Shown piece after piece: positions 1-64,000 of a DNA stretch of 64,000 bases (position 1 is the stretch's first letter; each line of letters starts with the position of its first letter). Location: the NCBI RefSeq assembly GCF_024808815.1, contig NZ_JANUCS010000001.1:124001-188000 (forward strand), in the 5' to 3' direction. A program made the position numbers and the translations under genes. Under the pieces are notes generated by a model that had not been told where the DNA came from, ran no database searches, and worked only from the letters and a program-made list of their open reading frames with translations. This DNA is from Methanosalsum natronophilum (GTDB lineage: Archaea; Halobacteriota; Methanosarcinia; Methanosarcinales; Methanosarcinaceae).

Positions 1-175
1 TTAATTTATTAATCCCTCAATTTTCCAAATATTTTTTTAATGTCAACCGGGTAAAATAGCTTTATGTTACATCTATTGAAGCTATTCAAACCCTTTTAAC
101 AAAAAATCTAATTTTAGTGTATGCGCAGAAACAGAAATTATTAATATCAGCAGTTGCAATGTATTGCTGAAGTAA

Positions 176-278
176 GGGCTCGTAGGGTAGTGGATATCCT
201 AATGGGCTTCGGTACATTATATTTAAAATATAATTGTGAAGAAACCCATTGACTCGTGTTCGAATCGCGGCGGGCCCG
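176..278 (+). tRNA. tRNA-Arg(TCG), intron-containing
   Basis: The acceptor strands are GGGCTCG (176-182) and CGGGCCC (271-277), with G278 as discriminator. The D stem is GGGT/ATCC. The anticodon stem is ATGGG (202-206) with CCCAT (245-249), and the T loop TTCGAAT lies at 259-265. After intron removal the seven-base anticodon loop is CTTCGGA with anticodon TCG (209-211), which reads CGA Arg codons. CCA is not encoded. The gene points toward the 3' end of pheT, which lies on the opposite strand 7 bases away. No other isotype fits the loop. Confidence 0.93.
213..243 (+). other. tRNA-Arg intron with canonical bulge-helix-bulge
   Basis: This is a 31-base intron between tRNA positions 37 and 38. 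CTTC (207-210) pairs with GAAG (238-241) to form the four-base-pair central helix. The two three-base bulges are GGT (211-213) and AAA (242-244). ACA (214-216) pairs with TGT (235-237) to close an AT-rich intron hairpin. Cutting after the second base of each bulge gives exactly 213-243, as expected for the archaeal tRNA splicing endonuclease. Confidence 0.9.
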
Positions 279-285
279 TTGATAT

Positions 286-1899
286 TTAAATTTGCATCTC
301 AAAACCTACTACAGGTTGCCCAAGTCCAAAACTTGTAATAACTTTTGGATAAAACTCACCCATTACACCAACTACTTTTTCTCCAACAACTATATTTGCT
401 CTTCTACCTTCTAAGAATGCGGAGTCATTAGACTCAACTAAATTATATTCTAACCCTTGTTCCCTCATAATTACATCAATAAGTTCTTGAATTTCAGTAA
501 AGTTTGCAAACGGATGAATCGAAACTGCTGCCAAGTGATGTTTATTTATTTCATTTTCTACTATTTCACCAACTTCGAATATTCTTTGTGGCAACTCACG
601 ATGTTGATTTAGTGATAGTATTTCTAACAAATTTGGCAAAAGGTTAGTGCGAAGCATCGTCTGTTCTTCGCTGATTGGATGTAACAAATAAGTTACACCT
701 GGTGTTTTTTCCCTGCACATCATCTCAAAGTGGACTTTTTCATTTGTTAGTGTGAAAGGCATTACTTGGAAATAGCCAAGGCCTATCATTAACTCCCTGA
801 ATTTATCTTCTTTTATGGAGGAACTGTGGCCACTCCCTACAGTTGAACTTTCGGGGAACTGAGGTATAATTTGATCAAAACCATAACAAATAGCAATATC
901 TTCTATTATATCATAGCTGTGTAAGATATCAGCCCTATATGCTGGAATATCAACTTCAAATGTTTCTGGATCTATTTTTCTAACACCATATCTCATCTTT
1001 TCTAAGTTTTCAACTATATCTCTATCTCTTAGTGGAATACCTAGTAAATCTTCAATGTCTTTTTTCTTAATTTCCCAAGTAACCGGCTTCAGATTAGGGG
1101 TTACTTCAACATTACCATCCAAATCTTCTATAGAGACTGATTCGATAGTCCCACCACGTTCAGCTAAAGCTGTCACCACAATGTTCAACGCAATATTTAC
1201 AGTATCATCCAAGCCCGTCACATCGATAAAAAGGTCAGTGGTATCTTCTGTAACTCTTGTCAGGTTACCATTAATGATAGGTGGAAAAGAAAGTACTTTG
1301 TCTTGTTTATCAAGTATTATAGGATATTTATCAAATTTATCTAAAATGTGTGCAAATGCCTTACCTTTTGGGTGTTTGACTAGGATTTGTTCTAGTGACA
1401 GTTCATTAGAGAAATCTAGTGGTATGAATTTAAATGATTTGTCCATAGGTAAATACCTAAAAGGAGATTGTACATGATTAAGATCATGAACACCAATAGA
1501 AACTTTCTTACGGTTCCTACCAAGTCCCCAATGAAGATCTTCTTGGAGATCCATAATTGTTTTAATAGAATTTGAATCAAAATTAATTCCTTTTACAACA
1601 GCACATACAATATTTGGACGGATTTTTAAGAGGCCTTTATCTACTAATAGTTTAAAGTTGGATTCTTTTACATTATACTGACAAAACCCCTTTTCAATTC
1701 CTAAGAAACCTCTCATCGCACGAGAAACTCCTTCGACACTATATAGATCGGGTCTATCAGGGAAAAATTCAATATCTATATAATCATTTTCTATTCTTTC
1801 CACATCTGCTCCAATCATTGGTATCCTTGAAATTATTTCAGAACTTTCGGATGATGTTAAATCTTCTAGGTCAGTATAAGGTAAAGTTATTACTGGCAT
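286..1899 (-). CDS. pheT: Phenylalanine--tRNA ligase beta subunit
   Basis: The 537-residue product has the archaeal/eukaryotic PheT length (about 550), much shorter than the bacterial form of about 800 that carries an EMAP-like N-terminal domain. It starts [14 protein letters not shown] and contains the [17 protein letters not shown] block typical of archaeal PheT. The B3/B4 editing region follows in the first half, then a B5 domain around residues 270-340 and a catalytic-like C-terminal fold. With PheS, which is not in this window, it forms the heterotetramer that charges tRNA-Phe. It stands alone here; the upstream gene cluster on the plus strand is divergent. Confidence 0.95.
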
Positions 1900-2126
1900 T
1901 TCTAATGTCCTCTTTATACTTTTGAGATTAGTGAAATTAGTATGAGCTCAAGTCTTTAAATATCTAACTTTTGATTTAACACTTTTCATAACATAACTAA
2001 ACTATTTATGGCACAATAACAAGACATAAATCAATAGGTTGATTAATAAGTAGAAATAAACCAAGTGGTATAGATTTCCAACAAATAGCCAGTAAGCTAA
2101 CATATCTATTAAAAACGGTGAGTTCT

Positions 2127-4205
2127 ATGGAAAATGAACCTAGTAAAAAAGATGTGCCATCTGAACTTAATGAAAATAAAAATAATACTAATAGGCCTTC
2201 AAAGGAAATTAATAAATTACATTCAAGCTCTACTGAAAAAAAAGAAATATATGATGTCTCTACTAAATCGGCTAGAAATACTATTGTTGATGAAGAGTTT
2301 GAAAGAGAGTTTGGTATACTTACACCTAGTGAAACTTCAAAACAAAAAGCGCAGCAAAATACTAGAACATTAAAACATTTAACAACTATAAAAAAAGAAA
2401 ATATTCTTCAAAAAAAAGAAGATATAAAGTTACCTGAAGATATTACTAAGTGCAACATTTCATTTACTATTGAAAATAAAATTGCTTATAGCAATATTTA
2501 CCAGCAACTTGGGAATAAATCTATTGGAGTTGAGTCTGAAGATGAACAAATTACAGATTATACCTCTACACGTGGCAATAAATCTTCAATTGACAATAAC
2601 AATTTAGATTCGATTCATTTTACTAATGGCCAGAAACTTAGTATTTTATCAAAATTAAAAAACCTATTTCTTCATGAAGAAAAAGAAATTGAGCAATACA
2701 ATATAGACATACACGGCCCTCTAGTTAGCTTTGATTATACTGATGGGATTGATGAAGTTGAAAGGTACTGGTTAATTGAACCATATTCTTTTGTTACAAT
2801 CCAATACAACCCAAGTACTAACAAATACTTTTATTGTGTCGTGGAACCAAAGCTATCTGAGTTTGAACAAGTATTTCTCACTGAGATTAAAAAAAGGTTA
2901 CGTGATATACTACTTTTTGAAGTATTAGATACCTTAGTTGATAAAGAATCAATGGTTGATTCGAAGATTAGAGATATTATTAAAGATTATTCTATAGAAA
3001 TAACTCCAAAAATGCTAGAAAAGATTTCTTACTACATTAAAAGAGACTTTGTTAGATATGGGAAAATTGATCCACTGATGTACGACAACTCTGTTGAGGA
3101 TATATCTGCAAACGGAAAAAATGTACCTATATTTCTTTATCACAGAAAATATCACAATATAAAAACAAATATTGTTTTTAATGAAAATGAGCTGGATCCA
3201 TACATAATTCAACTTGCACAAAAAAGCGGAAAGCATATATCTCTTGCACAGCCAATAATAGACGCAACAATACCTGATGGATCAAGAATACAAATGACAC
3301 TTGGCTCATCAATAACCACTAGAGGTGGAACTTTTACGATTCGTAAATTCAGTGAGATTCCAGTAACACCTATTGATCTAATTAATTGGGGTACCTTTTC
3401 TACAAGTGCAATGGCTTACCTATGGTTGTGCATTGAAAATAATAAAAGCTTGATATATGCAGGAGGTACAGCTTCAGGTAAAACTTCTTCACTTAATGCA
3501 ATTTCTTTATTTATTCCAGAAATATCAAAAGTTGTTACATTGGAAGATACTCGTGAATTAAAATTGTCACATATGAACTGGATACCAGCCGTAACAAGAG
3601 ATTCATTCACTGCCGATGAAAAAGGTGCTGTTGACATGTATGAATTACTTAAAGCAGCATTAAGGCAACGTCCCGAATACATAATAGTGGGAGAAGTTAG
3701 GGGAAAGGAAGCATTAACTTTATTTCAGGCAATGGCTACAGGTCATACAACATTTTCTACAATGCATGCCGATTCAGTAGCTTCGGCAATTTATAGACTT
3801 GAAAATCCTCCAATTAGTGTTCCTAGAAATATGATTCAAGCTTTAGACATAATGTCGATACAAGCACAAACTTATTCTAAAGGTGAAAGGGTTAGAAGAA
3901 ATCTTAAAATTGTAGAAATAATAGATATTGATCCAAATACCCGCAATATTAGAACCAATGATATTTTTGTATGGGACTCAAGTACAGACACTTTTGTCCA
4001 AACGGGCGAATCAAAAGCTATTCACAATATCATCAGGAGCAGAGGATGGACTGCTCAAAGGGCCAAAAAAGAACTCGATGTGCGTGAAAAAATATTACAT
4101 TATATGGTCAGTAACAATATTACTGACTTTAGAGATATTGCTGCTATTATCAGTGCTTATCAGTCTTCACCTAATAAGATACTTGAAAAGTTAGAAATTA
4201 TTTGA
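2127..4205 (+). CDS. Type II/IV secretion-type ATPase (GspE/TadA/ArlI superfamily)
   Basis: This is a secretion-superfamily hexameric ATPase. Walker A GGTASGKTSS lies near residue 446 and the Walker B region IIVGEVRGKEA near residue 519. Between and after them are the ATLEDTRELKL-like Asp box and the GHTTFSTMHADS His box. The first 190 or so residues are Lys/Glu/Asn/Ser-rich, look disordered, and are unusually long for the family. ATG at 2127 is chosen because GGTGAG sits four to five bases upstream; a GTG at 2118 is also in frame. It overlaps or abuts the platform-protein gene downstream. No pilin, archaellin or prepilin peptidase gene is nearby, so the secreted or assembled partner is unknown. 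Confidence 0.88.
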   Translation: MENEPSKKDVPSELNENKNNTNRPSKEINKLHSSSTEKKEIYDVSTKSARNTIVDEEFEREFGILTPSETSKQKAQQNTRTLKHLTTIKKENILQKKEDIKLPEDITKCNISFTIENKIAYSNIYQQLGNKSIGVESEDEQITDYTSTRGNKSSIDNNNLDSIHFTNGQKLSILSKLKNLFLHEEKEIEQYNIDIHGPLVSFDYTDGIDEVERYWLIEPYSFVTIQYNPSTNKYFYCVVEPKLSEFEQVFLTEIKKRLRDILLFEVLDTLVDKESMVDSKIRDIIKDYSIEITPKMLEKISYYIKRDFVRYGKIDPLMYDNSVEDISANGKNVPIFLYHRKYHNIKTNIVFNENELDPYIIQLAQKSGKHISLAQPIIDATIPDGSRIQMTLGSSITTRGGTFTIRKFSEIPVTPIDLINWGTFSTSAMAYLWLCIENNKSLIYAGGTASGKTSSLNAISLFIPEISKVVTLEDTRELKLSHMNWIPAVTRDSFTADEKGAVDMYELLKAALRQRPEYIIVGEVRGKEALTLFQAMATGHTTFSTMHADSVASAIYRLENPPISVPRNMIQALDIMSIQAQTYSKGERVRRNLKIVEIIDIDPNTRNIRTNDIFVWDSSTDTFVQTGESKAIHNIIRSRGWTAQRAKKELDVREKILHYMVSNNITDFRDIAAIISAYQSSPNKILEKLEII

Positions 4206-4225
4206 AGATTCATTATGTGGACACT

Positions 4226-6370
4226 ATGAGTGAAAAAGAACCAATTTATAAAGATAAAACAGATTTGAATAACAATACCCATAGACTTGATGAGGGTTCA
4301 AAGTCTAACGACATTAATAAAAGTGACCTTGGTACCCGTTTTAATGTTGTGGAGTCGCATCTTAGTAACTACAAAATTAAAGCTATTGCTATATTTAAAC
4401 TACTTAAAAGATTACCTTTTTTGCTGCTTAGCTCCAGATTTAAAGAACATCAAGCTTTTTTTGAATCAATCCAAATAAAACTGAGACAAGCTCGAGTTCC
4501 AATCTCTTATGAAATGTATGTATCTAATGCCGTATTCTTTTCAATATTTAGTGCTTTTATAGGTGCTATATCCGGTCTTTTCCTTGCATATACATTAGTT
4601 TACTTAGTCGGACTTCCGGCTACATTAACAGATCTTAGTCTTAGCCAATCAATCGCATGGATACTAAATTATAGAGATTTAGTCATTTCCCTATTAATTG
4701 TTACAGCGTTTACTTTAATTTTCTTTATCTTGGTCTTTTCAACCTTTCTTATATACCCATCATTCATTGCAAGTGAAAGAAAAAATAAAATTGATAGTCA
4801 AATACCATATGCTGTTACTTTTATGTATGCCCAAAGTAAGGGTGGAATGAACATCATAGAAGTATTGAGAGAACTTGCACAATCTGTAAACACATATGGT
4901 GAAGTATCTAAAGAAGTAGATGTTATAATTAGAGATATTGATTACTTTGGTAATGATTTAAGAACAGCAATAATCAATTCTATCGAATTAACACCATCTG
5001 AGCGTTTCCAGGACCTAATGTACAACTTATTAGCAGTAATTGACGCTGGCGGAAATATTTCTGAATATTTCCAAGACAAGTCAGAACAATACCTAGAACA
5101 AGCATCAAATGATCAAAAGGGATTCTTAGAGACGCTTGGACTTTTAGCAGAGTCTTATGTAACTGCATTCGTTGCTGGCCCTTTATTTATAATTATTGTT
5201 GGAGTTATGATGGCTGTAATGGGTTCTGGCTCGGATGTAATGCTTTATGCCCTTATATATGCAATCTTACCAATTGGTTCAATTCTTTTTATAGTTATGA
5301 TTAGTATAATAACTCCAGAAGATGGTGGAAAGGTAGAATTACTTGAAACCGATATTGAAAAATATGATACACATTTTGAAAATTTAGCAATGAATGATGG
5401 TTCATATAATGACCCATTAACTGAGAAGGAAAAAAATGTCTATCAATTTGAACAACTTAGAAAATCAAAAAAACTTCTCAAAATAAAATCATTATTCAAA
5501 AATCCTATGATACCGCTAGTAGAAAACCCACACTCATCCCTGGTAATCACAATCCCAATAGCTTTTATAGTGGCTATTGTCCCATTATTAACAAACTTTG
5601 ATAATCTTCATACTACCTCTGACATTGTTTCTTTCATCGACGATAAAGTTCTTCTAGCTGCATATATAACAATAGTGCCACTTTCATTCTTTCATGAAAT
5701 TAAGTTCATGAAAACAAAGCGTTTTGAGAAAAATTTACCTGATTTTTTGAAAAAACTTGCTAGTGCAAATGAAACTGGAATGACTTTAAAGGATTCAATT
5801 CAAATGATATTAACATCGAATCCAAAAAGTATGGATGGTGAAATAAGCAAAATATGGAGAGATATTAACTGGGGAGTTAATATTACAGATTCACTTATAA
5901 GATTTGCTAACAGGACTAAAACACGTCTAATAGCTCGTTCTTTCACCCTTATTACAAAAGCTTTAGAGTCAAGTGGTGATATTGGAGAGGTTTTAAGGGT
6001 AGCTGCTAGGGATGCTACTGCATACCAAAATTTGAAAAGTGAACGTACTATGAATATGATGATATACATAGTTATTATTTATATAGCGTATTTCGTTTTT
6101 GTCGGAGTTATATACGTTGTATCCTCTACTTTCTTAGAGGAGATGGCTGCTGCTGGAGAACGTCTTTCATCTACTGGTCATCAAGTAGGCTTCCTTAGCA
6201 CATTTGATCTTGATTCTTATACTCAGCTATTTAAGCATGCAGCTATTATACAAGGGTTCAGCTCAGGATTATTAGCTGGGGCAATGGGAGAAGGAAATGT
6301 TACCTCTGGACTAAAGCATTCGATAGTATTGATGAGTATTGGGTTTTTCTTATTTGCTATACTTATATGA
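4226..6370 (+). CDS. Type II secretion-type membrane platform protein (GspF/TadC/ArlJ superfamily)
   Basis: This is a polytopic membrane protein of about 714 residues. Two T2SF-like cytoplasmic domains are separated and flanked by hydrophobic segments (near residues 100-125, 150-180, 310-365, 440-495, 610-640 and the C-terminus). The second T2SF repeat contains the typical LPDFLKKLASANETGMTL stretch. It is presumed to be the inner-membrane platform driven by the ATPase encoded immediately upstream. The frame is open from a TTG at 4202 that overlaps the upstream stop. ATG 4226 is preferred as the first ATG, although its Shine-Dalgarno sequence is weak. Like its partner it begins with a polar, low-complexity stretch. 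Confidence 0.85.
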   Translation: MSEKEPIYKDKTDLNNNTHRLDEGSKSNDINKSDLGTRFNVVESHLSNYKIKAIAIFKLLKRLPFLLLSSRFKEHQAFFESIQIKLRQARVPISYEMYVSNAVFFSIFSAFIGAISGLFLAYTLVYLVGLPATLTDLSLSQSIAWILNYRDLVISLLIVTAFTLIFFILVFSTFLIYPSFIASERKNKIDSQIPYAVTFMYAQSKGGMNIIEVLRELAQSVNTYGEVSKEVDVIIRDIDYFGNDLRTAIINSIELTPSERFQDLMYNLLAVIDAGGNISEYFQDKSEQYLEQASNDQKGFLETLGLLAESYVTAFVAGPLFIIIVGVMMAVMGSGSDVMLYALIYAILPIGSILFIVMISIITPEDGGKVELLETDIEKYDTHFENLAMNDGSYNDPLTEKEKNVYQFEQLRKSKKLLKIKSLFKNPMIPLVENPHSSLVITIPIAFIVAIVPLLTNFDNLHTTSDIVSFIDDKVLLAAYITIVPLSFFHEIKFMKTKRFEKNLPDFLKKLASANETGMTLKDSIQMILTSNPKSMDGEISKIWRDINWGVNITDSLIRFANRTKTRLIARSFTLITKALESSGDIGEVLRVAARDATAYQNLKSERTMNMMIYIVIIYIAYFVFVGVIYVVSSTFLEEMAAAGERLSSTGHQVGFLSTFDLDSYTQLFKHAAIIQGFSSGLLAGAMGEGNVTSGLKHSIVLMSIGFFLFAILI

Positions 6371-6394
6371 ATTATCTAAGGTTTGTGATATAAT

Positions 6395-7045
6395 ATGGAA
6401 CAAAAAATAGTTGGAATTGATGAGGCTGGTAAAGGTCCAGTAATAGGTCCTATGTGTGTAGCAGGAATTGCAGTTAACGAAAATAAAATAAATTCGATAA
6501 AAAATTTACAAGTACGTGATTCTAAAGTTATTAGTCAAAAAAAGAGAGTACAGTTCGCACACCAAATTAAAAAACACATAGATGATTGGTATATTTTAGA
6601 AGTAAGTCCTAAACAAATCGATGAGCTAAGACAAGTTATGACAATGAACGAAATAATGGTCAAAGCTTTCCTCAAAGTACTTAATAAATTAAAGCCAACT
6701 AAAGCCTACGTAGACTCAATTGATGTTAATTCAGATAGGTTTGGTGAAACTTTAGCCAGAAAGTATAAAGAAAGTACTGACAGGCATCTTGAGATCGTTT
6801 CAAAGCACAAAGCTGACGAACTTTTTCCTATAGTCTCAGCTGCATCTATATTGGCAAAAGTTCACCGTGACAATTTGATAAATGATATTAAAAAAAAAGA
6901 AAATATCGATTTTGGTAGTGGTTATCCTTCTGACCCCAAAACAAAAGTTTTTCTTGAAGACTGGATTAAGAACCATGATTCATTTCCATATTATGTAAGA
7001 AATTCATGGAAAACCAGTAAGAACTTAATAGTTAAATACAAATAA
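6395..7045 (+). CDS. rnhB: Ribonuclease HII
   Basis: The 216-residue product is an archaeal RNase HII, which removes RNA from RNA/DNA hybrids and single ribonucleotides from DNA. The N-terminal GIDEAGKGPVIGPM motif carries the first catalytic acidic residues (Asp and Glu). A second acidic site is in YVDSIDVN near residue 110, and the IVSAASILAKVHRD block with another catalytic Asp precedes the C-terminal region. The family tyrosine is seen in GSGYPSDPKT. It starts 24 bases after the secretion platform gene and may share its transcript, though no functional link is evident. Confidence 0.95.
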   Translation: MEQKIVGIDEAGKGPVIGPMCVAGIAVNENKINSIKNLQVRDSKVISQKKRVQFAHQIKKHIDDWYILEVSPKQIDELRQVMTMNEIMVKAFLKVLNKLKPTKAYVDSIDVNSDRFGETLARKYKESTDRHLEIVSKHKADELFPIVSAASILAKVHRDNLINDIKKKENIDFGSGYPSDPKTKVFLEDWIKNHDSFPYYVRNSWKTSKNLIVKYK

Positions 7046-7119
7046 TTATGAAATCGTTTAAAGTATATCCTTCATCTATAAATTAGTAAAGAAAAAGTTT
7101 CCTAACCTATCACTATTCA

Positions 7120-7815
7120 TTATTCATTTGAGAAGTAATCTACCATTGAAAGAAATAATTTTAGACCATCCTTTGATCCTAATATACTTTCAGCTGCTCT
7201 CTCTGGATGCGGCATTAATCCTAAAACATTACCTTTTGAGTTTGTTATACCAGCAATATTTTCTACCGAACCATTCGGATTAGACTCATTAGTTAAATGA
7301 CCTTTTTGGTTAACATATCTAAATGCTACCTGATGATTATTATTTAGTTCATTTAATCGTTCGGGTGTATTGTAATAATTGCCTTCTTTATGAGCAACTG
7401 GTATTTTAATAACTTCTCCTTCATTAAATCTAGACGTAAAAATAGTATTATTATTTTCAACTTTGAGATAGGTCCAATCGCAAATAAACTTGGGGTAAGA
7501 ATTTGTCATTAGTGCCCCATCTAGCAATGAAGCTTCAGTTAATATTTGGAATCCATTGCATATTCCAAGTACAGGCTTGCCTTCATTTGCGATTTTTTTG
7601 ACAGAATCCATAATGGGTGTTCTTGATGCAATTGCTCCTGACCTTAAGTAATCACCATAAGAGAATCCACCTGGAAGAACTACGCCATCATATCCAGAAA
7701 GATCCTTGTTTTTATACCATACTAATTCTGCATTTACATTCAGAATGTCTTTAAAGATATGTAACACGTCCATATCACAATTACTTCCTCCGAATTGTAT
7801 AATAGCTATTTTCAT
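7120..7815 (-). CDS. purQ: Phosphoribosylformylglycinamidine synthase subunit PurQ
   Basis: This is the glutaminase subunit of FGAM synthase in purine synthesis. It releases ammonia from glutamine for the PurL subunit. The class I amidotransferase nucleophile is in KPVLGICNGFQIL, and the catalytic His and Glu are in GLMPHPERAAE near the C-terminus. ATG at 7815 overlaps the purS stop codon (TGATG arrangement); a TTG one codon upstream is less likely. The 231-residue length fits the small bacterial/archaeal form, in which PurS, PurQ and PurL are separate proteins. purL is not in the window. Confidence 0.95.
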   Translation of the reverse strand: MKIAIIQFGGSNCDMDVLHIFKDILNVNAELVWYKNKDLSGYDGVVLPGGFSYGDYLRSGAIASRTPIMDSVKKIANEGKPVLGICNGFQILTEASLLDGALMTNSYPKFICDWTYLKVENNNTIFTSRFNEGEVIKIPVAHKEGNYYNTPERLNELNNNHQVAFRYVNQKGHLTNESNPNGSVENIAGITNSKGNVLGLMPHPERAAESILGSKDGLKLFLSMVDYFSNE

Positions 7816-8063
7816 CAAGCTTCCCTCATAATGATACTATAATCATGAATCACAGGATTTGCAATTAATCTACGACACATTTCATCTACAGTATCTTTTG
7901 CTTTATCTATAGACTCGGATTCAATTGTGATAATAAACTTCTTAGCAGACTTTACATCTTTTGGACTATACCCTAAATGCTCCAATGCACGCTTTATTGT
8001 ACTACCTTCCGGATCAAGCATTCCGTCTTTTAATTGAACTGTGACTTCTGCATAATATTCCAT
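7815..8063 (-). CDS. purS: Phosphoribosylformylglycinamidine synthase subunit PurS
   Basis: The 82-residue PurS bridges PurQ and the small PurL and helps pass ammonia between them. The sequence shows the family signature of a YYAEVTVQLKDGMLDPEG start, RALEHLGY, and a C-terminal MCRRLIANPVIHDY block. It is translationally coupled to purQ, with the stop and start overlapping. This coupling supports a stoichiometric complex. Confidence 0.94.
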   Translation of the reverse strand: MEYYAEVTVQLKDGMLDPEGSTIKRALEHLGYSPKDVKSAKKFIITIESESIDKAKDTVDEMCRRLIANPVIHDYSIIMREA

Positions 8064-8147
8064 TGCATCAACTCAGTATTTAGTTAAAATAGATTATATC
8101 AATATATGCTTTTTCATAACAACTTAATATATTAATTAAAATAAAAG

Positions 8148-8744
8148 TCAATCAAGATATTTTTTAGCATGTACTATTCGTTGTAATATGGTTATATGGG
8201 TTATCAGTACAATCAAAATAACCGCAATCGTTATAAGGCCAGTGATAGCACCAATTGCCAAAATTATCATTCTTTCAGACCTTTCTGCTATCCCTATATT
8301 CATATCTATAGCACCTGATGCCTCTGCACGAGATCTGCTATAACTAACAATATAAGATCCAATCAGTGCTAATAGACACCAAAACCAAAGTTGTATTCCT
8401 AAAAAAGGTTCTCCACCTAAGATATTTCCCGAAAGTGTTCCATATATTATACCTACAAATACTATAGCATCGGCATACCTATCACATATAGAGTCTAAAA
8501 ATGCACCAAAATTTGTCATTTTCTTATTTATGCGTGCAGCAGCTCCGTCTAGAACATCAAAAAAACCACTTAATACAATAAGCAACCCGGCTAAGATCAA
8601 TTCACCTAATCCAAACATCAGAGCAGCTAGCAAACTAATTATTAACCCAATGAAAGTAATAGTATTAGGTGAAAAGGGAACTATTCTTGCTAGAGGAATT
8701 ATATAATATCTAACTTTATCTTTTAGTTTATTGAATATAAGCAT
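8148..8744 (-). CDS. CDP-alcohol phosphatidyltransferase family protein (probable archaeal phospholipid head-group synthase)
   Basis: This is a 198-residue integral membrane enzyme. The CDP-alcohol phosphotransferase motif is complete: DVLDGAAARINKK followed by FGAFLDSICDRYAD gives the D-x2-DG-x2-AR-x8-G-x3-D-x3-D pattern. Hydrophobic segments flank it (near residues 25-70, 90-130 and 150-185). Archaeal members transfer inositol phosphate, serine or glycerol phosphate to CDP-archaeol. Size and motif fit archaetidylinositol-phosphate synthase, but the substrate cannot be assigned from sequence alone. The start is ATG, with AAGAAGG just upstream. Confidence 0.85.
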   Translation of the reverse strand: MLIFNKLKDKVRYYIIPLARIVPFSPNTITFIGLIISLLAALMFGLGELILAGLLIVLSGFFDVLDGAAARINKKMTNFGAFLDSICDRYADAIVFVGIIYGTLSGNILGGEPFLGIQLWFWCLLALIGSYIVSYSRSRAEASGAIDMNIGIAERSERMIILAIGAITGLITIAVILIVLITHITILQRIVHAKKYLD

Positions 8745-8778
8745 CCCTTCTTTACATTTTTTAATTGTTGTAATTATA

Positions 8779-9630
8779 TCATATAGGTCTCAAAATACCT
8801 ATTTTGGGTTCATAGCATCTACCCTTTGACAATAAAGCTGTTGCAGCATCATCAATAGCAGTTTCGCTTAAGCCTAAAGATTTAGCTTTTTCCATAAGAT
8901 CTGAATAAACAACACCTTTACCTTCATCCAATTCTATCATAAGAGATTCAATCACGTTCTCAGCAGAGTTCTTTAATGTAGTTGTTATCTCAATGGATTC
9001 AATGGATTTTTTTACAACTTTAGTAAACTCTTTTATGTATTTTGAACTGATATTATATTTTTCAATTGCCAAATTAATATATTTCAATTCATTTTCATTG
9101 AAAGTATTTTCAGGTATTTTACCTTCATCATTTAAATCCGATATATTGCTTGATACAATATCACTTAGGATATTGAGCCTATTTAAACTAAACTCAACTG
9201 TACTCATTATCCAATTATCTCTAACCTTAGTATCAACCTCATTTATCACTTCTGGAAGAATTGAAACTAGAATTTTGTCATTGTCTGGACTGTAAGCATT
9301 AATCTTCCCTACAACTGCTGCAAAAAAAGGTACTTCTATATCTAATAAAATCTTTGTTACTTGTGGTTCAAAAATATTTGAATAAATAATAAAAGCACCA
9401 GAAGAATCCACTAGCCTTGCTTTTATTAGATTATTTTCCGTCCCAAAAATATCAACTTCTGTAACTGTTCCAACCACATAAACCCTATTAATCTTTCTGC
9501 CTAAAGGACTAAGCATATAGTTTTGTGCAGACCTCTGAGATTCATCTTTCAAGTAGAAGTTGTTGATATCAAAAACAGATTCATTAAATTCCTTTGAAAA
9601 TAATCTATGTGCAACCTCTCTATCTGTCAC
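8779..9630 (-). CDS. RPA-associated OB-fold protein (COG3390 type)
   Basis: This 283-residue protein has an N-terminal OB-fold (INRVYVVGTVTEVDIFG through about residue 130) and a C-terminal part with a likely winged-helix region (YSDLMEKAKSLGLSETAIDDA). The family is encoded next to archaeal replication protein A and is reported to co-complex with RPA in haloarchaea. Here the GTG start lies inside the 3' end of the RPA gene (11-base overlap), with GGAGGGA seven bases upstream. That implies coupled translation and a fixed partnership in single-stranded DNA binding. Confidence 0.8.
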   Translation of the reverse strand: MTDREVAHRLFSKEFNESVFDINNFYLKDESQRSAQNYMLSPLGRKINRVYVVGTVTEVDIFGTENNLIKARLVDSSGAFIIYSNIFEPQVTKILLDIEVPFFAAVVGKINAYSPDNDKILVSILPEVINEVDTKVRDNWIMSTVEFSLNRLNILSDIVSSNISDLNDEGKIPENTFNENELKYINLAIEKYNISSKYIKEFTKVVKKSIESIEITTTLKNSAENVIESLMIELDEGKGVVYSDLMEKAKSLGLSETAIDDAATALLSKGRCYEPKIGILRPI

Positions 9631-10954
9631 TTAAATGTCCCTCCAATTTTGATAGTCTTGAATACAGATAATTAAGCTTATAATCTGTTTGATCTTGTGG
9701 AACAGATACACCTTCTACAATTAGAAATTTTTCATAACTATTATTAACAAAGTTGCCATTTACTAATAAGTTAATACCAACTAAATTTGAGGTTAGGATT
9801 CTTATAATTTCATCTTTTGAACAATCATTATTTAATTCAACCTTTAAATCCGTAACTACTTTGTCTGAAATGATTTCCAAATGTTTAAGATCAAGTACTA
9901 TATTGATTGCCCCTGTACCATCATCTAATACGGCTTTTACATATATATCTGTATAATTTTCAACAACGCCGTGTATATTACATTTATTCGCTTCCAGTTG
10001 TTTATTACATTCAAAGCACTTTCTGATGAAACCTGATTCTGGTTTTATGTATAAAATAGTCCCTTCAATTAAAACGTCATAAAAATAAATTCTATGTACC
10101 AAATCACTTAATTGAGCTATTTCATGGGTTTTATTTACCATATCATATCTCAATTTTTTGAGTTTTTCATCTTTTTCTTGGTCTATTTTAGATATTTTAG
10201 TATTCTTATCAAAAATCAAATATGGGAGGTCATCATCCAGTTCAATAAATGCACTACTAAAATAAACCAAGTCCCCAATATCAAAATTAAATATCTTAGA
10301 TTTAAAAGGTAATTTAGCTGTGTTATCACCAATGAATCCTTCTGCATAGGTTGACTCAGTTCCATTTTCATCAATAAATTTTCGATGAAATAGTTGTAAA
10401 ATTATTCCTTTTGATGTAGCAAAAAAATCATCCGGAATTATTTCAGCTATCGACTTCTTTTTTACATTCATCAATTTTTGCTTAGTTGGAAATTGGTTAT
10501 TACTTTTTTTTCTAATAAATGACTTTTTTCCAACATTTACATTAATCCTATTATCCCATTTATTTGTAAAAACATTCTTGAAATGTACATAATCATCTTC
10601 AACTAATGACGTTTTGTACCAACAAGTAAATTGACAGAAGCCTGTTTCATCTCCAAGAACTCCTACATCTATTATTAATGGTTTGTTATTTACCTTAATC
10701 TCTTTTTTTTGTGTTTTAATAATTCTACCTACAATGTTAATTCCCTTCATGTTTGGTTCTATCTCATCTATATTTTTTGTTCTAGAACCAGCGAAGCTAT
10801 TTTTTCTAAGTACTGTTTTCTTTGCCTCCTCAAGAGGTACACGATATTTTATTAGATCTTCAAGTTCTCTTTTAATATCGCAGTCATTTAGTTCTATTTT
10901 TTCTTTTATTTCTTCAATATGTTTCTTTAATTCACCAGACTTTACTTTTTCCAT
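9620..10954 (-). CDS. rpa: Replication protein A (single-stranded DNA-binding protein)
   Basis: This 444-residue archaeal RPA binds single-stranded DNA during replication and repair. It contains successive OB-folds: one near residues 68-150 (INIVGRIIKTQKKEI), one near 170-260, and one near 290-400 that includes a zinc-finger motif CFECNKQLEANKCNIHG typical of RPA large subunits. The N-terminal 50 residues are helical and charged. It leads a two-gene unit with the RPA-associated protein. The divergent 247-base region to the histone gene should hold the promoters of both. Confidence 0.85.
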   Translation of the reverse strand: MEKVKSGELKKHIEEIKEKIELNDCDIKRELEDLIKYRVPLEEAKKTVLRKNSFAGSRTKNIDEIEPNMKGINIVGRIIKTQKKEIKVNNKPLIIDVGVLGDETGFCQFTCWYKTSLVEDDYVHFKNVFTNKWDNRINVNVGKKSFIRKKSNNQFPTKQKLMNVKKKSIAEIIPDDFFATSKGIILQLFHRKFIDENGTESTYAEGFIGDNTAKLPFKSKIFNFDIGDLVYFSSAFIELDDDLPYLIFDKNTKISKIDQEKDEKLKKLRYDMVNKTHEIAQLSDLVHRIYFYDVLIEGTILYIKPESGFIRKCFECNKQLEANKCNIHGVVENYTDIYVKAVLDDGTGAINIVLDLKHLEIISDKVVTDLKVELNNDCSKDEIIRILTSNLVGINLLVNGNFVNNSYEKFLIVEGVSVPQDQTDYKLNYLYSRLSKLEGHLSDR

Positions 10955-11136
10955 GTCAACCCTTTTGACTATTACTTTAAATTTTATAAATTAATACATG
11001 ATTTAGACAGAATTAATGGCCTTATAATTCCATGATTTATATGATAACGAATTTATACTTAATAATTTCTAAATTTTGATTTATTTTAACGCCTAATAAT
11101 AACTGAAAACATTTTAATCCCCTAAAAACAATGAAA

Positions 11137-11147
11137 AATTATATATA
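11137..11147 (+). promoter_or_regulatory. Likely histone gene promoter (BRE/TATA)
   Basis: The sequence AAATTATATAT at 11137-11147, preceded by an A-rich BRE-like stretch, is a good archaeal TATA box. A start site about 25 bases downstream would give a leader of roughly 30-50 bases that contains the GGAGGTGA ribosome binding site (11204-11211). The mRNA is therefore not leaderless. Confidence 0.5.
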
Positions 11148-11201
11148 GCCTACATATATATTAATATCCATTAATCAAGCTGATATATTAATAATAATCC
11201 A

Positions 11202-11423
11202 ATGGAGGTGAAATACACGACAATAATTCCATTTGCACCGGTTGAAAGACTTATAAGACATGCTGGTGCCGAAAGAGTCAGTGAATCAGCTGCTATAGAA
11301 CTGACTGATATTTTAGAAGAACATGGGCTCGAAATTGCAAAGGAAGCAATAAAGTTAGCCCATCATGCAGGAAGAAAAACTGTTAAAGCAGAAGATATAA
11401 AATTAGCAATAGAAATGTTATAA
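11202..11423 (+). CDS. Archaeal histone
   Basis: This single histone-fold protein of the HMf type has a [20 protein letters not shown]-terminal block and the [21 protein letters not shown]-terminal block. It forms dimers that wrap chromosomal DNA. The open frame begins at ATG 11202, giving 73 residues. However, its GAGGTG codons form a Shine-Dalgarno sequence (GGAGGTGA, 11204-11211) that points at ACG 11217. Starting there would give a 68-residue protein beginning Met-Thr-Ile-Ile-Pro-Phe, matching the normal start of methanogen histones. Which start is used is unresolved. Confidence 0.93.
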
Positions 11424-11560
11424 TCAACATTTCTTACTATTTTTAATTGGTTCACAATTTATTGGTTTTATTTGATTTCAATAATTATTTCACTATATGT
11501 TGATAAAATACTTCTTATGTGAATTAATAATAATTTAATGAAATCAACCCGTATTAATAT

Positions 11561-11818
11561 TTAGTTCTCTGTTGGAATTTCAATTAAAGAAAGAGAATCT
11601 ACTGGACATATCTTGACACATGAACCACATTTTATACATGTATCTTGATCTACAAATGCTTTTCCTGAATATACTTTGATAGCAAGCTTAGCGGTATCTG
11701 GATTGAAGTCATCATTTTTCTTTTCTACTTTATTATTAACTGGACATATGGAAACACATATCCCACATCCTATGCAGATTTCTTCAGCCTGTTCTACTCT
11801 CTTGTTTTTCTTAGCCAT
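11561..11818 (-). CDS. Ferredoxin-like protein with two [4Fe-4S] clusters
   Basis: This is a soluble 85-residue protein with two four-cysteine motifs, CIGCGICVSICPVNN near residues 15-29 and CIKCGSCVKICPVDS near residues 61-75. Each has the form C-x2-C-x2-C-x3-CP. About 30 residues separate the two motifs, longer than in clostridial ferredoxin. It could be a free electron carrier or a small subunit such as the FwdG type of formylmethanofuran dehydrogenase. No partner gene is adjacent, so its redox partner is not assigned. Confidence 0.85.
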   Translation of the reverse strand: MAKKNKRVEQAEEICIGCGICVSICPVNNKVEKKNDDFNPDTAKLAIKVYSGKAFVDQDTCIKCGSCVKICPVDSLSLIEIPTEN

Positions 11819-11950
11819 TTTTTATCCTCATTAAAATGTTTCATCTTGAATTGTGATATAAGTTAGTGTTTATAGACTTTTAACTGATATGAATATTTCG
11901 CATTTAAACTTATTTCTTTAAATTGATTAAACTTTGATCTTATGTAGTGT

Positions 11951-12481
11951 TCAAATTGTGTTGATAGCAATAAAATTAAAAAAATCTATACTCATTAAAG
12001 TTAATATCGTTACTATCAAACCTCCAATCAGAAGTCCAAAAGTTATTGCAGTTAAAGCATGAACGGGGCGAATGCCAAATACAAATGCTGCAGCACATGC
12101 AGTCCATGCTCCTGTTACTGGGAGAGGTACTGATACAAATAAAATTAACGCTAGAGTTCCATATCTTTCAAACTTTTCGGTGTGTTTAACCCGTGTTCTA
12201 TCGAACAACCAAGTGAAAAATAAATCAAATATTCTAAACCTATTTCTAAGATAAATTGATACGGGTTCTAAATAAGGGAGCAAAATAAAAACTGGAATTA
12301 AATTGCCTATAATTGCTAAAAAATAAACCGAAATAGGATCCATTCCATATACCGTAAGGCCAAAAGGTATGGATACCCTTAGTTCCCCAAAAGGTATAGT
12401 ACTTAGAAAAATAACGGATAACCATGGTGGTATATTAATCAACCATTCAAACAATATCTCATTTATAGGGTTCATGCTCAC
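11951..12481 (-). CDS. Small multidrug export family membrane protein (COG2426)
   Basis: This 176-residue membrane protein has four to five hydrophobic segments, near residues 15-40, 48-72, 105-140 and 145-175. The LSTIPFGELRVSIPFGLTVYGM block and the FVSVPLPVTGAWTACAAAF block are the conserved halves of this family. The family name comes from an early drug-export report; transport function is not established. Its GTG start overlaps the rfcS stop codon, with an alternative ATG two codons later, so it is probably co-transcribed with rfcS. Confidence 0.75.
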   Translation of the reverse strand: MSMNPINEILFEWLINIPPWLSVIFLSTIPFGELRVSIPFGLTVYGMDPISVYFLAIIGNLIPVFILLPYLEPVSIYLRNRFRIFDLFFTWLFDRTRVKHTEKFERYGTLALILFVSVPLPVTGAWTACAAAFVFGIRPVHALTAITFGLLIGGLIVTILTLMSIDFFNFIAINTI

Positions 12482-13431
12482 TTATTAATTATTGACATGT
12501 GCGCAAGAAGAGCTTCTATTTGAAGTCTTTCATTAGCACCTTCAGTAATTCTAAAATCAATTTCGCCAATTATATCAATTAATTCAACTAGTTTTTTATC
12601 AGGTAATTGAATTTCAAACAATGAACGGTAAATTTGTCCAACCAAATCTTCCCCTGATAAGCCATGTTCTGTCATTAGTATATTTGCTTTTTCACGTGAA
12701 TTTGAGAAATTACCTTCCAATGCACTCGTTAATAATTCCTTTATGTCATCGGGGTGTGCGGTAGCAGTTATTTTGTATACCATATCTTTCTCAACTGTCT
12801 TTTCAAACATAGAGGCTGCTTGAAGTGCATTTAATGCCTTTCGCATATCTCCTTGAGATACATAAACTATCGCATTTATAGCTTCTTTTGTTATCTCTAT
12901 ATGTTCAATATTTGCAATATACTTGACCCTTTCTTCTATGGGTTCCTCTCCCAATGGTGTAAATCTATATACAGCACACCTAGACTGAATTGGTTCAATA
13001 ATCTTTGATGAATAGTTACATGATAAAATAAATCTACAATTCGAGGTGAATTTTTCCATAGTTCTTCTTAAGGCAGACTGTGCATCTGAAGTTAATGCAT
13101 CGGCCTCATCTAAAAAAATTATCTTGAAAGTTGCTCCTCCTATAGGAGATGTTTTCGCAAAGCTCTTTATTTTAGTTCTAACGATATCAATGCCTCTTTC
13201 ATCTGAAGCATTAAGCTCAGTAAAATTTTCATTCCAGTAGTCGCCAAATAGTTCGTGTGCAATTGCAACTGCAGTAGCTGTTTTTCCAACCCCCGGTGGA
13301 CCAGAAAACAATAAATGGGGTATACTTCTTGTCTTAACATATGACTTTAGCCTTTCAATTGCTTCAGATTGACCTACTACATCATCTAGCTTTATAGGTC
13401 GATACTTTTCAATCCAAATTTCTTCTTTAAT
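12478..13431 (-). CDS. rfcS: Replication factor C small subunit, probable ATT start
   Basis: This AAA+ clamp-loader subunit opens and loads PCNA at primer ends. Walker A is FSGPPGVGKT, Walker B is IIFLDEADAL, and sensor 1 is in RFILSCNYSSKIIEP with the arginine-finger SRC motif after it. The frame extends upstream of Walker A through the conserved EEIWIEKYRP box, so the gene must start near 13431. No ATG, GTG or TTG occurs in frame between the upstream stop (13456-13458) and that box. ATT at 13429-13431, six bases after GGAGG (13438-13442), is the best start and gives 317 residues, the normal RfcS length. Confidence 0.9.
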   Translation of the reverse strand: MKEEIWIEKYRPIKLDDVVGQSEAIERLKSYVKTRSIPHLLFSGPPGVGKTATAVAIAHELFGDYWNENFTELNASDERGIDIVRTKIKSFAKTSPIGGATFKIIFLDEADALTSDAQSALRRTMEKFTSNCRFILSCNYSSKIIEPIQSRCAVYRFTPLGEEPIEERVKYIANIEHIEITKEAINAIVYVSQGDMRKALNALQAASMFEKTVEKDMVYKITATAHPDDIKELLTSALEGNFSNSREKANILMTEHGLSGEDLVGQIYRSLFEIQLPDKKLVELIDIIGEIDFRITEGANERLQIEALLAHMSIINK

Positions 13432-13555
13432 AATACCCCTCCAAAATAGTTCAATTCATAAAAATAGTTTACAATATCAAACACTTCTTGATGTAATAAA
13501 AATAAGCCTCTAAATCAACTTTTAAGTTAAAATAAATTTAGAAAAATAACCACTG

Positions 13556-13894
13556 TTATTTTTCACCATATATATATTTGTAAGCATACTTACCTACTAT
13601 TGGTAGCTTAAACTTATCTCCTCTATAAGACATAAAAGCCATTAATAGAAGTAAGAACATGGATAAGAAACTAATCCCCTCTGCTGCTAGCCAACCAATA
13701 TAAGGCGCCCATGCAACTATAAACATTAATAATGTTAGTGGAAGGAATAGCAGAAGTGACTGCATCGCATGAAAACGAACAAATTTGTTGTTTCTTTCAA
13801 TAAGCAAAAATATCACGCCTGTAATCCAAAAGCCAACATATGTTATTGCACCAACTATGTTTTCATTAAGACCTATAACTGTTTTATATCTCAT
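13556..13894 (-). CDS. DUF4870-type small membrane protein, last gene of the rnf operon
   Basis: This is a 112-residue protein with three hydrophobic segments. It has the DUF4870/Tic20-like pattern NENIVGAITYVGFWITGVIFL, then NKFVRFHAMQSLLLF, then a C-terminal YKYIYGEK. ATG 13894 is chosen because AAGGAG lies just upstream, between the rnfB stop and this ATG. It sits directly after rnfB in the same direction. A small membrane protein occupies the same place in the Methanosarcina acetivorans rnf cluster, so a role in assembly or stability of the complex is inferred, not shown. Confidence 0.8.
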   Translation of the reverse strand: MRYKTVIGLNENIVGAITYVGFWITGVIFLLIERNNKFVRFHAMQSLLLFLPLTLLMFIVAWAPYIGWLAAEGISFLSMFLLLLMAFMSYRGDKFKLPIVGKYAYKYIYGEK

Positions 13895-13905
13895 AGAATT
13901 CTCCT

Positions 13906-14709
13906 TCAATCACGAAATTCTATTGTGTTCTGTGGACATTTCTCAATACAATCACCACAAGCTGTACATTTTTCCGGATCAATTTCCGCAAGGAACTTTG
14001 TTACCTTAATAGCATCTTCTGGACATACTTTAGCGCAAAGCTTACATCCAATACAACCTGTGCTACATACTGATTTAACAAACTTTCCTTTGTCGTGTGA
14101 GTTACAAAGAACATGTACTTTCTCAGATATTGCACTCAGGGTTATCAAATCATTGGGACATGAAGCTACACATAAGCCACAACTTGTACATAGGTTATTA
14201 TTGATCTTTGGAAGTTTATTCTCATCTATAATAATTGCTCCAAATGGACAAGCTCTTACACATGTACCTCTACCCATACATCCATAATTGCACTCTTTTT
14301 CACCTTCAGATAATAGCATTACAGCTTTACAATCTTCAACTCCTATATAATTAAATCTATCAGTACAGTTAGTCCCACCTTTGCAATGAACTATTGGATA
14401 TTCAGGTTCTTCTTCACCACCAACTTCTTTTCCAAGAATACCTCCAATCTTTTCTTCTACTTCAAAACCACCTAATGGACAACCAGTAATAGGCGCATTA
14501 TCTTCAACTACCTGTTCTGCGAATTCACCACACCCAGCATAGCCACATGCTCCACAATTAGCTCCTGGTAGTACATCAAGAACCTCATCTACAAGAGGAT
14601 TGGTCTCAACCTTGAACACCTTTGAAGCCATCACTAATACAATCCCTATCACCATAGCAAGCCCACCAAGTGCAGCTATTGCCTGTATAAGGATAGTGGT
14701 TGTGTTCAT
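13906..14709 (-). CDS. rnfB: Rnf complex subunit B (ferredoxin-oxidising iron-sulfur subunit)
   Basis: This 267-residue subunit has an N-terminal membrane anchor (residues 5-30). A Fe-S motif region follows (LPGANCGACGYAGCGEFAEQ), with a further cysteine in GCPLGG. After it come several ferredoxin-type motifs: CMGRGTCVRACPFGA, CTSCGLCVASCPND, CIGCKLCAKVCPED and CTACGDCIEKCPQ. RnfB takes electrons from reduced ferredoxin and passes them into the Rnf chain. The gene overlaps rnfA by four bases (ATGA), as expected for a tightly coupled operon. Numerous clusters in one polypeptide match the Methanosarcina form. Confidence 0.95.
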   Translation of the reverse strand: MNTTTILIQAIAALGGLAMVIGIVLVMASKVFKVETNPLVDEVLDVLPGANCGACGYAGCGEFAEQVVEDNAPITGCPLGGFEVEEKIGGILGKEVGGEEEPEYPIVHCKGGTNCTDRFNYIGVEDCKAVMLLSEGEKECNYGCMGRGTCVRACPFGAIIIDENKLPKINNNLCTSCGLCVASCPNDLITLSAISEKVHVLCNSHDKGKFVKSVCSTGCIGCKLCAKVCPEDAIKVTKFLAEIDPEKCTACGDCIEKCPQNTIEFRD

Positions 14710-15299
14710 ATTGGAATCACCTCAAAGTAGTTCACAAAAGCCATTGAAAGCATTGTTGCAGCAAAGAAAGCATATGGAACACCTTTTATTGAAGAAGGTA
14801 TGCGAACTAGTCCAGTTCTTTCTCTAACTGCAGACATTAATACCATAACAATACCAAAACCAATACCCGCAGCTATACCAAATACAATTCCTTCAACAAA
14901 ACTGAAATCTTCCATCCTATTCAATAGGACAAGACCTAGCACCGCACAGTTACTAGCAATTAAAGGTAAGTAAATACCAAGAGACTTGTATAAAGGAGGT
15001 AAATGTTTTCGTATAATATATTCAACTAGCTGAACTAAAGATGCAATTACTACAATAAAAGCAATTAGCTCAAGAAAATCTAAGTTCATAGGGCCTAAAA
15101 GGTATGAAGCAACAACAAAAGTTACAGCTGAAGCCATAGTCATTACAAAAATAACCGCTGCTGACATTCCTAAAGCACTTCTAGTCTCCTTAGTTACCCC
15201 CAAAAATGGACATAAACCTAAGAATTGAATTAAAATAAAGTTTTCAATGAAAACTCCATCCAAAAATATATTTATCAAAGAATTATCCGGCATGTTCAT
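14706..15299 (-). CDS. rnfA: Rnf complex subunit A
   Basis: This 197-residue integral membrane subunit has six predicted helices. It contains the FLGLCPFLGVTKETRSALGM block characteristic of RnfA/RnfE, which carries a cysteine ligand for the intramembrane iron-sulfur centre. A second cysteine motif (LIASNCAVLGLVLLNR) lies mid-protein. RnfA and RnfE are antiparallel paralogues that form the ion-conducting core. The start overlaps the rnfE stop codon. A second ATG two codons later could be the real start. Confidence 0.95.
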   Translation of the reverse strand: MNMPDNSLINIFLDGVFIENFILIQFLGLCPFLGVTKETRSALGMSAAVIFVMTMASAVTFVVASYLLGPMNLDFLELIAFIVVIASLVQLVEYIIRKHLPPLYKSLGIYLPLIASNCAVLGLVLLNRMEDFSFVEGIVFGIAAGIGFGIVMVLMSAVRERTGLVRIPSSIKGVPYAFFAATMLSMAFVNYFEVIPI

Positions 15300-15916
15300 C
15301 CACCCCTTTCCAACATTTTATCCCTTCTATAATTCACTAAAGCCATTAGTATAGCAATTGTAAAAAATGCACCTGGTGGCATTATCATAAAACTTGATGA
15401 ATCAATTGGAATTTGAATTAGCTGAAATCCAAACAATACTATCTCGCCCGTTCCAAAAAGTTCTCTTATACTACCTATTGTAGCCAAGACTAGCAAAAAC
15501 CCAGTACCTATACCTAAAGCATCAACTGCAGAAAATGATACAGGATTTTTACTTGCGTATGCTTCTGCACGTCCAATTATCATACAGTTAACAACAATCA
15601 GTGGGACAAATACTCCAAGTGCACTATGCAATGCAGGACTATATGCTTCCATGACCATACCAATTATTGATACAAATGTAGCAATTACAAGTATGAAAAT
15701 TGGAACTCTGATTGTAGGTGGAATATGATTTTTGAGTGATGATATAATCAAATTTGCGCACATTAATACAAACATACTAGCTGCTGCCATACCTATTCCA
15801 TTTTCCATAGAAGTAGTTACAGCTAAAGCTGGACATAATCCAAGTAGTAGAGCAAAGACAGGGTTATCTTTAGTAACCCCGCGAAGAAATTCACTCCAAT
15901 AAGTCTTATTAGCCAT
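15296..15916 (-). CDS. rnfE: Rnf complex subunit E
   Basis: This 206-residue membrane subunit is paralogous to RnfA. LLLGLCPALAVTTSMENGIGM and VPLIVVNCMIIGRAEAYASKN carry the two conserved cysteine regions that hold the shared intramembrane iron-sulfur cluster. About six transmembrane helices are visible. The gene is followed by rnfA with overlap and preceded by rnfG after a 19-base gap, the order seen in Methanosarcina acetivorans (C-D-G-E-A-B). Confidence 0.95.
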   Translation of the reverse strand: MANKTYWSEFLRGVTKDNPVFALLLGLCPALAVTTSMENGIGMAAASMFVLMCANLIISSLKNHIPPTIRVPIFILVIATFVSIIGMVMEAYSPALHSALGVFVPLIVVNCMIIGRAEAYASKNPVSFSAVDALGIGTGFLLVLATIGSIRELFGTGEIVLFGFQLIQIPIDSSSFMIMPPGAFFTIAILMALVNYRRDKMLERGG

Positions 15917-15935
15917 AATTCATCACCTGTTTAGA

Positions 15936-16496
15936 TTAGATTGTTTCTTTCATTTCATTAAGTTTAGAATCTATTGCATCAACAACCGCTCTTGAAGAAA
16001 CAGTTGCACCTGTAATTGAGTCTACTTTTCCTGTGTCTCTAGTAAGTGCTAGGTCATCTACATCTAATTCTTCAAACTGTTGTAGGAAGGAGTCATCTTC
16101 AATCCTATCACCTAACCCAGGAGTCTCACTGTGAGAGATTATTTTTACCTTAATCAAATTGTTAAGGTCAGGATCAATCCCAGCTGCTACCTCCACAATA
16201 CCTTCATATCCGCGTTGTTCACCAAAGAATGCATACCCTATAAGATTTCCATCTGCATCAAGAGCCCTATAATACAATACTTTAGTCTCATCATTGACTT
16301 CTTCCTCAACTGGCTCAAAATCAGTAGCTTCTGGTACAACATCTTCAAGTGCTGCAATACGAGCTTCTTCACGATTTAGTTCAATTTGAGTTTGAGTGGG
16401 AACGTAAATTATTGCTAAGACTGCAGCAGCAACAGCTGCAAGTAAAACAAGTTTGCCCACGATTATAAGTCCTTCTTTAGTTGTTTCTTTTGGCAT
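15936..16496 (-). CDS. rnfG: Rnf complex subunit G (covalent FMN-binding)
   Basis: This 186-residue protein has one N-terminal membrane helix (about residues 12-32) and an extracytoplasmic FMN-binding domain. The flavinylation site is in VDSITGATVSSRAVV near the C-terminus; the Thr of the TGAT motif is the residue expected to carry FMN in a phosphoester bond. The ETPGLGDRI block is also typical. The ApbE encoded at 20973-22004 would do the modification. ATG 16496 overlaps the rnfD stop; a GTG one codon earlier is also possible. Confidence 0.94.
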   Translation of the reverse strand: MPKETTKEGLIIVGKLVLLAAVAAAVLAIIYVPTQTQIELNREEARIAALEDVVPEATDFEPVEEEVNDETKVLYYRALDADGNLIGYAFFGEQRGYEGIVEVAAGIDPDLNNLIKVKIISHSETPGLGDRIEDDSFLQQFEELDVDDLALTRDTGKVDSITGATVSSRAVVDAIDSKLNEMKETI

Positions 16497-17407
16497 CACT
16501 TGATCCCCCTATTACTAATCTTTTCTTTAAGTGTAATATAGGACTTTTCAAAGATTGAAGGGGTTCCATATTCTTTTGGGAATGTAATCCGTTCAAGAAA
16601 TGCAGTTACACAGTTTGCAAGGAATATTCCATATAGTGCAGCGTACCCATAATTAACTGAAAAGTATCCATAAATAAAGGTTAAAAGACCACAGAGTATT
16701 CCATAATATATCCTACCTTGTTTTGTAACAGGAGAAGTTGATGGGTCTGTTGCAATAAACAAGATCCCAAATATTAATACCCCTGTGACCAAATATTCTA
16801 GATTCTCACCAAAAATCAGTGCCAGTAAAACAATTGTAAATGTAAATGTAAGGGGTATTCTCCAATCTAAATATCTTCTTAGAATAAGATATACACCACC
16901 AATAAGTGCAATAGGAGAAACTTCAACAAGAAAGCCTGCAGCATTTTCTAAGAAAATATCAGTTATCTGATCCGCATAAGGAAACGAAGCAGGAGTCATA
17001 TGTTCGCTCCAAGCAATCATCAAGAAAATCCATGCTGCTAAAACTGGATGGAACAAATATGATCCAAGACCTCCAAAAGCATGCTTGCCAATAATTACTG
17101 CAAATGCTGCTCCTACAATAGGAATCCAAAATGGAGCTTCCGGTGGTATTATCAAAGCAAGCATCAAACCAATAAGCACCGCATTTCCATCGCGAATCGT
17201 TATTTTTTGATCAAAAGTCTTTTGGATAGAATATTCTGCAAGAACAGCAGCTAAAACACTTGCAAATAATATCCAAAGCGCTGGAAGTCCAAAGAAATAT
17301 ATTGATATTATACTAACCGGTATAAGTGCAAAAACCTTGCTCCACATTATGTTTTTAACTGTAAGTCCCGTCTTCTTGTGGGGTGGTGCTGAAATAGTAA
17401 AGCGCAT
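16496..17407 (-). CDS. rnfD: Rnf complex subunit D
   Basis: This 303-residue membrane subunit of the NqrB/RnfD family has about eight to ten helices and the DGNAVLIGLMLALIIPP block. The region ATDPSTSPVTKQGR corresponds to the conserved TDP...T stretch in which bacterial RnfD carries a covalent FMN threonine. A strong Shine-Dalgarno sequence (GGAGGACAA) precedes the ATG, just after the rnfC stop. It is expected to relay electrons between RnfC/RnfG and the cytochrome and to take part in ion movement. Confidence 0.95.
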   Translation of the reverse strand: MRFTISAPPHKKTGLTVKNIMWSKVFALIPVSIISIYFFGLPALWILFASVLAAVLAEYSIQKTFDQKITIRDGNAVLIGLMLALIIPPEAPFWIPIVGAAFAVIIGKHAFGGLGSYLFHPVLAAWIFLMIAWSEHMTPASFPYADQITDIFLENAAGFLVEVSPIALIGGVYLILRRYLDWRIPLTFTFTIVLLALIFGENLEYLVTGVLIFGILFIATDPSTSPVTKQGRIYYGILCGLLTFIYGYFSVNYGYAALYGIFLANCVTAFLERITFPKEYGTPSIFEKSYITLKEKISNRGIK

Positions 17408-17410
17408 ATG

Positions 17411-18751
17411 TTATTGTCCTCCATTCATCATGCAGCTTGAATGCATACTATCAGATTCTTTTACAGCATCTGGATAAACCCTACTAAGGGATACTTTTGC
17501 ATATTTTATAAGTTGAAGAATATGTCTTTTTGATGGACATACTGCAGAACATTTACCACATTCGATACAATTCATGACAAAAAGTTCCATACATTCATCA
17601 TATCGTCCCCTATCAACTAAAGTTGCAATCCTTGCTGGTACTAAATCCACTGGACAATTATCAACACACCTTCCACAATGTATACATTCAATAGCTTCTA
17701 AAGTTTCCATATCTTCTTCATTCTGAACATATATGCTTATCATGTCCTTAGTTACCGGTACTTCATCTGTAAATTGTGCAGTTCCAGTTAATGGTCCATT
17801 GACTATCAGTTTTCCTGGCTCACCTACATAACCCTCACATGCCTCTATAACATCCTTTATTGGTGTTCCAATTTTCACTAAAATTCTTTGAGGTGTATTG
17901 ACAGCTCCTGAAACTTTAATAACCGTTTCATAAAAGGGCTTTCCATCATTAATTGCATCATGTACAGCCTTTGCAGATTTCAAGCCACATATAGCAACTC
18001 CAACATCAGAAGGGTCACAGGTTTTAGATACTTTCCTACCAGTCACACGTTCAGTAAAGAGATTAAACAAACTTTTCCCATACATTGGTTTCTGTGAAAC
18101 CACTACAATATCTGTATTCATGTCATCAAAGTAGTAGTCAATTTTTCTATTTCCTACTAAAGGAGCTACATGCACGTGTTCACCATTATAAGTAGTTCTC
18201 TCAAATGCATTTATTGATTCAGCATCATCATTACGTAATACAATAGCACCCTTTGAAACATTAGCAGCTTTCATCAAAATCTTTAATGAGCTTATTATGC
18301 TTGATGCATAATCACCTGGGTCCGAGTAATCACCTTGTATCCATTCAGAAGAGGTTGCATTGATTATCACAGTATCTATATTTTTATTTAAGGGAGCAAG
18401 TACCATATGAGTTGGTACCCCATAATTTTCAACTATCCCCGCATTCTTTATTGCTTCAATCAGTTCACTCGGATTTAAGTCATCTTGTTTAACAAAATCT
18501 ACAGATCTTTGTTCTTCATCCGGTTGAACAATTATACTTTCAACCCTTTTGCCATTTGGATGCGGGACTTCTTCTATAGAAATAACTTCTCCTGCTACAC
18601 TAGAATGAACACTCGCACAAAAAGGAGACTCATTACAATCTCCTATTTTTTGACCTACAAGTACTTTATCACCTTTAGCAACAAGAGGAGTGCAAATAGC
18701 TCCTTCATGTTGTTTTAAGGGGATAATTACTTTTTCAACCGTTTTATCCAT
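17411..18751 (-). CDS. rnfC: Rnf complex subunit C
   Basis: RnfC is a peripheral iron-sulfur protein of 446 residues from ATG 18751. That start overlaps the cytochrome stop codon, with AGAGGT upstream; an open frame further upstream to 18778 lies inside the cytochrome gene and is unlikely. An N-terminal sandwich/barrel region (HEGAICTPLVAKGDKVLVGQ) is followed by an SLBB-like region. Two ferredoxin motifs, CIHCGRCVDNCPVDL and CIECGKCSAVCPSKR, lie near the C-terminus. In Methanosarcina Rnf there is no NADH role; RnfC links internal Fe-S and flavin carriers. Confidence 0.94.
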   Translation of the reverse strand: MDKTVEKVIIPLKQHEGAICTPLVAKGDKVLVGQKIGDCNESPFCASVHSSVAGEVISIEEVPHPNGKRVESIIVQPDEEQRSVDFVKQDDLNPSELIEAIKNAGIVENYGVPTHMVLAPLNKNIDTVIINATSSEWIQGDYSDPGDYASSIISSLKILMKAANVSKGAIVLRNDDAESINAFERTTYNGEHVHVAPLVGNRKIDYYFDDMNTDIVVVSQKPMYGKSLFNLFTERVTGRKVSKTCDPSDVGVAICGLKSAKAVHDAINDGKPFYETVIKVSGAVNTPQRILVKIGTPIKDVIEACEGYVGEPGKLIVNGPLTGTAQFTDEVPVTKDMISIYVQNEEDMETLEAIECIHCGRCVDNCPVDLVPARIATLVDRGRYDECMELFVMNCIECGKCSAVCPSKRHILQLIKYAKVSLSRVYPDAVKESDSMHSSCMMNGGQ

Positions 18752-20357
18752 TACCTCTATTTTGCTCAAACAAAACACTCCTTAATACGGGTTCTCTTTC
18801 AACTTGCCCAGGTGGCTGCCTAGGTAGTGTCATTGAAACATCTTCATCTGACCAGTTAGTTGGCGGATCAGTTTCTGCAGGATCTTCCTGGTATCCAAGG
18901 AATGCCCAGTCCATTGCTGGTCTTTCAACATGACAGCTTATGCAGTCATCTGGTTTTTCATCATTTACCGGGAAATGAGCTTCTTGTAAAAACTCAGAAC
19001 CGGATACCCCATGACACCCATCACAAGATAGTGGATCATCCAAGCCAACTTTTGAGCCCGCAATGTTGTGGTATATCGGATAGTATAATTCTACTGTCCT
19101 AAGTATTGCATTTGGATAGTCTGGTTCGCCATCTCCAGATATATCAACAGACCTAATTTCCTCTTCAGTCACGGTTCCATCACCATCAATATCAGCCTGT
19201 TCAACATGAGATATTGGAATTGGATTGCCTACTGAAGTACTGGTATTTGGGTTTTGAACAATATCATCATCAATGCCCTTATCCCACCATGTTCCAGTAA
19301 TAACATTAAATGGAGCCATCCTTACATCTTCATCTTCCTTACTATAAGGCATTGGTAGTCGATCATCACCTTCTGTGGGTTTATACCAGCCAATCATAGG
19401 TGTGGTGTCAGATTCACGAATAGTCTCTTTACGTTCACCGTCCTTCCACGAAAAACTTTCTAGAGGATATGAATTATCCATTCTATCAGCTCCTGCAAGC
19501 TTAGGTACGTGGCAAGATGTACAAGTCATGAACTCAAGGTGAGCGTCAGCCATTGGACCATGTGATATTCCTTCGTGACATCCACTTGCTGTACATGTAG
19601 GCATCTGGTTTGATAGCTCTTCATGCCCGGGAGGAGTTGTATCTTGCATGCTGCTGCCAATCTCATGATCATCTGTTATGTGGCAGTCTAAGCAGTTCAT
19701 ATCTCCATGAACGTCATAGCTCGAATGTGCATCCTCCGCCCATGTTACGGCAGTAGTTTTTGCTTCTTGAAGGTGACATGTTTGTGCACAGTTTTGATTT
19801 GAGGGTCCACCATAAATTGGATCATGAACCGCAATTATCACTGGTAATGGAGTTAAGACATCAGCTACGTAACTAGCGATATAAAACGGAGATTGTTCCA
19901 GATTTGATCTCGCCTCTTTGAATGCCTTTTCATTAGCTATCTCATAGTCCCCACTAATTAAAGCATCAGAGCGTTTATTAAAATCGTATTGACCTGTTTG
20001 ATCATGGCAAATCAAACAATCAATATCTACACCAAAATCAGCTAATGGTCCACCACCAGGATGATTTATTCCTACATTCTCAATCCATCTCTGTTCACCA
20101 TCAACTTCAAAATTAGTATTTGTTAAAGGTGACCAGCTAGTAACATCGGTTTGAACGTGATAAGACATTTCAGTCTCAGTATGGACATTATAATGACACC
20201 CTGCACATGTTTGATCGGACCACTTACCCTCGGTCATATAATGCTGTGCATGCGAATCATATCCTGAATATCCTAAATACGCGTTCACACCCGCAATAGC
20301 AAAAACAAAAACAGTAATTGCCACTAATATAATATCCAGTTTACTCATAATAATCAC
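18744..20357 (-). CDS. mmcA: MmcA-like multiheme c-type cytochrome
   Basis: This 537-residue protein has an N-terminal signal or membrane helix (residues 8-30) and the rest outside the membrane. Canonical CXXCH heme sites begin at residues 51, 114, 222, 279, 445 and 472. A CX3CH (CAQTCH, residue 190) and a CX4CH (CTASGCH, residue 255) may hold further hemes. Residues 389-400 read as a complete EF-hand-type loop (Asp at 1, 3 and 5, Gly at 6, Glu at 12). In M. acetivorans the MmcA cytochrome precedes rnfC and connects Rnf to methanophenazine or external acceptors. GTG 20357 and ATG 20348 are alternative starts. Confidence 0.92.
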   Translation of the reverse strand: MIIMSKLDIILVAITVFVFAIAGVNAYLGYSGYDSHAQHYMTEGKWSDQTCAGCHYNVHTETEMSYHVQTDVTSWSPLTNTNFEVDGEQRWIENVGINHPGGGPLADFGVDIDCLICHDQTGQYDFNKRSDALISGDYEIANEKAFKEARSNLEQSPFYIASYVADVLTPLPVIIAVHDPIYGGPSNQNCAQTCHLQEAKTTAVTWAEDAHSSYDVHGDMNCLDCHITDDHEIGSSMQDTTPPGHEELSNQMPTCTASGCHEGISHGPMADAHLEFMTCTSCHVPKLAGADRMDNSYPLESFSWKDGERKETIRESDTTPMIGWYKPTEGDDRLPMPYSKEDEDVRMAPFNVITGTWWDKGIDDDIVQNPNTSTSVGNPIPISHVEQADIDGDGTVTEEEIRSVDISGDGEPDYPNAILRTVELYYPIYHNIAGSKVGLDDPLSCDGCHGVSGSEFLQEAHFPVNDEKPDDCISCHVERPAMDWAFLGYQEDPAETDPPTNWSDEDVSMTLPRQPPGQVEREPVLRSVLFEQNRGNG

Positions 20358-20361
20358 TCAG

Positions 20362-20799
20362 TCAGTCACTTACATTATTGGATGATTTGTTACTTTTTTT
20401 TTCAGATGCTTGTTCCAATTCTTTAATTACAACACTTATAATATTCCTTAACCTTTCTTTATTAAGAACTTGCATTTCATCTGAAACGTATTTATTCAAA
20501 TCGAACCTTTTAGTTGTTTCAATTACATTAAAATCAAATATCTTAGACATTAAAGACTTCTTGCCAGTATATCCAATAAAACTCATATCAAGATGATTTC
20601 CAACATAATATGCTTTTATTTCAATTTTTTCTAAAAATGAGTTTTGTTTTCTGTAAATAAAATTAAAATAATTTTCAGCAAAATGATTTTCGACTATTAC
20701 CCAACCATAGTCTTCAATAATTTGATTAATTGCAACCATTAGATATTTGTCTTTACCTGCCTTTTTAGTAAATTCTTTTTTAACTTCTTTATCGGCCAT
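20362..20799 (-). CDS. Uncharacterised 145-residue protein leading the cytochrome-rnf operon
   Basis: I do not recognise a family. The protein is soluble, Lys- and Asn-rich, with alternating strands in the middle (IIEDYGWVIVENHFAENYFN, then a FLEKIEIKAYYVG region) and a long charged C-terminal helix ending in a Ser/Asn-rich tail. It has no cysteine, no signal peptide and no membrane segment. It lies four bases upstream of the cytochrome start in the same direction, so it should be the first gene of the rnf transcript. A regulatory or assembly role is possible but unsupported. Confidence 0.7.
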   Translation of the reverse strand: MADKEVKKEFTKKAGKDKYLMVAINQIIEDYGWVIVENHFAENYFNFIYRKQNSFLEKIEIKAYYVGNHLDMSFIGYTGKKSLMSKIFDFNVIETTKRFDLNKYVSDEMQVLNKERLRNIISVVIKELEQASEKKSNKSSNNVSD

Positions 20800-20851
20800 A
20801 ATAAATACCTAAATTTCTCTTAAATTTGTAACATCAATAAATTTAACGTTA

Positions 20852-20864
20852 CTTATAGGTTTCG
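20852..20864 (-). promoter_or_regulatory. Likely promoter of the cytochrome-rnf operon
   Basis: On the minus strand a CGAAA BRE-like element (20860-20864) directly precedes CCTATAAG (TATAAG at 20852-20857). A transcription start about 25 bases downstream would leave a leader of about 30 bases before the ATG at 20799, with AGGT as a weak ribosome site. The region of 173 bases is shared with the divergent apbE gene. Confidence 0.45.
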
Positions 20865-20972
20865 AAGTTATTAGTATCATCTAAAGTTCAACCATTATTT
20901 AGCATAGATAGCTTAGTCTCTTACTTAGTCATATGGTTAATTTTAAACAATATGTCTCCATAGCAGAAATAT

Positions 20973-22004
20973 ATGAAGCTAAGAAATATTCTCGTTACTT
21001 TGGGGATAACAATCTTAATTGTAGGCATAGTTCTAATAGTTGCAGGTTTTGTATTTAGTGCAGATACTACAAACAAAGAAGTTGAAAAAGATTTTAAAAC
21101 AACTCGCAACGTCATGAATACTCCTGTAACAATTTATGTAATTCATGAAAATGAGGAAGTTGCTCAAAGTGCAATCAATAAAGCTTTTGACAGAATGATT
21201 GAGATTGAAAACAAAATGAGCCACTTTAACCAAGATAGTTATATTGCGCAATTGAATGCTAAAAGCAACCTTGAAATTGCAGATCCCGATGTTTTATACG
21301 TTATTGATAGATCAAAGCATTATTCAGAAATTAGTGATGGTGCATTTGACATCACAGTAAAACCTATTTTAGACCTTTGGGAAAGTGCATTTGCACCGGA
21401 TGGACCTAATGAACCACCAAATCAATCTCAAATTGATGAGACTTTACAACTCGTTGATTTCTCTTCGATAAAAATAGACAACAACCATATTAGGATGCAA
21501 GAAAATATGAGTATTGATCTTGGAGGAATTGCAAAAGGATATGCAGTCGATCAAGCTATACTTATATTAAAAGAAGAAGGTATCAAAAATGCATTTGTAA
21601 CTGCTGGTGGAGATGGAAAATACATAGGAATAAACTCTATAAAGAATGAAAAATGGGTAATAGGTCTCCAAAACCCGGACAGAGATCAGGATTTTCTTAC
21701 TCGTATGAAATTACAGAATATGTCAGTAGCCACAAGTGGCAATTATGAAAGATATTTCAGTGAAGAAGCACGAGTCTCTCATATAGCCGATCCAAGAACG
21801 GGCTATCCAGTAGACCACCTCATAAGTACTACTGTAATTGCTGATAAGGCAATAAGTGCGGACTCCCTTGCTACTGCCCTTTTTGTGATGGATCCTGATG
21901 AAGGGTTACAAATGATAGAAAGTATAGATTATGCAGAATGTCTAATAATTACAAAAGAAAAAGATAAGATAAGATCTAGTGGTTTTGAGAAGTATGAATT
22001 ATAA
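20973..22004 (+). CDS. apbE: FAD:protein FMN transferase (ApbE)
   Basis: This 343-residue ApbE is anchored by one N-terminal hydrophobic segment (residues 8-29), placing the domain outside the cytoplasm. Family blocks seen are the FNQDSYIAQLN region, DGAFDITVKPILDLW, the DLGGIAKGYAVDQA glycine-rich stretch, TAGGDGKYIG, and a Mg-binding C-terminal region SADSLATALFVMDP. It moves FMN from FAD onto Thr of target proteins. Its divergent placement next to the rnf operon, whose RnfG and RnfD carry target motifs, makes those subunits the probable substrates. Confidence 0.93.
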   Translation: MKLRNILVTLGITILIVGIVLIVAGFVFSADTTNKEVEKDFKTTRNVMNTPVTIYVIHENEEVAQSAINKAFDRMIEIENKMSHFNQDSYIAQLNAKSNLEIADPDVLYVIDRSKHYSEISDGAFDITVKPILDLWESAFAPDGPNEPPNQSQIDETLQLVDFSSIKIDNNHIRMQENMSIDLGGIAKGYAVDQAILILKEEGIKNAFVTAGGDGKYIGINSIKNEKWVIGLQNPDRDQDFLTRMKLQNMSVATSGNYERYFSEEARVSHIADPRTGYPVDHLISTTVIADKAISADSLATALFVMDPDEGLQMIESIDYAECLIITKEKDKIRSSGFEKYEL

Positions 22005-22008
22005 TATC

Positions 22009-22554
22009 TTACTGTAGCTCAAATTCATGAATAGTCTCATAAATTGGACCTGATGGGGTTAAAATACTTTTTTTTAATTTTACTGTATTAACCCTCATAT
22101 TTCCAATATGTATATTTTTCAGCTTCCCATAAATAGATAAAAAATCTTTTTTTTCTGTCTTGCTAAGGTGCTTTATTCTGGAAATTGTTATATGAGGAAT
22201 AAACTCTTTGTCATCTTTTGGAAAAGTTATTTTATTTAAACTATTCTCAATAGCATCATGCAGTTCAGTAAAGCTACCATCAGCTCCTACCCATAATACT
22301 TTAGGGGATGATTTTTTAGGGAATAAACCTAATTGCCCAATGCTAGCATCAAATCCAGCCATATTTAAACTACTCAATGATTCCAATACATTTTGCACTG
22401 TAGATTCTTTAACTTCACCTAAAAATTTCATGGTTATATGTAAATGAGATTGCTTTACCTGCTTTAATTTGAAAGTCGAAAATTTATTCTGAATTTCAAA
22501 TATTCTTTCTTGATGTAATTGTGGAATATCTACAGCAATGAATATTCTAGGCAT
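22009..22554 (-). CDS. thpR: RNA 2',3'-cyclic phosphodiesterase
   Basis: This is a 2H phosphoesterase of about 181 residues. The two HXTX motifs are HLHITMKFLG near residue 41 and HITISRIKH near residue 125. The start MPRIFIAVDIP is typical of ThpR/LigT. The enzyme opens 2',3'-cyclic phosphates on RNA and can act as a 2'-5' RNA ligase in vitro. ATG 22554 is chosen for its spacing to AAGGTGA; GTG 22563 and ATG 22557 are in frame. It converges with apbE, with only four bases between the stops. Confidence 0.9.
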   Translation of the reverse strand: MPRIFIAVDIPQLHQERIFEIQNKFSTFKLKQVKQSHLHITMKFLGEVKESTVQNVLESLSSLNMAGFDASIGQLGLFPKKSSPKVLWVGADGSFTELHDAIENSLNKITFPKDDKEFIPHITISRIKHLSKTEKKDFLSIYGKLKNIHIGNMRVNTVKLKKSILTPSGPIYETIHEFELQ

Positions 22555-22563
22555 CATGATCAC

Positions 22564-23450
22564 CTTTTGATTTAATTTTCATCTCATAAAACATGAATAA
22601 ATCTATACTTAATATTGTTGCAATATCTGATTAAAGGTTCTGTAGAAATCTTTATGAAAACAATAATTTTAAAAGAATTCTTTCGACATTAGTACTCAAT
22701 TTTTGCATTTTACTTTCTTTAATTGATTTGTTTACCATATTCTCTTTTCAAAGCTTGATGATTTTTCAAAAAAGGTTTTTTAGGTGGCAAATTTACTCAT
22801 TAAATTCTTCAACCACTTATAAGATGATGGAAATCATATCTTTTGTTAAAAACATAATAATCTAAATTACCTGAAACTTGAAAGCCAGTAGAATAAATTT
22901 CTAAGCATTAATTGCGATGCTTATTTTCAGCTGTCAACACCTTTAATTCTATTCCTTAGTTAATAATAGTATTTCCGCCTGTATTTCCACTTGAATCAGC
23001 GCAGTTATGTATATTCTTTGACCATGGTAATAAAATAATTTTAGAGTTTATTTCAATATCTTTTACAACATATTAATTAAATTCTACTCATGATTTTTTG
23101 GATAGCTTACTTGTTTCACTCCTATTTTATCGTGTACATTATACATTAATTCAATGATTTTAACAACGATTCTATACATCTCATCTAATACTTTTTTTAT
23201 TAGAACCAAGATCATTAGCTGGTGATGAGCACATCCCTTTGAGAATACTTACTGCTACACAATGAAAGGTAAAGTCTTTCTGATAAAGTAATACCTGTAC
23301 AAATAAAGTTTAATTATTTACTGAAAAAAGTATTTATCCCTATCATTTCGTTTTGTCTTGTGTAACAAAAAATACAGGGAATTCATTCTCCTAATAATTT
23401 TAAGGTTACTTAGAATAGGAGATAGGACTTATACAGAGTCTGGTCTAATA
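22564..23450. other. Gene-poor AT-rich region of about 0.9 kb
   Basis: No convincing gene is visible. All six frames are interrupted often; the longest readable piece I looked at is about 43 codons on the minus strand (ATG near 23214, stop near 23084), which has no recognisable motif. No tRNA, GC-rich structured RNA or terminal repeats were found. The length is exceptional here, as most intergenic gaps are below 200 bases, so a decayed gene or an AT-rich small RNA remains possible. Confidence 0.4.
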
Positions 23451-23451
23451 C

Positions 23452-23465
23452 ATTTTATATATTAT
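23452..23465 (+). promoter_or_regulatory. Likely dacZ promoter TATA box
   Basis: The stretch TTTTATATATTATA lies about 35 bases upstream of the dacZ ATG (23494). GAGGT (23484-23488) is a ribosome binding site five bases before the start. The expected transcription start is near 23483 or a little earlier, so the leader would be short. Confidence 0.45.
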
Positions 23466-23493
23466 ATGTAGCTAATATTGTACGAGGTCTGCA

Positions 23494-24372
23494 ATGAGGA
23501 ATACAAACATAATTATAGAAAATGCATTGGACTTGGCACATAAAATAGATGCTTGTGCAATAATTGTGTTTGGGGATTTACCAATAGACGAACATAATAT
23601 CCAATGTGATATACCTATATATGTTATATCAAAACGACCTAAAAATTTCATTAAATATATGATTTCAGCAAGCATGGAAAGAACTCAGGACACTGATAAT
23701 ATCAGTTCTCAAATTTTCCAGGAAACTACAGGTAATATTGAACACTTGGAAAAGATTGCTGCCATCGAATATTTTTTAGATAGGGTAAGCCAAGGAGTGG
23801 TTCTAGGTTTAATAGAATCATTTGATTCAACCTCTATAATAGTTCATAAGATTGAAGAAAATCCTATTGTCAAAGTGATGGAAGAGTGCGAGGATAGAAT
23901 CTCTTCTGATGTCCTAAAAGCCATATTGACTATTGCACTCGAAATAGCAGATGCTGGTAGAGAAGGGAAGAAAGTAGGAACAGCTTTTGTTGTAGGAGAT
24001 GTAGAAGAAGTTCTAAAAAGGTCGCACCAAATAATTATCAATCCATATTATGGACATTCAGATAATGAAAGAAGTGTATTAAATACAGAAAATTGGGAAT
24101 CAATCAAAGAATTTGCTCAAATAGATGGAGTTTTCATAATATCTGATGACGGATATATACATGCTGCTGGTCGATATTTAGATATTGATGCTAGAGATGT
24201 CTCAATTGATAAAGGTTTAGGTGGAAGACATGTATCCGCAGCTACGATCACAAGGGATACTGTTGCGCTAGCCGTAACTATTTCTGAATCTGGTGGTGTA
24301 GTTAGAGTCTACATGGATGGTATCATGAAATTCTCTATTGAAACTTCTGAGCGTGTAATTAAATTAAATTAA
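23494..24372 (+). CDS. dacZ: Diadenylate cyclase with C-terminal DisA_N domain (DacZ-like)
   Basis: The 292-residue product ends in a DisA_N (DAC) domain. QIDGVFIISDDGYIHAAGRYL corresponds to the DGA motif and GLGGRHVSAATITR to the RHxxA motif that bind and cyclise two ATP into cyclic di-AMP. The N-terminal half, about 140 residues starting IIENALDLAHKIDACAIIVFG, resembles a pyruvate-kinase C-terminal-like regulatory fold, the arrangement of archaeal DacZ. In euryarchaea c-di-AMP is linked to osmotic and potassium control. The usual DGA Ala is Val here. No phosphodiesterase or receptor is adjacent. Confidence 0.88.
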   Translation: MRNTNIIIENALDLAHKIDACAIIVFGDLPIDEHNIQCDIPIYVISKRPKNFIKYMISASMERTQDTDNISSQIFQETTGNIEHLEKIAAIEYFLDRVSQGVVLGLIESFDSTSIIVHKIEENPIVKVMEECEDRISSDVLKAILTIALEIADAGREGKKVGTAFVVGDVEEVLKRSHQIIINPYYGHSDNERSVLNTENWESIKEFAQIDGVFIISDDGYIHAAGRYLDIDARDVSIDKGLGGRHVSAATITRDTVALAVTISESGGVVRVYMDGIMKFSIETSERVIKLN

Positions 24373-24512
24373 ACTAGCTTCAAGCAATAAATTAGTATCT
24401 AGTTTGAAATTTACAGCAGTTAGTTGAGATTTTAATTTCCTAACTAGATGTCTTGTAAATATATAACTAGTAATGTCAGCTTCTAAGATCACTATTGCTA
24501 ATACTTAATATT

Positions 24513-25556
24513 TTATTGAACTTTAAATCGAAGAAGTGCTGCAATACCACCAAGAGACATTAGTTTCTGACCTGGTTCAAAATCAGTGCTAAATACAACA
24601 ATACGTCCTTGATTGTTTTCTACTGAAATTAAAAATTCATCTATATCCTCTTTTTCTCTTTTAGTCCTTAGCATTTCATCTGCAATTAGGAGCGTTTCAA
24701 TGGATCCATAATTATGAGCTTGTAAAACTTGTTCATACCCATATTCTGCTTTTCCATTTGTAGATATTTCTTTTAATAATTCATCCATCAATTTTGATTC
24801 TCGAGCAATACGCGATTCTTCCATGATTCTATCAACTGCACCTCTTTTCAATACTTCTTGAAATCCCGACATACCTATTGATGAGGTATCCTCAACTAGA
24901 ATCAGTTCTGATAGGCTTGGTTCTTTTTTGTTTAAATGATTTACAAAATCTTCTTTAGTAAATCCTGGTCCTGCAATAACAACTGATTCTGAACCCGTAT
25001 GTAGTGTTAAAATTTGACCCAATATTTCATCAAAAAACACTTCCCTCAAGGTCCCTTCACCTTTTCCAGAAGATTGCGTGATATGAGAGTATGTTTCTAT
25101 CCCATAGTGTCGCACTAGACCTATGTCTGCATCACCTTCCTCTAAACAAACAATGATTACTTTTGGTCTTTTAGAAGCTTTTTCAGCTTCCTTAATTCGT
25201 TCTAATTGATCTGATTTCCAGTTTTTGACTATAGATAGTTGAGTATCTTGCTCGATATTGAGTGTGTGGTATGATCCAATGTCCATCCCTGATTCGATAA
25301 CACCATGTACACGTAATCTGTTAGCAAACTTATGGAATTCAACTTTTTCTACATTGACTCCAAGTCTAACTGTTTTTTTTTCAGATTTCTCAGGTCTAAT
25401 TTTATCTGTTGAAACATCTGCTTTCCTTTTAGTAACAGAATAAACAATATCGCCATTTTCTATAATGTACTTCAAGTGCCAGAGATCATCTAAAGATTCG
25501 GTTACAAGTGAAACTTCTCCAATATTGCCCTTTAAGAAATGTTTTACTATTCTCAT
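24513..25556 (-). CDS. pelA: Pelota (Dom34) ribosome rescue factor
   Basis: The 347-residue archaeal Pelota is related to aRF1 but lacks the GGQ and stop-codon reading motifs. It enters the empty A site of stalled ribosomes and, with ABCE1, splits them. N-terminal residues 1-130 form the Sm-like domain (GEVSLVTESLDDLWHLKYII). The central domain includes KVIIVCLEEGDADIGLVRHYG, and the C-terminal domain begins near residue 255. It is encoded 20 bases after rqcH in the same direction. Confidence 0.94.
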   Translation of the reverse strand: MRIVKHFLKGNIGEVSLVTESLDDLWHLKYIIENGDIVYSVTKRKADVSTDKIRPEKSEKKTVRLGVNVEKVEFHKFANRLRVHGVIESGMDIGSYHTLNIEQDTQLSIVKNWKSDQLERIKEAEKASKRPKVIIVCLEEGDADIGLVRHYGIETYSHITQSSGKGEGTLREVFFDEILGQILTLHTGSESVVIAGPGFTKEDFVNHLNKKEPSLSELILVEDTSSIGMSGFQEVLKRGAVDRIMEESRIARESKLMDELLKEISTNGKAEYGYEQVLQAHNYGSIETLLIADEMLRTKREKEDIDEFLISVENNQGRIVVFSTDFEPGQKLMSLGGIAALLRFKVQ

Positions 25557-25576
25557 TTGAATTCTCCATTACCTTT

Positions 25577-27565
25577 CTAGCCAACAATCTCTGATCCACC
25601 TGGAGGTAACATCTTCGCAATCTTGTCTGGAGATGCAATTCCCCTAATAAAAGATGTATCTGAACCAGAGTCTATCCATAATCTGTAGATTTTTTTTGCT
25701 ATATCGTTTTGGTTAAACTTTCCAGGACTTAATTTGACTATATTTGTACCGTGGTTATTTATTGCTGTGATTGGACCTCCTATAACCCGTGGTACCTTTT
25801 TATCGATACCTATTGCAGCATTAATTGGGACATTTTTATAATAGCTCCTAGTACCCCTAATGATAAATGAACCTTTTTTCACGTATTCACCTGATTCTGG
25901 TGTCTTTGAAACCTGTTCAGGCTTAACCAAGTAACAATCACCTTCAAAATAACCTAACTTCCACAGATTGGAATAAGATACAACAAACTCTGCAGCTTCA
26001 TAAATTGTCTTTTCAGGGACATCACTCCCCTCCGTTTTTATAATGACTACTGGAGCACCAGGTGCCTGTGTATGTAAAAAGAAGTCCCTTTTTTCCATAT
26101 ATTTCTTCACTATTTCTTCGTTAGTATCAGCATCTCTACCGCCTATTATTAAAAAACCGTCTGAAGATATAAACCATCTAAAGCGCTCATACCAAGCCTC
26201 TTTACGCTTTATTCTTTTTTTGGTAGGTACATTTTTTTCTTTTTTCTTCATTGCTTTTTTAGTATCCTCTATAGCTTTAAGTGCTCCATCCTTTTTCCGA
26301 GTTACTTTTTTAGCATGTTTGTAATATTTTTCAGCATTTTGAGGAATAGAACGATTAATATCAAGTTCTATATTAGTACCATCTAAATCAAGAGTTATGA
26401 TTCCTTTACTAGGATTAATATTAGTTATCCTGTTAGCAGCTTTAATTTTATTCTTCGACTCTTTGATGGTTCTTTTTATCTCATCCCAAGAATATCCATT
26501 CTCTCTTGCTGAATATAGAACGTTCATAATTTCTTCAATGATTTGGTAGTTAGAATAGATTTTCTCAGCCGCTTGAATATATTTATCTGTTTGTTCTTCA
26601 AACTTCTTAATTGCATCCTGTTGTTGTTTTAACCTTCGTTCAAACAGTCCCAGCTTTTCTTTTTTTACAGTATCAGTACTACCATTAATAACTGTCAACG
26701 CTGATTTGCCAAAGAATTCGTCCAATGCAAGATTAAAAGACTCAAAATATTTCTTCTCAAAGTCCTTAAAATATAAAAGCTCAAAAGGAGTTACATCAAT
26801 AGGTTTTACGTCATTATTTTCATTCTTTAAAACTATATTAGGTTTAAGTAATCCTTCATTTAACGGAGATAATACAGACATCAATGAGCTGTGTACTTGT
26901 TCTACTTCTTCTTCTGAAATTTCTGTTGCTACACGAGATTTGTCGATGTTAGCTACTAAACATACCTCTTCTGCTAAAATACCCCCTAAATTCATTTTTG
27001 TAGCAACTGTACGTACAACATCACTGTTTGATGTAATGAACAGTTCTTTCAAGGTCGATATTGTTACATTTAAAGGGTTTGCTTTAGATTGGGGATACTC
27101 GTAGATTTCACCACTACGTATCTTTCTTCCTTTAAAAGTAACAGGTTTCATTGGGAGTATTATTTTTCGCTTTTCATCAAGTAGAACAATATTTCCCTTA
27201 GCAAATAGTTCAATAACCAAAACCGTTTTTACTCCACCACGTACTATATTCAGTTCAATAATCCTATCAAAGTCATGTTGATTGATACCTACAATTTTTC
27301 CACCCATTAGATGTTTTCGCAGCAACATGGGAAATGATTGAGCTACTTTTGGATTTGATGGTAAATACTTACTGATATGTGCTCTTTTTCCGGCCTCTAG
27401 CATCAGATTATCGCGGCCAACTTCTGGAATGAAAATGCTAATTCGTATTGAATCTGGTGTTGGCTGATATATTTTCCCAACCTTAGCTTCTAACAAGCTT
27501 TTAGGTCCATGGTTCCACTCAAATACTATAGCAGAGACATCAACACTAGACATTTCATTTTTCAT
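25577..27565 (-). CDS. rqcH: RqcH/NEMF-type NFACT family ribosome quality control protein
   Basis: This 662-residue protein has an NFACT-N domain (about 1-200), a long coiled-coil middle with a basic KKKEKNVPTKKRIKRKEAW region (about 300-480), and an NFACT-R (DUF814) domain (KEAWYERFRWFISSDGFLIIGGRDA). RqcH/NEMF proteins bind 50S subunits blocked by peptidyl-tRNA and recruit tRNA to add C-terminal alanine tails. It is upstream of pelota in one unit. Older databases call the family fibronectin-binding protein A, which is misleading for an archaeon. Confidence 0.92.
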   Translation of the reverse strand: MKNEMSSVDVSAIVFEWNHGPKSLLEAKVGKIYQPTPDSIRISIFIPEVGRDNLMLEAGKRAHISKYLPSNPKVAQSFPMLLRKHLMGGKIVGINQHDFDRIIELNIVRGGVKTVLVIELFAKGNIVLLDEKRKIILPMKPVTFKGRKIRSGEIYEYPQSKANPLNVTISTLKELFITSNSDVVRTVATKMNLGGILAEEVCLVANIDKSRVATEISEEEVEQVHSSLMSVLSPLNEGLLKPNIVLKNENNDVKPIDVTPFELLYFKDFEKKYFESFNLALDEFFGKSALTVINGSTDTVKKEKLGLFERRLKQQQDAIKKFEEQTDKYIQAAEKIYSNYQIIEEIMNVLYSARENGYSWDEIKRTIKESKNKIKAANRITNINPSKGIITLDLDGTNIELDINRSIPQNAEKYYKHAKKVTRKKDGALKAIEDTKKAMKKKEKNVPTKKRIKRKEAWYERFRWFISSDGFLIIGGRDADTNEEIVKKYMEKRDFFLHTQAPGAPVVIIKTEGSDVPEKTIYEAAEFVVSYSNLWKLGYFEGDCYLVKPEQVSKTPESGEYVKKGSFIIRGTRSYYKNVPINAAIGIDKKVPRVIGGPITAINNHGTNIVKLSPGKFNQNDIAKKIYRLWIDSGSDTSFIRGIASPDKIAKMLPPGGSEIVG

Positions 27566-27726
27566 AGTCTATATAATCGGACAGTAGACTATATTAGGTT
27601 TGTCCATCAATTCCAATAAACCTAACAGAATATCCTGGTAAATACAAATATATAAAGGCTTAAAAAAACAGTACAACATTGATAACTTAGTAAACCATAT
27701 TCTCATTTAACAGGAATCGATAAGGC

Positions 27727-28890
27727 ATGGATAGTAGAACAAGAAGCTATATCAAAAAGAAATTTAAAAGCTATTACAACAACTTTCCGTTGTATTTACC
27801 ACACGATTTCAAAGATAGAGAATGGGGATTCATACTTTTAGATGAGGCTTTCAACGCTTTCATGAGAAGACATAAATCATTTGGGAGTGAAGGAGAACTT
27901 CATGAATATCTTACTAGTATGATTCCGGCTCATTGTTATTACTCAGTAGCTTATTATAAATATCCTTCAGCTGCTAACATGTCAGATAAGGGATGGAGCG
28001 GTTCAGACTTAATCTTCGACCTAGATGCAGACCATCTTCCAAATGCACCAAATAATTATTCTGAAATGTTAGATAATGTAAAAGTAGAAACTTTAAGGTT
28101 ATATGATTTCCTTACCAAAGACTTTGGTTTTTCTGAAGATGATATTCAAATAATATTTTCAGGCGGGCGCGGTTATCATATCCACATCACAGAGGATAAT
28201 ATTAAAGACCTTGATAGTAATCAAAGAAGAGAAGTTATTGACTACCTTAGTGCAAAGGGTTTAAACTTAAGTCATTTGTTTCACCATAAAAGATTTGTAC
28301 CTGAACTGCAAAAAGATGGGGACGATTTGGATCTAAATATAAATAGTGGGTGGAGAAAGCGATTAAACGCCTATATTATCTCATACTTACAAGATAGTCT
28401 TGATAGCAGCAACGCACTTGAAGTTCTAACAAGTCATAAGGGAATAGGGGAAAGAAAAGCATCAATGATAATAGACCTGTGTAAAGATAAAAAAGAGCTT
28501 AATAAAATAAAAGAAGGTAATTTCAATAGCTTGTTTAATATAGATAAAAACTTAATATTGAGTATAGCTGAACAAGGTATTGAAAAGATAAGACTTAACA
28601 TAGATGAGCCCGTGACTGCTGATATTAAACGCTTAATTAGACTTCCTGGGTCATTACATGGAGGTTCTGGTCTGAAAGTAATACCTTTAACTTACTCGCA
28701 GCTGAAAGATTTCAATCCTCTAGTTGATGCAATTGTTTTCAATGAAACACCAACTTTAATAAATATACAGACGGAACAAAAATTTGAATTAAATGGCATG
28801 AAATTTGACCTTGATGTGGGTATCCAAGAAATACCTGAATTTGCTGCTATATATTTAATGTGTAGAGGAGTTGCTGAACATGAATCGTGA
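27727..28890 (+). CDS. priS: DNA primase small (catalytic) subunit PriS
   Basis: This 387-residue archaeal/eukaryotic-type primase subunit makes RNA/DNA primers with PriL. The two catalytic aspartates lie in SDLIFDLDADHL near residue 100. The IFSGGRGYHIHI motif follows near residue 145, and the TADIKRLIRLPGSLHGGSG block near residue 305. It begins with MDSRTRSYIKKKFKSYY. The next gene, encoding a GINS protein, starts inside its 3' end, a pairing widespread in euryarchaea that couples primase to the CMG helicase. Confidence 0.95.
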   Translation: MDSRTRSYIKKKFKSYYNNFPLYLPHDFKDREWGFILLDEAFNAFMRRHKSFGSEGELHEYLTSMIPAHCYYSVAYYKYPSAANMSDKGWSGSDLIFDLDADHLPNAPNNYSEMLDNVKVETLRLYDFLTKDFGFSEDDIQIIFSGGRGYHIHITEDNIKDLDSNQRREVIDYLSAKGLNLSHLFHHKRFVPELQKDGDDLDLNINSGWRKRLNAYIISYLQDSLDSSNALEVLTSHKGIGERKASMIIDLCKDKKELNKIKEGNFNSLFNIDKNLILSIAEQGIEKIRLNIDEPVTADIKRLIRLPGSLHGGSGLKVIPLTYSQLKDFNPLVDAIVFNETPTLINIQTEQKFELNGMKFDLDVGIQEIPEFAAIYLMCRGVAEHES

Positions 28891-29608
28891 CGATCTAAAA
28901 CAAAAGTTTCGAGAAGAAAGAAATGCAGCATTACAACCTCTTCCGTCTGACTTCTACACCAATGCAGCTGCTTATGTGAGAAACTTAGAAGATGAAATCA
29001 AGGATGTAAATAATCCGAGATCAGTTGAAGCTAAAATGCTAGAGGATGAGCTACAGAGTGCAATTGCAGATATTGAAAATATCTTTATCAGAAGAATCAG
29101 AAAAATAACTACTAGAGCAACATCTCATGCCTTTTCAAACACAACAACAGAACATGACCTTGACAAATTACTAAAAGAAGAACAAGATGTCTACAATTCA
29201 ACACTTAAGGCAATAAACAAGGCGCGTACTAAATTATTAGAGCCTATTTTAGATCCAAAAATAAGTGAAAGTCAGTCAATAAATTCGACTGAAATTATAA
29301 AGGAACAAGAAAGCAGCCATGCTCATAGTTCTGCTAAAGAGGCAAACTTAAGTTCAGAAGAAGATATAGCTAAAAAAGAACATATAATTGATAAGGATAA
29401 TACTTCAGAAAAAAAAATTGAAACTGAAATAAGCAAAAGTAATATAAATAAAGAATACGATGTTGTCCGAATACTGAAAGATATACCAGAATTTCTAGCT
29501 ATGGATAACAGAACTTATCAATTAAAAACTGAAGACATAGCAAGCCTACCTTCATTGAATGCAAAAGCATTAATTAAAAGGGGAGCTGCCATATCAATTC
29601 CTAAATAG
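28880..29608 (+). CDS. GINS complex subunit (Gins51-type)
   Basis: This 242-residue protein, from ATG 28880 overlapping the priS 3' end, has a helical GINS A domain in residues 1-130. A charged, poorly conserved linker follows (about 130-190), then a short C-terminal B domain (YDVVRILKDIPEFLAMD to AISIPK). The A-then-B order is the Gins51 arrangement. GINS activates the MCM helicase in the CMG complex. GAGG at 28865-28868 has better spacing to ATG 28880 than to the TTG at 28871. No separate Gins23 gene is seen in the window, so the complex may be a homotetramer. Confidence 0.88.
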   Translation: MNRDDLKQKFREERNAALQPLPSDFYTNAAAYVRNLEDEIKDVNNPRSVEAKMLEDELQSAIADIENIFIRRIRKITTRATSHAFSNTTTEHDLDKLLKEEQDVYNSTLKAINKARTKLLEPILDPKISESQSINSTEIIKEQESSHAHSSAKEANLSSEEDIAKKEHIIDKDNTSEKKIETEISKSNINKEYDVVRILKDIPEFLAMDNRTYQLKTEDIASLPSLNAKALIKRGAAISIPK

Positions 29609-29649
29609 TAACTAACAAATAATCGATAAACAAAAAATAGGTGTATTTA

Positions 29650-30110
<461 letters not shown>

Positions 30111-30131
30111 ATACATATGAAGTGATAATGG

Positions 30132-30935
30132 ATGGAAGACCAAAGCAGATGGCCAGAAGTTGGTGAACTAGTAGTATGTACTGTGAAAAATGTTACCGAC
30201 TTTGGTGCATATACGACCTTAGAAGAATATGAAGACAAAGAAGGTTTCATTCACATATCCGAAATTAAAGCGGGATGGGTAAAGTACGTACGAGATCATG
30301 TAAGAGAAGGGCAAAAAATAGTTTGTAAAGTTTTAAATGTAGACCCTTCAAGACGTCATATTGACATGTCTTTAAAAGACGTAAATGAACACCAAAGACG
30401 AGAAAAAATTCAAGAATGGAAAAATGAACAAAAAGCTACAAAATGGTTACAGTTCGCTGCAGAAGAAACAAAAACTAATGAAAAAGCCATTGTTGACGTC
30501 CAAAATCAGTTCTATGACCAATTTGGTAGTGCATATTCTGCTTTTGAAGAAGCTGCAATTAACGGTTCCAATGCTTTCAAGGACTTAAAAATAGGTGAAG
30601 AATTGCAGGAAAGTATTGTTAAAATTGCAACAGAAAACATAAAATTACCATTTGTTAACATAACTGGATATGTAGACCTAACAAGCTCCTTACCTAATGG
30701 AATTGAAATCATTAAAGATTCCCTTAGAGCAGCATCAGAAGTTGAAGAAGAAGGTGTCAGGCTGGACATAAGCTATACGGGAGCTCCAAGATATAGAATT
30801 AAAGTAATAGCGCCCGATTATAAAATAGCTGAGACTGTTCTAAAGAGAGCATCTAATGCTGCAGTGGATCATATACATGAATTAGGTGGTAAGGGTCAAT
30901 TCCACAGACATATAGATACGGCAGCTAAAGTGTGA
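30132..30935 (+). CDS. Translation initiation factor 2 subunit alpha (aIF2alpha)
   Basis: This 267-residue subunit has an N-terminal S1-type OB domain (GELVVCTVKNVTDFGAYTTL, residues 10-85), a helical middle domain, and a C-terminal alpha-beta domain that binds the gamma subunit. With beta and gamma it delivers Met-tRNAi. Its place between S27e and Nop10 is the standard archaeal order. The Ser51 region phosphorylated in eukaryotes corresponds to the HISEIKAGWVKY loop; regulation there is not implied. Confidence 0.95.
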   Translation: MEDQSRWPEVGELVVCTVKNVTDFGAYTTLEEYEDKEGFIHISEIKAGWVKYVRDHVREGQKIVCKVLNVDPSRRHIDMSLKDVNEHQRREKIQEWKNEQKATKWLQFAAEETKTNEKAIVDVQNQFYDQFGSAYSAFEEAAINGSNAFKDLKIGEELQESIVKIATENIKLPFVNITGYVDLTSSLPNGIEIIKDSLRAASEVEEEGVRLDISYTGAPRYRIKVIAPDYKIAETVLKRASNAAVDHIHELGGKGQFHRHIDTAAKV

Positions 30936-30941
30936 TTATTT

Positions 30942-31106
30942 GTGGGTAATAAGATTCGTAGATGTTTTGAGTGCAAAATATACACCTTAGATAATAATTG
31001 TCCTAAATGTGGTTTAAAAACCAAGAATCCTGGCCCTTCTAAGTTTTCACCAAAAGACCCTTATGGAAAGTATAGAAGAAAGGGGAAGTATAAAGGAGTA
31101 GAATGA
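30942..31106 (+). CDS. nop10: H/ACA ribonucleoprotein component Nop10
   Basis: This is a 54-residue protein read from GTG 30942, just after the aIF2alpha stop in the same frame, and ending at TGA 31104-31106. It has the Nop10 zinc ribbon (RRCFECKIYTL and CPKCGLKT, two CxxC pairs) followed by the basic PGPSKFSPKDPYGKYRR tail. Nop10 binds Cbf5 in H/ACA guide particles that make pseudouridine in rRNA. It overlaps the next gene by four bases. Its length explains why simple ORF callers miss it. Confidence 0.95.
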   Translation: MGNKIRRCFECKIYTLDNNCPKCGLKTKNPGPSKFSPKDPYGKYRRKGKYKGVE

Positions 31107-31864
31107 GGATGTACGAAACTGAAGTTATAAGACTTAAAGAAGATATTGAACTTAAAAATCCAATTTTAATAGTTGGTCTTCCTGGGGTTGGTCATGTAGG
31201 TAAATTAGTGGCAGAACATCTTATAGAAGAACTTGAATCTGAAAAGATAATTGAAATATATTCTCCACATTTTCCTCCACAAGTTATCGTAAATGATGAT
31301 AATACCATTCGTCTAGTAAATAATGAGATTCATTTATGTAAACTAGAAGATAGGGACATTTTAATACTTGTAGGTGACCACCAAAGTTCGAGCACTGATG
31401 GACATTATGAACTTTGTGGGATATATTTAGATATAGCCGAAAGTATGCAAGTGAATCAGATATATACGTTGGGAGGATTTCCAACAGGGCAGCTTAACTA
31501 CAAAGACGAGGTTATATGTGCGGTAAACAACTCCTCAATGGTAGATGAACTGAAAGAGTCAGGTGTGGTTTTCAAGAAGGGTGAACCCGGTGGAGGGATT
31601 GTCGGCGCTTCCGGTTTGATATTGGGATTAAGTCATTTTAGAAATATTGATGCTGCGTGCCTAATGGGAAAAACTTCTGGATATATAGTAGATCCTAAAA
31701 GTTCACAATCATTACTTAAGATTCTGAGTGCACTTTTCAATTTTGAAGTCGATTTAGGACCTCTTGAAGAGAGAGCAAAAGAGATGGAAAAAATTGTTGC
31801 CAAGCTAATGGAAAAAGAGCAACAAAAGGTAATGCAAGAGGATGATTTAACATATATTGGATAA
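31103..31864 (+). CDS. PAC2 family protein (proteasome assembly chaperone-like, COG2047)
   Basis: This 253-residue protein has the PAC2 pattern NPILIVGLPGVGHVGKLVAEHLIEEL near the start, GGFPTGQL near residue 130, and GGGIVGASGLILGL near residue 170. A charged C-terminal helix (LEERAKEMEKIVAKLMEKE) follows. PAC2 proteins are relatives of eukaryotic proteasome assembly chaperones; the archaeal role is uncertain. It is the usual last gene after nop10 in this archaeal super-operon, and its ATG overlaps the nop10 stop. Confidence 0.88.
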   Translation: MRMYETEVIRLKEDIELKNPILIVGLPGVGHVGKLVAEHLIEELESEKIIEIYSPHFPPQVIVNDDNTIRLVNNEIHLCKLEDRDILILVGDHQSSSTDGHYELCGIYLDIAESMQVNQIYTLGGFPTGQLNYKDEVICAVNNSSMVDELKESGVVFKKGEPGGGIVGASGLILGLSHFRNIDAACLMGKTSGYIVDPKSSQSLLKILSALFNFEVDLGPLEERAKEMEKIVAKLMEKEQQKVMQEDDLTYIG

Positions 31865-31871
31865 TGATCTA

Positions 31872-33092
31872 ATGATTATTAATGCAGATCTCCATATTCA
31901 TTCAAAATACTCCATGGCAACCTCCAAAAAAATGGACTTAACTACAATTGGAGAAGAAGCTGCAAAAAAAGGTATAAATTTAGTTGGTACAGGTGACTGT
32001 ACTCACCCATTTTGGTTAAAAGAAATCAAAGAACATTCAACCGATGATTCTACTATCAAAATAGGTGATACTAGTTTTGTACTAACTACTGAAATCGAAG
32101 ATATTAATCGTGTACATCATCTCCTGTTAATACCAACTATATCAAAAGCTGAAGAACTTATAGAAACTATTAGTAAATATGGGAACCTTGAAGCTGATGG
32201 TAGACCTACTGTAAAGTTAGATGGTTGCGAAATTGCAGAGATTGCAAAAAACATTGAAGCTTTAATTGGACCATCACATGCATTTACTCCATGGACTGCA
32301 ATTTATGCAGCACACGATTCACTCATGAGTTGTTATAAGGATATGACCAGTTATATCTCTTTCTTAGAGCTTGGTTTAAGTGCTGACACCAATTATGCTG
32401 ATCAAATCAAGGAATTGCATGACTTAACATACCTAACAAACTCTGATGCACATTCACCATGGACTAATAAATTAGCCCGTGAATTCACTTCTTTCAATGT
32501 CCCTGAAGAATCTTTTGATGGAGTTAAATCAGCAATACTTAGAAAAAGAGGATATGGTGCAAAGTTGAATGTTGGTTTTTATCCGGAAGAAGGAAAATAT
32601 AACCAAACTGCATGTACACGCTGTTTTAAACAATATAATCTAAGTTCGGCAAAGTCACATGGATGGAGATGTCCTGAAGATAATGGGCTGATTAAAAAAG
32701 GGGTATCTGATAGAATAAGCGAGTTAGCTGACCTAGATTTAACCTCACATCCTGAACATAGACCAGAATATATGCATCTTATACCTTTATCGGAAATAAT
32801 AATGATGGGATTACAACATTCAAGTATCAGTACTAAGGGTGTTACAAATGCATGGAACAAATTGATCAATAAATTTGGGAGTGAAGTGAACATTCTTATA
32901 AATGCTGATATAGAGGAATTAAACATAGTAGATCAAAAAATAGTTAATGCAATTGAATCTTTTAGGAAACGTGAACTTATAATACATCCAGGTGGCGGTG
33001 GAAAGTACGGTTGGCTGGAATTACCTGCACCTTCGGATAAGAAATTTGAAAAGGTTCAAACCAAAGGACAGGCTAATTTATTAGATTATTAA
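31872..33092 (+). CDS. endoQ: Endonuclease Q (PHP-domain DNA repair nuclease)
   Basis: This 406-residue protein has a PHP metal site (NADLHIHSKYSMATS, then VGTGDCTHPFWL, LIGPSHAF and YLTNSDAHSPW). A zinc-finger-like segment follows (CTRCFKQYNL ... GWRCPEDNGLIKKGV), then a helix-hairpin-helix-like C-terminus. That order is typical of archaeal EndoQ, which cuts 5' of deaminated bases such as uracil and hypoxanthine. ATG 31872 is preferred; a TTG at 31857 would overlap the PAC2 gene. Confidence 0.88.
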   Translation: MIINADLHIHSKYSMATSKKMDLTTIGEEAAKKGINLVGTGDCTHPFWLKEIKEHSTDDSTIKIGDTSFVLTTEIEDINRVHHLLLIPTISKAEELIETISKYGNLEADGRPTVKLDGCEIAEIAKNIEALIGPSHAFTPWTAIYAAHDSLMSCYKDMTSYISFLELGLSADTNYADQIKELHDLTYLTNSDAHSPWTNKLAREFTSFNVPEESFDGVKSAILRKRGYGAKLNVGFYPEEGKYNQTACTRCFKQYNLSSAKSHGWRCPEDNGLIKKGVSDRISELADLDLTSHPEHRPEYMHLIPLSEIIMMGLQHSSISTKGVTNAWNKLINKFGSEVNILINADIEELNIVDQKIVNAIESFRKRELIIHPGGGGKYGWLELPAPSDKKFEKVQTKGQANLLDY

Positions 33093-33107
33093 AATAATAT
33101 GCAATGT

Positions 33108-33227
33108 GCCGGGATGGCAGAGCGGACTATTCCAACGGCAAATAAAAATGTCGCGGAGTCTAAACGCGGCAGGCTCGAGACCTGTTTCCCCTTACGGGGT
33201 GCTTGGGTTCGAATCCCAATCCCGGCG
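33108..33227 (+). tRNA. tRNA-Ser(CGA) with a probable D-loop intron
   Basis: The acceptor strands GCCGGGA (33108-33114) and TCCCGGC (33220-33226) pair fully, with discriminator G33227 as in archaeal tRNA-Ser. The anticodon arm is GCAGG-CTCGAGA-CCTGT with anticodon CGA (33176-33178). A long variable arm follows (TCCCC...GGGGT), then the TTGGG-TTCGAAT-CCCAA arm. All of these class II features identify Ser. The gene is 120 bases, about 32 too long; the excess lies in the D loop (see the separate entry). CCA is not encoded. Confidence 0.92.
33131..33162 (+). other. Probable non-canonical intron in the tRNA-Ser D loop
   Basis: GACT (33125-33128) pairs with AGTC (33157-33160), with bulges ATT (33129-33131) and TAAA (33161-33164). 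Outside it GCG (33122-33124) pairs with CGC (33165-33167). Inside, CC/GG and CGGCA (33136-33140)/TGTCG (33149-33153) close an eight-base loop. This is a relaxed bulge-helix-bulge. Cutting after the second base of each bulge removes 32 bases and leaves a D loop ending ACTATAA. Exact borders are uncertain by one or two bases. Confidence 0.65.
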
Positions 33228-33403
33228 TATAAAATTATTCTTTCATGAAATCACACAACCATATAATCCATTTTAATTAAGATTTCTATAAAAATTATTT
33301 TTTAACACCTTCACATTATTCTGCTATAATTTTATGATTTGAGTTGAAAAAATAGTTTCATTTTTAAGGAAAACTAATTTACTTTGAAATCATTACTTAG
33401 TTT

Positions 33404-33913
33404 ATGAGAATTACATTAATCGGAATGGCAGGAGCTGGTAAAAGCACCGTTAGTAAAGTTCTCGCTAAGAAATTAAATTATAAATTAATTGATATCGATA
33501 AAGTGATAGTAAAAGAACGAAATATGAGTTTAAACCAAATTATCAAAGCTTTTGGTGAAGATGGATTTATTAAAATAGAAGAGCAAGCTGTACTAAAATT
33601 AAAAATGCCTGGAAATTGTATCATTTCTACTGGTGGCAGTATAATATACTCAGAAGATGCAATGAACAGATTAAAAAAAGAAACTGTTGTAATCTTTCTT
33701 GATACACCTCTTCAGACAATTATTGAAAGAATTAAAATACCTGAAAATAGAGGACTTGTAGGACTAAATCAAAATAATACAGTATCTGATATTTTCAAGC
33801 AGAGATATGAATTATACAAAAAGCATGCAGATATCATAATAACTACCGATGGTACTGAAAATATATCAGAAATTATAAAAAAAATAAGTGAAAAAATAAA
33901 TCTTACAATTTAA
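33404..33913 (+). CDS. Shikimate kinase-like P-loop kinase
   Basis: This 169-residue protein has Walker A GMAGAGKSTV at residues 7-16, an LIDIDKVI motif (shikimate-binding Asp region), STGGSIIY (the GGG-like motif), and the lid arginine in PENRGLV. It resembles bacterial AroK/AroL rather than the GHMP-type shikimate kinase most archaea use. It could therefore be a second shikimate kinase or a related small-molecule kinase. It stands alone downstream of tRNA-Ser and converges with a small minus-strand ORF. Confidence 0.7.
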   Translation: MRITLIGMAGAGKSTVSKVLAKKLNYKLIDIDKVIVKERNMSLNQIIKAFGEDGFIKIEEQAVLKLKMPGNCIISTGGSIIYSEDAMNRLKKETVVIFLDTPLQTIIERIKIPENRGLVGLNQNNTVSDIFKQRYELYKKHADIIITTDGTENISEIIKKISEKINLTI

Positions 33914-33919
33914 AACAAA

Positions 33920-34063
33920 TTACCTTATCCTTATAAATGCTTGCCCACCTGATGAATAGAAGCCTTCTTGGTTTTTAGTTTCTGTTTTTTCTGCATTATT
34001 TAGGTCAATATCTGTAATCTCTTCATTTTTAAGTGTTTTTTGTTTTTGTACCAACTCTGCCAT
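33920..34063 (-). CDS. Small 47-residue hypothetical protein
   Basis: This short frame begins with ATG 34063, preceded at ten bases by GAGGT on the minus strand. It encodes a polar N-terminal part rich in Lys, Glu, Asn and Thr and a C-terminal segment GFYSSGGQAFIRIR before the stop. I recognise no family. It lies 95 bases downstream of the Yip1-like gene in the same direction and ends six bases from the convergent shikimate kinase-like gene. The start signal and the plausible composition favour a real small gene. Confidence 0.5.
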   Translation of the reverse strand: MAELVQKQKTLKNEEITDIDLNNAEKTETKNQEGFYSSGGQAFIRIR

Positions 34064-34158
34064 TGTAATTTCAAACCTCTTGTACCTTTTATCTGTTAAG
34101 AGACAAATTAATCATCTACAAGCATATATATAAAGATTGTGGGCTTCATTTTTTATCT

Positions 34159-34782
34159 TTACACATAAGTGCTTAACCTAATTGCAATGTAAATAACATA
34201 TATCATCACAGGGATAGCTACAATACAAACAGATTTAAATGTGGATATCATACGAGCATGTTTAACAGCAAAAATCCATATGTAACAGCTCCATATCAAA
34301 AAAATAAGCTCTATAGAAAATAGAACAGTCATTGATATATTGCTAATAAGCTGCTGTTCAACGGCTTCTCTGCTTACAACATGTATCTGAGATATCAAAA
34401 GTGCTGGAACCATAATTATAAGAGTCACCATTGCAACAAGTATCTGAGGTAAGAAACCATAAGATATGAACTCAAGCATTCTTTTAAATGAACCTTTGCT
34501 CTCAGTAACCTTGGTAAGTAAATAAAAAAGAGCACTTATAATAATCCAGATGAAAAGCACTATTATAAATATTAAAACACCAGCTATATATATCCCAAAA
34601 TTGGCTAGTATATAAGATTCGTCAATTGTAACTAGTGATTTAATCCTTTGGAATATAACATAAGTAGTAATTACTTCACCAAAAGCAACTACTAGCATTA
34701 TACCAATAGATAATTTGATATCAATTTTTTCAGAACTTAGTTCAGAAAAGAAAGTATTCGGATCTATGAGCACTTTCAACAT
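34159..34782 (-). CDS. Yip1-type five-helix membrane protein
   Basis: This 207-residue protein has five hydrophobic segments, near residues 24-47, 62-90, 105-130, 148-172 and 180-205. An N-terminal VLIDPNTFFSELSSEKIDIK motif is typical of archaeal and bacterial Yip1/YIPF domain proteins (DPxxFF...). The function of these prokaryotic proteins is unknown. The gene lies 78 bases after the sensor kinase gene in the same direction, but no shared regulation can be shown. Confidence 0.7.
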   Translation of the reverse strand: MLKVLIDPNTFFSELSSEKIDIKLSIGIMLVVAFGEVITTYVIFQRIKSLVTIDESYILANFGIYIAGVLIFIIVLFIWIIISALFYLLTKVTESKGSFKRMLEFISYGFLPQILVAMVTLIIMVPALLISQIHVVSREAVEQQLISNISMTVLFSIELIFLIWSCYIWIFAVKHARMISTFKSVCIVAIPVMIYVIYIAIRLSTYV

Positions 34783-34860
34783 ATAATTTACATAAATTAT
34801 ATATTATTAATATATATTCACGTATTAAAACAGTTATTTAATTAGTATAAATAAATCAAA

Positions 34861-36627
34861 TCAAGATGTTGGGATTGTAAATGTGAATTTTGACCCTTTC
34901 TTTTCTTCACTTTCTACCCAAATTTCACCACCAAGACCTTCAATAATTCCACGAGCAATGGAGAGCCCAAGCCCAGTTCCACCAACTTTTCTAGTTGAGG
35001 TATGGTCCACTTGATAAAATTTCTCAAATATAGTATCAATCTTATCTTTTGGGATACCTATTCCATTATCAATGATATTTACTTTAATACAAGTGTCATT
35101 TACAGACATGACCTGAATATCTATGTGCCCTTTAACAGGTGTAAATTTTATTGCATTTGTTAATAGGTTGACAAAGACTTGTGTAAGTCTATCTTTATCA
35201 GATGCTATTTCTTTCTTATTTGTGTCAATATTTATATCTATACTAATATCTTTATCTTTTGCTAGTAAACTCACCTCACTCACGGATAAATCAATTAGCT
35301 CATTAATAGAGATTTTTTCTTTCTTGAAACGCATTCCATCTGAATCAAGCCTAGATACATCTAGTAAATCAGTAACCATACGGGTTTGTCGATCAACATT
35401 TCGAATAATTAATTCAAGCATTTCATTTTGAATATGTGATGGACAAGCATTATCTTTTAATAATTCACTGGATGTTCTAATCGCAGCTAAAGGTGTCCTG
35501 AGTTCATGTGAGACAATCGAGATAAAATCTGTTTTTGCCTTATCTAAATTTGTCAACCTTTCATTCGCATCTTTTAATTCTTGATTAGATTTTTGTAATG
35601 CTGTTGTTTTCTTTGTTATTTCTGCTTCAAGTTCATGGTTCCATCTAGATAAAATTAAGACTACAATTAACCCTATCAAAAGTATAATAGAACCCGTAAA
35701 TACAACAAAGTCTGCCTGCTTCTCATATACAGAACCTACCAAAGAATCAACGTCATCATAAGAGTTTTTTACTGCAAGTGACCATTTGTGATTTCCCCAA
35801 TTTACAGTAGAATATGAAACTATCTTGGATTCATATTTATTAGTCTCATGATCTAAATATGATATATAGATACCAGTACCATCTAACCCTTTTAATTGAT
35901 CTTCAAGTATATCTCTTAGACCAAAATTATCATCATCTACAATCTCAATGTAATTTAATCCAACTCTATCACGATATATACTATCATAAATAATATTTCC
36001 ATTCGAATCTATCAAATAAATATCACCAGCAATATCATGATCATTAAGAAATTTTTCAGTTGTATCATATATCTTAATAATACCAACAATAGTTCCCTTA
36101 AACTGATCATCCACATACACAGGAACCCAAACAAATGTGCCCATACCACCTTCCTGTAACTCTCTAGGGCCTGTTATGTAAGTATCTTTTGATTCTTTAA
36201 CGTGTTCAAATGCCCAGGATTGATTAAAATCATATAAATTATAACCAATTGGTGTATTTTTTTCAGGGTAGCCTATCACTATCGTTCCATTTACATCTAC
36301 AAATTGAAGTGCATAGTAATCATCAGAATATTCATATATAGTCTCAAAGTCAGACGAAAATGAGTTATAATCAAATGAGCTAGGATGACTATCTTTTACC
36401 TTGTGGTTAACTACAATCTCAAGCAAAAATATCTTTTCACTCAAATATTTTTCCAAACCTAATGATATATGTTTAGATAAAAGGAGTTGACGTTCCCTAT
36501 ATTGATCTTCAACAACTTCTTTCACCTCACGATTTGTGTCAATCCCATAAGAGATGATTGAAGCGATTAAGAGCATTGCTAAAACTGCAATAATTAAGTA
36601 GTTCCACGATGTCTTCTTTGAATCCAT
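34861..36627 (-). CDS. Membrane sensor histidine kinase with extracytoplasmic Cache-like domain
   Basis: This 588-residue kinase has a first membrane helix (about 10-30), an extracytoplasmic double-Cache-like sensor domain (about 40-300) and a second helix (about 307-328). A short coiled coil leads to the HisKA domain with the phospho-acceptor His in FISIVSHELRTPLAAIRTS. The HATPase domain follows, with N box NLLTNAIKFTP, G1 DNGIGIPKDKI and G2 GTGLGLSIARGI. The response regulator encoded 49 bases upstream on the same strand is its likely partner. The ligand is unknown. Confidence 0.9.
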   Translation of the reverse strand: MDSKKTSWNYLIIAVLAMLLIASIISYGIDTNREVKEVVEDQYRERQLLLSKHISLGLEKYLSEKIFLLEIVVNHKVKDSHPSSFDYNSFSSDFETIYEYSDDYYALQFVDVNGTIVIGYPEKNTPIGYNLYDFNQSWAFEHVKESKDTYITGPRELQEGGMGTFVWVPVYVDDQFKGTIVGIIKIYDTTEKFLNDHDIAGDIYLIDSNGNIIYDSIYRDRVGLNYIEIVDDDNFGLRDILEDQLKGLDGTGIYISYLDHETNKYESKIVSYSTVNWGNHKWSLAVKNSYDDVDSLVGSVYEKQADFVVFTGSIILLIGLIVVLILSRWNHELEAEITKKTTALQKSNQELKDANERLTNLDKAKTDFISIVSHELRTPLAAIRTSSELLKDNACPSHIQNEMLELIIRNVDRQTRMVTDLLDVSRLDSDGMRFKKEKISINELIDLSVSEVSLLAKDKDISIDINIDTNKKEIASDKDRLTQVFVNLLTNAIKFTPVKGHIDIQVMSVNDTCIKVNIIDNGIGIPKDKIDTIFEKFYQVDHTSTRKVGGTGLGLSIARGIIEGLGGEIWVESEEKKGSKFTFTIPTS

Positions 36628-36675
36628 TTCTCAACAACTAGCTATGCTCTTAAAAATAGTATTTTCCACACTTCA

Positions 36676-37185
36676 TCAAACATTAACTCTTCTCAATATC
36701 ATCTTTATTCGTGCTTTAAGTTCACTCAAATTAAAAGGTTTTGTTACATAGTCATCAGCACCAATCTCAATGCCATCGACTTTATCCTTAATCTCCCCTT
36801 TAGCTGTCAGCATTATTATTGGTATATGTCCATATAATGGATCTGTTTTAACCTTTTTGCATACATCAAATCCATCCATTTCAGGTAGCATCAAGTCTAA
36901 TAGAATTATATCCGGATTCTCTTTTCTTATGATTTCAAGTGCTTTTTTACCATCATTTGCTTCTATAACATTATAGCCATCAATTTCAAGAGCCCTTTTT
37001 GTTGTGAGCAGTGTATCCATCTCATCGTCAACTATCAAAATCTTTTCTCTTGTATCGCTTAGTTTATTTAGAACCTGATTTACTTGAGAATCGGGTATTT
37101 CAAGCTCTTGTGAGATAGAAATTGATGTAGAATCAGGATTCTGCGCCATGATATTTAATATTTTATTTTCTAATTCTTTATCCAT
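36676..37185 (-). CDS. Response regulator with N-terminal helix-turn-helix segment
   Basis: The protein is about 169 residues. Residues 1-48 look like a small winged-helix or helix-turn-helix piece (ILNIMAQNPDSTSISISQEL, then DSQVNQVLNKLSD). A complete receiver domain follows with acidic pair DDE, phospho-acceptor Asp in IILLDLMLPEMDG, Thr in MLTAKG and Lys in YVTKPFNLSEL. The DNA-binding-like part in front of the receiver is the reverse of the usual bacterial order. ATG 37185 is chosen over the GTG three codons earlier. Co-directional with the Cache kinase. Confidence 0.85.
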   Translation of the reverse strand: MDKELENKILNIMAQNPDSTSISISQELEIPDSQVNQVLNKLSDTREKILIVDDEMDTLLTTKRALEIDGYNVIEANDGKKALEIIRKENPDIILLDLMLPEMDGFDVCKKVKTDPLYGHIPIIMLTAKGEIKDKVDGIEIGADDYVTKPFNLSELKARIKMILRRVNV

Positions 37186-37330
37186 AAAAATCACAATCTA
37201 ATTGTATGAAAGTTTTTATTTACCTTAAAGGAATTAAGGTATTAAATAGATAAACTTTACTACAAATAGTGAAGTTTTCTATTTGAAAGAAATGTTTATA
37301 TTTGATTAAACATATCAATTTGTCGATATA

Positions 37331-37618
37331 ATGGATATGGTACAACAAGTATTTGGTAAAAATGCTCAAATGACAGTTCTTCGTAATTTGATAGAGCATC
37401 GTGAAGAGGCAACATATCTATCTGGAATTGCTCATGAGACTGGGCTGTCACATTCAAGTGTCGCAAGAGTGATAGAACCCCTTGTTGAAGCTGGTATTGT
37501 AATTGAGCGACCCTTAGGTAAACAAATAAGAACATTTAAACTTAACATGGACAATGAACTTACTAGACTAATTGTTGATTTTTATTTAGAGTTTAATGAA
37601 GTTGCTAAAGACAACTAA
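37331..37618 (+). CDS. Small winged-helix transcription regulator
   Basis: This 95-residue protein is a single winged-helix domain: MVQQVFGKNAQMTVLRNLIE, recognition region ETGLSHSSVARVIEPLVEAG and wing VIERPLGKQIRTFKLN. A short acidic tail follows. It reads divergently from the response regulator. In the 145-base gap, CAAATAG (37263-37269) and CTATTTG (37279-37285) form an inverted repeat upstream of a TATA-like TTTATATTT (37293-37301), a possible operator. Targets are unknown. Confidence 0.78.
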   Translation: MDMVQQVFGKNAQMTVLRNLIEHREEATYLSGIAHETGLSHSSVARVIEPLVEAGIVIERPLGKQIRTFKLNMDNELTRLIVDFYLEFNEVAKDN

Positions 37619-37626
37619 TAACAAAT

Positions 37627-37660
37627 TCTCTAGAGGCATTAAAAGCACCACATCTAGAGA
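37627..37660. terminator. Hairpin between convergent regulator and enolase genes
   Basis: TCTCTAGA (37627-37634) and TCTAGAGA (37653-37660) form a perfect eight-base-pair stem with an 18-base loop, inside the 88-base gap between two convergent stops. Position and symmetry suggest a two-way transcription end or mRNA 3' structure. No strong T tract follows on either strand. Confidence 0.4.
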
Positions 37661-37706
37661 GAATAATAAAAAATAATTCATTTTAATTTAAAAGGATTAA
37701 AAAAGG

Positions 37707-38996
37707 TTAAAGTTGTACATATTGAGCAGCTTCACCTAGGTCTTCTTCAATCCTTAATAGTTGGTTATATTTAGCTGTTCTTTCACTGCGAGCCGGTGCA
37801 CCAGTCTTTATCAACTCGGCTCCAAGTGCAACTGCTATGTCAGCAATCGTAGTATCTTCGGTTTCAGCCGATCTATGACTAACAACAACACTATAGCCAC
37901 TACGTTGAGCTAACAAAGCAGCGTCGAAAGCTTCCGACAATGTCCCTATTTGATTTACCTTTAACAGTAATGAGTTTGCTGCTCCCAGTTCCAAGCCCCT
38001 TGAAAGTCTATCAACGTTTGTAACAAAAAGATCGTCACCCACAATCAATGTTTCCCAAGCTTCAGAAGTTAATGTTGCAAAATCTTCAAATGCCTCTTCA
38101 TAGAATGGGTCTTCTATAAGAATTATTGGATAGGTGTTGATTAACTCTAGGTAAAAATCAGTTAATTCCCCTGAACTCATCTTTTTACCATCTATAAGAT
38201 AGTGACTGCCATCATAGAATTCTGAAGCTGCGGCATCAAGTCCTATTGTAATATCTGATTGAGAGTACCCTGCATTATCAACAGCCTGTAGTAAAGCATC
38301 TAAAGCATCTACAGTTAAGCTAATTGGTGGTGCAAATCCACCTTCAAATCCAACATTAGTAGAAGCACGTCCATATTTCTCAATTAAAACCTTCTCAAGT
38401 TCATGATATGTTTCAGCACCCATCCTTAATGCTTCTGCGTAATTTTCAGCACCTTTCGGTTGGATCATGAATTCTTGGATTGCAAGATCATTACCCGCAT
38501 GTTGACCACCATTGAGAACATTCATTGTAGGGACTGGGAGCATAAAAGAATTAGAGCCACCAAGATACCTGTATAAGGGCATATCTAGAGAATCGGAAGC
38601 TGCTTTTGCTACTGCAAGAGATACTCCTAAAATCGCATTAGCACCCAAGTTCATCTTATTTTCAGTGCCGTCCATTGCAATCATCATTTCATCTATCTCT
38701 CGTTGATCTCTTACATCCATTCCAACTAATTCCGTTTCAATAAGAGTGTTTATATTATTAATAGCATCTAAAACGCCTTTTCCACCATACCTCTCATCAT
38801 TATCACGTAGTTCAAGGGCTTCATTAGTACCAGTTGATGCCCCAGATGGAACACTAGCACGACCAAATCCAGAATAAGAGCTATCGCTACCAGCATAAAC
38901 ATCTACTTCAATTGTAGGATAACCTCTTGAATCTAATATTTCTCTTGCATAGACCTTTTCTATTCGATATTTATTTTCTTTACCTACATAGGACAT
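37707..38996 (-). CDS. eno: Enolase
   Basis: The 429-residue phosphopyruvate hydratase interconverts 2-phosphoglycerate and phosphoenolpyruvate in glycolysis and gluconeogenesis. N-terminal IEKVYAREILDSRGYPTIEVDV and SVPSGASTG, metal ligands in IGLDAAASEFYD, ILIEDPFYEEAFE and VGDDLFVTN, the catalytic Lys in LLLKVNQIGTLSEA, and the signature SHRSAETEDTTIADIAVAL are all present. Length and motifs are complete. It is a single-gene unit between two intergenic regions. Confidence 0.97.
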   Translation of the reverse strand: MSYVGKENKYRIEKVYAREILDSRGYPTIEVDVYAGSDSSYSGFGRASVPSGASTGTNEALELRDNDERYGGKGVLDAINNINTLIETELVGMDVRDQREIDEMMIAMDGTENKMNLGANAILGVSLAVAKAASDSLDMPLYRYLGGSNSFMLPVPTMNVLNGGQHAGNDLAIQEFMIQPKGAENYAEALRMGAETYHELEKVLIEKYGRASTNVGFEGGFAPPISLTVDALDALLQAVDNAGYSQSDITIGLDAAASEFYDGSHYLIDGKKMSSGELTDFYLELINTYPIILIEDPFYEEAFEDFATLTSEAWETLIVGDDLFVTNVDRLSRGLELGAANSLLLKVNQIGTLSEAFDAALLAQRSGYSVVVSHRSAETEDTTIADIAVALGAELIKTGAPARSERTAKYNQLLRIEEDLGEAAQYVQL

Positions 38997-39241
38997 TACA
39001 TTCCACCACTTGAAAATTAGTTGTATTTAAGAGATTTAGCATAATTAAAACTCACAAAAATGAGTTTTGTTACATGTTTCTATATTGATATCAGATATAA
39101 GTAGAATCTTATAAAATCTGCTTTCTAAAAGGCAGAGTCACAATATCTCTACTTAATCTATGTATTTAGAATATATATATCATACTCATTAATATTCTAA
39201 AATTAAACTATTTCATGTATAGGAGACATATCTACTAATAA

Positions 39242-39694
39242 TTAACTATTTTCTGATCTAGGAAACGTGATTGGTGAAAATCCTTTAGTTTCATCTTTAA
39301 TTCTTTGAATGTCACCTATATCAAGTTCAATTATCAAAATTTCCACTGTCATAAAAGTATGAGCTTTGTCTCTAATACACCCCACTTTGATATCTTCACC
39401 GTTACCAATAGCTGCATGCAAATGGATCTTAGGTGAATTGTCTTCAAAGAAAATGTTTCCTATTCCTAATATCTCACCTACCTCATTAAAGTCTGTTACA
39501 TTTACTTGTGGAGGTATTATTGGTGCTTTTGGCCCAGTTACAAGGGAAATATCTTCAGATGCACCAAGTAATATCATGAAGCCAGATCTGATCTGTTCCT
39601 GTACTGCTAATTTTTCAATTTCATGAATGAGATTATCACCATGATCCATACGTACTGTGAAAATTCTATTGATTGATGTTTTATAATATTGCAT
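39242..39694 (-). CDS. PPC-domain (DUF296) protein
   Basis: This 150-residue protein is a single PPC domain, known from plant AT-hook proteins and free-standing prokaryotic relatives. FTVRMDHGDNLIHEIEKLA, the GSGFMILLGA-like strand and the HLHAAIGNGEDIKVG motif with conserved His residues define it. Prokaryotic forms are trimers, and some bind metal; DNA binding is not established. ATG 39694 is used because GGAG lies nine bases upstream; the frame is open to a TTG five codons earlier. Confidence 0.78.
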   Translation of the reverse strand: MQYYKTSINRIFTVRMDHGDNLIHEIEKLAVQEQIRSGFMILLGASEDISLVTGPKAPIIPPQVNVTDFNEVGEILGIGNIFFEDNSPKIHLHAAIGNGEDIKVGCIRDKAHTFMTVEILIIELDIGDIQRIKDETKGFSPITFPRSENS

Positions 39695-39878
39695 TATTTT
39701 TTGCTCCAATAGGGTATGATCTTTTTATTGATTAACATAATTACCAGAATCTAAAAATTAAAATAAGCTATGTGACATTTCCTTAACAAGGAAAAGATTT
39801 AAACGTACTTTTATCTGATTATATTAAAATTAATTATTATACTTATTGATTAAAAAACATTACTAGTGTGGTAAACTA

Positions 39879-42608
39879 ATGAACTTAAAACCAAGTTACA
39901 TATTAATTGCATTAATAGCAATTATTTTTGGAATTGGACCACTTATTGGGTTGTATACCGAATATCTCTGGTTCGATATGACAGGATATTTATCTGTCTT
40001 CACAACAATAATTACATGGCGTATATTCCTATTCGTAGTAGGATTTATTCTAATATTTGGCTTTATATACGCTAACATATCCGTTGCTAATAAGAAGATC
40101 AGAGATATCCTAGGTACTGATAATGAAAAAAGAACAGATATTGATGGATTTATAATTCCAGGTGCATTGCTGATTTCATTCGTATTTGCATTATCCTTAA
40201 GTGGACAATGGGAAACTATTCTATTGTTTTTAAATATGGTCCCTACAGGATTAGAAGATCCTATATTCAATCAAGATATATCTTTTTACTTGTTCCAACT
40301 ACCTCTTCTCGAATATATTAGGAATATTTTGTTCTCTTTAACAATTTTCGTTTTAATCTTTGTTGGACTGATTTATTTATATAAACTTGAGGATATTTTA
40401 GCTCCACAATATTCTATTGAAAGTGATAACGAGTTCCAGGTTCCTAAAAGTGATATCGCTGAAAGCATCTCCAAGATACCTACAGGGGTAATAGCACACA
40501 TATCAATACTGTTTGGTTTCTTACTTTTGATTGTAGCATTCACTTTTTACCTAAATAGATTTGATATATTATTCACCCAAAATGGTGTTGTAGCTGGGGC
40601 AGGATATACTGATGTTAATGTAACATTACCTTTACTAACAATAACTGCAATTCTATGTGCGGTAGTTGCTGCTGCTATTATAGCTAATGTCAGATCAGCG
40701 AATCTCAAAATACCATTGATTGGATTAACAGTTGTTGTAATTTTAATCTTATTAACATCTTTTGTACCTTCAGCTTATCAACAGTTCGTAGTAGAGCCCA
40801 CCGAGCTGCAGTTAGAAGAGCCTTATTTAGAACATAATATAGAATTTACCAGGCAAGGTTTCGGTATTTCTGATGTCAAAATTAAACCCTTTGATTATGA
40901 TACAGAATTATCTCACTCAACTGTTGAAAATAATCAAGATATAATTTCCACGCTGAGAGTATGGGATCCTAGGGCCTTAATGAGCACATATAGACAAACT
41001 CAACAAATCAGAACATACTATGAATTCAATGATGTGGATACTGATAGATATCATATCGATGACGAATACAGGCAATTTATGATATCTGTAAGAGAAATGG
41101 ATATCACAGAGCTTGATCCTTCAGCCCGAACATGGGTCAATGAAAGACTTGTATATACTCACGGGTATGGGGCTGTTATGAGTGACGTTTCAGCTAAAAC
41201 AAACGATGGTAGACCCGTCCTCTCACTTCAGGACATACCTCCAAGAGGCGAATTTGAATTAACTAACCCTAGAATATATTATGGTGAACTGACACGTGAC
41301 TATAAGATAGTTAACACAGATAGAGAAGAGCTAGACTACCCTCGGGCTGAAGGGAACGTGTTCTATCAATATACAGGTACTGGTGGTGTTCAACTAGATT
41401 CTATATCAAAAAGACTAGCATATATGTTAAGATTTGGTGATGTTAACTTTGTATTAAGCCAATATATTAATGATGATAGTAGAGTGATTTACGATCATGA
41501 GATTAGAGATAGAGCATCTAAAATTGCACCATTTTTGATATATGATAATGATCCATATCCAGTGATACATGAAGGTAGGATTGTGTGGATCATAGATGCA
41601 TATACAATATCTGAAAAGTATCCTTACTCTCAAAGATATCGAACTGGTGCTGGAGATATCAATTATATCAGAAATTCTGTGAAAGTTGTAGTTGATGCAT
41701 ATGAGGGCAGTGTTGACTATTATGTAATGGACGAAGAGCCTTTAATTGATACATACTCTAAGATCTTCCCTGACCTCTTCAAACCATACGAAGATATGCC
41801 GGAAGGGCTAAAAGATCACATAAGGTATCCTAGTGAATTCTTTAATGTTCAAATGGATATGTATCGAATATATCATATGACAGACGTAGAAACTTTTTAT
41901 AATAGAGAAGATGCCTGGCAGGCTCCAAGAGAATATTATAGAGGTACTACAGTTCCAATGGAGCCGTATTATATTATAACTCGGCTACCTGAAGAAAATG
42001 AACTTGAATATATTTTGATGCAACCATTTACTCCAAGAAATCGACAGAATATGATAGCTTGGATTGCTGCACGATGTGACGAACCTAATTATGGTCAACT
42101 TGTTCAGTACGAATTTCCAAAAGATAGGTTGATATATGGACCAAACCAGATTGAAGCTAGAATTGACCAGGATCCCGTAATATCAGAATTATTCACATTA
42201 TGGGGACAGCAAGGGTCCAGTGTGATAAGAGGAAATATGCTAGTAGTACCTTTAGAAAATTCAGTTCTGTATGTAGAACCTGTGTTTATAAGTGCAGATG
42301 AAGGTGAAATTCCTGAACTGAGAAGGATCATAGTTTCAACGGGTGAGAATTTGTACATGGGTCTTGATATAGAGACTGCAATAAATGTACTCCTAGGAGA
42401 AGAAATAGTTGATGAAGATGGAGAAGGTGTCCCTATACCACAGGATGCTAGGGAATTAGCACAACAAGCGATGGAACATTATAATCGTGCTCAAGAACAT
42501 CTTAGTGAAGGTGATTGGAGTGGATACGGAGAAGAAATGGATAATGTTAGAGACATACTTGAACAAATCTCTCAATTAATTCCACAAACAGATGTTGAAA
42601 TGGTTTAA
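39879..42608 (+). CDS. UPF0182 family large membrane protein
   Basis: This 909-residue protein has about seven transmembrane helices in residues 5-305 and a large extracytoplasmic part (about 310-820) containing the family blocks NIEFTRQGFGISDVK, LMSTYRQTQQIRTYYEF and HGYGAVMSDV. The C-terminal 80 residues are acidic and helical. UPF0182 (COG1615) occurs in methanogens, cyanobacteria and actinobacteria; no biochemical function is known. It has its own TATA-like signal (TTTAAA near 39798) and a downstream hairpin, so it is probably transcribed alone. Confidence 0.92.
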   Translation: MNLKPSYILIALIAIIFGIGPLIGLYTEYLWFDMTGYLSVFTTIITWRIFLFVVGFILIFGFIYANISVANKKIRDILGTDNEKRTDIDGFIIPGALLISFVFALSLSGQWETILLFLNMVPTGLEDPIFNQDISFYLFQLPLLEYIRNILFSLTIFVLIFVGLIYLYKLEDILAPQYSIESDNEFQVPKSDIAESISKIPTGVIAHISILFGFLLLIVAFTFYLNRFDILFTQNGVVAGAGYTDVNVTLPLLTITAILCAVVAAAIIANVRSANLKIPLIGLTVVVILILLTSFVPSAYQQFVVEPTELQLEEPYLEHNIEFTRQGFGISDVKIKPFDYDTELSHSTVENNQDIISTLRVWDPRALMSTYRQTQQIRTYYEFNDVDTDRYHIDDEYRQFMISVREMDITELDPSARTWVNERLVYTHGYGAVMSDVSAKTNDGRPVLSLQDIPPRGEFELTNPRIYYGELTRDYKIVNTDREELDYPRAEGNVFYQYTGTGGVQLDSISKRLAYMLRFGDVNFVLSQYINDDSRVIYDHEIRDRASKIAPFLIYDNDPYPVIHEGRIVWIIDAYTISEKYPYSQRYRTGAGDINYIRNSVKVVVDAYEGSVDYYVMDEEPLIDTYSKIFPDLFKPYEDMPEGLKDHIRYPSEFFNVQMDMYRIYHMTDVETFYNREDAWQAPREYYRGTTVPMEPYYIITRLPEENELEYILMQPFTPRNRQNMIAWIAARCDEPNYGQLVQYEFPKDRLIYGPNQIEARIDQDPVISELFTLWGQQGSSVIRGNMLVVPLENSVLYVEPVFISADEGEIPELRRIIVSTGENLYMGLDIETAINVLLGEEIVDEDGEGVPIPQDARELAQQAMEHYNRAQEHLSEGDWSGYGEEMDNVRDILEQISQLIPQTDVEMV

Positions 42609-42621
42609 AGTGTGCACAACC

Positions 42622-42653
42622 ACCACGGTCTTATTTAAATTAAAGGTCGTGGT
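42622..42653 (+). terminator. Terminator-like hairpin after the UPF0182 gene
   Basis: ACCACGGTCTT (42622-42632) pairs with AAGGTCGTGGT (42643-42653) in an 11-pair stem with two G-T pairs and a ten-base loop. It is followed by the pyrimidine-rich run TCTCTTTCTTTTTC on the plus strand. It lies 13 bases after the UPF0182 stop. The remaining 300 bases up to the next hairpin hold no gene that I can see. Confidence 0.6.
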
Positions 42654-42965
42654 TCTCTTTCTTTTTCAATTTAAATTTTTATGATTTAAGGCGTTTGTAT
42701 CTTATTCTTAAGTATTATAGAATATACAAACTTTGATTCTATAGCTGTTTTTGTGTTGTATTTAAATCTGGCTTAAATAAAATAAAAAATGTGATGTTAT
42801 CAGTTTATTCAGAGGTAAATTACATATATTCTTACCTTAGCATGTTTATGACTCAATTTTATATATGAATAATATATAAATGTGAAATATAGAGATTTCA
42901 AGAAGAAGTGTTACAGTTCAGAATCAATTTGAAATTTACTGATTATATCAAAAAAGGATACTAAT

Positions 42966-43003
42966 ATAGCAAATTAAAGCCCCAATGGACACTAATTTGC
43001 TAT
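42966..43003 (-). terminator. Hairpin downstream of the CetZ gene
   Basis: ATAGCAAATTA (42966-42976) and TAATTTGCTAT (42993-43003) form a perfect 11-base-pair stem with a 16-base loop. It begins 26 bases after the CetZ stop on the minus strand. It is probably the 3' end of the CetZ transcript. Confidence 0.5.
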
Positions 43004-43029
43004 AAGGGTTATAAGGTATTGTAAGGTAC

Positions 43030-44136
43030 TCAATAAGATGGTTCATATCCATCTATTTGGGAAAAAGCTTTATCCATATCTTTTTGAGATTCTACCCGCG
43101 ATTTCTTTTCCCGTTCAATATTGATTGCTTCTACAGCAGCTGAATACAACCGCTCTAATTCTGAAGCTGATTCTAATGTTAAAACAACAAGAACTTGGGG
43201 ATATTCACCATCTCTTACAACAATTCCTTTGAACACATGACCTATTGAAGATGAAAGTTTCTCTACCTCTTGAGATATCTCATCAATATCTAAGTACTTT
43301 CTATCTCCTTTTATTATGATCATTGCTCTACTAGCCTCTTCATAAACATTTGTAGAAAAAAGTAGGCCCTGTGATGATAGTGCACGTTGAATTACATTAA
43401 TTACCGGAACTTCTTGGTCTGCTTGGTAAAATCCAATAGTAGCAAGGCCCGCACCACCACTCATTACCGTCTTGAAATCTCCTAGATCAGTTACCATCAT
43501 CATCTCACTATCGAGTGAGTCAAGTAAGAACAGCATGCGCTTAGCTATCATTGTATTAATACCATCATAGGCTGTTTTAACGTCACCACCCATTTGTTTT
43601 AAAAATTGATTGTCTGCAAGAATTATACCATCAGAACCACTCTCTCTTATTTCCCGCAATGAAAAGGCTGAATTCTGTAAATAAAGGGTTCCTTCTTCCC
43701 TAAATGGAAGTACTACTACTGAATAAACAGGGAAATCATATCGGTCTTTAAGTTCCTTTATGATTAATGGGCTAAATGAGGAACCTGTACCTCCAGATGC
43801 TGATGTCAAAACAAATGCAATATCAAATCGCCCTCTTTTTTCGATATTGCGCATTATATGTTCTTTATTGGATTCAAATACTTTCTTCCCAAGATTCCTA
43901 TTAGCACCTACTCCATGAAGATGTGGGATATGTATCCTATCTTTTGCCTTCGTGAACTGCATTTCTTTTAAGTCATTTATAGCAGTGTTCACAGCAATAG
44001 TCTCTACATTACTTTTGAACTTTTGTTTTCCAAATATTTTGGCATATTTACTGCCAGTGCCAAATGCTTCCCGATTAATTGCATCAAGTATACGGTTTCC
44101 ACATTGGCCATTTCCTATAACTAAAACGTTAAGCAA
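43030..44136 (-). CDS. cetZ: CetZ-type tubulin/FtsZ superfamily protein
   Basis: This 368-residue GTPase has nucleotide loop T1 in VIGNGQCGNRILDAI (residues 5-19), the tubulin signature SASGGTGSSFSPL near residue 115, and an NxxxD/T7-like region around AYDGINTMIAKR. The long N-terminal segment after T1 and the GQCGNR form fit CetZ rather than FtsZ. CetZ proteins control cell shape and motility in haloarchaea. A charged C-terminal tail (about 340-368) is present. FtsZ itself is not in this window. Cellular role in a methanogen is inferred only. Confidence 0.85.
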   Translation of the reverse strand: MLNVLVIGNGQCGNRILDAINREAFGTGSKYAKIFGKQKFKSNVETIAVNTAINDLKEMQFTKAKDRIHIPHLHGVGANRNLGKKVFESNKEHIMRNIEKRGRFDIAFVLTSASGGTGSSFSPLIIKELKDRYDFPVYSVVVLPFREEGTLYLQNSAFSLREIRESGSDGIILADNQFLKQMGGDVKTAYDGINTMIAKRMLFLLDSLDSEMMMVTDLGDFKTVMSGGAGLATIGFYQADQEVPVINVIQRALSSQGLLFSTNVYEEASRAMIIIKGDRKYLDIDEISQEVEKLSSSIGHVFKGIVVRDGEYPQVLVVLTLESASELERLYSAAVEAINIEREKKSRVESQKDMDKAFSQIDGYEPSY

Positions 44137-44208
44137 AAAATTCCTCCATCGATAAAAGTATAATGATATAGGGAAAGTATATCAATATTTGTTTATGTAC
44201 CTTTAAGT

Positions 44209-45477
44209 TTAGAACTTATATTGCTTTTGCCTATGAATGATAAACAAACCAATTCCACCAATTATAACCAAGGGTACTGCATAAACATATAATGGATATT
44301 CTAATAAAAAGTCATACCATGCTTCAATTACAGTAATTCCTTCAACTGTGGCTTCTTTATTGACCTCTTCAGGTGTGTCACTAAACCCATCATCATATTC
44401 ATAGGATAAATTAGCCCCTATATTATATTCCCCTATATCAGTTGGTCTTACTGTATAGGATACATCTATCTGTTGCCGTTGACTAAATGACTCAATATAA
44501 ATACTGGGATTCCCACCTCTTGTCTCAATCTCATCATCACCGCTAACAAATTCAACACCTGGTGGTAGTTCAATATCTACACGTAACCCTTTTGCAGCAG
44601 TATTCCCATCATTTCTCAAGCTTATAGTTCCATCAAGGCGAGAATTCCGTTCAATGTTTTTACTCTCAACTGTATGAGAAATAGATACATCGGCTTTTTG
44701 CAATGTGCCTTCAACGTCTAATATCAGTTCATCAGATTCCGAGTCGAACCTATTCCCAGCCTCGTCATAATATCTTGCTGTAGTGGTTCCAAGTTCAACT
44801 TCGCCTGGTTGTGTAGCCTTGAGTTCATATATTAGAATTGTCTTTGAATCACCAGCATCCAACGACATTGGACCTTTATCTTCAAGTATAGTGTCTTCTA
44901 TTGAAAGGCCTTGACCATGATTGTCAGTAAACTCTAAATCTACAGCTTTCCCATCACCAACGTTTTCAGCTCTAACAGTTACTCTAAATGGTTCGCCTAT
45001 CTCTACCGTTTCATCTGCTTCTTTTGTGATTTTTATATCTGGAGAACCAACAAATTTAGGGTCGTCACCATAATCTATAATCTCTGATATATGAATATCG
45101 TTTCTGGAATAGCCTGATAAATAGATTGCAAGTTCAGCACGGTCAAGTGTACTTCTACCAATTAGACCCGTTAATTTGACTTCAACTTCACCGTTTTCTT
45201 GAAAATCAAATGTAAGTGTATCATTTACATCTAACATTTTCCTTTCAATCTCATTAAAGTCATCTACACTTTCAATTTCATATATTCTAATATCTGCAGT
45301 TCCTGAAGATTCTGAAACTAGTGTAGCCTCAATTAAATAACTGTTAATTTGGTATGATTCACCTTGTGTAAGTGTTGGATCATCTACTTTAAAAGATCCA
45401 AAAGCAGTCCCACTAAATATTAACAAAATTATTAATGCAATAAATATTGTCGCTATTAATTTTTTTCCTGAAATCAT
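44209..45477 (-). CDS. Secreted, membrane-anchored CARDB/COG1361-type surface protein
   Basis: This 422-residue protein has a signal peptide (KLIATIFIALIILLIFSGTAFG) and a C-terminal membrane helix (YVYAVPLVIIGGIGLFIIH) followed by a short basic tail. Between them are at least two immunoglobulin-like CARDB repeats, near residues 150-250 (ITKEADETVEIGEPFRVTVRAENVGDG...) and 260-380 (SISHTVESKNIERNSRLDG...). These are common in methanogen envelope proteins annotated as S-layer domain proteins. The N-terminal 130 residues hold a further beta-rich domain. Partners are unknown. It is in the same orientation as CetZ, which lies downstream. Confidence 0.78.
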   Translation of the reverse strand: MISGKKLIATIFIALIILLIFSGTAFGSFKVDDPTLTQGESYQINSYLIEATLVSESSGTADIRIYEIESVDDFNEIERKMLDVNDTLTFDFQENGEVEVKLTGLIGRSTLDRAELAIYLSGYSRNDIHISEIIDYGDDPKFVGSPDIKITKEADETVEIGEPFRVTVRAENVGDGKAVDLEFTDNHGQGLSIEDTILEDKGPMSLDAGDSKTILIYELKATQPGEVELGTTTARYYDEAGNRFDSESDELILDVEGTLQKADVSISHTVESKNIERNSRLDGTISLRNDGNTAAKGLRVDIELPPGVEFVSGDDEIETRGGNPSIYIESFSQRQQIDVSYTVRPTDIGEYNIGANLSYEYDDGFSDTPEEVNKEATVEGITVIEAWYDFLLEYPLYVYAVPLVIIGGIGLFIIHRQKQYKF

Positions 45478-45614
45478 ATATATCAGCTGTTTTTATAGTC
45501 AAAAACTAAACATCTTTTTCAATGCAACAAAAATCAAAGTTTCATGAAGTTAAAGTTATTATAATCAAGTGGAAATAAAATATACAAATACATAAAGATT
45601 ATGGTCAGAGTAGC

Positions 45615-46445
45615 TTATTTTTCACATAGTTTCAAGCTCAAATCAACCCATCTTGCATCATATATAAGGGAACCCATAGATATTACATCAACGCCTGTTT
45701 TAACGTATTCTTCTAAATTAGAAATATTTACCAATCCAGATGCTTCTAGGATAACATTGTCTCTAAAACCTTCGAGTTTAAGCTTTTGTATCACCTGAAT
45801 TATCTTTTTTGGTTCCATGTTATCGAGCATAATAATATCGATACCCAAGGAAGCTGCCTTGAGTGCATCTTCAATTGATTCAACTTCAACCTCGATTTTT
45901 TGAACAAAGCTTGTATTCTCTTTTGCCTTAGTTATAGCCTTTTCAAGACCTAACAACTTGATATGATTATCTTTTAGCATGACAGCATCGAATAATCCAA
46001 ACCTATGAGGATCTCCTCCACCTGCAATAACTGCGTTTTTTTCAAATCTACGAAGTCCAGGTGTCGTTTTCCTGGTGCTAGCAATTCTTGTTGTTTTTGA
46101 TATATTTTTAGCTATACGAACACATTTGTTAGTTAGAGTTGCAATACCACTTAAGTGTGCCATTAAGTTCAAACAAATCCTTTCTGCCTGGAATATAGAA
46201 GAAGCATACCCTTTTAGAATAAAAATTGTAGCACCTTTTGAAAGGTGATCGCCATCAAAGGCCTTCCTTTCATAGTCTATACCAAAATAATCTAATACCG
46301 ATATTGTTTCGTTTGTACCGGCAATAACACAGTCTTGTTTCGTGAAAATTATAGTTTCTATTGTTCTATTTTCACAAAGTTTTGATGGTATGTCCTGATA
46401 TGCAATGTCTTCTGCAAGGAATCTCTCAATTTCATTAATAAACAT
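45615..46445 (-). CDS. nadC: Nicotinate-nucleotide pyrophosphorylase (QPRTase)
   Basis: This 276-residue enzyme, from ATG 46445, converts quinolinate and PRPP to nicotinate mononucleotide. It shows EDIAYQDIPSK near the start, the ERICLNLMAHLSGIAT helix, the TRIASTRKTTPGLRRFEKNAV active-site block, and AVMLKDNHI. The barrel block VEVESIEDALKAA and the EASGLVNISNLEEY region follow. The reading frame is open 18 codons further upstream, but GGTGA five bases before ATG 46445 selects this start. It is divergent from nadX, which supplies its pathway together with nadA. Confidence 0.94.
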   Translation of the reverse strand: MFINEIERFLAEDIAYQDIPSKLCENRTIETIIFTKQDCVIAGTNETISVLDYFGIDYERKAFDGDHLSKGATIFILKGYASSIFQAERICLNLMAHLSGIATLTNKCVRIAKNISKTTRIASTRKTTPGLRRFEKNAVIAGGGDPHRFGLFDAVMLKDNHIKLLGLEKAITKAKENTSFVQKIEVEVESIEDALKAASLGIDIIMLDNMEPKKIIQVIQKLKLEGFRDNVILEASGLVNISNLEEYVKTGVDVISMGSLIYDARWVDLSLKLCEK

Positions 46446-46590
46446 AAATTTCACCATAGGTAATTTATTAATTAGATGATTTATATTGTATAAATACATT
46501 TTAACTATGTTTTTAAAATCAAATATAACAAATCTTATGTAAAAAATAGTTTCATTTAACTATTGTTCTTTATGAGTAGGTGTTTATACA

Positions 46591-47409
46591 ATGCTAAATG
46601 TAGGTATAATTGGATGTGGAGCTATTGGTTCACAAATTTGTAAAAGTTTTGATGCAGATGAAAATCGTAACATAAATATTCATGCAATATATGATCATAA
46701 TACTGATTATGTATCTTCCATTATAAATCAACTAAAATCTATGGAACCAAAAATTCTAAGCCTTGATGAAATGGTTAGAGAAGTTGACCTTATTGTCGAA
46801 ACCGCATCTCAAAGAGCTGTTAGATCAATAGCCATCCCAGCATTAAAAGCCAAGTGTGATGTTCTTATTATGAGTGTTGGTGCACTTGCAGAAGATAAGC
46901 TGAGAAATGATATTTATGCATTAGCGACCCAAAATAACTGTAAGGTTTACTTACCTTCAGGTTCAATTGCTGGGATCGACGGAATAAAGTCTGCAATGTC
47001 AGGAGATATCCAATCCATTACTTTAAAAACTAAAAAGCCACCTGCTGGATTAAAAGATGCACCATATATTATCGAACAGGGTATTAACTTAGATAAAATA
47101 GATTCTGAAACTATAATATTTGAGGGTAGTGCACTAAATGCAGTAAATGCTTTTCCAGCAAATGTAAATGTTGCTGCAACTCTGAGCATTGCAGGAATTG
47201 GATTCGAAAAAACAAAGGTTCAAATCATTGCTGACCCTAAATTAACTATGAATGTACACGAGATTGAAGTATTAGGTGAATTTGGTAAAATTTGTTCAAG
47301 GATTGAAAATAAACCATCACCAAAAAACCCAAAAACTAGTCATCTAGCTTCCTTATCTGCAATTTCTACACTAAGAAAAATAGCTGAACCCGTTCAAGTT
47401 GGTACGTGA
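46591..47409 (+). CDS. nadX: L-aspartate dehydrogenase
   Basis: This 272-residue NAD(P)-linked enzyme oxidises aspartate to iminoaspartate, the anaerobic alternative to the oxygen-using NadB. A Rossmann motif VGIIGCGAIGSQI opens the protein. VETASQRAVRS, LPSGSIAGIDGIKSA and FPANVNVAATLSIAGIG are the family blocks, the last two holding active-site residues. It is followed at 149 bases by nadA, which uses its unstable product. A divergent nadC completes the route to nicotinate mononucleotide. Confidence 0.93.
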   Translation: MLNVGIIGCGAIGSQICKSFDADENRNINIHAIYDHNTDYVSSIINQLKSMEPKILSLDEMVREVDLIVETASQRAVRSIAIPALKAKCDVLIMSVGALAEDKLRNDIYALATQNNCKVYLPSGSIAGIDGIKSAMSGDIQSITLKTKKPPAGLKDAPYIIEQGINLDKIDSETIIFEGSALNAVNAFPANVNVAATLSIAGIGFEKTKVQIIADPKLTMNVHEIEVLGEFGKICSRIENKPSPKNPKTSHLASLSAISTLRKIAEPVQVGT

Positions 47410-47558
47410 ACACCAATATTTTCACATTTTAGCCAGCTTTCTTTTTTTTGTTGATACAAAACAAATAATTAGAATAAAATTGTATAACCTATTTGCCATT
47501 TAGATTTATAAAGAAGGTACAATAACTTATTATAAAAAACCAATTTAGTAGGGATTAT

Positions 47559-48476
47559 ATGCAGGATAGAACCTCAATCATTAATGAAATAAATCAATTA
47601 AAGAAAGAAAAAAATGCTGTTATTCTTGCTCATAATTATCAAAGAAAAGAAATTCAAGATATTGCAGATTTTTTAGGAGATTCACTAGGACTTAGTCAAG
47701 AAGCTGTGAATCAAGATGCAGATGTCATTGTATTCTGTGGAGTAGATTTCATGGCAGAAAGTGCAGCTATACTTAGTCCAGAGAAAACTGTACTTTTACC
47801 AGAAAAAGAAGCTGAATGTCCTATGGCAGCAATGGTTGATGTAGACTCATTGAGACAAAAGAAAAAAGAACATCCAAACGCAGCCGTTGTGTGTTATGTG
47901 AATACCTCTGCAGCTGTTAAAGCGGAGTGTGATATATGTTGTACATCCTCAAATGCTGTTAATATAATCAACTCACTTAAAGAAAATGATATTATTTTTG
48001 TACCTGACAAGAACCTAGCGAAGTATGTTTCTTTAAATTCTACCAAGAATATAATACCTTGGGAAGGATATTGTCCAACACATCATCAAATATTAGTTGG
48101 TGACATACTTCTCATGAAAGAAGAACATCCTAATGCAGAAATTATTGCACATCCTGAATGTAAAGAAGATGTACTAGATATTTCAGATAAGGTATTAAGC
48201 ACAACTGGTATGACAAATTACGCTAAAAGTACTAACTCAAAAGAAATGATAATTGCAACTGAAACAGGAATACTATATAGATTAAAAAAAGAAAATCCTG
48301 ATAAGATATTCTATTCAGGTTCTGAATATGCAGTATGTCCAAACATGAAAATGACAACATTAGAAGGTGTATTGGATTCACTTAAGAACATGAAACATGT
48401 AATATCAGTTCCAGAAGAGATTAGGATCAAAGCCATGAAATCTTTAGAAAGAATGCTTGAAGTTGGTCGAACTTAA
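47559..48476 (+). CDS. nadA: Quinolinate synthase
   Basis: The 305-residue NadA condenses iminoaspartate with dihydroxyacetone phosphate. [27 protein letters not shown] opens the protein. Conserved cysteines for the [4Fe-4S] cluster lie in [11 protein letters not shown] or [15 protein letters not shown], in the [10 protein letters not shown] region, and in the [10 protein letters not shown] and [16 protein letters not shown] stretch. Three such cysteines bind the cluster in characterised enzymes. It follows nadX and precedes the lipid prenyltransferase gene by 13 bases, with which it may be co-transcribed. Confidence 0.95.
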
Positions 48477-48489
48477 ATGCAGGTCATAG

Positions 48490-49350
48490 ATGTATAATCT
48501 CAAAGCATACCTTGAACTTATAAGGTACAAAAACTGTTTCATGGCAGCAGTAGCCACTTTAGTAGGGCTATTCATAGCATACAATATCTTATCAACCAAT
48601 ATTGACATAGTTGTAGTTGAATTACTTCTAGTTTATTCATTACTAGGTTTTGTGTCTGTTTTCCTAATAACTGGTGCTGGAAACGCGATTAATGATTATT
48701 ATGATATTGATATTGATAAAATAAACAGGCCTGAAAGACCCATTCCTTCTGGTAGAATCTATAGAAAAAAAGCATTATATTTCTCATTAATATTGTTTTT
48801 CCTCGGATTTATAATTTCAACAATGATTAATCCCATATGTGCTATAATCGCTTTGGTGAACATAATCATATTATACCTTTATGCAAGATCGCTAAAAAAA
48901 CATCCTTTATCCGGTAACATCAGCATAGGTTATCTAACTGGCTCATTATTTCTTTTTGGTGGAGGAATTCTGGGACTAGATGGTGTACTTACAGTCTTTA
49001 TTCTATTCCTTCTAGCAGCATTAGCAACCCTTTCTCGTGAAATTATAAAAGATATTGAAGATATAGAGGGAGATAAAGCAAGCGGTGCAAAAACGTTACC
49101 AATTATAATTGGAAAGAAAAATGCAAGTTATGCAGCTACAGGTTTTGTTATTATAGCAATGATTGCAAGTCCTCTCCCTTTCTTCCAATCAATTTTAAAT
49201 CTGAACTATTTGTATGTTGTCAGTATAGCCAATGTTGTATTCCTTGCATCTTTATTCGAACTCATGATCAAGTCAAACCCTGAGAAATCTTCAAAGTTGT
49301 TGAAAATTGGTATGTTATTTGCCTTGTTCGCTTTTATTGCAGGGGCATGA
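48490..49350 (+). CDS. Digeranylgeranylglyceryl phosphate synthase (UbiA family)
   Basis: This 286-residue UbiA-type membrane prenyltransferase has eight to nine helices. The first Asp-rich motif is NAINDYYDIDIDKINRPERPIPSG near residue 70, and the second is REIIKDIEDIEGDKASGAKTLP near residue 182. It adds the second geranylgeranyl chain to geranylgeranylglyceryl phosphate, which forms the ether lipid core. Start ELIRYKNCFMAAVATLVGL is typical of archaeal DGGGP synthase. It ends 16 bases before the convergent HARP gene. Confidence 0.9.
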   Translation: MYNLKAYLELIRYKNCFMAAVATLVGLFIAYNILSTNIDIVVVELLLVYSLLGFVSVFLITGAGNAINDYYDIDIDKINRPERPIPSGRIYRKKALYFSLILFFLGFIISTMINPICAIIALVNIIILYLYARSLKKHPLSGNISIGYLTGSLFLFGGGILGLDGVLTVFILFLLAALATLSREIIKDIEDIEGDKASGAKTLPIIIGKKNASYAATGFVIIAMIASPLPFFQSILNLNYLYVVSIANVVFLASLFELMIKSNPEKSSKLLKIGMLFALFAFIAGA

Positions 49351-49366
49351 TTAAGTAACAAAATAA

Positions 49367-50092
49367 TTAAGATTCTTCAAAATCATCAAAAAAATCAGAT
49401 TTAGTACTATGAGAAATAGATGAGCGTTGCTTTAAGTATTCTTTAAGCATTAAAGGAAATGTTTTGGCCGGAACGAATCGAACACCTAGTTCTTCAGCCC
49501 ATTTTTGAATTCCAAAATCATTAGCAACTACTGCAGCATCAATTTCTTTTGCCAATAATAATACATCAATATCTGGTGCACTGTCGAGAATGCCATACCT
49601 CAATGCTGATCGATACTTATTTCTAAACTTACCAATTGTTTTCCCAATAACTTCTCTTTCAATATTATCCTCAATATCTTTTTTAGTTCTTGCAGAAGAT
49701 GTTAGAAATAAACACTCAGTTGCAGCCGACCAAATAGCATCTTCAGCAACACCCATTCCCTTATTAATACGAGCTCGCATAAAAGCAACATATTCGTGGA
49801 ATATACGTGCTGGTATCTTTACTTCATACCTATCAGGTGTTTTCTTTACAAGCCATGTATCAATCTTTGCGACAACTTCAGTCTCACATTCATTGTTTCT
49901 AGCAAAGTCTTGTAACTCCTCATAAACAGAAGGGAAGGGTATATAGCAGCTGATGCCTAACTTTAGCCTTGATTCAGCAATCAAGTCAAGAATTCCTTTA
50001 ATCCCATCACATAGCTCAGAGTGCCCAATTGATTCTCTAACCTGTTGATCTGTAAGTGCAGTAGTATCAAGTACAAAACGTTGTCTTAACAT
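49367..50092 (-). CDS. HARP-type PIN-domain protein (protein-only RNase P homologue; RNA ligase partner family)
   Basis: This 241-residue PIN-domain protein starts [10 protein letters not shown], with the first active-site Asp. It contains the [17 protein letters not shown] block with further acidic residues, [27 protein letters not shown], and [16 protein letters not shown]. These align by eye with Aquifex aeolicus Aq_880, the founding HARP, whose equivalent blocks read similarly. HARP proteins process tRNA 5' ends without RNA; in archaea with RNA-based RNase P their role seems secondary. Older annotation calls the family RNA ligase partner. The C-terminal 25 residues are an extra polar tail. 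Confidence 0.88.
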
Positions 50093-50237
50093 GGAATAAA
50101 CACATCTTCACATTAGTATTAGTGATTGTAAATAGAGCTGATAAAATTATATGTAATTAACTATAAACATATTTGATTAATATATTCTTTAATATGTTAT
50201 ATATAATTACTTAAATTAAAGATAAAATTAGGCAAGC

Positions 50238-50266
50238 ACAGGAAAATTAAAATTAAATAATCCTGT
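50238..50266 (-). terminator. Possible terminator of the regulator-cdc48 operon
   Basis: ACAGGA (50238-50243) and TCCTGT (50261-50266) can pair across a 17-base AT-only loop, 23 bases downstream of the cdc48 stop. The stem is short, so this is a weak call. Confidence 0.25.
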
Positions 50267-50288
50267 ACTCTCTCAGTCCACTATATTA

Positions 50289-52532
50289 TTAATCTTCTTT
50301 CTGTACCCTTTCATCGTCCTCATCATCTTCATCGTCTTCTGCATTTGCATCTATGGCATAATTAGCAAAAGATGCAATGCTTTGCTCATAAATATCGTTT
50401 GGTTCTGAAGATGAAACGGGTTTAACCCTTGACATTGCTTTTTTGAAGTGTTTCTTTTTAATCCTGATTTTATCTAAGTTATCTGTAATCTCTTTCTTGC
50501 TCATACCTGGTTTAATATATTCTCGAAGTGCAAGCATAGTAGCTTCTCTGCAAATAGATTCTATATCTGCTCCTACATAGCCATCCGTCATCTCTGCAAG
50601 TTCAAATGCTTTAATCTCATCTGAGAGTGGTTTTCCTTCAAGATGTATCGTGAATATCTTCTCTCTGCTTTCCTTATCAGGAGTTTTCACATAAATCAAC
50701 CTATCAAACCTTCCAGGCCTTAATAGTGCTGAATCTACAATATCAGGTCGATTCGTGGCAGCGATTATAACTACATCTTTCAACTCTTCAACACCATCTA
50801 GTTCTGTAAGAATTTGGCTTACAACTCTTTCACTTGTATGTGAGTCAGAACTACTACCTCTTCTGGGTGCAATCGAGTCAATCTCATCAAAGAAAACAAC
50901 AGTTGGTGCTGATTGTTTTGCTTTTCTAAAGGTTTCCCTGACAGCACGTTCCGATTCACCTACATACTTGCTTAAGAGTTCAGGACCTTTGATACTAATA
51001 AAGTTAGCTTCACTTTCACTTGCAACTGCTTTTGCTAGTAAAGTCTTACCAGTACCTGGTGGACCAAATAACATTATCCCTCTTGGTGGTTTAGTATTCA
51101 CGGTCTCAAATATCTCAGGGTATTTTAATGGCCATTCCACCGCTTCTCTCAGATCTTGTTTTGCTTTTTCGAGGCCACCTATGTCATTCCAATCAACATG
51201 TGGAACTTCCACGAATACTTCGCGCATAGCTGATGGCTCAATATTCTTTAAAGCCTCTTCAAAATCTGTCTTTTGAACTTCAAGTTTGTCCATTACTTCT
51301 TGTGGAATATCCTCATCAATCTTGATATCCGGTAATAATCTTCTAAGAGCATGCATGGCAGCTTCTTTTGCAAGTGAAGATAAATCAGCACCTACAAAAC
51401 CATGGGTTATATCTGCAATATCTCCAAGGTTCAAGTCTTTTTCAAGAGGCATTCCTCTGGTATGGACATATAGTATTTGTAGACGCCCGTTTCTATCAGG
51501 AATACCAATCTCAATCTCCCTATCAAATCTTCCTCCTCTTCTTAAAGCTTCATCAATTGAGTTTGGTCGGTTTGTAGCAGCAATTACAATTACTTCTCCT
51601 CGTGTTTTTAGTCCATCCATTAAAGATAATAACTGTGCAACAACCCTTCTTTCAACTTCTCCAGTAACATCCTCTCTTTTTGGTGCAATCGAATCAATTT
51701 CATCTATAAAAATAATAGAAGGTGCTTCTTTTTCTGCTTCCTCGAAAACTTCTCGAAGTTTTTGCTCACTTTCACCATAATATTTAGACATTATTTCTGG
51801 ACCACTGATTGAAATGAAATTGGCATCTGTTTCGGAAGCTACTGCTTTTGCGATCATTGTTTTACCGGTACCTGGTGGTCCGTACAGCAGTACACCTTTT
51901 GGAGGTTCAATTCCGAGTTTTTGGAACAGTTCGGGGTGTCTTAGTGGCAATTCTATCATTTCTCGAACAAGTCCAATCTCTCGTTTCAACCCACCAATAT
52001 CTTCATAAGATATCTGACCAGTCTTTACGACTTCTTCAGCAGGTTTCTCCTTTAATACAATCTCCGTGTTCCTTGTAACAATAACTGGGCCTGAAGGGGT
52101 CGTAGATGATACCACAAAAGTCAATGGGTTATTTACTGCCTCTATACGAATACGTTGACCACGAGATGTGGGTCGACCTTCTAATATCCTGTGTATATAA
52201 CGTGCACCTCCAACAATCCTAATAGGTTGTAATGGTGCAAGTGTTACTTTACTAGCTTCTTTAGCATCAACTTTTTTTATTTGCACTTTATCATCAATAC
52301 CAGCACGTACATTATTACGGATATTACCATCTATTCGAATAATGTATTTACCTACATCATCTAGATATCCTGGCATTATTCTGGCATAGCTTTTTTCTTT
52401 ACCAGTAATTTCAATAACATCACCGCTCATTAAGCCTAGTCTTTGCATCAACTCAGGGTCAATCTTTGCAATGCCCCTACCAACATCACGGTGATAAGCT
52501 TCAGCAACTCTTACATATGTTTCTTCTGCCAT
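50289..52532 (-). CDS. Cdc48/VCP-type AAA ATPase (VAT)
   Basis: The 747-residue unfoldase has an N domain (residues 1-185, [20 protein letters not shown]) and two AAA modules. D1 has [15 protein letters not shown] and [15 protein letters not shown]2 has [15 protein letters not shown] and [15 protein letters not shown] with arginine fingers. It unfolds proteins for the proteasome or extracts them from complexes. The extreme C-terminus is strongly acidic ([17 protein letters not shown]). ATG 52532 has AAGGTGA upstream and follows the regulator stop by one base, so the two genes form one operon. Confidence 0.96.
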
Positions 52533-52533
52533 A

Positions 52534-53196
52534 TTATTCACCTTTTTCACTTATTTTCCAATATTTAGTTCCATTTATTATCTGAAATTCAATCAAATTT
52601 CTATCATAAAGAGCAGATAAGTATACCTTTACTATATCCGGCTCTATTCCAAGATTATACGAGATTGTTGCTAGTTCACGCGGGCCTATTAAAAGCTCGT
52701 ATAATATCTTGGACTCTGTATGATTTTGAGTGATTTCTTGAATTATTTGCCCGCATTCATTCATTATTTTAATTAAATCATCTCTGAGTTCATTTTTTCT
52801 TGACACAAGTTTATTGATCTCTAACCTCAAGTTCTGTATTTGTTTGTTTTTTTCAATTAGTGATTCAGATGTCTGATCAACTGAGTTCTTAGAGATCAGA
52901 CCATTATCTTTTCTCGAAGAAAATGACCTAATTGATGTGACATATGAATATGGAGAAAGTGTTATCTCAAGGTAGAGGTTATGACTTATGCTAAAATACT
53001 TTCTTCTGTTTGAATCAAAATGACATTCAATAAGACCAACCTCTTCCAGCAAACTGAGGTGATTGATTATTGCCTTTGGCCCAACCTCTAATTTTCTCGA
53101 TATTTCACTTACATAATATGGACGATCGGACAGTATCTGCAATATCTTTCTCCTGTTCTCATTCCCAAGTATATCGAGAATTATTGATGAATCCAT
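52534..53196 (-). CDS. Double winged-helix ArsR-like regulator, operon partner of cdc48
   Basis: This 220-residue protein has an N-terminal winged helix (residues 1-75: [46 protein letters not shown]). A coiled coil spans about residues 112-150, and a second winged helix about 160-215 ([23 protein letters not shown]). The first domain resembles archaeal ArsR-type proteins. The stop is one base before the cdc48 ATG. Two palindromes in its own promoter suggest autoregulation. GGGGAGAAGG precedes the start. No metal-binding cysteines are seen, so the signal is unknown. Confidence 0.82.
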
Positions 53197-53239
53197 CCTT
53201 CTCCCCTATTCTTCACATTAGTCATTTTAATTAATCAGA

Positions 53240-53259
53240 AACTATAATACCTTATAGTT
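53240..53259. promoter_or_regulatory. Palindrome in the leader of the regulator-cdc48 operon
   Basis: AACTATAA (53240-53247) and TTATAGTT (53252-53259) form a perfect inverted repeat around TACC. It directly abuts a second palindrome and lies just after the predicted transcription start. It could be an operator for the winged-helix protein encoded downstream. Confidence 0.5.
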
Positions 53260-53276
53260 ACTAACTTTAAGTTAGT
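53260..53276. promoter_or_regulatory. Palindrome overlapping the start site of the regulator-cdc48 operon
   Basis: ACTAACTT (53260-53267) and AAGTTAGT (53269-53276) form a perfect palindrome with a one-base centre. It sits between the TATA-like box (53285-53292) and the first palindrome, at the position where a bound repressor would block RNA polymerase. Confidence 0.55.
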
Positions 53277-53284
53277 CTTAATAA

Positions 53285-53292
53285 TATATAAA
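53285..53292 (-). promoter_or_regulatory. TATA box of the regulator-cdc48 operon
   Basis: The minus strand reads TTTATATA here, preceded by GAAATG as a BRE-like element. A start 24-27 bases downstream falls at about 53262, giving a leader of about 65 bases that contains the first palindrome. Confidence 0.5.
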
Positions 53293-53354
53293 CATTTCTC
53301 TCGAATACATGGTTTATAAACAAATTGCCTAACCCATTATTTCGTTATACTAAA

Positions 53355-56207
53355 TTAATTAGAAAACGTGAATTTGTAGCAGGTTCCTTTCGAATTATCT
53401 AATTCTATTGTCCCACTCAACTGTGCTACAAGTAAATTTATTATCTTAAAGCCAAGTGAGTTTATCAAGTTAAAATCAATATCATTTGGCATCCCAATCC
53501 CATTATCACTTACCACCAATTCATAAGCATCATCAATTCTTTTAAATGAGACTGAAATTATGCCTGTTTTACATCCTTTGAATGCGTGCTTATAAGAGTT
53601 TGTAACACACTCATTTATAATTAATCCCAGTGGAATAGTCATATCCATATCAAAATACGCTTTTTCAACTTCTAGTTCAGTTTTTATAGTTGTAGAATCA
53701 AAATAATACAACTGTGATATATAATTCACTAAACTGGAAATATAATCAGATATCTCAATGCTACCCACTATATCAGTTCTATAAAGTTTCTCATGGGCTA
53801 TTGACAATGACCGAATTCTATTTTGACTGTCTTTTAATGCACCTTCAACATCTGGGTTTTGTTTGAAAAGCTTAGATTGCATGTTCAGTAAACTTATTAT
53901 TACCTGCAAGTTGTTTTTGACCCTATGATGAATTTCATGCACTATCAATTGATTTCTTTCTAATTCTTCCTTTTTCTTTCTGTCAGATATATCAGATGTA
54001 ATACCTTCCAACCTTATGGGAATAGAATTACTATCATATATTAGACGTGTTTTGTTACGAGTCCAGCATATGCTGCCATCGGGTCTAATGATACGATAAT
54101 CTTCATTATAGTACCCATGTTCCAGTAGTTTTTTTGATGCATCAAGATAAATATCATAATCTTCTGCATAAACCATTTCTACCAAACAGTTAGGATTTGC
54201 TAATATGTGATCAAGTGAACATCCATAAACTTTCTCAGCTGATGGACTGATGTATATAGGTTTTAGGTCCGGCCATGAGAATGACCAAATTACGTCATCT
54301 ATACTGCTAAGAATTGTAATGAATTTATTCTCACTTTCTTGTAACTTTTTATGCGTATCTTTTAGCTCAGTTATATCATGTTGTACTATAAAATGACCTT
54401 TGGTTCTTCCCTCATCATCATAAATACACACATATTCGCCTTCAACCCATATGCCTGTGCCATCTTTTCTCATTTCAAATTTCTCACCATAATAATGGCC
54501 ATTATCAAAGGTTTTTCTAAGTAGTGATTTCATGTCATCTTTATTCCCATTGAAAATACTGAGGGGTGTTTTTCCAATAAAGTCGTTTTTGGTTGAAAGA
54601 TATTGATCAAGAAAAGCTTGGTTGACCATCTTTATCTTTTCATGAGATATAGCATATTCTAACATATCCTCTTTATCTATTAAATCATTCCACGTAATGG
54701 GCACATCAAATTCCATCAAAAGAAATCCCGTCAATGATTGTGTAAAGAAATCTTTTAGTTGTTTATGGCTTTCTTTAAGCGCTTTTTCTGTACGCCTCTG
54801 TGAGGTTATGTCACGTCTCAAAATAACAATTCCTAAAGGAATATCTTCCTGAGAGGTCAGTGGTGCCTTTCGAGTATCAAAAAGAACATTCTTGCCATTA
54901 GGATAAGTTAACCACTCTTCGTTTTTCGTAGATTTAAGTCTTTTTTGTGAAAGAATATCTCTTGTTCTGAGTTTATTAGCTATTTCTTGAGGAAATAAAT
55001 CATAGTCTGTTTTCCCAATTATCTGTTCATACGATTTACCTACTAAATTACAAAATTCTGAATTACAGGCTAAGTAAACTCCATATTTATCTTTCACTGA
55101 AATTGTATCCGATATTGAGTTTAAAACTCCTGTTAAAAGGTTTACTTTTTCATTTAGGTTTTCTCTTTCCATTCTAAAATCTGTGATGTCAGTGATGATT
55201 CCATCAATGTACAAAATTTTACCATTTGAATCATAGATTCCTTCTGCATTCTCATGTATCCACCTGATAAATCCATCTTTTGTTACTATTCGATATTCTA
55301 GCTGATAAGGTAAGTGCCTACTGATTTTATTAGATATTTCAGTGAACAATTTAGATCGATCTTTTTCAAAGACTATACTTGAATATGACCTTACTTTATT
55401 ATTTATGAAATCTAATGACTTGTACCCAGAAATATCATAGATTTTATCACTCAAATATACCATTGTCCAATTTTCATCAAACTCACACCTAAAAATTACT
55501 CCAGGCACATTATGTACCAGGTGTGAGAGATGTTCTTTCCTTTTTTCCATTGACTCTGTTACAATTAAGTGATCAATGGGTTTCTCAGGTGCACTAATTA
55601 TAGATGAAATTTCACTTTCATTATCTTCAAGTAACGTGTTTTTATTAGTCTGTAACAATGCAAAGTCTTCATCATTAATGGCTTCCTTAACTTCAACTCT
55701 CTTGACATCAGCACCTCTTTTTAGATCTGGAGTATTTGTAGCTAGTTCAAGACGTTTAAATGAGGGCAAAATGAAGTCATTTATATTTTCGATAAATACT
55801 GCTTTATCATCTGTGGTACTATTAGCTTGATACAGATCGGTTTCAAGTACTGAGAAAAAAATAGTAATGTGTCTTTTTTTCATTTTTGATGGTAACACTA
55901 CAGCATTGTACCACATTTTTAACTTACTAGATAAAAAATTAAACTTTATTCCAGTTGAATTTTTTAAACCATTGTTTAATTCAGAGGTATATTTGTTATA
56001 AAAAGTTGGAGATACTTCACTTAATTTTTTATCTAAAATATTCGCATCTTCAATTCCAAGGATTTCTTTTACCGTGGCATCCATATCAATAATCTTATAA
56101 TCTCTCGAATTACCTACGTCAAGTGAAATCAAACTACAGTATCCATTAGTGCAAGAAAGATTCTCTTTGCAATAGTTATCTGTGAGACCATAACTACCCC
56201 TAGTCAT
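53355..56207 (-). CDS. Soluble multi-PAS sensor histidine kinase (HisKA_2 type)
   Basis: This 950-residue protein has no membrane helix. A Cys-containing N-terminal PAS-like region (1-110) is followed by about four recognisable PAS/PAC units: near 230-340 (NVPGVIFRCEFDENW), 355-465 (SISDTISVKDKYGVYLA), 490-625 and 630-745 (SSIDDVIWSFSWPD). The kinase core is HisKA_2, with His in VHEIHHRVKNNLQVIISLLN, and a HATPase with NECVTNSYKHAFKG and DNGIGMPNDID. This type is abundant in methanogens. No response regulator is adjacent. A perfect 12-pair palindrome lies 78 bases upstream of its start. Confidence 0.88.
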   Translation of the reverse strand: MTRGSYGLTDNYCKENLSCTNGYCSLISLDVGNSRDYKIIDMDATVKEILGIEDANILDKKLSEVSPTFYNKYTSELNNGLKNSTGIKFNFLSSKLKMWYNAVVLPSKMKKRHITIFFSVLETDLYQANSTTDDKAVFIENINDFILPSFKRLELATNTPDLKRGADVKRVEVKEAINDEDFALLQTNKNTLLEDNESEISSIISAPEKPIDHLIVTESMEKRKEHLSHLVHNVPGVIFRCEFDENWTMVYLSDKIYDISGYKSLDFINNKVRSYSSIVFEKDRSKLFTEISNKISRHLPYQLEYRIVTKDGFIRWIHENAEGIYDSNGKILYIDGIITDITDFRMERENLNEKVNLLTGVLNSISDTISVKDKYGVYLACNSEFCNLVGKSYEQIIGKTDYDLFPQEIANKLRTRDILSQKRLKSTKNEEWLTYPNGKNVLFDTRKAPLTSQEDIPLGIVILRRDITSQRRTEKALKESHKQLKDFFTQSLTGFLLMEFDVPITWNDLIDKEDMLEYAISHEKIKMVNQAFLDQYLSTKNDFIGKTPLSIFNGNKDDMKSLLRKTFDNGHYYGEKFEMRKDGTGIWVEGEYVCIYDDEGRTKGHFIVQHDITELKDTHKKLQESENKFITILSSIDDVIWSFSWPDLKPIYISPSAEKVYGCSLDHILANPNCLVEMVYAEDYDIYLDASKKLLEHGYYNEDYRIIRPDGSICWTRNKTRLIYDSNSIPIRLEGITSDISDRKKKEELERNQLIVHEIHHRVKNNLQVIISLLNMQSKLFKQNPDVEGALKDSQNRIRSLSIAHEKLYRTDIVGSIEISDYISSLVNYISQLYYFDSTTIKTELEVEKAYFDMDMTIPLGLIINECVTNSYKHAFKGCKTGIISVSFKRIDDAYELVVSDNGIGMPNDIDFNLINSLGFKIINLLVAQLSGTIELDNSKGTCYKFTFSN

Positions 56208-56284
56208 TGAGAAGTATTAACTTATAACAGTATATATTTATTGTGATTTAATTTTATAAGTTCATGTGCTTAATAGAAGGTATA

Positions 56285-56317
56285 ACTTACACATATCTAA
56301 AAAAAATATGTGTAAGT
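56285..56317. promoter_or_regulatory. Perfect 12-base-pair palindrome between mfnB and the PAS kinase gene
   Basis: ACTTACACATAT (56285-56296) and ATATGTGTAAGT (56306-56317) flank a nine-base A-rich loop. On the minus strand it is 25 bases after the mfnB stop and 78 bases before the kinase start. It could be the mfnB terminator, as the loop reads T-rich on that strand, or an operator for the kinase gene. Confidence 0.5.
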
Positions 56318-56341
56318 AGAAACAGAAAATAATAATTTATT

Positions 56342-57055
56342 TCAAGCTTTTAACTGACACATTTCACTTTTAAGTTTTTTAACAAGGGGTTCTTGAATAG
56401 CTGTCTGTCTATCTCCCCCACAAACCATGCCTCTAACACCTATTATATCAGGATCAATTCTTTCAATCATGGGTAAATCATTAAATTTAAGACTACCAGC
56501 AATAGCAGATTCTAAATTATACTTTTTTGCGATATTAGTAAATTCAGTTAGTTCTTGCTCAGATAAGAACTCAAAAGTAGACTTTCCATCTTTAATTGCA
56601 GTATCAACCATGACCACATCTATACCTACCTTTGAACCAATCTCGGGGAGAAGGAAAGGAGATATTGAATTTATACGAGAAAAGTCTGAGTAGCCAGAAA
56701 CTACTACTTTCTTATTTGAGTCATAATCTTTAACTGCTCGATTTATACCTTCAAGCATTTCAAAAGCTTGCTCTTCAGTCTGTATGTCATAAAGTCCAAC
56801 TTTTATATATTTAGCTCCAGAATATGCTGCACCTAAAGCAGCAAGAGATGCTGTCCCGGGCTTGTAGTTAAAATCTCCTATTGTTGCACTCAAAGGAACC
56901 TCTGAATTAATTAATTCCTTTACTTCTCTAATAATCCAGGGAAAGTTAGCACCCAAAGACCCTTCTTTTGGATTTTTGACATCAATTATATCAGCACCAC
57001 CTTTAGAAGCACTGATAGCTTCCTGTGAATTGATTGGACTTATAAGTAATTTCAT
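56342..57055 (-). CDS. mfnB: (5-formylfuran-3-yl)methyl phosphate synthase MfnB
   Basis: This 237-residue TIM-barrel protein (formerly DUF556) makes the furan precursor of methanofuran from two glyceraldehyde 3-phosphate molecules. KLLISPINSQEAISASKGGADIIDVKNPKEGSLG carries the first essential Lys in the VKNPKEGSLG motif. VVMVDTAIKDGKS holds the second Lys and Asp, and AGSLKFNDLP and GVRGMVCGGDR follow. GAGGG lies upstream of ATG. Methanofuran is the first C1 carrier of methanogenesis from CO2. It is divergent from a HisA/HisF relative with under 50 bases between starts. Confidence 0.94.
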   Translation of the reverse strand: MKLLISPINSQEAISASKGGADIIDVKNPKEGSLGANFPWIIREVKELINSEVPLSATIGDFNYKPGTASLAALGAAYSGAKYIKVGLYDIQTEEQAFEMLEGINRAVKDYDSNKKVVVSGYSDFSRINSISPFLLPEIGSKVGIDVVMVDTAIKDGKSTFEFLSEQELTEFTNIAKKYNLESAIAGSLKFNDLPMIERIDPDIIGVRGMVCGGDRQTAIQEPLVKKLKSEMCQLKA

Positions 57056-57102
57056 AAAGCTACCCTCTTATTATATATCATGAAATAATGTATTTGTTAA
57101 AT

Positions 57103-57831
57103 ATGTTTCGAGTTTTACTTGTATTAGATATATTAAATAATTACTTAGTTCATGCTGTTAAAGGTGAAAGAGAAAAATATAATAAAATCGAAAGTTTCAG
57201 TCAAATTTCCGATACGTCACATCCTTTAGAAATAGTTGAAAATATCAAGCCTAAAGAAGTATACATAGCAGATTTGAACAGATTACATTTTAGTAAAACT
57301 AATGAGGAAAATGTAGACACTATTTATCAAATTCGAAATAAAGCAAAAACTTATCTTGATTGGGGTATTGAGTCCATCAATGACGTTCACTATGCATCAA
57401 AGATGGCTGATCACTTGATCTTAGGAACTGAATCTACTAAACTCGAAACTTTGAAAGCCGCTGTTAGTTCATACCCTGGTAGAGTGAGTGTTAGTATTGA
57501 TCAGAAAAATGGAAAAATACTTAAGGTCGATGAATGCATACCAGATGATCCTTTAAAAATAATAAAACTTTTAAATGGTCTAAATATCAAAGATATAATA
57601 TACTTAGATCTCAGTCGGGTAGGCACCTCTAAAGGATTTGATGAAAAACTTGTATCTAAACTTGTCCTTGAATCTAAACATGATATTCTTTTAGGTGGTG
57701 GAATCCGCGATTGTGAGGATATCAAGCTCTTAAATAATATCGGCGTCAAAGGCGCTTTGGCAGCAACTGCACTGCATAATGGTTCCATACCATTATCAAT
57801 ATTAAAATATGATTTAGACACATATGTCTAA
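57103..57831 (+). CDS. HisA/HisF-related TIM-barrel protein
   Basis: This 242-residue barrel is of the methanogen HisA/HisF-like family. MFRVLLVLDILNNYLVHAVKGERE resembles the HisA start, KEVYIADLNRLHFS follows, and the HDILLGGGIRDCEDIKLLNNIGVKGALAATALHNG phosphate-binding block closes it. It is too divergent to call true histidine biosynthesis HisA. Proteins of this family are often next to methanofuran or tetrahydromethanopterin genes, including C1-pathway clusters in methylotrophs, so a coenzyme role is possible. ATG 57103 is preferred over the ATG five codons upstream. Confidence 0.8.
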   Translation: MFRVLLVLDILNNYLVHAVKGEREKYNKIESFSQISDTSHPLEIVENIKPKEVYIADLNRLHFSKTNEENVDTIYQIRNKAKTYLDWGIESINDVHYASKMADHLILGTESTKLETLKAAVSSYPGRVSVSIDQKNGKILKVDECIPDDPLKIIKLLNGLNIKDIIYLDLSRVGTSKGFDEKLVSKLVLESKHDILLGGGIRDCEDIKLLNNIGVKGALAATALHNGSIPLSILKYDLDTYV

Positions 57832-57850
57832 TAGGTAAGGATTGATTATA

Positions 57851-58078
57851 ATGACAGATATTGAAGTAGAAAATGATGAAAAGTATACAGAGATCAAAAT
57901 GGGTGCAGGTTGGTTTTTAACGATTAACCTGACCTCAAGTGACCGGTATGATAAAGAATATGTAGAAATCTCAAAAGAGAGATCCGGCCAAAAGAAAAAT
58001 AGATTTAATCTCAATCCTAAATATGTAAGGGAACTGGGTGAAGAATTAATCAAGTTTGCGGACAGAAACAATCTCTAA
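57851..58078 (+). CDS. Small conserved-looking protein, possibly PC4-like
   Basis: This 75-residue acidic protein starts MTDIEVENDEKYTEIKMG. The order of strands (GWFLTINLTSS, EYVEISKER) and the final helix (NPKYVRELGEELIKFAD) recall single-stranded DNA-binding PC4/YdbC-like folds. This is a weak resemblance by eye. It lies 20 bases after the HisA/HisF-related gene and converges with tmk. TTG 57842 is also in frame. Confidence 0.6.
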   Translation: MTDIEVENDEKYTEIKMGAGWFLTINLTSSDRYDKEYVEISKERSGQKKNRFNLNPKYVRELGEELIKFADRNNL

Positions 58079-58090
58079 TTCTTTTTTTCT

Positions 58091-58690
58091 TTAGATCAAA
58101 GGTAAGATTATGTCCAATACTTCCGGAACTAGTTCTTTTGATGGCTTCGAACTATCTATAACTATAAATCTATCAGGTTCTTCTGAAGCTAACTTTAGGT
58201 AGTTTGAACGAACACCTTTCAAAAAGTCAATCTTTTCAAATTTAATTTGTTGCCCCCGTGAAGAACAGCGTTTAACAGCTATTTCAGGTTCAATATCAAA
58301 AAGAATTGTCTTATCTGGCAAAACAGTCCATTCAGAACGAATATTTCGTGCCCAGTCCATCGGATATTGAAACATTGATTGAAGAGTCATCCCTTGATAT
58401 GCATAAGTACTATCAGAATAACGATCAGATATTACACATTTCCTTTCTTCAAGTGCTGGTTTTATCACATCTGATACATGCTGGGCATGATCTGCTGTAA
58501 ATAAAAATAACTCTACTAGTTCATTAGTGTCCGATTTTATTGCTCGCTCAACCATTACTCCAAGCCATGTCTCAGTTGGTTCTCTTGTGAATATAACGTC
58601 TTTCATTTCTTCAAGGCGACGTAAAGTAGAAATTACTGTAGATTTTCCTGCACCATCAATACCTTCAAACGTAATCAATTTTCCTTTCAT
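58091..58690 (-). CDS. tmk: Thymidylate kinase
   Basis: This 199-residue dTMP kinase has a P loop TFEGIDGAGKSTV at residues 7-19, the DR(Y/H) motif CVISDRYSDSTYAYQG near residue 90 and a lid region with Arg in AVKRCSSRGQQIKFE. FTREPTETWLG contains the family Glu-Pro-Thr. It phosphorylates dTMP to dTDP for DNA synthesis. Nothing in the arrangement suggests an operon; it converges with the small gene at 57851. Confidence 0.94.
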   Translation of the reverse strand: MKGKLITFEGIDGAGKSTVISTLRRLEEMKDVIFTREPTETWLGVMVERAIKSDTNELVELFLFTADHAQHVSDVIKPALEERKCVISDRYSDSTYAYQGMTLQSMFQYPMDWARNIRSEWTVLPDKTILFDIEPEIAVKRCSSRGQQIKFEKIDFLKGVRSNYLKLASEEPDRFIVIDSSKPSKELVPEVLDIILPLI

Positions 58691-58765
58691 AAAAACAAAA
58701 CCCGTATATTATAAAATTTCAAAAATATGATTAAAGTAGTTTGGTTACCACCATAATATGCCACA

Positions 58766-58774
58766 AAATATATA
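58766..58774 (+). promoter_or_regulatory. TATA box for a probably leaderless DUF166 transcript
   Basis: AAATATATA lies 27-35 bases before ATG 58801. Archaeal transcription starts about 25-27 bases past the TATA centre, so the mRNA would have no leader or only a few bases. No Shine-Dalgarno sequence is seen. Confidence 0.45.
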
Positions 58775-58800
58775 GATTAATCTCTATAATTTAAACTTTA

Positions 58801-59463
58801 ATGACAAAGATTGGCATAATTACAAGAGGGAAGTATGGACATCGTTTGATAGATACTATCAAAGATAAAACAAACTTTGAGCCATTGGTAGCAAACTTAC
58901 CCAGTAAACTGCCAATTCTCATAGAAGAGCCTGAAAAATACCTAGATGAAATTGGATTAGATCAATCTATATTTAACTCTGATATCATAGTTTCATATTC
59001 ACTACATCCAGACATCACAACAGCCATAGCTAAAATAGCTTCACAGAGAAATGTCAAGTCTCTAATAATTCCTGGCGGATATTCCCATGTTTCAATGGAT
59101 GAACTTGAAAAAATAGCTAAAAACTCTAACATGCATATAGAAATCGATGAAATATGCTGTGCATTAAAAGAACATGAAAGCACAAAGGAGCTTACCTCAG
59201 TTTTAGGTACACCAGCACTTGAAATCGATGTAAAAGATAAAAAGATAGAAAATGTCAACGTTAAAAAGGGTGCTCCTTGTGGTAGTACATGGTACATGGC
59301 AAGGAATCTGAAAGGAATTGAATTAGATAAAGCATCAGCTCGTGCGGGTTTACTTGTACAGCAGTATCCTTGTAGAGCCATCCGGGGGACTAAAGATGGG
59401 ATTCACAGGTCTGCAGCAATACATAAAAAAGCCGTCGAAAATGCACTCCAGAAAACAAAATAA
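58801..59463 (+). CDS. DUF166 family protein
   Basis: This 220-residue protein of the methanogen DUF166 family starts GIITRGKYGHRLIDTI and has VSYSLHPDITTAIAK, IIPGGYSHVSMDELE, and a GAPCGSTWYMARNL motif. A C-terminal QYPCRAIRGTKDGIH block with Cys residues follows. Database names that call the family thymidylate synthase come from an early unproven assignment; proximity to tmk here is suggestive but not proof. The two conserved cysteines in PCGST and YPCRA could be a redox or metal site. Confidence 0.82.
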   Translation: MTKIGIITRGKYGHRLIDTIKDKTNFEPLVANLPSKLPILIEEPEKYLDEIGLDQSIFNSDIIVSYSLHPDITTAIAKIASQRNVKSLIIPGGYSHVSMDELEKIAKNSNMHIEIDEICCALKEHESTKELTSVLGTPALEIDVKDKKIENVNVKKGAPCGSTWYMARNLKGIELDKASARAGLLVQQYPCRAIRGTKDGIHRSAAIHKKAVENALQKTK

Positions 59464-59508
59464 AAAAATAATAGATATATAAAAACCTAGCTATGCATCT
59501 TAATTACC

Positions 59509-60936
59509 TTAGTGCGACTGGAGTTTCATCCTAGGACCCATGATACATTTACCACCCGCGTTTCCTCCTAAAGGATTGAATGGTGTACCCATTGAATTCA
59601 TGCACCTTGCCATTACAGCTGCTCCTCTTGCAAGGGCATCATCTACAAACACGACCCTATTTTCTATATTGTTTAAATCATTTATATTTTCCAAATATTT
59701 CAATATAAGTGATGGTTTATCACCAGTGATTGCAGCTCTACCTGTAATCCCTATAGAAGTATTTTCATGGAGCAAATTATATTCTAATGCGACTCCAACT
59801 AACCGGGAGACTATATTAGCCATTACCTCATCTATTACTGAGAATAGGGTCTTAATACCCTCCTCTTTGTAGATATGAGATCCTAACTCAAGAACTTCAT
59901 TCAATCTAGATCCATTATCTCCTACATCACAGCCTATTAGTACCACTCCCATTTCTTTTGCAGCTTTTGGATTTACAGGCACACTTCCATACCTTACAAC
60001 ATCATCAGGAACTTTTTCAATAGTAATAATATCTAAAACTTTTGATGCAAGTTCTTTTATTCTTTTATTCTTTACCTTCATCATTAGCCAGCTATGTTTA
60101 TTCCTACCAGAAATATCAAGTGCAGTACCAAGTTTTGAATCAACAATACTTGTACCTTTGATCAAAGCATCTGGAATAGCACCTGCATACCCACAAAAAT
60201 TACCAACCGTCTTGGCGTATGGATAATCGGAATTAACAATCCTTCCATCTAATGTAGTCCCAAAATCAATAGATATGCATGGATTCCTGAAGTCCACTCC
60301 AGTCCATTTAGCACCTTCTTTTATCCCTGCAGTAGCTAATTCACCCTCCATCTCATTAGCAACTATTTCTACACCCGTAGATCCTATTGGTGGGTTCACA
60401 CTAGCTACAGCTCCATCAAAAACAACTTTTTCCATCTTAGTATATTTTTGAAACTTGAGTGGTAAATTATTTACTGACATTGCTGGAGTCATGCGTGAAG
60501 GGGGTATCCCGGCCAATAAACAGCCATCTGCCAAAGCTTTTATAAACTCCCCTACATCTTCGGGCACAGCAAATCCAGCAACCACACCAGTTGATCTAAC
60601 TACAAAATGTATATCTTTTTCAATATCTAGGTTTGCACTATTAACAGCACCAACAAGAGTATCTCTTACCAGTTCGGATATAGATTGTCTTGTAAGTTCC
60701 ACTCCAGTTAACGTTTTACCAAACACAACCTCGCCAACCTTAGGTGCCCTTACTTCTCGAGTCATCCTTATGTATCGGTTTACTATATGCGTTTTCCCAG
60801 ACTCCATGTTTGTAGCTGTTAAAATGCACTTAGTGGTTGTATTCCCAACCTCAACTGATGCTACTATGTAATAAGGTTTTGACTTTATTTCAAGAAGTCC
60901 TACGTTAGGACTTTTTACTACATGTTTAGGTGCCAT
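59509..60936 (-). CDS. Methanogenesis marker protein 14 (DUF2114)
   Basis: This 475-residue protein of the marker-14 family (ASKHA-like ATPase fold) is confined to methanogens. VASVEVGNTTTKCILTATNM opens the fold as a phosphate-binding loop. EVVFGKTLTGVELTRQSISELVRD, GVEIVANEMEGELATAGIKEG and CISIDFGTTLDGRIV follow, and NPLGGNAGGKCIMGPRMKLQ closes the protein. Related proteins activate corrinoid or other metalloenzymes. ATG 60936, preceded by AGGGTGA, is preferred to GTG 60945. It is translationally coupled to thioredoxin upstream. Confidence 0.93.
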   Translation of the reverse strand: MAPKHVVKSPNVGLLEIKSKPYYIVASVEVGNTTTKCILTATNMESGKTHIVNRYIRMTREVRAPKVGEVVFGKTLTGVELTRQSISELVRDTLVGAVNSANLDIEKDIHFVVRSTGVVAGFAVPEDVGEFIKALADGCLLAGIPPSRMTPAMSVNNLPLKFQKYTKMEKVVFDGAVASVNPPIGSTGVEIVANEMEGELATAGIKEGAKWTGVDFRNPCISIDFGTTLDGRIVNSDYPYAKTVGNFCGYAGAIPDALIKGTSIVDSKLGTALDISGRNKHSWLMMKVKNKRIKELASKVLDIITIEKVPDDVVRYGSVPVNPKAAKEMGVVLIGCDVGDNGSRLNEVLELGSHIYKEEGIKTLFSVIDEVMANIVSRLVGVALEYNLLHENTSIGITGRAAITGDKPSLILKYLENINDLNNIENRVVFVDDALARGAAVMARCMNSMGTPFNPLGGNAGGKCIMGPRMKLQSH

Positions 60937-60941
60937 CCATA

Positions 60942-61352
60942 TCACCCTTGAGCTATGAGGGAATCTAATTTATTAGTAAGAGAATTCTCAGGTACTGCTC
61001 CAATAACTTTATCCACTAGCTTTGAATTCTTAAATATTAGGATTGTAGGTATACTATTAATGCCATACTTCATGGCAGTAGATTTATTTTGATCCACATT
61101 CAGTTTGCAAAACAGTATCTTTCCGGCATATCTTGCTGCAAGTCGATCAATTACTGGACTAATTGTCTTACATGGACCACACCAGGGAGCCCAGCAGTCG
61201 ATAACTACCACTTGGTTCTCATTTATCTTCTGGTCAACATCAGCATCATTTACATTTATTGGTTCTGAATAAGATTCTTTTTGTTGTTTATTTTCCAACG
61301 ATTCCTTAAGTTCCTGAAGTTTCTTTTCTCTAATCTTCTCAATCTCATCCAT
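60942..61352 (-). CDS. Thioredoxin with N-terminal extension
   Basis: This 136-residue protein carries a charged N-terminal extension of about 45 residues (IREKKLQELKESLENKQQKE) and then a full thioredoxin domain with active site DCWAPWCGPCKTISPVIDRL. The cis-Pro loop is NSIPTILIFKNSK. It overlaps or abuts the marker-14 gene. In methanogens thioredoxins reactivate enzymes after oxidation; coupling to a marker protein suggests it may serve a methanogenesis component. Confidence 0.92.
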   Translation of the reverse strand: MDEIEKIREKKLQELKESLENKQQKESYSEPINVNDADVDQKINENQVVVIDCWAPWCGPCKTISPVIDRLAARYAGKILFCKLNVDQNKSTAMKYGINSIPTILIFKNSKLVDKVIGAVPENSLTNKLDSLIAQG

Positions 61353-61544
61353 AGCAATCCCTTTGTTTTAGGAAGTAGGTAGTAACATTAATATAAGGTT
61401 TTGCTAAAAGCAAATTATATCTGCGTGTTAGATGTATTAATGCGAACAAATGTCTAATATAATTAGCCATTTCTCTTAATGAAGATAGCAAATAAAAAGA
61501 ATTTGTTAAATAGCTCAGTTCCTTCTAATAAGTGACAATGGGAT

Positions 61545-62525
61545 TCACTCATCTAAATCTATATGTGGATTCATGTCACAGCCTGTACATGGTAAGCACA
61601 TTGTTCTCGAAACTGCAGCATTTAAACCATGTATATCTAATATCTCTTTGAGTTTTCTTGTTAGATACATTATTCGCTCTGCTGTGGGTCTATTTATATA
61701 AACTTCTCCTTCTCTTAAAGGAGATAAATTTGCTGCACGCAGTATAGGGATAACACCAATACTTGCTAATTCTTCAATCCCTTGAATCACTGAATCATCA
61801 TTTTCTCCCAAACCTATTATGAAATTTGAGAAAACATGATTCTTACCAAATAGTTTTACTGCCTCTTCAAGCTTATCCAAAATATACTCAAGATTCTGGT
61901 CAGGACATACCTCATCAAATACAGCTCGATCCATTGTCTCTACATTATACTTAATCTCATCTACGCCAGCCGCTTTTAAAATCTTATTAGACTTATTTGT
62001 AGGATAAACCGATACACCAATTGGAACACCATATTTTTTAGCTTCTAAAACAATCTCATTTACACGTTCAACTTCTTTATCAGGTGTCTCAGATACCCCA
62101 GAAGTTATAGATATCGAATCCATCTTACCTGTATCATAGGCTTTTTCTAGAAGTTTGATTACTTCCTTAAAAGATTTTATTCTGCCTCCCAGTTTCGGTA
62201 CTGGACAAAACTTGCAATCAAATATACATTTTTCACTTACAGTAATATATGCTTGCCCGGGACAATGTACTAGTTCTGGCTCAATCTTACCTGTGACCAG
62301 TTCTTCATTGTCATAATAAATAACAACATGGTCATTCTTAGTAAACACTTTAAGAGGAGAATCTTTATTAACTGAGAGACGTACTCTCCGATTTCCTGAT
62401 TTGAAAAAAAAAGCCTTTTTACCAGCTCCGGGACCTGCTGTAGGAACCGTTAAGTCCCCCAGTGCATCTTCATCAATATCAGCAGAGCCTATAGCTATCA
62501 TTTTTGCTTTTACTTCTGATTTCAT
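61545..62525 (-). CDS. Radical SAM protein with C-terminal cysteine cluster
   Basis: This 326-residue protein has an extended N-terminal domain (1-90). The radical SAM triad is SEKCIFDCKFCPVPKLGGR (C-x3-C-x2-C), near residue 100. A barrel with SITSGVSETPDK (the glycine/serine binding loop), IKYNVETMDRAVF, and FIIGLGENDDS follows. The last 20 residues hold another CLPCTGC cluster, a possible second iron-sulfur site. It is related in general form to methanogen biotin-synthase-like enzymes, but the product cannot be assigned. Confidence 0.85.
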   Translation of the reverse strand: MKSEVKAKMIAIGSADIDEDALGDLTVPTAGPGAGKKAFFFKSGNRRVRLSVNKDSPLKVFTKNDHVVIYYDNEELVTGKIEPELVHCPGQAYITVSEKCIFDCKFCPVPKLGGRIKSFKEVIKLLEKAYDTGKMDSISITSGVSETPDKEVERVNEIVLEAKKYGVPIGVSVYPTNKSNKILKAAGVDEIKYNVETMDRAVFDEVCPDQNLEYILDKLEEAVKLFGKNHVFSNFIIGLGENDDSVIQGIEELASIGVIPILRAANLSPLREGEVYINRPTAERIMYLTRKLKEILDIHGLNAAVSRTMCLPCTGCDMNPHIDLDE

Positions 62526-62724
62526 GTAATCAAACCGCTTTTTTCATATTCACCTATTATAATAGGAAAATACATCTATACTTTAAACCTATCTCTTCGG
62601 CAAATTTAATTTTTCATAATAGCAATGCCATCTAAACCATAATAAATGTAAACGCCAACATATTAATATTAAGTGTCTATTGTTTTAACATTAAACTTTA
62701 AAGCTAATAATAGAGGAATCTTAG

Positions 62725-63006
62725 ATGATCACAGAAGAAGATGTTGAACGTATAAGCTGGCTCGCTAGGATTGAAATTGATAGTTCTAAAAGTAAGGAGT
62801 ACGCAGAACAACTAAACTCAATTCTTGATTATTTTCAACAACTTGAAGAGCTAGATACTAGTGACATAGAGCCTACATACCATGTAGATGACTTAGTGAA
62901 TGTTTTAAGGAGTGATGATATTAAGCCATCATTTACCCAAGAAGAAGCACTTGAGAATTGTGAGAATAAAAAAGATGGATATTTCAAAGTTCCAGGTATA
63001 ATGTGA
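62725..63006 (+). CDS. gatC: Aspartyl/glutamyl-tRNA amidotransferase subunit C
   Basis: The 93-residue GatC belongs to the GatCAB amidotransferase that converts Asp-tRNA(Asn) to Asn-tRNA, and in bacteria Glu-tRNA(Gln). ITEEDVERISWLARIEID, LNSILDYFQQLEELDT and the C-terminal YFKVPGIM are typical. GAGGAATCTT upstream of ATG is a good ribosome site. In archaea GatCAB handles Asn and the GatDE pair handles Gln. gatA follows ten bases after the stop. Confidence 0.94.
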   Translation: MITEEDVERISWLARIEIDSSKSKEYAEQLNSILDYFQQLEELDTSDIEPTYHVDDLVNVLRSDDIKPSFTQEEALENCENKKDGYFKVPGIM

Positions 63007-63015
63007 GGATAATAA

Positions 63016-64000
63016 ATGCCAGAATGGATGAGTATAAGAGATACTAAACACAAAATCGACAATTTGTCAGCTGAAGAGGTTACTTCTTCATATCTTGATA
63101 CTATTGAAAAGAGTTCAATCAATGCCTTTACAAACATAAATAAAAAAGCAATTGAAGATGCTAAATATTATGATAAGAACCAAAGTGATTTACCGCTAGC
63201 AGGCGTACCCATCTCAATTAAAGACAATATCTCTACTAAAGGGATACCCACAACTTGTTCTTCGAGAATGTTAGAGAATTATATTCCGCCTTTTAATGCA
63301 CATGTTATTGAAAAGCTCTATGAAGCTGGTGCAATTATAATTGGTAAAACCAATATGGATGAGTTCGCAATGGGAGGATCGACAGAAACATGCTGTGGCG
63401 GAACTACCTTTAATCCATGGGACACATCAAGAGTCCCCGGAGGGTCTTCCGGAGGTAGTGCAGCAGCTTTGGCTGCAGGAGAATCACCTATTTCATTAGG
63501 ATCTGATACTGGCGGTTCTGTTAGATCGCCTGCATCTTATTGCGGAGTGGTTGCTATGAAGCCCACTTATGGCACCATCTCTAGGTACGGTTTGATATCT
63601 TATTCTAACTCGCTAGAACAAATAGGACCAATGGCAACTTGTGTCGAGGACATTGCACATATCATGGATGTTATAGCAGGGTATGATAACCGTGACAGTA
63701 CTTCTATAAAAAGAGACATAAACTATTCAGATGCTATCATAAACGATTCGGAAGGGATGAAAATTGGTGTACCAACTGAACTTATTTCCGATGGAATTAA
63801 TCCTAAGGTAGAAAAAATAGTCTGGGATGCAATACATAAAATGGAAGACTTAGGTGCTATCTGGAAAGAAGTATCATTGCCAACCACAAAATATGCATTG
63901 CCTGCATATTATATACTTGCTATGAGTGACGCTTCATCTAACCTAGCAAGGTTTGATGGTACAAGATATGGGCTACGGGTCGAAGGAAACAACTGGCATG
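63016..64000 (+). CDS. gatA: Aspartyl/glutamyl-tRNA amidotransferase subunit A (3' end beyond window)
   Basis: This partial frame begins with ATG 63016 and is open to the window end (328 codons). The amidase signature is complete: GVPISIKDNISTKG with catalytic Lys, and RVPGGSSGGSAAALAAGE with DTGGSVRSPASYCGVVAMKPTYG carrying the cis-Ser and the nucleophile Ser. GatA makes ammonia from glutamine or asparagine for GatB. gatB is expected just beyond the window. Confidence 0.95.
   Translation, partial: MPEWMSIRDTKHKIDNLSAEEVTSSYLDTIEKSSINAFTNINKKAIEDAKYYDKNQSDLPLAGVPISIKDNISTKGIPTTCSSRMLENYIPPFNAHVIEKLYEAGAIIIGKTNMDEFAMGGSTETCCGGTTFNPWDTSRVPGGSSGGSAAALAAGESPISLGSDTGGSVRSPASYCGVVAMKPTYGTISRYGLISYSNSLEQIGPMATCVEDIAHIMDVIAGYDNRDSTSIKRDINYSDAIINDSEGMKIGVPTELISDGINPKVEKIVWDAIHKMEDLGAIWKEVSLPTTKYALPAYYILAMSDASSNLARFDGTRYGLRVEGNNWH

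Follow-up and report, generated by a model that had tools for sequence, protein, structure and literature searches.

An HSR1-type operator in the promoter of the regulator-cdc48 operon of Methanosalsum natronophilum and its conservation in related archaea

Organization of the regulator-cdc48 locus

The DNA analysed here (the window) is a stretch of 64,000 nucleotides from Methanosalsum natronophilum, and all coordinates without a locus label are positions in it. The operon consists of two genes on the minus strand. The first (52534–53196) encodes a regulator of 220 aa, a winged-helix protein placed in the HSR1/Phr family by Pfam, NCBIfam, PDB and Foldseek matches, and the second (50289–52532) is cdc48, which encodes an AAA+ unfoldase (NCBIfam CDC48, TIGR01243, 1071.7 bits). 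The regulator stop lies one base from the cdc48 start, an ATG at 52532, which confirms on the sequence what the original prediction had stated; an alternative in-frame GTG at 52550 would overlap. Directly upstream of the operon and on the same strand is a gene for a PAS-rich histidine kinase (HisKA_2/HATPase; 53355–56207, minus strand), and directly downstream of cdc48, also on the same strand, is a gene for a PIN_5 domain protein (TIGR03875 RNA ligase partner; 49367–50092, minus strand).

The spacer between the histidine kinase gene and the regulator gene is 158 bp long (53197–53354) and holds two perfect palindromes. An 8-4-8 repeat is located at 53240–53259 (plus-strand letters AACTATAA-TACC-TTATAGTT) and an 8-1-8 repeat at 53260–53276 (plus-strand letters ACTAACTT-T-AAGTTAGT). 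Both sequence and scan agree with the original prediction that they are perfect and abut at 53259/53260, and that they lie between the TATA box of the operon (TTTATATA; 53285–53292, minus strand) and the coding start, over the inferred transcription start. The 8-1-8 palindrome contains CTAAC-N5-GTTAG (53261–53275), an exact match to the HSR1 motif given in PMC9133787 and conserved in orthologous promoters. This unit sits close behind the TATA box, with 18 bp from the start of the box to its TAAC, and overlaps the inferred transcription start. A second, degenerate unit, TAAC-TATAA-GGTA (53248–53260, minus strand), is found exactly 14 bp downstream of the first; 7 of its 8 positions match TAAC-N5-GTTA, and its TAAC half completes a conserved GTTAGTAAC.

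The 158-bp spacer was shuffled with its dinucleotides kept, and perfect inverted repeats (arm of at least 8, spacer of 0–10) were counted; at least one was present in 7.5% of the shuffles and two in 0.3%. In the whole window there are 24 such repeats, compared with 13–29 in shuffles, so they are no commoner than chance. The palindrome pair is locally unusual, and the main weight rests on conservation, which is strong for the 8-1-8 palindrome and hardly present for the 8-4-8 palindrome.

The regulator protein

Judged by its sequence, the first gene product is an orthologue within the HSR1/Phr family, with an N-terminal ArsR-type winged helix (Pfam HTH_5, 1.1e-18) and a long helix homologous to Phr. 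The NCBIfam model Phr_regulator matches residues 4–154 (3e-26) at 92 bits, whereas the cut-off for Phr is 320 bits; there is no equivalog-level NCBIfam match, and a score under this cut-off is expected of a relative of Phr that is not Phr itself. The best PDB match by sequence is 2p4w, Phr of Pyrococcus furiosus (9.7e-21), which is also the best fold match by Foldseek.

The AlphaFold model supports the two-winged-helix description of the original prediction, placing the winged helices at residues 1–80 and 159–215 and a 50-residue linker helix at 106–155, though at a pTM of 0.49 the orientation of the domains is unreliable and their relative placement is of low confidence. Nearly all columns that are invariant among 25 regulator orthologues lie within residues 1–82, including positions of the recognition-helix region near K41, A42, H46 and L47, while L165 is the sole invariant residue in the C-terminal part. 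Because the invariant columns concentrate in this way, the DNA sequence is most likely read by the N-terminal winged helix.

Conservation of the operator and its loss with the regulator

HSR1 of Archaeoglobus fulgidus autoregulates via CTAAC-N5-GTTAG, and its operon includes hsp20 (PMC9133787, a review). The same motif lies, without a mismatch, upstream of the regulator's own gene in the window. We searched 146 distinct promoters of orthologues from Methanosarcinales, ANME-2, Methanoperedens, Methanothrix, Methanocellales, Archaeoglobi and haloarchaea (the last two labels are partly inferred). These promoters are non-independent samples, yet the sequence around the operator diverges freely among them. 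Exact TAAC-N5-GTTA occurs within 450 bp upstream in 122 of them, compared with about 1.5 expected from base-shuffled sequences, and the strict form CTAAC-N5-GTTAG in 75; promoters without the exact unit are mostly those of haloarchaea or contain near-misses. A clear TATA box is present in 102 promoters; TAAC follows its start at 18 bp in 73 of these and at 17 bp in 13.

This promoter holds the only copy of the extended perfect operator in the 2.03-Mb genome of the window. The other perfect CTAAC-N5-GTTAG (L034) is inside a coding sequence and was rejected, as were two near-arrays (L153 and L154), also inside coding sequences; a histidine kinase similar to the one upstream of the operon adjoins the chance motif in L034. 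When 3 mismatches were allowed in this genome, control patterns were commoner than the array, and weak genome-wide matches were therefore left out.

Many genera of the same order have no regulator orthologue (best matches near 1e-5), and an intact TAAC-N5-GTTA unit is present in the 500 bp upstream of cdc48 in none of 28 same-order genomes without the regulator. The pairing of regulator and operator in this lineage is predicted from sequence, and CTAAC-N5-GTTAG might in principle be bound by a protein other than the operon's own regulator, with the neighbourhood being incidental. However, the site tracks the regulator gene across lineages and disappears from before cdc48 along with it, and the A. 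fulgidus regulator binds this very motif (PMC9133787), which makes another binding protein highly improbable. Family membership of the regulator, identity, position and conservation of the operator, its co-loss with the regulator, and the operon partners are thus established.

As to these partners, the gene following the regulator is cdc48 in 108 of 147 loci, as in the window, and hsp20 joins it in relatives. For example, Methanoperedens (ANME-2d, L085) has the gene order regulator-hsp20-cdc48, in which the HSP20-like gene was identified from its translation. In Methanosarcina (L274, L275, L277 and L278), a second extended operator, CTAAC-TANNT-GTTAGTAAC, is located about 380 nt upstream of hsp20 (Pfam HSP20, 5.9e-20 in L274). 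In the window genome hsp20 is unlinked to the regulator operon, and no operator was found in its hsp20 promoters.

The Methanosarcina operator before the regulator gene was missed with 200 bp of upstream sequence and found with 700 bp, behind a leader of 180–420 nt. Since the operator stands at this distance from the regulator start in the loci of this group (L006, L012, L036 and others), their regulator transcripts would carry unusually long leaders. The leader of about 380 nt before Methanosarcina hsp20 (L274:2034–2412; also L275, L277 and L278) contains long conserved blocks, such as CTGCGAACAGACTGAAGGTGAACCTGT, and is possibly structured; an Rfam search of related leaders including this one gave no match.

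Close homologues of haloarchaeal type (e.g. L171, L174 and L178) have neither a TAAC-N5-GTTA operator nor an adjoining cdc48, so the family as a whole shares neither the operator nor the target. The locus L039:396–1532 (minus strand) encodes a 378-aa homologue of the regulator that carries a long acidic insert rich in Gly, Asp and Glu, and no operator unit lies upstream of it. The contig L058, labelled as a Deltaproteobacteria MAG, carries a Methanosarcinaceae-type regulator and is probably mis-binned.

Status of the 8-4-8 palindrome

Conservation in relatives, which the original prediction had named as a test for both palindromes, was found for the 8-1-8 but not for the 8-4-8. By inspection, 8 of 8 arm pairs of the 8-4-8 palindrome match in the window, 6 of 8 in the sister species L004 and 4 of 8 in the sister species L055. 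The promoters of Methanosarcina, ANME and Archaeoglobi contain nothing comparable, though the flanking CTAAC-N5-GTTAGTAAC is kept there. In the window genome, every further copy has at least 2 mismatches, and those with exactly 2 number 9, versus 8 for the control. The idea of two different conserved sites is thus not borne out. The boundary at 53259/53260 cuts through the conserved GTTAGTAAC, and because this element straddles it, two different-looking palindromes appeared to touch. We conclude that the 8-4-8 palindrome is mostly a fortuitous local symmetry in AT-rich sequence, overlapping the degenerate second unit.

It could instead be a second, independent operator, bound by another regulator or by the C-terminal winged helix of this one. 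The perfection of its 8-bp arms, the rarity of two perfect repeats in the spacer shuffles (only 0.3%) and the sister species L004, where 6 of 8 arm pairs remain and both bases of one pair have changed (T-A to C-G, by inspection), are in favour of such a site. However, with only 4 of 8 pairs left in L055, none of it in Methanosarcina, ANME and Archaeoglobi promoters, no copy elsewhere in the genome closer than 2 mismatches and no excess over the control at 2, and the invariant residues of the regulator almost all in its N-terminal winged helix, a second operator is unlikely. Nor is there support for the suggestion that two proteins, or two DNA-binding domains of one protein, occupy the differing half-sites, since the half-site AACTATAA is not conserved.

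The same letters in the 5' leader of the transcript could form a hairpin with an 8-bp stem and the loop GGUA (−6.8 kcal/mol, z −2.9), which might act as an RNA thermometer or as an element of translation or mRNA stability. However, the corresponding stretch gives −4.5 kcal/mol in L004 and 0 in L055, the hairpin is absent outside the genus, and it lies at a large distance from the start codon, where it would cover no ribosome-binding site. It was rejected as it is not kept between sister species, and a role of this kind is very unlikely.

Operator units in a 14-bp register

Every offset from the first unit was scored across the orthologue promoters, and the conserved element proved to be CTAAC-N5-GTTAG-TAAC, followed by further TAAC-N5-GTTA units in a 14-bp register. 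Further units (at least 7 of 8 matches) are found at +14 in 51% of the promoters, at +28 in 31%, at +42 in 16% and at +56 in 10%, compared with 0–3% at all other offsets. ANME-2 relatives contain up to seven consecutive units (at least 6 of 8 matches each). The window has one full and one degenerate unit, and its sister species carry TAAC-N5-GATA at the position of the second unit.

It is conceivable, and we put it forward tentatively, that the HSR1 operator is a phased array with exact steps of 14 bp (about 1.33 helical turns), where dimers of the regulator would bind cooperatively side by side, and that the number and quality of the units (1–7, depending on lineage) would set the switch. Such a 14-bp array was not found described in the literature searched; its novelty is not established, because the original HSR1 paper (Rohlin 2005) was outside that search.

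Comparison with known heat-shock systems

The orthologous promoter in L220, a genome which we take to be that of A. fulgidus DSM 4304, has CTAACATAAAGTTAGTAAC after TTTATATAC, with cdc48 as the next gene, and the window has CTAACTTAAAGTTAGTAAC after TTTATATA; CTAACATAAAGTTAGTAAC and CTAACTTAAAGTTAGTAAC differ in one base. The operon in the window is like the A. fulgidus HSR1 operon (HSR1, hsp20, cdc48) in its orthologous regulator with cdc48 next to it (as in L220), in its motif and the place of that motif behind the TATA box, and in presumed autoregulation. However, A. fulgidus is a hyperthermophile, while the window belongs to a Methanosalsum methanogen, whose operon is without hsp20, and A. 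fulgidus (L220: GTTAGTAACCGACATTAAG) keeps just an extra TAAC half-site where the window has its degenerate second unit, 14 bp beyond the first. From A. fulgidus the operon, the motif and the regulator family are already known; what is new here is their occurrence in a Methanosalsum methanogen.

Phr of P. furiosus (2p4w) has the same fold and is in the same family, since Phr and HSR1 both belong to arCOG01684 (PMC5852551). It is an autoregulated heat-shock repressor acting over the start site, as is predicted for the regulator in the window. However, the Phr site spans 29 bp and contains TTTA, TGGTAA and AAAA blocks (PMC9133787) instead of CTAAC-N5-GTTAG, and the C-terminal parts of the two proteins are unalignable by sequence beyond residue 142.

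A putative heat-shock circuit

We return to the reading of the 8-1-8 palindrome as an HSR1-type operator. Very probably, 53261–53275 is the autoregulatory operator of a heat-shock repressor of HSR1/Phr type, accompanied by a weaker unit 14 bp on and released by heat, and the 8-4-8 palindrome is mainly coincidental. A regulator dimer would bind CTAAC-N5-GTTAG over the expected transcription start, 18 bp from the TATA box, with the weaker unit further downstream, and at normal temperature the bound regulator would keep the transcription machinery off the promoter, a mode of repression that has been put forward for HSR1. Heat or unfolded protein would free the operator, so that regulator and Cdc48 would be made together, and the rising level of the regulator would then shut the operon again. 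Direct binding, repression and heat as the signal are most likely by analogy with A. fulgidus and Pyrococcus. The rise of a family member and Cdc48 at supra-optimal temperature in Methanonatronarchaeum (PMC5852551) fits the proposed release by heat.

The original prediction of an autoregulated regulator-cdc48 unit gains from this, and with the regulator's own operator over the expected start, autoregulation is very probable. Its "unknown signal" is superseded: the membership of the regulator in the Phr/HSR1 heat-shock family and the published HSR1 motif in the 8-1-8 palindrome both point to heat or protein-folding stress as the most likely signal.

For methanogens and anaerobic methane oxidisers, a regulator with an unspecified signal thus turns into a heat-shock circuit that can be tested. 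The A. fulgidus HSR1 operator is seen to be conserved in much of its phylum and to be absent upstream of cdc48 in genomes without the regulator. The steps of 14 bp supply a concrete operator grammar, with units that can be counted, for one of a handful of archaeal heat-shock regulators known so far. If the array reading is true, the number and quality of its units would determine how sharply, or at what threshold, the Cdc48 heat-shock switch responds, and in Methanosalsum natronophilum, which has one strong and one degenerate unit, the cooperativity of this switch would be weak.
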